This document shows, one piece after another, positions 1 through 28,137 of a stretch of DNA of 28,137 nt (its first letter is position 1; each line of letters begins with the position of its first letter). The DNA comes from a virus. Both the position numbers and the translations under genes were made by a program. The notes under the pieces are model-generated. The model had not been told where the DNA came from and ran no database searches. It saw only the letters and a program-made list of their open reading frames with translations. The stretch spans positions 1 through 28,137 of IMG/VR virus record IMGVR_UViG_3300005583_000438; one strand, written 5' to 3'.

Positions 1-101
1 GCTGCTCCTATAAATGGAATGAGGAAAAGCAGGAGTTGGAGTTCGATCTCGATTATCACAAAAAATTTAACGTTCCAATCCCAGAAATAAGAGAAGACTA
101 A
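1..101 (+). CDS. C-terminal end of an unidentified protein (partial)
   Basis: An open frame runs in from the left edge and ends with TAA at 99-101. It encodes about 32 residues, rich in charged and aromatic residues (it begins CSYKWNEEK). The stop shares its last base with the ATG of the next glycosyltransferase, so this is the upstream member of the same sugar operon. Too little is present to identify a family. Confidence 0.6.
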   Translation, partial: CSYKWNEEKQELEFDLDYHKKFNVPIPEIRED

Positions 102-865
102 TGAAGCACTCGATTTTAATTCTAGACCACAATAAGAAACAGGAAGCCCTGAACTGCCTCCTCTCCATCAGAGAACTCGCGACTTTCGATAAAAAAATTT
201 ACTACCTTGCCAACGGAAATTCGGAAGACTATGCCTCTGAGTTTCTTAAGGAAGGGTTGATAGATGTTCTTCTCGTCAACGAGGAGAACAACGGATGTGG
301 CTTTGGCACGATGCAGCTTTTCCAAAGTTGCGATACCGAATACGCGTTCTACATCCAATGTGACCAGTTTGTCCTTCATGCAATAAACCAATCGGACGCT
401 GATTCATTTGTGGATGTTTTACAAAAGAATCCCAAGTTGTCTCATATAGATTTAGCCGGAAATCAAGGTCACGGACAATACAGCGAGCGAGCTCAATTTA
501 TAAATGTAAAATTTTACAACAGCATTCCCAAGCTCGGCGGAGGCCCCGGCCCATTTCACCATCTGGAATGGACTGAGGAAACGATACAGAAATACGCGAA
601 GAGCAACGACTTAACTTTTGTAAGCGTTTCTCCGACGATAGTTGCTGACGTTGGTAAGTGGGCGGTAAGACAAAACCCAGATGGGTCAAAATGGAAGCAC
701 AGAACGGACACTAAAGAGTTGTGGATGGTTTCTTCACCTAAAGAAAAGTATGTTTATCCGTATTTTAACGAAGAAGAGTGGAATCAAGTAATAGAGACGG
801 GGATCTGGGAAGACGGCAGAATCCCAGAGAAGGAGAAGCCTCACAGCTTTAAGCATTGGAAATAA
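101..865 (+). CDS. GT2-like glycosyltransferase
   Basis: A 254-residue protein with a GT-A fold pattern. The N-terminal strand HSILILDH is followed by a helix and then YLANGNSED (about residues 35-43), where GT2 enzymes bind the nucleotide sugar. NNGCGFGTMQLF (63-74) and the strand YAFYIQCDQF (81-90) resemble the metal-binding Q-x-D motif of rhamnosyltransferase-like GT2 enzymes. There is no signal peptide or membrane segment, so it should act in the cytoplasm on a nucleotide-sugar donor. The ATG overlaps the preceding stop (TAATG) and only a weak GAGA-type ribosome site is present. It is the first of four consecutive GT-A-like genes. Donor and acceptor cannot be read from the sequence. Confidence 0.75.
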   Translation: MKHSILILDHNKKQEALNCLLSIRELATFDKKIYYLANGNSEDYASEFLKEGLIDVLLVNEENNGCGFGTMQLFQSCDTEYAFYIQCDQFVLHAINQSDADSFVDVLQKNPKLSHIDLAGNQGHGQYSERAQFINVKFYNSIPKLGGGPGPFHHLEWTEETIQKYAKSNDLTFVSVSPTIVADVGKWAVRQNPDGSKWKHRTDTKELWMVSSPKEKYVYPYFNEEEWNQVIETGIWEDGRIPEKEKPHSFKHWK

Positions 866-868
866 TTT

Positions 869-1711
869 ATGAAAGTATATCTTTGCGGAATCACGCACAA
901 TCAGAAGAGCAACATCGACGCTTTAACAAAAGACATTTACGAGCATGTCGATGGTTTAATCTTCGTTGACGGCGGATCGACGGATGGAACGAAGCAGCTT
1001 TTAGAAGAAAGAAAAGGCCGTGGAGAAGTCATCTACAGGAAGTGGACGAATGACCACGATTTTCAAATGAACGAGTTTGTGAGGCAGGGCCCTATGAAAA
1101 ATGGGGACTGGTTTATTATGAGGGACTCGATGGAAAGATTTAACTTAGAGTTCGCTAAGAATATAAAGTCTTTCATCAATCAAGTCTCGTCTCAAAAAAT
1201 CCGGTCAGTCTATAGCCACGACAAGGGGTTTGCTTTCCAGTACTTTGATGATATGTCTTTTTCGGGTAGTCCCCATTGGGGGCTCCAGAATGCCAGAGGG
1301 AATGCTATCGACTTAAAGCATTACTATGCTGAAGAGAGAGATTTCGCATACAGACTTAAAGACGGAGAAGAGGGAGGTAGACCACTTCATAATTTTATTG
1401 ATCATTTTGTTAGATATTACTTCGTCTACGCGAGGTCTAACCACCTCCTCCTTGGGAGAGAAGGAAACCAAGAGGAGTTCAGACAAAAGGAACACCAGCG
1501 CCAAGTCTTCAGGCATATCCTTGGCGAAACTGGGATAGAGTATTCGATTAACGGGCTTAAAGAGTGGATGAAGAGCGGAGAATTTAAGAAAGACGAGCTT
1601 TTGCTAAAAATAGTCAATGATGAAAAGATCTTAAATGACTTTTATCGTTGGCACATCCTTTCTCATACTCTCGAAGATATCAAGAGCGGCCCATTATTTA
1701 AGATATGCTAG
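869..1711 (+). CDS. GT2-like glycosyltransferase with altered DXD motif
   Basis: A 280-residue GT2-family protein. It has the family N-terminus (MKVYLCGITHNQ), the strong nucleotide-binding motif DGGSTDGT (about 34-41), and GDWFIMRDSMER (79-90), which aligns with the GT2 consensus DWxLxLDADER. The second acidic residue of the DXD motif is replaced (D86-S-M88-E), so metal binding may differ or activity may be lost. The C-terminal half is long and helical, with many His and Arg residues, and has no recognised domain. It begins three bases after the previous stop and overlaps the next gene by seven bases. A weak GGAA lies upstream of the ATG. The family call is firm; the sugar specificity is unknown. 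Confidence 0.78.
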   Translation: MKVYLCGITHNQKSNIDALTKDIYEHVDGLIFVDGGSTDGTKQLLEERKGRGEVIYRKWTNDHDFQMNEFVRQGPMKNGDWFIMRDSMERFNLEFAKNIKSFINQVSSQKIRSVYSHDKGFAFQYFDDMSFSGSPHWGLQNARGNAIDLKHYYAEERDFAYRLKDGEEGGRPLHNFIDHFVRYYFVYARSNHLLLGREGNQEEFRQKEHQRQVFRHILGETGIEYSINGLKEWMKSGEFKKDELLLKIVNDEKILNDFYRWHILSHTLEDIKSGPLFKIC

Positions 1712-2508
1712 AAATATACAATTCAAGCTTCAACCTTTTGAAAGGCAAGTTCGACTTTGAGGACATGCTTGGTAACTTCTGCGCCTTTGCGGATAGGGTT
1801 ACTATAGCTATAAATACCTCCGAAGACGGAACCTTTGAAGCTCTTAGCGAGTGGGGTGCTAAAAATGCCCCCAATAAGCTAAACTTAGTCAATACGGGGT
1901 TTGAATATTCAGACCCAGCCTTTGACGGCAAAATAAAGAATGAGGCCCTACAGGGCTGCAAGGAGGACTACTGCATCCTTTTAGACGCCGACGAGAGGAT
2001 CAACCCTAAAGATAGGCCGAAATGGGAGGCTCACGCAGACCTTCTTAGCCGAAACCCTCAGTTTGACGCCCTCCTGATTCCTGTCATAGATCTATGCAAA
2101 AATCTTTCAAGCTATAAGGATATCGGATCTAAGTGGTATTTGCACAGGAATCATATCGGTATCCAAAGAGGGGTGGTAGATTTTGCTAAATTAGATAACG
2201 GAAAGATAGACATAAAGAAAAGCGACTCGTGCGAAGCTATTTATCAAGATGGGTCTTTGGTAAAAGCTGGGGCAATCCTTAATCCCTCGGCGCCTGGAGT
2301 CCATAAGCTCCAAGCAATAAGAGAAAAGGGCGTCCCCTTTGTTTGGCATACGGGTTGGGTGGACTTAGAGCATCGCCTCCGCATGAACAACTTTTGGAAA
2401 CCCGTTTGGGAGAACAGGGCTGGTAAAGAAGTAAACGACATAATACAGAAGCTAGAAGAGTTAGATAAAATAGAAGTATATCCGCATAATTTGCCACTAT
2501 GGAAATGA
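1705..2508 (+). CDS. GT2-like glycosyltransferase
   Basis: A 267-residue protein with intact GT2 hallmarks: INTSEDGTFEAL (36-47) matches the NxSxDGT donor-binding region, DGKIKNEALQGC (74-85) matches the usual RNxAxxxA helix, and LLDADER (92-98) is a canonical DXD motif. Of the first three glycosyltransferases this one looks most clearly catalytically competent. The C-terminal half has WHTGWVDLEHR (residues about 224-234), which may be part of the acceptor site. The ATG lies inside the last codons of the preceding gene (ATGCTAG), so translation is probably coupled. There is no Shine-Dalgarno sequence and no membrane helix. Confidence 0.82.
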   Translation: MLEIYNSSFNLLKGKFDFEDMLGNFCAFADRVTIAINTSEDGTFEALSEWGAKNAPNKLNLVNTGFEYSDPAFDGKIKNEALQGCKEDYCILLDADERINPKDRPKWEAHADLLSRNPQFDALLIPVIDLCKNLSSYKDIGSKWYLHRNHIGIQRGVVDFAKLDNGKIDIKKSDSCEAIYQDGSLVKAGAILNPSAPGVHKLQAIREKGVPFVWHTGWVDLEHRLRMNNFWKPVWENRAGKEVNDIIQKLEELDKIEVYPHNLPLWK

Positions 2509-3233
2509 AACTGCCTTTAAGCCTCGCCTTCTTTACGACGACGAAAGGTCATTACGATAGAAAAGATATCTATAGACGGACGATAAGTGACCTTTTCGAG
2601 AAGCTGGAAGGGGATTGCTTCTCAGTAAAAATTGCTCATATTAAATTATCGGAGGGAGAAGAGGCTATCGCAAAGGAAATGTCCGGGTTCTTCTCTGAGT
2701 GGGGAATAGAGTCTATCATAACGGAGGGCAAATGGAAGCATAACGACAGCTCGCATTACGTCGAGCACGCCAAGGATATCTGCAAGCTTTTTAGCAGTCC
2801 GCAAATTCAAAGTCAACCATTCGTATTTTGGCTAGAAGATGACTTTGTATTTAAACTATCGAAGGACAAAAACTTGCTGAACTACTTTAAAGAGGCTCTC
2901 GCATTCCTATCTTCAAATCCAGACTTAGTTTGCTTCAGATTCTTGAGGCACGCTTCCGACGTGGAGAGGATCTCCGCAGTCAAGACGGGGTTTGATCATA
3001 TCCTAGTCTCCCCAAAGGAGTTTTCCTTTAACCCCAATCTATGCAGGACGAGGGACTTGTATTGGGCTGCCCGAATTATGGAGCGCGAATTCTCTAGAAG
3101 CGGCACTCATATCGAGACATTTTTCCGCATGATAATGCAGTCTGGCAGCAAAACGGGAGACATAGCATGTTTTCATCCGGATTACGTTTGCGTTAAACAT
3201 ATTGGGACGCCAATTGGGGAAGAAGAAATATGA
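2499..3233 (+). CDS. Putative GT-A fold glycosyltransferase
   Basis: A 244-residue protein beginning with a hydrophobic strand and FFTTTKGHYDRKDIYRRT (11-28), a pattern seen in GT-A proteins. It has the acidic motif FWLEDDFVF (110-118) in the position of a DXD metal site, with DDF replacing DAD. C-terminal conserved-looking stretches include FRFLRHASD and RTRDLYWAA. It overlaps its upstream neighbour by ten bases and its downstream neighbour by four (ATGA), so it sits in the middle of the sugar operon. It is more divergent than the preceding three genes, and I infer the function from the motif and the context. Confidence 0.6.
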   Translation: MEMKLPLSLAFFTTTKGHYDRKDIYRRTISDLFEKLEGDCFSVKIAHIKLSEGEEAIAKEMSGFFSEWGIESIITEGKWKHNDSSHYVEHAKDICKLFSSPQIQSQPFVFWLEDDFVFKLSKDKNLLNYFKEALAFLSSNPDLVCFRFLRHASDVERISAVKTGFDHILVSPKEFSFNPNLCRTRDLYWAARIMEREFSRSGTHIETFFRMIMQSGSKTGDIACFHPDYVCVKHIGTPIGEEEI

Positions 3234-4183
3234 ACCCAGAAAAAATTAAAAATATGGATCCTTTCGTGCATCATACAGCCATAATTGAAACGGATAACAT
3301 CGGGAAAGGCACCAAGATTTGGGCTTTCTCTCACGTCTCCAAAGGCGTAGTCATTGGTGAGAACTGCATGATAGGCGAGGGAGTCCACATCGGAGAAGGC
3401 GTATCAATAGGAAATAATTGCAAAATACAAAACCACTCTTTGATTTACCACGGAGTAACTATAGAGGATGACGTATTTCTTGGGCCAAACACCATTACGA
3501 CGAATGACATATATCCAAGATCTAAGGGCAATTGGCAAGATAGATTTCGTAAAACTCTTTTCAAGAAAGGATCTTCCGTGGGCGCCAACTCGACTATCGT
3601 CTGCGGAGTGATCTTAGGTGAACACTGCATGGTTGCGGCGGGATCCGTCGTCAGTCATAGCGTCATGGATTACTCCTTAGTCAAAGGCAGTCCGGCGAGG
3701 CACACCAGGTTCCTGAGAAGCTTCCCCTTTTCTGACGAGTTTAAGTCTGAAGATGGGCATTCAGGTAAGGAGCCTGTTCATAAAACTGTTTTCACAAACG
3801 GATGCTTCGATATATTGCATTTTGGTCATTTCAAACTGTTAGAATTTTGCCGGAAAAAAGCGGGCAGCGGAGCGGTCATCGTCGGGCTAAATAGCGACGC
3901 GAGCGTTAAGAGAAACAAAGGGGAGTCAAGGCCGTTCAACAATCAGGAGGCGAGAAAATTTGCCCTCGAGAGCCTCAGGTTTGTGGATGACGTAATTATT
4001 TTTGACGAGGATAATCCCTACAATTTAATTAAGAGGATAGAGCCAAACTACATAATCAAAGGTGGAGACTATAAGAAGGAAGACGTCGTGGGATCTGATT
4101 TATCAGAAGTCTTAATCTTCAATACGATAAATGGATGCTCTACCACAGCAATAGCCTCCAAAATAATGAATGGAGACAAATAA
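3230..4183 (+). CDS. Fusion: WbpD/FdtC-like sugar N-acetyltransferase + HldE/RfaE2-like nucleotidyltransferase
   Basis: A 317-residue two-domain protein. Residues about 9-165 are a left-handed beta-helix with hexapeptide repeats (KIWAFSHV, VIGENCMIGEGVHIGEG, KIQNHSLIYHGVTIEDD, then ITTNDIYPR) ending in VKGSPARH. This pattern is typical of WbpD/WlbB/FdtC acetyltransferases, which acetylate amino sugars on nucleotide donors. Residues about 183-314 match the C-terminal domain of HldE: FTNGCFDILHFGH with the HxGH catalytic motif at 197-200, NSDASVKRNKGESRP, IKGGDY and NGCSTT. That family transfers a nucleotide to a sugar phosphate, typically heptose 1-phosphate. The fusion is in frame with no frameshift. 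It starts in an ATGA overlap with the preceding stop. Both domains look intact; the substrates are inferred from the family only. Confidence 0.88.
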   Translation: MNPEKIKNMDPFVHHTAIIETDNIGKGTKIWAFSHVSKGVVIGENCMIGEGVHIGEGVSIGNNCKIQNHSLIYHGVTIEDDVFLGPNTITTNDIYPRSKGNWQDRFRKTLFKKGSSVGANSTIVCGVILGEHCMVAAGSVVSHSVMDYSLVKGSPARHTRFLRSFPFSDEFKSEDGHSGKEPVHKTVFTNGCFDILHFGHFKLLEFCRKKAGSGAVIVGLNSDASVKRNKGESRPFNNQEARKFALESLRFVDDVIIFDEDNPYNLIKRIEPNYIIKGGDYKKEDVVGSDLSEVLIFNTINGCSTTAIASKIMNGDK

Positions 4184-4204
4184 GAGTCGTCAAAAATCAC
4201 AAAT

Positions 4205-4786
4205 ATGGTACGAGACAAGCCACTTCATAACTTCCTATTCGATTTAGATAAAGAGGGTCTTTTTAAAGGGATAAACGTCTGGTGTACTCCGTGGATAGAC
4301 GTTTGCTGCCTCCTTTCCCTCGTTAGATTCCATAATCCTAAAAATCTTCTCGAGATAGGGACTCACGAAGGATATACAACCAAAATTTTAAGTGATAAAT
4401 TCCCCGATCTTAAAATCACCACCTTCGACCCAGGAGACAAGATTGCTCCCGTTGATAGGCCCGCAAATCAAAGAGGAGAATTTCTTTCCCAAGACAAGAT
4501 AGGCCGCTTAGTAAAAGACAAAGAGAACGTAAAGATAGTTAAAGAAGATTTCTTGTCGGCGGTTATAGAGGAGAAGTTCGACTTCATTTTCGTTGACGGA
4601 AACCACGACTACGACGCAGTGGTGGCTGACACGAAAAAGTCCTTAGAGTTATTAAATCCGAACGGAGTCATTGTCTGGCATGATTTCGGAAATGTTAAAT
4701 ACGTTAAAGAGGGCCTGTCTACCTTTAACTTAAAGAATCCTATTACTAGCCTCCATAATACTTGGATAGCCTACTATGAGTCTTAA
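4205..4786 (+). CDS. Class I SAM-dependent methyltransferase (Methyltransf_24-like)
   Basis: A 193-residue protein. Motif I is LLEIGTHEGYTT (48-59), the SAM-binding glycine loop. An acidic strand end follows at TTFDPGD (72-78). The motif IV region is FDFIFVDGNHDYDAVVADTK (125-144), followed by NPNGVIVWHDF (151-161). The DGNHDY and WHD motifs are typical of the Methyltransf_24 family, common in glycan and rhamnosyl O-methylation clusters. It starts 21 bases after the preceding gene with no ribosome site visible and overlaps the next gene by eleven bases. In this operon an O-methylation of a sugar is the most likely role, but this is inferred from context. Confidence 0.8.
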   Translation: MVRDKPLHNFLFDLDKEGLFKGINVWCTPWIDVCCLLSLVRFHNPKNLLEIGTHEGYTTKILSDKFPDLKITTFDPGDKIAPVDRPANQRGEFLSQDKIGRLVKDKENVKIVKEDFLSAVIEEKFDFIFVDGNHDYDAVVADTKKSLELLNPNGVIVWHDFGNVKYVKEGLSTFNLKNPITSLHNTWIAYYES

Positions 4787-5558
4787 GCACCTTTTCATTC
4801 AAAATCAAGGACATTTTCAGTACGCCTCTCTCGGAGATGTTTCAGTTAGGGTTCTTTCGTTTTTAAACATTTCCAAAAAATACGGATTAGACTCGGGATA
4901 TATTCCCATAAGTCCCTCGCTAAAAACTCTTTGGTCTGACGTCTTGGGTAAAGACAGAGTCTTTGACAATTATGAATCAGCTCCAGAAGAATACAGGAGC
5001 GGCGTCGCTCATAAGCCCACTAGCCTAGATCTGAATTATGGCTGGGCAGCTCATACTGTTTTCGAGAGTGTCTTTTGGGAAAACGGATTCTTCGACACTA
5101 AAGATTTAAGGATAGAAACCCCAGTAATCTACAAGTGCGATTATAAAGAAAAAAATGCCCTAATTTATCCTGACGAAAAAACGGACGGAAATAGAATTTA
5201 TAATTCAGCATTCTGGCTGAGGGTCTGCGAAGATCTCGCGGGGAAAGGCTATAAGATTATTTGTTGTGGAAATAAGAACTCTTCAAATTTAAAAGAATTC
5301 TATGAGAAGCAAAAATTCTCCGAAGAATACGCGGCGAATATAGAGAACTTGAAAAAGTGCATCAGTAAATGTTCTTTAGCTTTAGGCTCGTCGACTGGCC
5401 CGACGTGGGCCTGTCTATTCTCTGACATTAAACAAGTAGTATTTGAGTCTAAAAAGTCTCCTCATGGCTACTGGAATTTCGATAGATGCCAAGAAGTATT
5501 ATCAAAGAAAGTCCAAATCATCCAGACCTTAGATAGCGCAATAAAGTCTTATGAGTAA
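4776..5558 (+). CDS. GT9-like (heptosyltransferase-like) GT-B protein
   Basis: A 260-residue protein. The N-terminal region has a QYASLGDVSVRVLSFL stretch (15-30) like the SxGD start of GT9 enzymes. The C-terminal half shows a Rossmann-like pattern: YKIICCGNK (159-167), then KCSLALGSSTGPTWACLFSD (198-217). The latter matches the GT9 donor-site pattern in which a cysteine strand is followed by GxDTGPxH; here it is GSSTGPTW. It is shorter than a full heptosyltransferase (usually 320-350 residues), so it may be a reduced or diverged form. It overlaps both neighbours (eleven and eight bases). Together with the HldE-like gene just upstream it hints at heptose or a similar sugar. It may alternatively be another GT-B family. 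Confidence 0.5.
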   Translation: MSLKHLFIQNQGHFQYASLGDVSVRVLSFLNISKKYGLDSGYIPISPSLKTLWSDVLGKDRVFDNYESAPEEYRSGVAHKPTSLDLNYGWAAHTVFESVFWENGFFDTKDLRIETPVIYKCDYKEKNALIYPDEKTDGNRIYNSAFWLRVCEDLAGKGYKIICCGNKNSSNLKEFYEKQKFSEEYAANIENLKKCISKCSLALGSSTGPTWACLFSDIKQVVFESKKSPHGYWNFDRCQEVLSKKVQIIQTLDSAIKSYE

Positions 5559-6171
5559 TATATTTTATTCGGAAACCAGCAAGTCGAGAGAGAGAAGAGA
5601 AAAAGAAAACTTTTTCTCAAAGTTCTGCCAAGGGGTCGGCGTAGACGTAGGGTATTCCGCTGGTAACCCAAAAAATGATAAAGTGACCCCCGAAGCGGAA
5701 GGGATAGACTTTCATTCTCCCGGCTACGATGGACTGCACCTTCCGTTCGAGGATGAATCATTAGACTATGTTTATTCCTCCCATGTCCTTGAACATATCT
5801 GGAATCCTACCGCATTCATCCGCGAATGGTTCAAGAAGCTAAAGACGGGAGGGCATCTCATAATCGTAGTTCCTCATCAATTCCTTTACGAGAAGAGGAA
5901 AGAGACGCCTAGTAGATTTAATTCAGACCATAAGAGATTCTATACTCCAGCCAAGCTATTAATAGAGATAGAGAGTTCTCTGCGGCCAAACTCTTATCGA
6001 GTAGATTACGTGAAAGATTGCGATTTTGGCTTTGATTACTCCGTTACTCCCCCCTTTCATTCTTCTGGAGAGTTTCAGGTAGAATGCGTATTGAAGAAGA
6101 TTCAATCACCGGATTGGGATTTGGAAGACGAGGTTTGCTGGTGGCTTAAACCTATAAAAAAGGGCAAATGA
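5551..6171 (+). CDS. Class I SAM-dependent methyltransferase (Methyltransf_11-like)
   Basis: A 206-residue protein with a SAM-binding motif GVDVGYSAG (30-38). The strand LDYVYSSHVLEHIWNP (71-86) is the typical 'xxSxHVLEH' signature of Methyltransf_11/23, and LKTGGHLIIVVPH (97-109) is the post-motif strand. These features place it with methyltransferases of glycan clusters that act on sugars or sugar intermediates. The ATG is inside the upstream gene's terminal codons (ATGAGTAA), so translation is probably coupled, and its stop overlaps the next start (ATGA). The substrate is unknown; a pseudo-enzyme cannot be excluded. Confidence 0.75.
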   Translation: MSNIFYSETSKSRERREKENFFSKFCQGVGVDVGYSAGNPKNDKVTPEAEGIDFHSPGYDGLHLPFEDESLDYVYSSHVLEHIWNPTAFIREWFKKLKTGGHLIIVVPHQFLYEKRKETPSRFNSDHKRFYTPAKLLIEIESSLRPNSYRVDYVKDCDFGFDYSVTPPFHSSGEFQVECVLKKIQSPDWDLEDEVCWWLKPIKKGK

Positions 6172-7226
6172 AAAAAGTTCTAATAACAGGAATCCTTGGC
6201 CAGGACGGAGCAAATATGGCAGAATATCTGCTGAAGCTTCCAGAAGAAATGATGATTTATGGTATGATGCGCCGGTCTGCCAACCCAAACTTCATCAACG
6301 CCAAGGGATTCGAGGATCACCCAAGATTCAAGTTCGTCTTCGGGGACTTGACAGACGAGGTTAGTCTTAATAATTTAGTCAAAGATATCCAGCCGGACTA
6401 CTTCATTAATTTCGCAGCTAACTCCTTCGTGGGTATCAGTTGGGATATGCCCGTTCATGTTTTTGATACGAACGCTTTAGGAGTACTCCGGTGCCTAGAG
6501 GCGGTTAAGAAATTCCAACCTAATTGCAAATTCTATAGCGCTGGTAGTAGCGAAGAGTGGGGCAACGTAGATTATTCTCCGCAAGACATCGATCACCCCA
6601 TAAAGCCCCGCTCACCATATGGAGCTTCGAAAGCGGCTGCTCGCCACATCACGAAGGTCTATAGAGAATCCTATAATCTTTACGCTGTGCATGGAATCCT
6701 TTTTAATCACGAGGGGGTCAAAAGAGGAGAGGAGTTTGTGACGAGAAAAATCAGCAAAGGAGTTGCAAGAATCAATGCGGCTATTAAAGCGGGGAAAAAA
6801 TTCGCCCCGATAGAACTCGGGAATCTACAATCTAAAAGGGACTGGTCGGACTCGGAAGATTTTGTGGAAGGCGTATGGTTAATGCTCAATCAAGAAAAGC
6901 CAAAGGACTACGTTCTGTCCAGCAACGAGACTCACTCTATCCAAGAGTTTGTCGAGAAAGCCTTTTCGGTAGCAGGCATTGACGGCTTTTGGCAGGGAGT
7001 AAGAGAAGAGCAGAAGTACTATCTAGCTAACTATATTCACGAAGAAATCCCTGACGTAGATGGATGCCTCGTGCGAATTAATCCCAAGTTCTATAGGCCC
7101 GCAGAGGTAGATCTCCTCCTTGGAGATTCCACTCCAATAAGAGAAGAATTGGGATGGTCCCCTAAAGTCTCCTTCCCGGAGTTAGTCTCGAAGATGGTTA
7201 AATACGATATTTCTCTATTGCCTTGA
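6168..7226 (+). CDS. gmd: GDP-mannose 4,6-dehydratase family (Gmd-like SDR)
   Basis: A 352-residue protein, the normal length for Gmd. It has the NAD(P)-binding motif GILGQDGANM (8-17), a catalytic segment AGSSEEWG (125-132) in place of the usual STSELYG, and YGASK (151-155) carrying the Tyr/Lys pair. Three further stretches are strongly Gmd-specific: NHEGVKRGEEFVTRKI (180-195), LGNLQSKRDW (217-226) and FYRPAEVDLLLGD (308-320). The reaction expected is GDP-mannose to GDP-4-keto-6-deoxy-mannose, the precursor of fucose, rhamnose or perosamine. Close relatives use GDP-heptose, so the substrate could be a heptose given the HldE-like gene nearby. It starts by ATGA overlap with an AGGG just upstream. 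It is the last gene before the replication module. Confidence 0.92.
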   Translation: MKKVLITGILGQDGANMAEYLLKLPEEMMIYGMMRRSANPNFINAKGFEDHPRFKFVFGDLTDEVSLNNLVKDIQPDYFINFAANSFVGISWDMPVHVFDTNALGVLRCLEAVKKFQPNCKFYSAGSSEEWGNVDYSPQDIDHPIKPRSPYGASKAAARHITKVYRESYNLYAVHGILFNHEGVKRGEEFVTRKISKGVARINAAIKAGKKFAPIELGNLQSKRDWSDSEDFVEGVWLMLNQEKPKDYVLSSNETHSIQEFVEKAFSVAGIDGFWQGVREEQKYYLANYIHEEIPDVDGCLVRINPKFYRPAEVDLLLGDSTPIREELGWSPKVSFPELVSKMVKYDISLLP

Positions 7227-7261
7227 TTATCCTCCCGTTCGTGGTAGCTTATCGTTAACCG
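7223..7261 (+). promoter_or_regulatory. Possible leaderless promoter for the gene at 7262
   Basis: TTGATT (7223-7228) lies in the only gap between the sugar operon and the replication operon. TATCGT (7250-7255) is followed by exactly six bases and then the ATG. That -10-to-ATG distance matches two clearer sites in this window. The -35 spacing is long (21 bases), and the middle motif of the other sites is poorly kept, so this is the weakest member of the set. Confidence 0.35.
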
Positions 7262-7612
7262 ATGAGTAAGGCCAAACCCAGCAATCTTTGCAAGGCGATA
7301 GTGATTAAGTTCGTCTCCTCCTCCCAAATCAATTGGGGGAAGGAAACCAAAATCGCCCAAAAGCTGCTAAAGACGTACAATAAGGAAGACTTTTGGGATA
7401 ACCTTTCAATCAGTTTTAAGATTGCCACTCTCAGTTGGTTCCTGACTAATGAAGGCAAGTCCTTCCTATTGGCTCAGGAAGCCAGGCAGTCGATTGAAAA
7501 TACTCCGACTAAAGCCCACGCTATCGGGCCAGTCAAGATAGGCGAAGACGTAGTAATTAACTTAAAGCCCAAAACAATCATAGATTTTCTAAAAACTTAT
7601 GGCAAAACCTAA
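7262..7612 (+). CDS. Conserved-position hypothetical protein, 116 aa
   Basis: I do not recognise this family. The protein is basic at the N-terminus (MSKAKPSNLCK), has a helical middle with several Trp/Phe residues (NWGKETKIAQKLL, EDFWDNLS, TLSWFLTNEGKSFLL), and has a short beta-like tail (IGEDVVINLKPKTIIDFL). No catalytic or metal motif is visible. It is the first gene of the replication module and overlaps the RecA-like gene by 14 bases, so the two are probably co-translated. A recombinase accessory role is possible but is only suggested by position. Confidence 0.6.
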   Translation: MSKAKPSNLCKAIVIKFVSSSQINWGKETKIAQKLLKTYNKEDFWDNLSISFKIATLSWFLTNEGKSFLLAQEARQSIENTPTKAHAIGPVKIGEDVVINLKPKTIIDFLKTYGKT

Positions 7613-8723
7613 AAAAGAAAACGACGAGCAAGAGGCGTCGATTACGACCTCATCCCAAATCAATTCTTATTTAAAGACAAATAAGGACGATCATTATAAT
7701 TTTGAAAAGGCCGAATCATACGTCGTCTCCAGCGGAAGCTTGATTCTAGACATGGAGATGGGTGGAGGACTTCGCCCTGGAATCCTTAGGTTCTCTGGCG
7801 TTTCCGAAGGAGGCAAAACTTCCGCAGCCCTTTCTTTCGCCAGGAACTTCCAGAAGACAGTTCCAAATCCTTATGTTTTTTACGTTAAGTCGGAAGGAAG
7901 ATTATCGAAAGATATCTTAGAGCGTGCTGGGATGGACTTGTCTGAGAGTAGATGGTTCGAGTATAAGTGCAATATTTATGAGTCAGTCATTTCTCTGATG
8001 AGGGAGCTCGTCAAGAATAATCCCTCCAATAAAAAGTATCTGTTTATTATCGACTCGATGGATGCTCTAGTTCCTAGAGGTGATATAGATAAGCCTTTCG
8101 AAGAAGCTAATAAAGTCGCTGGCGGGTCGTTGCTGAGTTCTGATTTCTTGAGGAAGATGGCGTTAGGCTTATCCTCTAAGAGTCATACTTGTATTCTTGT
8201 CAGCCAGGTCAGAAGCACCGTCTCAATTAATCCGTACGCCAAGACTGACCCCAAATTGACTAACGCTTCAGGAGGCAACGCCCTTCTCCATTACAGCGAT
8301 TGGATTCTCGAGTTCCAGCAGAGGCATAAGGCGGATTTGATGCTCGGCGAAGCTAAGGCTCTCAAGGCCCAGAAGGGCAAGGAAGATATTATCGGGCATT
8401 ACTGCAAAATCATCTTCAGGAAGACTGCGAACGAGAAGACTAATAAAGAAGTCCGCTATCCGATTAAGTACGGGCGTAAAAACGGGCAGAGCGTTTGGGT
8501 TGAGCATGAGATTAAAGACGTTCTTCTCATGTGGAGCCTTGTCAAGGCGAGCGGCGCTTGGATTACCGTCTCGGACGAACTCTTAAAAGAGCTTCTAGAC
8601 AATGGGATCGAGATGGGCAAGCAGCATCAAGGCGAAGACAACTTCGTGACGTATCTCGAGGAGAATCCTAAGATTACTACCTACCTTTTTGATAAGTTCA
8701 GAAAGATTTTCGATAATCAATGA
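7599..8723 (+). CDS. RecA/UvsX-like recombinase
   Basis: A 374-residue RecA-fold ATPase. Walker A is GVSEGGKT (67-74). A catalytic Glu is expected at E99 (YVKSEGRL). Walker B is LFIIDSMDAL (148-157). VSQVRS (201-206) and ASGGNALLHYSDWILEF (223-239) match the RecA loop-2 and ATP-cap region (GGNALKFYASxR in RecA). It lacks the short RecA N-terminal helix sequence and is closer in style to phage UvsX recombinases, so strand exchange during phage replication or repair is expected. The N-terminal 40 residues are charged and probably disordered. It starts inside the end of the previous gene and ends in an ATGA overlap with a nuclease gene, suggesting recombinase-nuclease co-expression. Confidence 0.9.
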   Translation: MAKPKKENDEQEASITTSSQINSYLKTNKDDHYNFEKAESYVVSSGSLILDMEMGGGLRPGILRFSGVSEGGKTSAALSFARNFQKTVPNPYVFYVKSEGRLSKDILERAGMDLSESRWFEYKCNIYESVISLMRELVKNNPSNKKYLFIIDSMDALVPRGDIDKPFEEANKVAGGSLLSSDFLRKMALGLSSKSHTCILVSQVRSTVSINPYAKTDPKLTNASGGNALLHYSDWILEFQQRHKADLMLGEAKALKAQKGKEDIIGHYCKIIFRKTANEKTNKEVRYPIKYGRKNGQSVWVEHEIKDVLLMWSLVKASGAWITVSDELLKELLDNGIEMGKQHQGEDNFVTYLEENPKITTYLFDKFRKIFDNQ

Positions 8724-9139
8724 GACTCTTTAATATACAAGGCAAGCTCGCCAAGAAGAATGTTTCAAAATACCTTATCGATTGGGAGGTTAAATCGAGA
8801 TCGATGGCCCAGTTTAACATGAAACAGTTCCTCAAGCCTTATTGGTTTGGGCATATTGTCTATGAGGAGTTCCCAGTTTATGGCTCCCTGCTTAAGATCG
8901 ATTTCTTTAATGCTACAAAGAAAATTGCTATCGAAGTTAACGGTCCGCAGCACTCTAGTTTCAATCCTTTCTTTCATAATAATTCACGGACGAATTACTT
9001 AAAGGGAATTAAAAGAGACTACCAGAAGGGTATTTGGCTGAAAAAGAATGGATTTACCCTATTAGAAGTAGATACCAGCGAAATTAAGAACCTTTCCTTA
9101 TCTTTCTTTTCAACAACTTTTGGCGTTGATATCGTGTAA
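8720..9139 (+). CDS. Small PD-(D/E)XK-type endonuclease
   Basis: A 139-residue protein. The core reads VYEEFPVYGSLLKIDFF (47-63), then IAIEVNGPQHSSF (69-81), then RDYQKGIWLKKNGFTLLEVD (99-118). Asp61, Glu72 and the NGPQH turn form the D-x(n)-ExxG/QH site of Vsr/DUF559-like PD-(D/E)XK endonucleases, and the C-terminal strand LLEVD fits the same fold. It probably cleaves recombination or replication intermediates (Holliday junction, nick or recombination-end processing). It follows the RecA-like gene with an ATGA overlap, and no ribosome site is visible. The exact specificity is unknown; a homing-type or host-DNA-degrading role is also possible. Confidence 0.68.
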   Translation: MRLFNIQGKLAKKNVSKYLIDWEVKSRSMAQFNMKQFLKPYWFGHIVYEEFPVYGSLLKIDFFNATKKIAIEVNGPQHSSFNPFFHNNSRTNYLKGIKRDYQKGIWLKKNGFTLLEVDTSEIKNLSLSFFSTTFGVDIV

Positions 9140-9145
9140 CTTCAT

Positions 9146-9427
9146 ATGCCAATGAGTAAAAAGAAACTGAAGTTTCCCAAGCAACTCCTCCGCCAAATTA
9201 ATGAATGCTCCAATGGCGGATTCATATTATTTTGCTTGAACGAAAAGGGAATGCCTGAGGTCATGAGCAATTTTGATAATTTAACGAACGCTATGGCCTT
9301 AAATTTTTATCTCACGAACTGGTCGAAGGCGATAGAGGCGTACAACATAGAGAAAACCATCCAAATGATCGACGCGGATGAAGATCCGCTTGGAGAAGGC
9401 GACGGTTCAGAAACTCCAGAAGAGTAG
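9146..9427 (+). CDS. Hypothetical acidic-tailed small protein, 93 aa
   Basis: I do not recognise this family. The protein has a Lys-rich N-terminus (MSKKKLKFPKQLL), a compact middle (NGGFILFCLNEKGMPEV, then NAMALNFYLTNW), and an acidic tail (DADEDPLGEGDG followed by SETPEE). The charge split, basic head and acidic tail, resembles small DNA-metabolism adaptors, but that is only a resemblance. The start may be at 9146 or at the second Met (9152). It lies between the nuclease and the helicase, whose promoter begins directly after this stop codon. Confidence 0.6.
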   Translation: MPMSKKKLKFPKQLLRQINECSNGGFILFCLNEKGMPEVMSNFDNLTNAMALNFYLTNWSKAIEAYNIEKTIQMIDADEDPLGEGDGSETPEE

Positions 9428-9462
9428 TTGACTTTTTCCCTTACTCGGATTATCATAGCAAT
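9428..9462 (+). promoter_or_regulatory. Leaderless promoter of the DnaB-like helicase
   Basis: TTGACT (9428-9433), a 17-base spacer containing TACTCGG (9442-9448), and TATCAT (9451-9456) form an excellent housekeeping-sigma-type promoter. The ATG follows only six bases after the -10 box, so transcription would start at or next to the start codon and leave no room for a Shine-Dalgarno sequence. The same layout recurs upstream of the genes at 14247 and 20913. Confidence 0.7.
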
Positions 9463-10944
9463 ATGATTTACTCGCTTCAAGTTGAGAGGCACGCTCTCAG
9501 TGGCTTGCTCAAATTCCCAGATTTCTTCGCAGAGGTTGACGGCTTCATAACGGAGAGTGACTTCTATAACGAAGTTCACAGCACAATCTTCTTAGTCATC
9601 AAGTCCACGCTCAGCAAAAACGAAAAGGTGGACCGAGTCATCATCGCTTCCAAAATCAAAGATTTAGGAATCTCGTTCAAGGACGACATCAACATCTACG
9701 ATTATCTGGAGACCCTTTACTTTAGTCAAATAAATCAAGACGCCGTAGTCAAGTCCTTCAAGGAGCTTGTAAAATACAGAATCCGGCGAGAGATTGCAGC
9801 CACCGGAAGCAAGATAATCGAAGAGGTAAAAAATATTGGGGACAAAAACGTAGAAGACATCATCTCCTCTTGCGACGCAATCTACAACCAGAAAGTCTCC
9901 CTCTATTCCAACGCGGATGCTCCAGAAAAGCTTACCGATGAAATGTCGGAGCTTATTGAAGAGAGGGGCAATGCTCCAGAAACAGACTCGGGTTTAATCA
10001 GCCCGTATTCCGAGTTCAACAGGATGTATGGCGGGTTTAAGCCTGGGCAAGTTTATGCAATTGCGTCTCGCCCTGGCGAAGGAAAGACGACTTGGATTAA
10101 TGACGTTTGCTTCAAGACGGCTTCTGCCGGAAAAGTGAAAGCCTTAATTCTTGATACGGAAATGCAAACGAAAGAAATCAAATTCAGAATGGCGGCGGCT
10201 CTCACGGGCGTTCCTGTTTGGTATCTAGAGACGGGTAACTGGCGCAAGAATCCAGAGATGTTTAAGAAGGTCCGTGAATGCGCCCTCTTAAAGCAGGACA
10301 AAGATTATTATCACTACCACGTTAGCAATAAGAGCATCGACGAGATTTGCTCTATTATCAAAAGGTGGTATTACAATAAGGTCGGTAGAGGCAATACGTG
10401 CATCATCGCTTACGATTACGTAAAGATGACCGGAGAGAAAATCGGACAGAATTGGGCAGAGCATCAGGCTATCGGAGAGAAGATTAGCCGACTGAAGGAG
10501 ATTTCGGTCGAGGTCAATGCGCCGATGATTACGGCCATGCAGTTGAACCGTACCGGAGAAAACAGGAACAGAGGAGCGGCCAACGTGACCGACGACTCTT
10601 CGGCGATTTCTCTCTCTGATAGATTGCAATGGTACGCCGCGTTCACCGGAATTTTTAGAAGAAAGACCCTAGACGAAATAGAGCAGGACGGCGTGGACTT
10701 CGGGACGCACAAGCTTATTCCGCTCAAGTCTCGATTCCAAGGCAGAGACGCGATGGGTCATCAAGACTACATGAGCAGAGTTTTCCCTGATGGGTCTGAG
10801 AAGTATGTAATGAATTATCTGAACTTCGAGGTTAACAACTTTAACATCACGGAGAGGGGCTCTTTGAGGCACGTCTGCGAGAGGGCCAAAGAGACGTACA
10901 AGCTTAACGACGGCAGCAAGAATGACAGCAATGCAGATCTCTAA
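9463..10944 (+). CDS. dnaB: DnaB-type replicative DNA helicase
   Basis: A 493-residue protein with the two-domain DnaB layout. The N-terminal domain (about 1-110) begins QVERHALSGLL, like the DnaB 'xExxVLGxxL' start. The RecA-like motor domain has Walker A ASRPGEGKTT (201-210), catalytic DTE (231-233), Walker B CIIAYDYVKM (313-322), the sensor Gln in MITAMQLNR (355-363), and a C-terminal RGAANVTDDSSAISLSDRLQ segment in the DnaB arginine-finger region. It unwinds the phage replication fork as a hexamer and would pair with the primase encoded next. Its 3' end overlaps the primase start by 23 bases. Its own start is set by a promoter that seems to give a leaderless mRNA. Confidence 0.93.
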   Translation: MIYSLQVERHALSGLLKFPDFFAEVDGFITESDFYNEVHSTIFLVIKSTLSKNEKVDRVIIASKIKDLGISFKDDINIYDYLETLYFSQINQDAVVKSFKELVKYRIRREIAATGSKIIEEVKNIGDKNVEDIISSCDAIYNQKVSLYSNADAPEKLTDEMSELIEERGNAPETDSGLISPYSEFNRMYGGFKPGQVYAIASRPGEGKTTWINDVCFKTASAGKVKALILDTEMQTKEIKFRMAAALTGVPVWYLETGNWRKNPEMFKKVRECALLKQDKDYYHYHVSNKSIDEICSIIKRWYYNKVGRGNTCIIAYDYVKMTGEKIGQNWAEHQAIGEKISRLKEISVEVNAPMITAMQLNRTGENRNRGAANVTDDSSAISLSDRLQWYAAFTGIFRRKTLDEIEQDGVDFGTHKLIPLKSRFQGRDAMGHQDYMSRVFPDGSEKYVMNYLNFEVNNFNITERGSLRHVCERAKETYKLNDGSKNDSNADL

Positions 10945-11854
10945 CAACTACAAAGAAATCCTGATTGATTTAGGATACACAAACATAATCGAGAACGCAA
11001 AAGAGTATCGAACCAGGCCGATATACAGAGATTCAGATAACAGCACTGTTTTAAGCGTCAAGAAGGATTCCGGCCACTTCATTGACTTTGCTCGGAACAT
11101 AAGCGGCTCATTCGAGGAGCTAGTCAAGCTCTCCTTGAACCTGACCTCCGTTGACGCAGCGAAGACTTGGATATCTGGCAAGTACGAGAATTTTAACACC
11201 TTAAAGACTCAAACTAGGCCAGAGATTAAAACCGCGAAGACCTTCGATAAGGAGAATTTGCTTAAACTTGTGCAAGACCATTCCTACTGGATTAACCGTG
11301 GGGTGACGGAGGAAACCCTCAGGACTTTCAAGGGCGGCGTTATCACCAGCGGGAAGATGAAGGACAGATATGTGTTTCCGATTTTCGACCATAAAGATAA
11401 TTTCGTTGGGGCGTCCGGAAGAGACTTGCTGAAGTACGATAATAATCAACGGCCGAAGTGGAAGCACGTCGGCGATAAATCTGAATGGAAATATCCTTGC
11501 TCCGTGAATCATTTGATCATAAAGGAGTCCAATTCGGTAATCGTTGTAGAGAGCATCGGTGATATGCTTGCCCTTTGGGAGTGCGGAGTTAAAAACGTAG
11601 TCGTTTCTTTTGGTCTGGATATTAGCGTCTCTCTGATCAATATGTTCTTGAAGTTGGATTTAGAGAGAATCTATCTATCCTTTAACAATGATTCTGATAA
11701 TAATTCGGCAGGAAACATGGCGGCTGAGAAGGGTAAGAGTAAGCTCTTAAGATACTTCGACCCGCACCAAGTCGTAATCGCGTTCCCTACTCGTAAAGAT
11801 TTTGGCGAGATGTCCAGAGAAGAAATTTATCAATGGAAAACAAACCTAAAGTAA
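10922..11854 (+). CDS. DnaG-like TOPRIM primase lacking zinc ligands
   Basis: A 310-residue protein (307 if the Met codon at 10931 is used). A TOPRIM core is clear: VIVVESIGDMLALWECGV (206-223) matches the EGxxD motif region with Glu210 and Asp214, and SFNNDSDNNSAGN (253-265) matches DxDxAG with spacing changes. Upstream, YVFPIFDHKDNFVGASGRDL resembles the DnaG 'xFPIxDxxGxVxGFxGR' segment. The N-terminal 30-70 region aligns in pattern with the CHC2 zinc-binding domain (RTRPIYRDSDNSTVLSVKKD, then FIDFA) but carries none of the Cys/His ligands. It would synthesise primers with the DnaB-like helicase encoded just upstream. It overlaps helicase and downstream nuclease genes on both sides. Confidence 0.85.
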   Translation: MTAMQISNNYKEILIDLGYTNIIENAKEYRTRPIYRDSDNSTVLSVKKDSGHFIDFARNISGSFEELVKLSLNLTSVDAAKTWISGKYENFNTLKTQTRPEIKTAKTFDKENLLKLVQDHSYWINRGVTEETLRTFKGGVITSGKMKDRYVFPIFDHKDNFVGASGRDLLKYDNNQRPKWKHVGDKSEWKYPCSVNHLIIKESNSVIVVESIGDMLALWECGVKNVVVSFGLDISVSLINMFLKLDLERIYLSFNNDSDNNSAGNMAAEKGKSKLLRYFDPHQVVIAFPTRKDFGEMSREEIYQWKTNLK

Positions 11855-12798
11855 AAAAATACTTATCCGCATCTAGGGTCAAGCTTTTAGAGACTTGCTC
11901 TTGGCAGTATTGGACTAAATATCATCTCCTCATTCCAGAAAAGAATAACGCGGGAGCGTTGAGAGGAACGTGTTGCCATTTGATTTTCGAACTCTTGCTT
12001 AAGGAGCGTCACAAGCATCACTTCGCCAAGTTAATAAACGAGGGTCATCTTAGAGGCAGCCCATCCATTGATAAACTCGTAGTGAAGACCCTCTCTAAAA
12101 GCGGAATCCTTAACGACGAAAACTACGAGATGGTCGACCAGATGATTCTCGTGGGTTTGCAAAACGATTTCTTCGGCGGAGAGGGCGCGAAAATCGACTG
12201 TCCGGAACAAGAGTTTGATATTGTTAACGAAAAGCCCGCTTACAGAATTAAGGGATTTATGGATAAACCCATTCAGTATCCAGGATCGAAGATGATTAAG
12301 GTCGTGGATTATAAATCCAGCAAAGCTAAATTTAAGGGTGACGATTTAGACGCTAACGTACAGGGGATGATGTACTCTCTCGCGTCGAGAAAGCTTTGGC
12401 CGAAGCAAAAGAAATATCTCGTTGACTTTCTATTTCTGAGATTCCCCAAGCAGCCCGTCCAATCCTTAGAGTTTTCGAAGGAGCAGCTTGCGGGATTTGA
12501 GCTTTATCTAGAACACGTCAACAAGATAGTCGATAACTTCAGCGAGGAAACAGGCAAGACTAATTACGCCGCAGACAAAGCTAAAAACAAATGGCTTTGC
12601 CAAGCTGGTAAAACTTGGGTCTGTCCAGTAAAGAATCCATTCTCTTACTACGGTCTTCACGATGAGAAGGGGGCTTTAATCAAGACTTCTCTCGAAAATG
12701 ACTTCTCTCCAAAAGAGAGGGAAACAGTGAAGACTCTTAAATACGCTGGATGTCCCAGATACCACAACCCCTCCGAAGACAATTCGTTTGACTTCTAA
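11833..12798 (+). CDS. Cas4/RecB-family PD-(D/E)XK nuclease with likely Fe-S cluster
   Basis: A 321-residue nuclease. The active-site elements of the RecB/Cas4 family are all visible: His49 in CCHLIFE (47-53), Asp144 in KGFMDKP, Asp159 and Lys161 in VVDYKSS (157-163), and Gln177/Tyr181 in VQGMMYSLA. One N-terminal cysteine (Cys22, LETCSWQYW) and three C-terminal ones (Cys256, Cys264, Cys307) sit where Cas4 and AddB bind a 4Fe-4S cluster. It probably trims DNA ends for recombination or degrades DNA. It overlaps the primase by 22 bases, so it belongs to the replication operon and not to a CRISPR locus; no repeats or other cas genes are present. Confidence 0.88.
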   Translation: MENKPKVKKYLSASRVKLLETCSWQYWTKYHLLIPEKNNAGALRGTCCHLIFELLLKERHKHHFAKLINEGHLRGSPSIDKLVVKTLSKSGILNDENYEMVDQMILVGLQNDFFGGEGAKIDCPEQEFDIVNEKPAYRIKGFMDKPIQYPGSKMIKVVDYKSSKAKFKGDDLDANVQGMMYSLASRKLWPKQKKYLVDFLFLRFPKQPVQSLEFSKEQLAGFELYLEHVNKIVDNFSEETGKTNYAADKAKNKWLCQAGKTWVCPVKNPFSYYGLHDEKGALIKTSLENDFSPKERETVKTLKYAGCPRYHNPSEDNSFDF

Positions 12799-12820
12799 AG
12801 GAATTGGGTTAAATTCAGGC
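12788..12820 (+). promoter_or_regulatory. Probable leaderless promoter of the PHP-domain gene
   Basis: TTGACT (12788-12793) overlaps the end of the nuclease gene. GAATTGG (12801-12807) takes the place of the TACTYGG seen at other sites, two bases lie between, and TAAATT (12810-12815) is followed by five bases and the ATG at 12821. The spacer is one base shorter than the best sites. An AAAGGAA just upstream (12797-12803) could alternatively serve as a ribosome site if transcription starts earlier. Confidence 0.45.
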
Positions 12821-13576
12821 ATGATAACGCCTCTTTTTAAGTCTCACTATTCAATAGGCAAAAGCATTCTCACCTTGGAGAAGAAGGGGTCTTCAGCAAT
12901 TAATGGCCCATCTTCTATCATTGACATCTGCCTCCAGAACAAGCTCGATAACTTTTGCCTAGTAGAGGATTCGATGGGTGGCTTTTTGGAGGCTTACCTT
13001 AATGCGAAAGAAGTGGGTATCTCGTTGAGGTTTGGGCTTCGATTGACCGTCTGTGCTGACTCTTCAATTAAAGATGAGGAGTCTTTGTCAAAGCAGGCCA
13101 AGTATATAATCTTCGCAAACAATAGAAGCGGATACCAAAAGCTCATTAAGATTTACGGCTTCGCAGCCAAGGACGGATTCTATTACGAGCCCAGGACTGA
13201 CTTCAATATGCTGAAAGAGCATTGGTCAGACGAAGACTTGACCCTCGCAATCCCCTTCTATGATTCGTTCCTGCATAAGAATTCTCTGCGCGGTTCACTG
13301 TGCTTCCCTGATTTTAGTTATTGCCAACCAGTGTTTTTCATTGAGGATAACAATCTTCCGTTCGATGGTATTTTGGAGAAGTTAGTTGAAGATTACGTTA
13401 AAGATAAATACGAAATCGTCAAGGCTAAAAGCGTGTTCTATAATAATCGGGCGGACTTTAAATCGTTCTTGACCTTTAAGTGCATTAATAACAGGACCAC
13501 GTTGAGTAAGCCAGAGCTGGAGCATATGTCGAGTGACGAGTTCTGCATGGAAAGCTGGAAGGGACAACGGGATTAA
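12821..13576 (+). CDS. DNA polymerase III alpha, separate PHP-domain subunit
   Basis: A 251-residue protein corresponding to the N-terminal PHP domain of DnaE. The order of conserved blocks fits: PLFKSHYSIGKS (4-15), where DnaE has LHVHSDYS; FCLVEDSMGGFLEAY (45-59); AKEVGISLRFGLRLTV (62-77); AKYIIFANNRSGYQKLIKI (93-111); GFYYEPR (119-125); and a C-terminal SVFYNNRADFKSFLTFKCIN. The HxH metal motif is incomplete, so it is probably structural, not a proofreading phosphatase or nuclease. The stop codon falls exactly where DnaE would continue into the polymerase core, which is encoded separately at 14504. I chose the ATG at 12821 over the upstream TTG, which is better explained as a -35 box. Confidence 0.8.
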   Translation: MITPLFKSHYSIGKSILTLEKKGSSAINGPSSIIDICLQNKLDNFCLVEDSMGGFLEAYLNAKEVGISLRFGLRLTVCADSSIKDEESLSKQAKYIIFANNRSGYQKLIKIYGFAAKDGFYYEPRTDFNMLKEHWSDEDLTLAIPFYDSFLHKNSLRGSLCFPDFSYCQPVFFIEDNNLPFDGILEKLVEDYVKDKYEIVKAKSVFYNNRADFKSFLTFKCINNRTTLSKPELEHMSSDEFCMESWKGQRD

Positions 13577-13577
13577 T

Positions 13578-14216
13578 ATGGACGAGCATCTTTTAAGATT
13601 CAATAAGGATAAGACTTTTGTTTTCTTCGACGCGGAGACTTTCAATCTGTGCCTTAATTTTTGTCATAATCTTCCTTGGCAGATTGGCATGATAAAGCTG
13701 ATTGGAGATAGAAGGGTTGATGATAAGAACTTCTTTCTCAAATGGAAAACTGATTTAAAAATCAGCGACGAAGCGGCCAGGATTACCAGATACGACCACA
13801 AGAAAGTCGAGAGGCTCGGCCTTACTCCGGAGGAGATTTTCCCCACCGTGTCTGAGTGGCTTGACAACGCGGACTACATCGTGGGTCATAACGTCATCGC
13901 CTTCGACCTTTACTTGATTAAAGAGTATTATAAGTATATGGGCAAGCCGTCGAAACACCTTTACCATAAGTTTATCGATACCAACGCGATAGCCAGAGGC
14001 ATCAAGATGGGCTTCCCGTTTAAGAATGGAGAGAGCCTTCAAGAGTATCAGTACAGAGCTTACCACACGAGAAAGAAGGGTATTAAATCAAATCTGACCT
14101 TTCTGGGTAAGGAAATGTCAATAGACCACGACTACGAGAATCTCCATGATGCGCTGGTTGACCTTGAACTTAATCTTAAAGTCTGGAATAAATTAAAATT
14201 CCAAATTGAGGTTTGA
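13578..14216 (+). CDS. DEDDh 3'-5' exonuclease (DnaQ-like proofreader)
   Basis: A 212-residue DnaQ-fold exonuclease. Motif Exo I is FVFFDAETF (14-22; Asp18, Glu20), Exo II is IVGHNVIAFDLY (101-112; Asp110), and Exo III is NLHDALVDLELN (188-199; His190, Asp195), giving a complete DEDDh active site. It probably proofreads for the phage polymerase III alpha encoded around it, like epsilon in bacteria or the built-in exonuclease of PolC. The start at 13578 directly follows the PHP stop (TAATATG); an in-frame Met at 13533 would overlap the PHP gene and add 15 residues without visible domain value. Confidence 0.88.
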   Translation: MDEHLLRFNKDKTFVFFDAETFNLCLNFCHNLPWQIGMIKLIGDRRVDDKNFFLKWKTDLKISDEAARITRYDHKKVERLGLTPEEIFPTVSEWLDNADYIVGHNVIAFDLYLIKEYYKYMGKPSKHLYHKFIDTNAIARGIKMGFPFKNGESLQEYQYRAYHTRKKGIKSNLTFLGKEMSIDHDYENLHDALVDLELNLKVWNKLKFQIEV

Positions 14217-14246
14217 TTTCCTATCTACTTGAGTTATATTTGAATT
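14213..14246 (+). promoter_or_regulatory. Leaderless promoter of the 14247 gene and polymerase core
   Basis: TTGATT (14213-14218), TACTTGA (14226-14232), two bases, TATATT (14235-14240), six bases, ATG at 14247. The middle motif, the -10 box and the spacing to the ATG match the sites at 9428 and 20878 exactly in position; only the -35 is one base closer. It lies in a gap of 30 bases and would drive the Lys-rich small protein and the polymerase. Confidence 0.6.
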
Positions 14247-14507
14247 ATGGCTTCGCTTGATTTTGTTATCGACCTGCTTGAGAAGATTGAGTCTCAGGGT
14301 ATCGACTATATGCTCGTAACCGCTCAAAAGGGAAAGGGTCAATTCTCATGCGATATGTTCTACAATTTTGCAGGGGACAGCTCGGCGGATTGTGCCGTCG
14401 TCGCGGCTAAGAAAATCATCTCTGATATCGAAGCCAAATACGGCCTCAATGACGAAGCCCCCAAGAAAACGAAAAAACCAAAAAAGAAAAAGGGCGGTCA
14501 AAAGTGA
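14247..14507 (+). CDS. Hypothetical small protein with Lys-rich tail, 86 aa
   Basis: I do not recognise this family. About 65 residues form a plausible small alpha/beta domain (LDFVIDLLEKIESQGIDYML, then CAVVAAKKIISDIEAKYGL), followed by a tail of almost only Lys and Pro, in which 11 of the last 17 residues are Lys. The tail could bind DNA or dock on the polymerase. It lies between the proofreading exonuclease and the polymerase core, and its stop overlaps the polymerase GTG start (GTGA), so it is made together with the polymerase. A processivity or clamp-like adaptor is possible by position only. Confidence 0.65.
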   Translation: MASLDFVIDLLEKIESQGIDYMLVTAQKGKGQFSCDMFYNFAGDSSADCAVVAAKKIISDIEAKYGLNDEAPKKTKKPKKKKGGQK

Positions 14508-17080
14508 GCTTTTTCAATAAATTCTCCGACTACGACCTCCAAATCCACGGAGTAAGACTTCCGTCCTTCGAGATTGACAAAAAATACAAAAGAGGCTTGG
14601 GCTTAAGCGAAGATGTTGGCAACTTCGATTTCCTTCGCTCCCTTTGCTTGAACGGCTTCAATGCGCTCAAGCTCAAAAAAGACTCCCCAGAGCACAAAGC
14701 CTATATAGGCAGAGTCAAGTACGAACTAGATACCCTGAAGGATTTAGGCTTCATTGATTACGTGCTTCTAGTCTGGGACGTCATTAACTTCTGCAAAGAG
14801 AACAGTATTCCTACTGGGCTTGGTCGAGGCAGCGCGGCTGGCAGTCTTATCCTGTTCCTCATTGGTGTCACTAAGGTCGACCCGTTGAAAAACGATTTGT
14901 ATTTCGAGCGATTCGTTTCTAAGATTAGAGCTAAGAAGCAAGTCGTTGATGGAATAACCTACTTAGATGGGTCGCTGATGTGCGACGTAGATCTTGACAT
15001 CTGTTACTATAGCCGCCACAGGGTAGTCGAATATCTTGAAGAGAAATTCAAAGGACGCACGGCAAAAGTCCTAACCCTTAATACGTTAAGCGGAAAGCTG
15101 TTGATTAAAGAGTGCGGGAAGATTGCTGGAGAAAAGCCTGAGTCGGAAATGAGCGAGATTTCTGGCCTCATCCCTAAAACGTTCGGTCAAGTAATGGACA
15201 TCGAAGAGGCGTACGGAAAGGAAGAGAAGTTCAAGACTTGGTGCGACGATAATAAAGAAGTTTATTCTATCGCTTTGAAGTTGAGGGGCCTTATCAAAAA
15301 TAAAGGCGTCCATCCTTCTGCCATCTCGCTGTCTTATGGTTTGATGGAAGATTCCTGCCCGACCGAACTTAGCTCTGGCAAGGACAGCGTCGTGTCTTCG
15401 TACGACATGAACTGGATTAGCATTTTCAATGTGAAGCTGGATTTACTTGGACTTCGCAGCGTCTCGGTTGTAGACAACGCTTGCAAAGGTATCGGCATCG
15501 AGATGGATAAGATTGATCTAAATGATCCAATCATCTATCAAAACCTTCAGGATTTGAGAAGTCCCCACGGGCTTTTCCAAATCGAGGCAGATACTAACTT
15601 CAGGGTTTGTCAAAAAGTCAAACCTAAAAATCTTGACGAATTGAGCGCGGTCTTGGCTATCGCTCGCCCAGGCGCGTTAGATTATGCAGACCAGTACGCT
15701 TTATTCTCGAATACGAAAACTGTCCAATCTATCCATCCGTTCTTTGATGACATTCTAGGTCAGACTGGCGGAGTTTGTCTCTACCAAGAGCAAATGATGA
15801 AAATGGCTAACAAGATTGGATTCTCTCTTGATGAAGCCGAAATCCTCAGGCGGATTGTTGGTAAGAAAAAGGTGGACGAGGCAAAGGCTTGGAAAGAAAA
15901 GATCGCAGCCAAGATAAAAGAAAAGGCATTAAGCCAAGAGATAGGCGACGTTCTTTGGAAAGTTTTGGAAGACTCTTCAAATTATTCTTTCAATAAATCC
16001 CATTCCTGCGCCTATGCGTCCCTGGCCGCGCTCACCATCTATCTTAAGTTTAAGCATCCGCAACAATTCTTCTTGTCACTACTCAAGATGACTAGGCACG
16101 AGCCAGACCCTATCTCTGAAATATCTAAAATCCACAAGGAGATGGACTTGTTTGGGATAAAGCTCCAGCCTCCGCATCTTACTAAATCCAAAATGGATTT
16201 CTCAATTGAAGGCAAAGATATTCGGTTCGGTCTTCTTTCTATTAAGGGCATATCTGAGAAATCTATAGAAAAGATAAATAACTTCAAGAACGAGTTCGCT
16301 AACAAGTTTGAAATCTTCAAGGCCGCAGAGGAGTCTAATCTCAACATCGGCGTCCTTTGTTCTTTGATTCAGGCCGGTGCGTTAGAGGGCTTTAAGCAGT
16401 CTAGAAGCCGAGTGGTGCTCGAATCTCAATTATGGAATATCCTCACCGAGAAGGAGAAGAAGTTCTCGATGATGTTCGCGGAGAAGAATGAGTTCGATCT
16501 GATTGAAATCATTAAGCACCTAAGAGTCTTCAAGGACGAAAAAGGCAAGCCCATAATTAAAGATTCCAGATACGAAACGATTAAAAAGAATTACGCCCCG
16601 TATCTCGAAATCTATAATCAAAATAAGAATTCTGAGAACTTTGCCAACTGGTATTATGAAAAGATGCTTTTGGGCTATACTTACAACAAGACTCTGATAG
16701 ATATTTTTTCAGATAAGCGGCCTGACCTTCGTCCTATTAGGGAGATTAATCAGATGGCCCAGGGGCAAGAGGCGATATTTATCGGTAGAGCTGAAGATTG
16801 CTACGAAGGCGTTTCTAGAGAAAAGAAGACCAAGTATTTCAAGACGGTGGTCTCAGACGAGAGCGACTCTATTAAGGTCATGATTTTCAGCGACAAGAAA
16901 GAGGAATGCGCAAGTATAAATAATGGCCTGCCAAAGGATGACAACATCCTCATAGTAAGAGGCAGGAAGATGGACGGCGTAGTTTTCGCAGATATCATAG
17001 GGATTCAAGACAATAAGGTCTATACTAAATTGTCTGAATTAAAGAAGATTTTAGTGGACGACGAGAAGCAAAAGAAGTAA
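14504..17080 (+). CDS. dnaE: DNA polymerase III alpha, catalytic core without PHP domain
   Basis: An 858-residue C-family polymerase starting at GTG with a good ribosome site (AGGGCGG, 14491-14497, six bases away). The palm motif GLGRGSAAGS (105-114) matches DnaE PGRGSGAGS. CDVDLDIC (160-167) supplies Asp161 and Asp163, and VKLDLLGLRSV (310-320) supplies the third catalytic Asp313. SFNKSHSCAYA is the conserved finger motif. C-terminal parts include an HhH region (IRFGLLSIKGISEKSI) and an OB-like region (EAIFIGRAED onwards, with FKTVVSDESDSIKVMIFSD). Residue 1 begins right after the PHP boundary of DnaE, whose PHP portion is encoded at 12821. Total PHP plus core length, about 1,109, is close to full DnaE. 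It is the replicative enzyme of the phage. Confidence 0.94.
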   Translation: MSFFNKFSDYDLQIHGVRLPSFEIDKKYKRGLGLSEDVGNFDFLRSLCLNGFNALKLKKDSPEHKAYIGRVKYELDTLKDLGFIDYVLLVWDVINFCKENSIPTGLGRGSAAGSLILFLIGVTKVDPLKNDLYFERFVSKIRAKKQVVDGITYLDGSLMCDVDLDICYYSRHRVVEYLEEKFKGRTAKVLTLNTLSGKLLIKECGKIAGEKPESEMSEISGLIPKTFGQVMDIEEAYGKEEKFKTWCDDNKEVYSIALKLRGLIKNKGVHPSAISLSYGLMEDSCPTELSSGKDSVVSSYDMNWISIFNVKLDLLGLRSVSVVDNACKGIGIEMDKIDLNDPIIYQNLQDLRSPHGLFQIEADTNFRVCQKVKPKNLDELSAVLAIARPGALDYADQYALFSNTKTVQSIHPFFDDILGQTGGVCLYQEQMMKMANKIGFSLDEAEILRRIVGKKKVDEAKAWKEKIAAKIKEKALSQEIGDVLWKVLEDSSNYSFNKSHSCAYASLAALTIYLKFKHPQQFFLSLLKMTRHEPDPISEISKIHKEMDLFGIKLQPPHLTKSKMDFSIEGKDIRFGLLSIKGISEKSIEKINNFKNEFANKFEIFKAAEESNLNIGVLCSLIQAGALEGFKQSRSRVVLESQLWNILTEKEKKFSMMFAEKNEFDLIEIIKHLRVFKDEKGKPIIKDSRYETIKKNYAPYLEIYNQNKNSENFANWYYEKMLLGYTYNKTLIDIFSDKRPDLRPIREINQMAQGQEAIFIGRAEDCYEGVSREKKTKYFKTVVSDESDSIKVMIFSDKKEECASINNGLPKDDNILIVRGRKMDGVVFADIIGIQDNKVYTKLSELKKILVDDEKQKK

Positions 17081-17090
17081 TATATTTCAT

Positions 17091-17795
17091 ATGATTCAAT
17101 TCTATAAACCCAATCCCAAAGTAACGGGGTGCGCTTGCTCTTTTTGGCTGAATAGAGACGGCACAATCATGTCCTCCTTTATCAAGCAGGACTCTTGGAA
17201 TGACGCAAAAAAGACAGGAAGTTTTTCTAAGAATAAAGATAATCCGAAAGCTAGAGTTATCGTCAAGCTGAACCGAATTGAGATAGCGGGGATTATCGAC
17301 ACTATAGAGTCTAATAGAGAATTCTCCGTTTATCACAATAGCGAGAAGCAAACTCTTCAAATCAGATTTTGCCCCTATCTCGACAGGGAAGACCAAGTAA
17401 CGGAAATCGGTCAGTTCTCCGGAGAAGTCTCGGTAAAGAATGATAAAGCGAGCTTAACTGGACCGGCGTTCGGAGTAATCACCAAGAAGGCTAAGGCTCA
17501 GAAGGGATTCTCTTTCTCCGTCAATAAGCAGGACAAGGAAGACTCTACCAGCAAATCGAGCTTCCTTATTGGCTTTACGTTTCCAGAAGCTAGACTTCTT
17601 AAGAATGATTTATCAGTTATCTTGAACGAGACTTTCGCTTGGCCGAAGAGCAGGGAAGACGCCGCCCCCATAGATGGAACAGGCTTTAATCCTCCCGCGA
17701 ATGAAGCCCCGAGTCTCCCCTCCCAAACTCCCCAGAAGGCCGAGCCCGCACGAAAAGACCCCGCCCCCGTAGCTCAAGAAGAAGACCTTTGGTAG
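17091..17795 (+). CDS. Putative single-stranded DNA-binding protein
   Basis: A 234-residue protein. The N-terminal half is beta-rich, with a run of basic and aromatic residues (SFWLNRDGTIMSSFIKQDSW, then ARVIVKLNRIEIAGI and REFSVYHNSEKQTLQIRF) suited to nucleic acid binding. The C-terminal 45 residues are Pro/Ala-rich and end in an acidic tip with an aromatic last residue, EEDLW. That layout (DNA-binding core, flexible Pro-rich linker, acidic tip) is the hallmark of bacterial SSB, whose tail recruits replication proteins. It lies directly after the polymerase. I cannot assign the core to the OB-fold SSB family by eye; a Pur- or Whirly-like fold is also possible. Confidence 0.55.
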   Translation: MIQFYKPNPKVTGCACSFWLNRDGTIMSSFIKQDSWNDAKKTGSFSKNKDNPKARVIVKLNRIEIAGIIDTIESNREFSVYHNSEKQTLQIRFCPYLDREDQVTEIGQFSGEVSVKNDKASLTGPAFGVITKKAKAQKGFSFSVNKQDKEDSTSKSSFLIGFTFPEARLLKNDLSVILNETFAWPKSREDAAPIDGTGFNPPANEAPSLPSQTPQKAEPARKDPAPVAQEEDLW

Positions 17796-17798
17796 AAA

Positions 17799-19715
17799 AT
17801 GAAGAAAAAGAAAATTCTATTCCATAGCGATTTCGCTTTGGCAAAAACTGGCTTTGGTAGAAATACCAGAGCTATTTTAACTTATCTATACCGTACCGGA
17901 AGATACGAGTTAGTTCAATATGCCTGCGGCATGAATTACTCGAATCAGTTATTCTCCAAGACCCCCTGGAAGACGGTAGGCTCTCTTCCTGACTCCCAGC
18001 AAGAGATAGACCAGCTAAATAAAGATCCCCATAGCGCAAGGCTGGCTGCCTATGGCGCTCATTATATCGATAGAGTAATCCAAGAAGAGAAGCCCGACGT
18101 CTTTATTGCGGTTCAAGATATTTGGGGTATAGACTTTGCGGTGGGAAAACCCTGGTTCGATAAGATTAACTCTGTCCTTTGGACTACGTTAGATTCTTTA
18201 CCCATACTCCCCTCCGCGATAGAAGCGGCGAAGAAGTCTAAGAACTTCTGGATATGGAGCAATTTCGCAACCAAAGCTTTACACAAGCAAGGACTGGCTC
18301 ATGCCCGCACGGTTCACGGAGCGGTGGATAATAGCTTTTTCTTCAAGATTAATAAGGAAGCTCGGTTGGATTTAAGGTCCAAATTCGGCCTGAATGAGGC
18401 TGATTTTGTTGTCGGATTCGTTTTTAGAAATCAATTACGCAAAAGCGTTCCAAATCTTCTTGAGGGCTATAAGCTTTGGAAAGATAAAAATCCAGAAGTC
18501 AAAAACACCAAGCTCCTTCTCCATACTCATTTTGGAGAAGGCTGGGGGATAAGCAAGCTCGCTGAAGAGTACGGCATTGATAAGAACGAAATCTTAACGA
18601 CCTACATCTGTAAGTCGTGTAAAAACTACGAGGTCAAGGCGTTCGCGGGTCAAGATCTAGTCTGTAAATTCTGTAACGACAAAAAGGGTCAAACGACAAC
18701 GAGCGTTTCTTTTGGGGCGACAGAAGAGCAGCTTAACGAAGTCTATAATCTAATGGATGTCTATTGTCATCCATTTACTTCGGGCGGACAAGAGATTCCC
18801 ATACAGGAGGCTAAATTCGTAGAGCTTATTACTCTAGTTACTAATTATAGCTGCGGCGAAGAAATGTGCGAGGAAGGAGCTTGCTCCTTACCCCTAGACT
18901 GGGCGGAATATAGAGAGCATGGAACAGAGTTCCGCAAGGCGTCTACGCTCCCGTCGTCGATAGCTACTCAGCTACATAAAGTTTATCAAATGACGATCGG
19001 GGAGAGGGAAGAAATGGGCCGGGGCGCTAGGGAATGGGTCGAGAGAAATTACTCCATAAATAACGTCGGAATGTTAATTGAGTCTCTCATAGATAAACTT
19101 CCCGATGTCGATTACTCTTTCGAAATCAAGACGGAAGAAAAGAATCCATTCATTCAAATAGAAGACACTCAAGACAATGAGCAATGGATTCTGTCCCTCT
19201 ACAAGAACATCCTCAAAATGGATCTCGATAATAATAATGATGGATTTAAGTATTGGATTGCAGAGTTATCCAAGGGGACGAAAAGAGAAGATATAGAAAA
19301 ATACTTCAGACAGACAGCCGCCAATGAAAACCAGAAAAACAAGAAGACTGAATTTTCTGGCCTCTTAAATAAGGACGACAAAAATAGACTCCTAGTTATT
19401 CTGCCTGAGAGTATCGGCGATATTTTCTTGGCTACGTCGTTGTTCGAGTCTTTAAGAAAAAGATACCCAAGGCCGGAATGGACGTTTTATTTTGCTTGCA
19501 AACAGGAGTACTTCGAGATTTTAGAGGGTAATCCCCATGTAGATAAACTCCTAGACTACATTCCTCAGATGGATAATCTAGTTTGGCTAGAGGGCATCGG
19601 TGGCCACAAAGGATTTTTTGACGTAGCTTATCCAATCCACTTCTCGACGCAAAGATTATTATCTTATCCCCATAATGGCGTGGATAAAATTGATTTAGAC
19701 ATAAAATGCACCTAA
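17799..19715 (+). CDS. GT4-DUF4214-GT9(N) multidomain glycosyltransferase
   Basis: A 638-residue protein with three parts. Residues about 5-440 are a GT-B/GT4-like enzyme: MKKKKILFHSDF and TGFGRNTRAIL at the N-terminus, VVGFVFRNQLRKSVPNLLEG at the second Rossmann start, and TSGGQEIPIQEA (327-338) at the donor site. A zinc-ribbon insertion is visible there (CKSC at 271-274, CKFC at 289-292). Residues about 460-508 match DUF4214 (WILSLYKNILKMDLDNNNDG, then YWIAELSKGTKREDI). Residues about 530-638 are the N-terminal half of a GT9 heptosyltransferase (LLVILPESIGDIFLATSLFE, then RKRYP). The GT9 domain is cut by the stop codon and continues in the overlapping next gene. Its place inside the replication module, after the SSB-like gene, is unusual. 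Confidence 0.8.
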   Translation: MKKKKILFHSDFALAKTGFGRNTRAILTYLYRTGRYELVQYACGMNYSNQLFSKTPWKTVGSLPDSQQEIDQLNKDPHSARLAAYGAHYIDRVIQEEKPDVFIAVQDIWGIDFAVGKPWFDKINSVLWTTLDSLPILPSAIEAAKKSKNFWIWSNFATKALHKQGLAHARTVHGAVDNSFFFKINKEARLDLRSKFGLNEADFVVGFVFRNQLRKSVPNLLEGYKLWKDKNPEVKNTKLLLHTHFGEGWGISKLAEEYGIDKNEILTTYICKSCKNYEVKAFAGQDLVCKFCNDKKGQTTTSVSFGATEEQLNEVYNLMDVYCHPFTSGGQEIPIQEAKFVELITLVTNYSCGEEMCEEGACSLPLDWAEYREHGTEFRKASTLPSSIATQLHKVYQMTIGEREEMGRGAREWVERNYSINNVGMLIESLIDKLPDVDYSFEIKTEEKNPFIQIEDTQDNEQWILSLYKNILKMDLDNNNDGFKYWIAELSKGTKREDIEKYFRQTAANENQKNKKTEFSGLLNKDDKNRLLVILPESIGDIFLATSLFESLRKRYPRPEWTFYFACKQEYFEILEGNPHVDKLLDYIPQMDNLVWLEGIGGHKGFFDVAYPIHFSTQRLLSYPHNGVDKIDLDIKCT

Positions 19716-19718
19716 TAG
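19701..19718 (+). other. Overlap or possible -1 frameshift joining two halves of a GT9 domain
   Basis: The upstream frame reads ATA AAA TGC ACC TAA. The run of four A (19703-19706) lets a Lys tRNA slip back one base so that the next codon is the ATG (19706-19708) of the downstream frame. The two frames encode the N- and C-terminal halves of one GT9 domain. Tandem TAA and TAG follow at 19713-19718. Without a slip, the downstream ATG, nine bases upstream of the stop's last base, allows termination-reinitiation instead. Confidence 0.5.
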
Positions 19719-20881
19719 AAACATACGCTCTCACTTCTGGATCGAAAATCGGGAGGCCTTATATTTACGAGAAGTTTTTTCCACTTACTGCGGAAAAATA
19801 TATTACCATCCATCCGATAAGCAAGTTTGACTCTAAGAGCTATAGCTATTGGCAAGAGGTTGTGGATTTTCTCTTCCAGACCCTCACTAGAAACGGGATT
19901 AAAATCGTACAGATAGGGACCAAAGACGACAAGAAGTTGAAACGTTGCGCTAATATCAATGGCCAAACAAACATTAATCAAATAGCCTACATCTTAAAAA
20001 ATAGCATGCTTCATCTTGGGGTGGATAGTTTTCCAACTCACGTAGCTTCGCATTATAACCGCAAGATAGTCTGCCTATACTCCAACAACCATATCGAAGT
20101 AGTAAAGCCCTACTGGGGTAATCCAGTCGACCACGTTCTTCTCCAAGAATTGGAAGAAAAAAAGCCGTCATTCTCTGCCTCTGAAAGCCCCAAGGCAGTT
20201 GATAACATCAAGCCGGAGACGATAGTCAATCATGTGCTAGCTTCGTTGGGACTCAAAGACAGGATCAATTTTAAAACCGCCATGAGAGGCCCTAGCTATC
20301 TTCATAGGCACGTAGAGACCGTCCCTAATAGCGTCATCGACACTTCCGCTATAGGCTTAGACGCTATCATTGTTCGGATGGATTTGCTTTTTAACGAGGA
20401 GATCCTTGCTAAGCAACTCTCAGTGTCTAACTGCTGCATTATAACTAACAAGCCAATTCAGATCGATTTAATTAAACATTTCGCCCCAAAGATTAAACAG
20501 TTTTTATATATCCTTGATGAGAATCATAATCCGGCTTTTGTAAACGAGTTGCAGAAGCTTGGCATTAATTATCACCTCAGGACGGAGATGTCTGCGGAGA
20601 AGCTCGAATCCATCAAGCTTTACTATCTTGACTTCGACCTGATAGACAGAAAACTGAGCATTGATCCAGCTCTTGTTGAAAAACTCAAGGCTGTAGGCAT
20701 CGAAAATCTCGTCTACAGATCTAATAAATTTATCATTTCTGAAAGCCAAATTTTTCAAAGCGACGCCGCTCTAGAAGCTGGTTTCCCAGTCCCCGATCTT
20801 GAAGGATACTTCACGCCAGCTATTGACTCGGAACTCTTTTGGAGAGATCTACATCATTTTTATGTGATGAAAAAGGCTTGA
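19706..20881 (+). CDS. GT9 C-terminal half plus unknown domain
   Basis: A 391-residue protein. Residues 1-130 form the C-terminal half of a GT9 heptosyltransferase: HLIETYALTSG (2-12), YITIHPISKFDSKSYSYWQE (31-50), GIKIVQIGTKDD, then INQIAYILKNSMLHLGVDSF and PTHVASHYNRKIVCLYSN, which match the donor-binding pattern of that family (with GVDSFPTH where GxDTGPxH is usual). Residues about 180-391 have no recognised match; they include hydrophobic strands (LDAIIVRMDLLF, CCIITNKPIQIDLI, IKQFLYILDENHNPAF) that look like a second alpha/beta domain. It starts ten bases before the stop of the gene that encodes the N-terminal GT9 half, so both should form one functional unit. The acceptor is unknown. 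Confidence 0.7.
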   Translation: MHLIETYALTSGSKIGRPYIYEKFFPLTAEKYITIHPISKFDSKSYSYWQEVVDFLFQTLTRNGIKIVQIGTKDDKKLKRCANINGQTNINQIAYILKNSMLHLGVDSFPTHVASHYNRKIVCLYSNNHIEVVKPYWGNPVDHVLLQELEEKKPSFSASESPKAVDNIKPETIVNHVLASLGLKDRINFKTAMRGPSYLHRHVETVPNSVIDTSAIGLDAIIVRMDLLFNEEILAKQLSVSNCCIITNKPIQIDLIKHFAPKIKQFLYILDENHNPAFVNELQKLGINYHLRTEMSAEKLESIKLYYLDFDLIDRKLSIDPALVEKLKAVGIENLVYRSNKFIISESQIFQSDAALEAGFPVPDLEGYFTPAIDSELFWRDLHHFYVMKKA

Positions 20882-20912
20882 CTTATTTCCCTACTTGGCT
20901 TAAGATTCTACC
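20878..20912 (+). promoter_or_regulatory. Leaderless promoter of the annealing-protein gene
   Basis: TTGACT (20878-20883), a 17-base spacer with TACTTGG (20892-20898), TAAGAT (20901-20906), six bases, then the ATG at 20913. Every element and every distance is identical in position to the helicase promoter at 9428. The -35 box overlaps the stop codon of the upstream glycosyltransferase gene. Confidence 0.68.
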
Positions 20913-21629
20913 ATGACAGTCAAAAAACCATTAAAGTCCATCTCCAGAGATGAGAGCGGCCTGATCGACAATATTGATTACGTCTTTAACGAGGACGGAT
21001 TCATTGATTGGAGAAAGATGATTAATGCCAAGTTCCTCGTCTCGAGAGATAAATCTGGGGAAGTAGATTTATCTAAGATGAAGGACTCGGATTTACTCAT
21101 CCTTCTTGGGGGAATTAAAGAACTTGCCCAATTAAGGGGCTTTACCGAGGTCACTTACGATATCGTCAGCCCGTCCCCAGAGTATGTCGTAGCTATCTGT
21201 AAAATTAAATGGATTCCGAATTATGAAACTGAAAATAAAGAAATTACTTTCTCCGGCGTCGGGGACGCAAGCCTTTCTAACACGGACAGTTTTGCCCGAA
21301 ATTTCTTAGCGGCCATTGCCGAGAACAGAGCTTTCGTTCGCTGCGTGAGAAGCTTCCTCAAGATTAATATTGTTGGTAAGGAAGAAATGGGACCAATAAA
21401 TAATAGAGAGTTTAAACCAAGTTCATCTTCTAGCCCGTCTGATAACGTAGCTAACCCGAAGGATTTCCTCAAGGCTTTGATGAACGAGAAAAATGTCTCC
21501 TTCAACGACATTAAGAAGAAGCTTGTCAAAGAGGGCTTGGATGGAGCACCAGATTACGAAAGCGTAAATGACATACCCATTATCAAGACTCTTGAACTTA
21601 TTGAGAGAATCAAAAAGATAACTAAGTAA
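20913..21629 (+). CDS. Possible Rad52/Sak-like single-strand annealing protein
   Basis: A 238-residue protein. The central stretch FSGVGDASLSNTDSF (113-127) followed by NFLAAIAENRAFVRCVRSFL (130-149) and KINIVGKEEMG resembles the core of Rad52/Sak-type annealing proteins, in which a GxGDAS loop precedes an A-E-T/N-RA-x-RA-x-R helix and a Gly-rich LGI/EE end. A Ser-rich linker (PSSSSSP, about 169-175) separates a C-terminal helical domain (ANPKDFLKALMNEKN onwards). With the RecA-like protein and nucleases upstream, a role in annealing or recombination-dependent replication is plausible. The family call is by motif pattern only and could be wrong; the next-best reading is an uncharacterised DNA-binding replication accessory. 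Confidence 0.45.
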   Translation: MTVKKPLKSISRDESGLIDNIDYVFNEDGFIDWRKMINAKFLVSRDKSGEVDLSKMKDSDLLILLGGIKELAQLRGFTEVTYDIVSPSPEYVVAICKIKWIPNYETENKEITFSGVGDASLSNTDSFARNFLAAIAENRAFVRCVRSFLKINIVGKEEMGPINNREFKPSSSSSPSDNVANPKDFLKALMNEKNVSFNDIKKKLVKEGLDGAPDYESVNDIPIIKTLELIERIKKITK

Positions 21630-21630
21630 T

Positions 21631-21966
21631 ATGGATCTCTATAAAATTCTAGAACTCAATTTCCCAGACCATCAATGGGCGATGGGCGAAGAATACGATT
21701 CCCTCGCATGGGACGAGGGAAACTCTGTCCCGAAGCCTTCTCTTATGGAGTTAACTGCAATTTGGGATTCTGCTGAATTCAAGGTCAAGGTATTGAACTC
21801 GTCTGCCGTAAATAGCAGAAAATATGAAATCCTCTCTCAATGGCCGATTCATAAGCAATTCGAAGCTATTACAGAGCTTCACATGAATAGGCCAGCGAAG
21901 ATGGACGAGCTTGTCTCTTTTATTTCCTCTATTAAAGAGAAGTATCCTAAGTCGCAAACTCCGTAA
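21631..21966 (+). CDS. XkdW-like tail-associated small protein, 111 aa
   Basis: A 111-residue protein. The segment WDEGNSVPKPSLMELTAIWD (27-46) resembles the 'IPKPSxxELxxxW' core of XkdW-type phage proteins, which lie next to tail-fibre genes and may help assembly. The preceding MDLYKILELNFPDHQW also fits that family. The gene is the last on the + strand before the tail operon, which runs toward it; the two coding regions overlap by 20 bases (21947-21966) with no room for a terminator. It begins one base after the annealing-protein stop, so it is likely read with the replication genes. Confidence 0.5.
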   Translation: MDLYKILELNFPDHQWAMGEEYDSLAWDEGNSVPKPSLMELTAIWDSAEFKVKVLNSSAVNSRKYEILSQWPIHKQFEAITELHMNRPAKMDELVSFISSIKEKYPKSQTP

Positions 21967-22717
21967 TATTAATACTTGAAAGAGCGGCGGTCCCGTATAG
22001 AGCGGGATAGCTCACGTTTCGATTCAGGTAGATGCTAGCTGCGTAGTCTGGAGTCCTGCCTAATCTGATTCTCCAAGTCTGAGGGGCGACGGCTGTCCCA
22101 GAAGTCGTATAGGTAAATTTAAATACAGTCCCTGCGCTAGAGTCGTACAGGAACTGACTCCAAACTCTTCTCGGGGTAGTCTCAGAATTCTTGTATAAAC
22201 ATATGACGGCTCCGGCAAAAGACGAAGCATAGAGATTTAATTCACAGTCAATTCTAACTACGCTTTCTGCTCTGCATGGCGTAAAGGTTATGTTTTTTAC
22301 TTCGAACCCCTGCGCGCTCGTAACGCCTGTGGGCTGCACGATAGAGTTAAGAAAGATTCTATCAGAGAATTGCTTGTAATAGTTCTTGACCCCCTCCGCC
22401 AACCCGCCGCTCATTGGAGTATAAAAGCAGCAATGATAATCGCCGTAGGTCTCGTTCTCAACGACTATTTCGTAGATTCCTTTTGAGGGGTGAAGGTTTG
22501 GTATTATACCAGATATTCCATAGTCCGAACCATTAAAGTATTTCGAGAAGGATTCTACCGGTATGGATTTTTCGAACGGATCTCTGAACGACACTGAAGC
22601 TACGTCGATCAGGTTCCTTCCGCTCACCAGAAAGAACTGACCAGAAGCTCCAGACTGAGGACTGAAGCCAAAGATCTCGATAGGTTTTAAAATTTGCAGT
22701 GAATTACTCATACCCAT
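21947..22717 (-). CDS. Putative tail fibre or receptor-binding protein with TIG-like N-terminus
   Basis: A 256-residue protein, the last gene of the minus-strand virion operon. Residues about 8-100 look like one TIG/IPT domain (IEIFGFSPQSGASGQFFLVS, then GRNLIDVASVSF). The C-terminal part is beta-rich (VKNITFTPCRAESVVRIDCE, then WSQFLYDSSAGTVFKFTYTT) and ends TAALSSINITEFAT, similar to the 'SSIxIxEI' ends of phage fibre C-domains, where receptor recognition occurs. The start at 22717 overlaps the upstream stop by ten bases; a second Met at 22711 would give an ATGA overlap of the kind seen in the + strand operons and may be the true start. It should be a distal virion component that touches the host, but the receptor is unknown. 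Confidence 0.58.
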   Translation of the reverse strand: MGMSNSLQILKPIEIFGFSPQSGASGQFFLVSGRNLIDVASVSFRDPFEKSIPVESFSKYFNGSDYGISGIIPNLHPSKGIYEIVVENETYGDYHCCFYTPMSGGLAEGVKNYYKQFSDRIFLNSIVQPTGVTSAQGFEVKNITFTPCRAESVVRIDCELNLYASSFAGAVICLYKNSETTPRRVWSQFLYDSSAGTVFKFTYTTSGTAVAPQTWRIRLGRTPDYAASIYLNRNVSYPALYGTAALSSINITEFAT

Positions 22718-24543
22718 TCATAGTAAGGTGCGGCTAAAAGGAATACGCCGCTTTTACCCGTGTAATTAAAGTCTTGTATATTAACTGCTACGACGTGGCT
22801 CTTTTCGTACGTGTTCGGCTCCAACCCAGTTCTGACAGCTGCTATCCTAAGCCCATTTCCAAATGGAATGACTTGATTTATAGATATTCTTCCGTCGATA
22901 TCTCCATCGGTAAATCTGATGCCCGTCATTCCGATGAAGTAGTTCCCAGAGATAAATAAGGAGCCAGACTCTCCGATGCGGGATAAGCTTAGCCCAGCTA
23001 TAGACGGCTTCTTCCCGCTAATTTCAATGTCTTTAGATATTTCGTTCAGTCTTTCCTTTCCAAACGGAAAGGCTAAAAGATAATTATCTAATACCGACGA
23101 CAAGACTCGCGCAATTATTGGATTGCTGTGCGCCGGCATTTCACTTCTTGCAACTAGAAATGATTTACCTTGCCCAAAATAATTAGCATTAATTATTCCA
23201 GTCAAACGCATATTTCCGGTAGTTAAACTTTCCGGATAATTAGCTAAGAGCTGAGAGAAATCAAACCCTATATCTCCAAAGTATTTCTGCTCTGCATTCA
23301 CGTCCTCACCCCGATTCGCTTCGACCATCAGCGTTTCTGAATTCGCGTTCGCTATAATATGATAAGATTCATCCGTTGCCCCAGACATGAAGAGTACCGG
23401 ATAGCATTCGCTGATATTTATTCCGGTTAATTCAAATAGCCTTCCTACTTGCAGTTTATCATGTTTAAATGCTTGGATGCTAGGGATAGGGGCAAAGTCT
23501 CTTTTCGAAGCTACCAACTCATTACCGCTTACGAAAATTTTTCCAAGGATGACATTTTTAGGAACTCTGATCTGAGCGGTATGATTATTTATTATATTCG
23601 TAGTCGTAGGCGGGATGTACGTCCGGTCTCCGGTGTTGAAGCCCTCGAAAAAGAAAGAGGAAGACGAGAACTGATTACCGCTCACGGTTATTACATCCTC
23701 GAAGATTCCCCTGTCCGGAGAGAATGAAGAGATATACTTATTGAGAATTATTAAATTTTGATTCGAGTCTGTCGACTGAAGACTTTCCGGTCTAAAGATG
23801 TCCCCAGTAGTTGAGTTGGATACAAATTGAACAGAGAACTTCAGATTTGAGGCGATCCCACTGGGGATACTAACCCTAAGACCCGTAGTCTCATAAGTAG
23901 TGAAGTCGGTTACTACTTGATTAAAATCAAAGCCAGAGAATGAAACTCTTTTCACTCGGTCTAAAGAGATGCCAGAAAGAGTTATGAAGGTGCCATATGA
24001 TCCAGACGTTGGGGAAAACTTCAGAATGCTTGAGTTTGGGCGAGACACTCTTAAAAGAGAAAACTCTCCAGAAGAAACCGTGCTGCCACCCGTGGCGATT
24101 ATCGAGATATTATTCGAGTGGGCAGCGTCTGGGATGGAGATCCTTATTGACCGTTCCGAATTAACCAGGAAGTCAGTTACTTCGGTCTCGCCTAAATAAA
24201 CATTTTTAACTCCCACGAAGTTTTCGCCAGACGCGACTACTGTATCCCTCCAATATCCAGAGGGAGGAGTGATTGACGTGATATTCGGCGCGCCTATGAA
24301 TACAAAATTGACTCCAGATACAACCCCCGTTCCAGCCGAGTTGTTAAAATAGATAGTATTATTCCTCGGAAGAATTGACGGGACTTCGAATTGGAGTCGC
24401 GCATTCCCAGAGTAAGATTCAGTTATCGGAAAAACTCTATTATTGTTGTTTATGCTATTAAAATAAATCGCAGATTCGGGAGTGTGATATAAATTCTCCC
24501 CAGTAATCGTAATTAAATCCCCTTTTGTTCCTGTTATGTTCAT
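22708..24543 (-). CDS. Multi-TIG/IPT-domain virion protein, 611 aa
   Basis: A 611-residue beta-rich protein built from about six TIG/IPT Ig-like repeats. Repeat starts are recognisable: TGTKGDLITITGENL (4-18), NITSITPPSGYWRDTVVASG (about 89-108), LKFSPTSGSYGTFITLSG, ISSFSPDRGIFEDVITVSG, IPSIQAFKHDKLQVGRLFEL, and PSIAGLSLSRIGESGSLFIS near the C-terminus. Each follows 'IxxxxPxxGxxxdxVxIxG' and then a strand naming an edge ('V.F.g'). Such repeats form rigid rods in phage tails and often bind sugars on cell surfaces. It starts TAAAATG after the upstream gene and lacks a Shine-Dalgarno sequence. It has no catalytic motif. A tail fibre stalk or a tail-decoration protein are the main alternatives. 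Confidence 0.72.
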   Translation of the reverse strand: MNITGTKGDLITITGENLYHTPESAIYFNSINNNNRVFPITESYSGNARLQFEVPSILPRNNTIYFNNSAGTGVVSGVNFVFIGAPNITSITPPSGYWRDTVVASGENFVGVKNVYLGETEVTDFLVNSERSIRISIPDAAHSNNISIIATGGSTVSSGEFSLLRVSRPNSSILKFSPTSGSYGTFITLSGISLDRVKRVSFSGFDFNQVVTDFTTYETTGLRVSIPSGIASNLKFSVQFVSNSTTGDIFRPESLQSTDSNQNLIILNKYISSFSPDRGIFEDVITVSGNQFSSSSFFFEGFNTGDRTYIPPTTTNIINNHTAQIRVPKNVILGKIFVSGNELVASKRDFAPIPSIQAFKHDKLQVGRLFELTGINISECYPVLFMSGATDESYHIIANANSETLMVEANRGEDVNAEQKYFGDIGFDFSQLLANYPESLTTGNMRLTGIINANYFGQGKSFLVARSEMPAHSNPIIARVLSSVLDNYLLAFPFGKERLNEISKDIEISGKKPSIAGLSLSRIGESGSLFISGNYFIGMTGIRFTDGDIDGRISINQVIPFGNGLRIAAVRTGLEPNTYEKSHVVAVNIQDFNYTGKSGVFLLAAPYYEWV

Positions 24544-24544
24544 T

Positions 24545-25447
24545 TTATACTTTAGTTAGCTGGAGCACGCATGAGCCTCCAACCGTATAGACTGAAGCTC
24601 CTCCGTCAACCTCGTATTGCCCAGCGACAAGAGTACTATTCAGAACCAGGTTAACCGTGCTGGAAGAGAAGTCTGTCTGCGTCGCAAATCCATGGAAATA
24701 GATCACTTGGTTCGGATATGTCCTATCGAATACTTGGACGATCCATGTATTGTCGACCTTAAAGACGGTAGTACTAACCTCTCTATAAGAATCGTCAGCA
24801 TTAGTATTTGAGCAAGGCTGCCAGAACTGGAAATGACCGGCCGAATAATTCTCGCTTGCGTCGCTTACAATCCCGCGCACACTATTCAAGCTGACTAAGT
24901 CTGGCAGATAATGGAAACCGTACGCGAACTCTGGCTCGCAGGTTCCGTCGTAGTCGGTTTGCGCAGAGATGCTCGAGAACGAGACTTGGGTCGCGTAATA
25001 AGAACTTCCCCCTCCTGAGCCCTCAGAACTTAACGATTCACTTGAGCTTGATGACGGCTCCTCTTCTGGAATGCCGATTTTTGCAATAAATATTTTAGGC
25101 TTCTGGAGAGTAACTAGCGCGTTCTGTAAAACTCCATTTCCATACTGGTTAGATGCTTGAAGGTGATATGTTCCCGAGGCCTGTTTAGGGACGGCGAACA
25201 TTAGGTTCCTCTCAGAATAGGCTACTGCACTTCTAGATATTCCAAAATCTCCGGTAGTTAGAGCTAAAAGATTTACAAAATCCCCCGGGTTAGCTGAGTT
25301 GATAAGTTTAATCTCAGTCAAGTCTGTAAGATTTATTCCAGAATAAAAATGTTCAGTCGGCCCATTCGCGGCAAAAACATTCTTTCCGCTTTGAAGCGCG
25401 GTTCCATAAATCTCAGGCGGATTTCTTTTGATGTTTAAAAGAGCCAT
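24545..25447 (-). CDS. TIG-like virion protein with Ser-rich linker and Cys-containing C-domain
   Basis: A 300-residue protein. Residues about 10-115 look like a TIG/Ig domain (IYGTALQSGKNVFAANG, then FYSGINLTDLTEIKLINS). A low-complexity acidic/Ser-rich linker follows (EEEPSSSSSESLSSEG, about 128-143, then GGGSS). The C-terminal domain (150-300) is beta-rich and aromatic-rich with three Cys (170, 212, 293) and segments such as FAYGFHYLPDLVSL and GHFQFWQPCSNTNADDS. I do not recognise this domain. The linker suggests that the C-domain projects from the virion. The gene is read with its neighbours in the minus-strand tail operon; starts and stops are one base apart. Confidence 0.6.
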   Translation of the reverse strand: MALLNIKRNPPEIYGTALQSGKNVFAANGPTEHFYSGINLTDLTEIKLINSANPGDFVNLLALTTGDFGISRSAVAYSERNLMFAVPKQASGTYHLQASNQYGNGVLQNALVTLQKPKIFIAKIGIPEEEPSSSSSESLSSEGSGGGSSYYATQVSFSSISAQTDYDGTCEPEFAYGFHYLPDLVSLNSVRGIVSDASENYSAGHFQFWQPCSNTNADDSYREVSTTVFKVDNTWIVQVFDRTYPNQVIYFHGFATQTDFSSSTVNLVLNSTLVAGQYEVDGGASVYTVGGSCVLQLTKV

Positions 25448-25448
25448 A

Positions 25449-26141
25449 TTACATTAAAACAGTTACATCTCCAGATCGCGCACCGGTAGGAACTAACCCC
25501 GTAAGGATAAAGGAGTTCAATTTACCGAAGAGCCCCGTAGAGTTTTCACCAAAAAATTGTACGGCAAAATACCCCGTTTTTCCAGTTAAAGAAAGCTCAT
25601 CCAAGAAATACTTACCAGAGATCCTTAGTATATCTCCAGTTTTAGGATTGGATGGTTGAAAGCCTGTTATCTCAAAGACGGGTATGAAATTAAAAGTAGA
25701 CTCAGCAGTTAGTCCTTCTCGGCCAAAAACTTTAAGCGGCCCTCTTACGTCTCCAGACGGGACAACAAATGAAAGATTATTATTATTTATCACAGAAAAG
25801 GAGCATGTCAAATTATTTAATTTAACCCCTGTTACTTCGGTGAATGCGTCCCCATAAACGCTCACGGTATTCTTAAAATATCCGGTATAATTATCTAGAT
25901 AATTGATCTCAGGCAGCGGGGTAAAGTAGGCTGAAGTCTCTCCGGTTACAGGCGGATCGGACAGCCTTGAGACGAGTCGGATTTTGCTATGAGAAGCCCC
26001 AGTCGGCACTCTAATACTTAAAAATGAATCATCAATAACTTCGAACTCCGCACTGCTGTTATTAAACAGAACGTCGGTGACTATACTTAGCCCGGCGCCA
26101 GTCAGGTTAATCAGATTTCCTATTTTCCCTGTGATCGACAT
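25449..26141 (-). CDS. TIG/IPT-repeat virion protein, 230 aa
   Basis: A 230-residue protein of about three TIG/IPT repeats: MSITGKIGNLINLTGAGL (1-18), YLDNYTGYFKNTVSVYGDAF (about 76-95) and ITGFQPSNPKTGDILRISG (about 157-175), each followed by a short 'V.xNN' or similar edge strand. The first repeat lacks the usual first strand, and its N-terminus is closely similar to that of the 611-residue protein encoded downstream in the operon, which suggests duplication. It has no signal or transmembrane segment. It probably forms an Ig-like decoration or a fibre segment of the tail. Confidence 0.68.
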   Translation of the reverse strand: MSITGKIGNLINLTGAGLSIVTDVLFNNSSAEFEVIDDSFLSIRVPTGASHSKIRLVSRLSDPPVTGETSAYFTPLPEINYLDNYTGYFKNTVSVYGDAFTEVTGVKLNNLTCSFSVINNNNLSFVVPSGDVRGPLKVFGREGLTAESTFNFIPVFEITGFQPSNPKTGDILRISGKYFLDELSLTGKTGYFAVQFFGENSTGLFGKLNSFILTGLVPTGARSGDVTVLM

Positions 26142-26143
26142 AA

Positions 26144-27139
26144 TTAAGCCGTAATAGTGCTCGAAACGACTACGGAGGTGGCTGACCGAACCTCTCCGCC
26201 AAGGTTAATTACGGTTACTGGCCCAGTGATAGAGCCCATTGGCAACTCGGCGCGCACCTGATTAGCACTATCGATAATAATCTTCGGGCTTTTTACGTTG
26301 GGATGAAAGAATACGGCGTGAACAGTAGAAAGGTTTTGCCCTGCGATGGTGACTAAACCCCCGAAGGCGTGGGGCGTTGATACGGAAGAAATGATTGGCG
26401 CTGAATTTAAAAGATCCTGCTTAAAAGAAAGCGTCGTGGTGGCCTTTTGACCAAGGTCAAAGGAGTTAGATTTAGACTCCAAGACCCCATTAAACCCATA
26501 ACTTTGCCCACCGAAGACTATATTGAATGAGGCCAAACTGCCGCTATAGCTTAAATTATTGCCAATAGAGTAAGTCTTTAAGTCCAGCTTGGTTTGTTTC
26601 TCTAGAAATTTTATATCGCTAGGGGAGGTGTTCCCAGCGAACACTTCGGGATCTAGGCTAGAAGAGTAAGAGTAACTTAATCCAATTATGTTGTCTAATG
26701 TTTCCACTCCAGTGTAAGTTAACGATACGTCGTTAGACGTAAGGAATGAAGACGCGGAAGTAGATTCTCTTGAAGGCGAAAAGCTCCCATCGACCTTCTC
26801 CCAGAACTCTATATTGGCATTAACTTTAATTGGTTGGAACTGCTCTAGGCTAAAACCGTAAGACGCTAGGTAGCCGCTGTTAATTCTGATTCCGCCAATC
26901 TCCACCTGGAAGGGGATCTCCGAAGAGATAAAGTCTGCCAAATAGTCTCTTCCCATCACCGGATAGCTCAATTGGATAGTCCCCTTTAGGACGCTCTCCG
27001 CTACGAAGTTGAAGCTCGATTTCCTATAAATCAGATAATTAGAAGAGAGAGAAGCGCCAATATCTATGGAAATAGACTCAGCCAAGAAGGGTTGAGAATT
27101 AACCTTTACCGCTACGTTGTTGTAATTGATATACGACAT
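26144..27139 (-). CDS. Tail-tube-like virion protein with C-terminal TIG domain
   Basis: A protein of about 331 residues. The N-terminal 240 residues are beta-rich (YINYNNVAVKVNSQPFLAES at the start, later SVLKGTIQLSYPVMGRDYLA and INSGYLASYGFSLEQFQPIK), matching the general pattern of phage tail tube or tail-associated proteins. The C-terminal 90 residues are a TIG/Ig domain (PIISSVSTPHAFGGLVTIAG, then TVHAVFFHPN). Lambda's tail tube protein also carries a C-terminal Ig-like domain, which supports the call. It is first in the minus-strand operon. I chose ATG at 27139; a GTG at 27142 is in frame. TAGGTAAAAGGT just upstream may serve as ribosome site or as a control element. Confidence 0.55.
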   Translation of the reverse strand: MSYINYNNVAVKVNSQPFLAESISIDIGASLSSNYLIYRKSSFNFVAESVLKGTIQLSYPVMGRDYLADFISSEIPFQVEIGGIRINSGYLASYGFSLEQFQPIKVNANIEFWEKVDGSFSPSRESTSASSFLTSNDVSLTYTGVETLDNIIGLSYSYSSSLDPEVFAGNTSPSDIKFLEKQTKLDLKTYSIGNNLSYSGSLASFNIVFGGQSYGFNGVLESKSNSFDLGQKATTTLSFKQDLLNSAPIISSVSTPHAFGGLVTIAGQNLSTVHAVFFHPNVKSPKIIIDSANQVRAELPMGSITGPVTVINLGGEVRSATSVVVSSTITA

Positions 27140-27142
27140 CAC

Positions 27143-27233
27143 CTTTTACCTATATCATTATTACACTTTGGACGGTTTTTTTAAGAAAAAAAGCGCGTTT
27201 TTGTGTAAAATAGTTAGGAAAAAGGTTTAAGGT
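27143..27233. promoter_or_regulatory. Divergent control region between two tail operons
   Basis: A 91-base gap separates divergent genes. Facing elements of near-identical sequence occur: TAGGTAAAAGGT on the minus strand (27141-27152) and TAGGAAAAAGGT on the plus strand (27215-27226), 11 of 12 identical. Each is preceded by a similar A/T-rich -10-like box: GTGTAATAAT on the minus strand and GTGTAAAAT (27203-27211) on the plus strand. The centre holds a T7-AAG-A7 tract (27176-27192) and an AAAAA-GCGCG-TTTTT inverted repeat (27188-27202). Clear -35 boxes are not visible, so an extended -10 or phage-specific factor is possible. Confidence 0.6.
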
Positions 27234-27746
27234 ATGCCGTCTATATATAACATCCCGACTTGGATTAACTCCACGGCCTACCGCAAGAACGAGGCCGTCA
27301 TCTACAACAACAAGTTTTACTACAGCCTGATTAATGGGAATTTAAATATTGCTCCAGCCACTAACTCTATTAATTGGGCGGGAGTGGTTTCCTACAACGG
27401 ATCAGATAAGCCAAATTTCATCTGGTCGCCCTCCTATAACGCGACCATTAATCAAGAGCCAAAGGTCAAAACTATCAAATTTGGAGACGGATACGAGCAG
27501 AGAATCCCGGACGGCATAAATAACAATTTAGTAAGAGCAGATCTAAGCTTCGATAAAAGAGACGCTTACGAGGCTGCGGCAATAATACACTTTTTAACCC
27601 TTAGAAAAGCGGCCGAGTCCTTCGTATTCTCTTTGCCAGAGCCTTATACTTCCGCTAGACTTATGGTTTGCAGGAGCTGGTCAAACAATTACGCCTTCTA
27701 TAATAACTACAACATTAAAGCCATGTTTGAGGAGGTAGCAAACTAA
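27234..27746 (+). CDS. Lambda gpM-like minor tail protein with N-terminal carbohydrate-binding-like module
   Basis: A 170-residue protein. The C-terminal 100 residues match the phage minor tail protein M family: VKTIKFGDGYEQRIPDGINN (78-97), the LSFDKRD strand, AAIIHFLTLRKAAESFVFSL, then ARLMVCRSWSNNY and KAMFEEV. This is a tail-tip component. The first 50 residues (PTWINSTAYRKNEAVIYNN, then KFYYSL and NSINWAG) match the aromatic pattern of CBM5/12-like chitin-binding modules (W10, Y16, Y24, W48), which is not part of typical gpM. It is the first + strand gene of the tail-tip block and its stop overlaps the gpL start (TAATG), matching lambda order M-L. Confidence 0.82.
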   Translation: MPSIYNIPTWINSTAYRKNEAVIYNNKFYYSLINGNLNIAPATNSINWAGVVSYNGSDKPNFIWSPSYNATINQEPKVKTIKFGDGYEQRIPDGINNNLVRADLSFDKRDAYEAAAIIHFLTLRKAAESFVFSLPEPYTSARLMVCRSWSNNYAFYNNYNIKAMFEEVAN

Positions 27747-28137
27747 TGGACGCAGCCGCCGCTCAAATTTCCATCAAGAAGATCAATACCGAAGCGGTTA
27801 AACTTAACCCCTCGGCGATCGTTGTTCTTTTCGAAATTGATCTGACAGACATCGCTATCGCGGAAGAACTTCTGCGTAACTCATTTTACTCCGCAGGCGC
27901 ATTCAGTGATAGCAGGGTATTCAGGTTTCACAATAACCTCAAGCTTATAGGGTCTTCAATCTTCTTCGGTTCTAGAGAATACATAGCGCTCCCTATCCAG
28001 GCAGAAGGGTTTGAGGTCTCCTCGAAGGGTACGGCGGCCGCCCCAAAGCTTTCCATTACCGGGGCAACTGGCGGGATTCAAGGCTCCTCGTTTATCTCTT
28101 TTAAAAAGTTCATGAAAGACTTAGACGATTTAGTTGG
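27746..28137 (+). CDS. Lambda gpL-like minor tail protein (partial)
   Basis: The first 130 residues of a gene that runs off the right edge. It reads LNPSAIVVLFEIDLTD (20-35), then SREYIALPIQAEGFEVSSKG, then LSITGATGGIQGSSFI, matching the start of the phage minor tail protein L family ('Y.a.PIeaeGFe.sgkG'). In lambda, gpL works with K, I and J to finish the tail tip and carries an Fe-S cluster in its C-terminal part, which is outside this window. Its ATG overlaps the gpM stop, so K/I/J-like genes are expected downstream. Confidence 0.82.
   Translation, partial: MDAAAAQISIKKINTEAVKLNPSAIVVLFEIDLTDIAIAEELLRNSFYSAGAFSDSRVFRFHNNLKLIGSSIFFGSREYIALPIQAEGFEVSSKGTAAAPKLSITGATGGIQGSSFISFKKFMKDLDDLV

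Follow-up and report, generated by a model that had tools for sequence, protein, structure and literature searches.

A DnaE-type polymerase with its PHP domain and catalytic core in separate genes in a large uncultured phage family

The fused DNA polymerase III of E. coli requires its degenerate PHP domain to be stable and unfolds as a single unit; loss of the PHP metal ligands accompanies separate exonucleases (PMC3666897). PolC is a single chain with the exonuclease inserted within the PHP domain (PMC3919608). In the other phages and bacteria that we examined, PHP is as a rule fused to the core (61 of 66 loci from the bacterial collection are fused; the other five have no PHP match and are mostly shortened frames). 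The arrangement described here bears on why a PHP domain, even a dead one, is always retained in C-family replicases: evolution has itself run the experiment of cutting the domain free, and throughout a large lineage of phages the freed domain persists under strong selection. Since the separation is natural, omission and add-back of the domain, with no engineered cuts, can probe what it does structurally, where it binds and how it contributes to proofreading.

We analysed the 28,137-nt IMG/VR virus record IMGVR_UViG_3300005583_000438 (the window), whose replication genes follow the order RecA-like protein, proteins of 139 and 93 aa, DnaB helicase, Toprim primase, PD-(D/E)XK nuclease, PHP, DEDDh exonuclease, 86-aa protein, DnaE core and 234-aa protein. 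As the initial annotation proposed, PHP and the polymerase core are separate genes, with the exonuclease and 86-aa genes between them (Table 1), and together they approach full DnaE length, at 1109 aa. The PHP gene runs from an ATG at 12821 to its stop at 13576, with a TTG at 12788 as an alternative start (relatives use the ATG), and matches positions 59-285 of the 1190 of phrog_405. The exonuclease gene starts at ATG 13578 and the core gene at GTG 14504; the core matches positions 322-1086 of phrog_405 and the Pfam profiles DNA_pol3_alpha (9.6e-53), finger (7.4e-32) and HHH (1.7e-16).

Table 1. The four genes at the split polymerase locus of the window
Feature	Position	Strand	Evidence
Free-standing PHP domain, 251 aa, metal site degenerate	12821..13576	+	Pfam PHP, 1.4e-10; structure model; replaced ligand positions
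DEDDh 3'-5' exonuclease, putative proofreader, 212 aa	13578..14216	+	RNase_T, 3.7e-12; phrog_192, 3.4e-23
86-aa protein, patchy small family, Lys-rich tail in the window	14247..14507	+	Homologues between exonuclease and core
DnaE catalytic core without PHP, 858 aa	14504..17080	+	Pfam and phrog_405; invariant catalytic residues; PDB matches

Elsewhere in the window, the 139-aa protein (8720-9139) is endonuclease-like (phrog_9084, 1.3e-7; phrog_559, 1.2e-8) and is kept in most relatives reaching that far, usually near the RecA-like gene. The 234-aa protein directly downstream of the core (17091-17795) has an acidic C-terminus and no family match; it may be a single-strand binding protein, judging only from its position and tail. 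Upstream of the replication genes lies a block of glycosyltransferase-, sugar- and methyltransferase-like genes (101-7226; translations judged by eye). The DnaN clamp profile PF02768 gave no match in ten records.

A core scan together with core and PHP profile scans yielded 189 IMG/VR loci among the matches listed, from a collection holding at least 478 relatives of the core and at least 577 of the PHP protein. PHP, exonuclease and core lie in that order, on one strand and in separate frames, in 167 of these loci; the remainder are truncated, interrupted, incomplete or fragmentary, and no PHP-core fusion occurs among the 189. The gene order, which the initial annotation suggested seeking in other phages, is found in every one of the 130 loci that have all three genes once duplicates are removed, none of them fused. 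A continuous dnaE gene or a frameshift was likewise sought among the relatives, and neither was seen, except for a truncated contig with a broken PHP gene (L031); frameshift or assembly error is ruled out by more than 130 relatives with separate frames. Distant members (43-55% identity, from metagenome-assembled bacterial genomes) have the same arrangement, and large records of 158-203 kb, searched with both profiles, hold one PHP and one core gene apiece, the core gene spanning the record's ends in one of them. These data confirm that the split belongs to a large uncultured phage family and extends far wider than the window. We found no published description of it in the literature searched. 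The gaps between the three genes are insertion sites, in many relatives occupied by glycosyltransferases, cupins, an IMP dehydrogenase/GMP reductase-like protein and others.

The exonuclease residues D18, E20, D110, H190 and D195, which place it in the DEDDh type, are invariant in 108 loci, as are D161, D163, D165 and D313 of the core palm and its GRGS motif. The core matches Taq and E. coli Pol III alpha in the PDB and has the palm, finger and HHH domains of a DnaE-type C-family polymerase with the catalytic Asp residues; the N-terminal PHP domain is absent from the chain and forms a separate gene in all relatives seen. These invariant motifs are consistent with exonuclease and polymerase activity, without amounting to proof. 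Structure predictions were made on single chains; that of the core is of mediocre quality (pLDDT 73, pTM 0.47), which may reflect either a shallow alignment or a core that is unstable alone. The E. coli epsilon subunit binds PHP by its C-terminal tail. The exonuclease of the window ends about 10 residues past its nuclease domain and thus has no epsilon-like tail, so that any docking on PHP would need to differ from that in E. coli.

The free PHP protein is confidently predicted to have the DnaE PHP fold, its model (pLDDT 86) matching the PHP domains of E. coli and Taq DnaE across its length (TM 0.77 for Taq). With reference ligand positions taken from Taq DnaE (PMC3666897), alignments to this protein and to fused DnaEs indicate that most of the nine metal-ligand positions hold non-ligand residues: E72 of Taq corresponds to R74, H95 to K94, D212 to S204 and H214 to Y/F206, and the N-terminal HxH is absent, the assignment being approximate at positions 5, 7, 14 and 146 and the N-terminal ligands aligned with some uncertainty. 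The protein does not carry the full set of nine metal ligands of an active PHP nuclease. The former ligand positions are nonetheless unusually conserved (entropy 0.49 versus 1.57 bits for random positions, p 1e-4), and the median dN/dS over 20 pairs is 0.054 for PHP, 0.033 for the exonuclease and 0.031 for the core. Judged from its sequences, the free PHP is under strong selection and functional, but not as a metal enzyme.

The locus had been read as a natural dissection of a replicase into a PHP subunit, a proofreader, a small adaptor and a core. This holds for PHP, proofreader and core, which are conserved and appear functional, but is not supported for the adaptor. The 86-aa family is real, yet only 64 of 108 non-redundant loci (~60%) have a member at this place, ahead of the core and after the exonuclease, and its N-terminal part is conserved while the tail is variable, mostly acidic and Lys-rich in a minority, which argues against an essential Lys-rich adaptor. 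A Pfam scan of the family returned weak unrelated matches only; the protein may be an accessory subunit, though not a general one. The promoter proposed ahead of its gene did not hold up either: the candidate (TTGATT-16-TATATT, 9/12) is weak and ends 7 bases before the ATG, so that the transcript would be almost leaderless, and in 31 relatives the exonuclease and core genes share a 4-base overlap, with no space between them for a promoter. The same observations, with the 4 bases (GTGA) shared by the 86-aa and core genes, leave the suggestion that the parts are produced in different amounts unsupported.

Aligned with fused DnaEs, the PHP protein ends at SDEFCMESWKGQRD and the core starts at MSFFNKFSDYDLQIHGVRLPSF, and the only part left unmatched at the cut is some 10-13 residues of the linker helix; because the loss is limited to these residues, its placement at the domain boundary was correct. 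There is next to no chance that a fused gene in decay or wrongly assembled, or one rejoined by intein or intron splicing, accounts for the split; this explanation is refuted by the conserved separate frames. In its favour, the core is broken by a split intein in three relatives (L022:9944-13000, L114:3717-6698 and L218:5971-8955), inserted after the FNK and before the SHS of the motif FNKSHS (Pfam Intein_splicing at 5.5e-7, 7e-8 and 2.4e-4, each below the profile's cut-off), and dnaE is interrupted otherwise in some phages, by an HNH endonuclease gene within the core of Bacillus phage KLEB27-3 (L192:3927-8297) and, in Alicyclobacillus phage KKP_3916 (L208:5836-12246), into four open frames across 6 kb, perhaps by introns. 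Inteins occur, however, only inside the core of some relatives and not at the PHP/core break, where PHP stops 5-20 aa past its domain and the core has its own start codon. An intein or intron at the break was rejected, since neither the end of PHP nor the start of the core shows an intein sequence and the window has no Rfam match; moreover, the exonuclease gene lies inside the gap, frames overlap in many relatives, and purifying selection is strong. Two Krampus-type cores (L294:5187-8378 and L315:2583-6545) carry, at the same place within the core, in-frame insertions of ~276 and ~280 aa, possibly inteins.

We consider it likely that the catalytically dead PHP acts as a scaffold subunit, docking in trans on the core and probably holding the exonuclease. 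On this reading, the N-terminal PHP domain of a DnaE-type (C-family) replicase became a separate subunit in the ancestor from which these phages descend; now without its metal site, it would serve as a scaffold, docking non-covalently on the core at the usual site of the fused domain, stabilising the core, and probably holding the adjacent DEDDh exonuclease, which would proofread; we infer that the resulting enzyme is the phage's replicase. A dead PHP with an intact DEDDh exonuclease fits the E. coli Pol III pattern, which favours a trans-acting scaffold, as does the isolated phage Krampus, in which PHP and core are also split although most of its relatives are fused. The constant gene order without fusion, the single core clade, the low dN/dS, the tracking of PHP and core distances, the fold match and the conserved former ligand positions also speak for this reading; the mediocre core model and the missing epsilon-like tail speak against it. 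That PHP is a dissociable replisome subunit ferrying the exonuclease on and off the core is unlikely; if true, proofreading would be controlled by subunit exchange, not by movement within one chain. It is improbable that PHP no longer works with the core and is an independent nuclease or pyrophosphatase, adjacent by history. One report links the PHP domain of fused E. coli DnaE to pyrophosphatase activity (PMC4822814), and in record G011 a distance of ~8 kb, with genes on the opposite strand, separates the core from PHP and exonuclease, so that the parts can come from separate transcripts; yet other residues stand in for the metal ligands (E to R, H to K, D to S and H to Y/F), and PHP-core co-inheritance is complete in the loci seen. 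Quite improbable, too, is a PHP that binds the exonuclease only, as a proofreading sub-complex without stable docking on the core: the two genes overlap or abut in 42 of 130 loci and remain together in G011, away from the core, but gaps of more than 150 bases between them are common (72/130). PHP distances follow those of the core at least as closely as those of the exonuclease (correlation 0.915 in 108 loci, versus 0.870), although shared phylogeny alone could yield much of the former value, and in fused Pol III the PHP domain is an integral part of the structure (PMC3666897).

The cores of this lineage form a single branch (22/22 rows, 100/100) on a long stem (1.52). The closest known case is that of the Krampusvirus Microbacterium phages, which are isolated and viable and likewise divide PHP and DnaE core between two neighbouring genes, each of them annotated as DnaE-like (Krampus genes 56/57, RikSengupta genes 61/63). 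Their cut falls further downstream, leaving the linker helix on PHP, and their PHP keeps the metal ligands that the window PHP has lost; no exonuclease of the window's family was found near the split in the stretch searched. Krampusvirus cores group with fused Pbunavirus and Wifcevirus cores, where long branches meet, and the relatives of Krampus PHP are 21 fused and 3 split. The separate branches and different cut point speak against a common origin, and the two splits are apparently independent since the Krampus cut lies further downstream and its PHP retains the ligands, the long branches advising caution.

Fused DnaEs of phages and bacteria (Moab, Itza, JG024, Patescibacteria) have the same domains and catalytic motifs as the window, but their PHP is covalently joined to the core; the window core is ~24-32% identical to those of cultured phages among the matches listed, and JG024 has a phrog_192 exonuclease directly upstream of its polymerase. 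PolC, like the window system, combines a polymerase with PHP and a DEDDh exonuclease, and the exonuclease profile matches the PolC-type exonuclease 2p1j (1.8e-6). The close likeness to PolC that had been drawn is not supported: the exonuclease of the window is a separate gene, located between PHP and core, rather than an insertion within PHP in one chain, and both other parts are DnaE-type. A PolC origin was rejected, core and PHP scoring far better against DnaE in profile and fold matches. Cyanobacterial DnaE is also encoded by two genes, but there the break lies in the core and the halves are spliced by a split intein, whereas the window lineage has no intein at the break.
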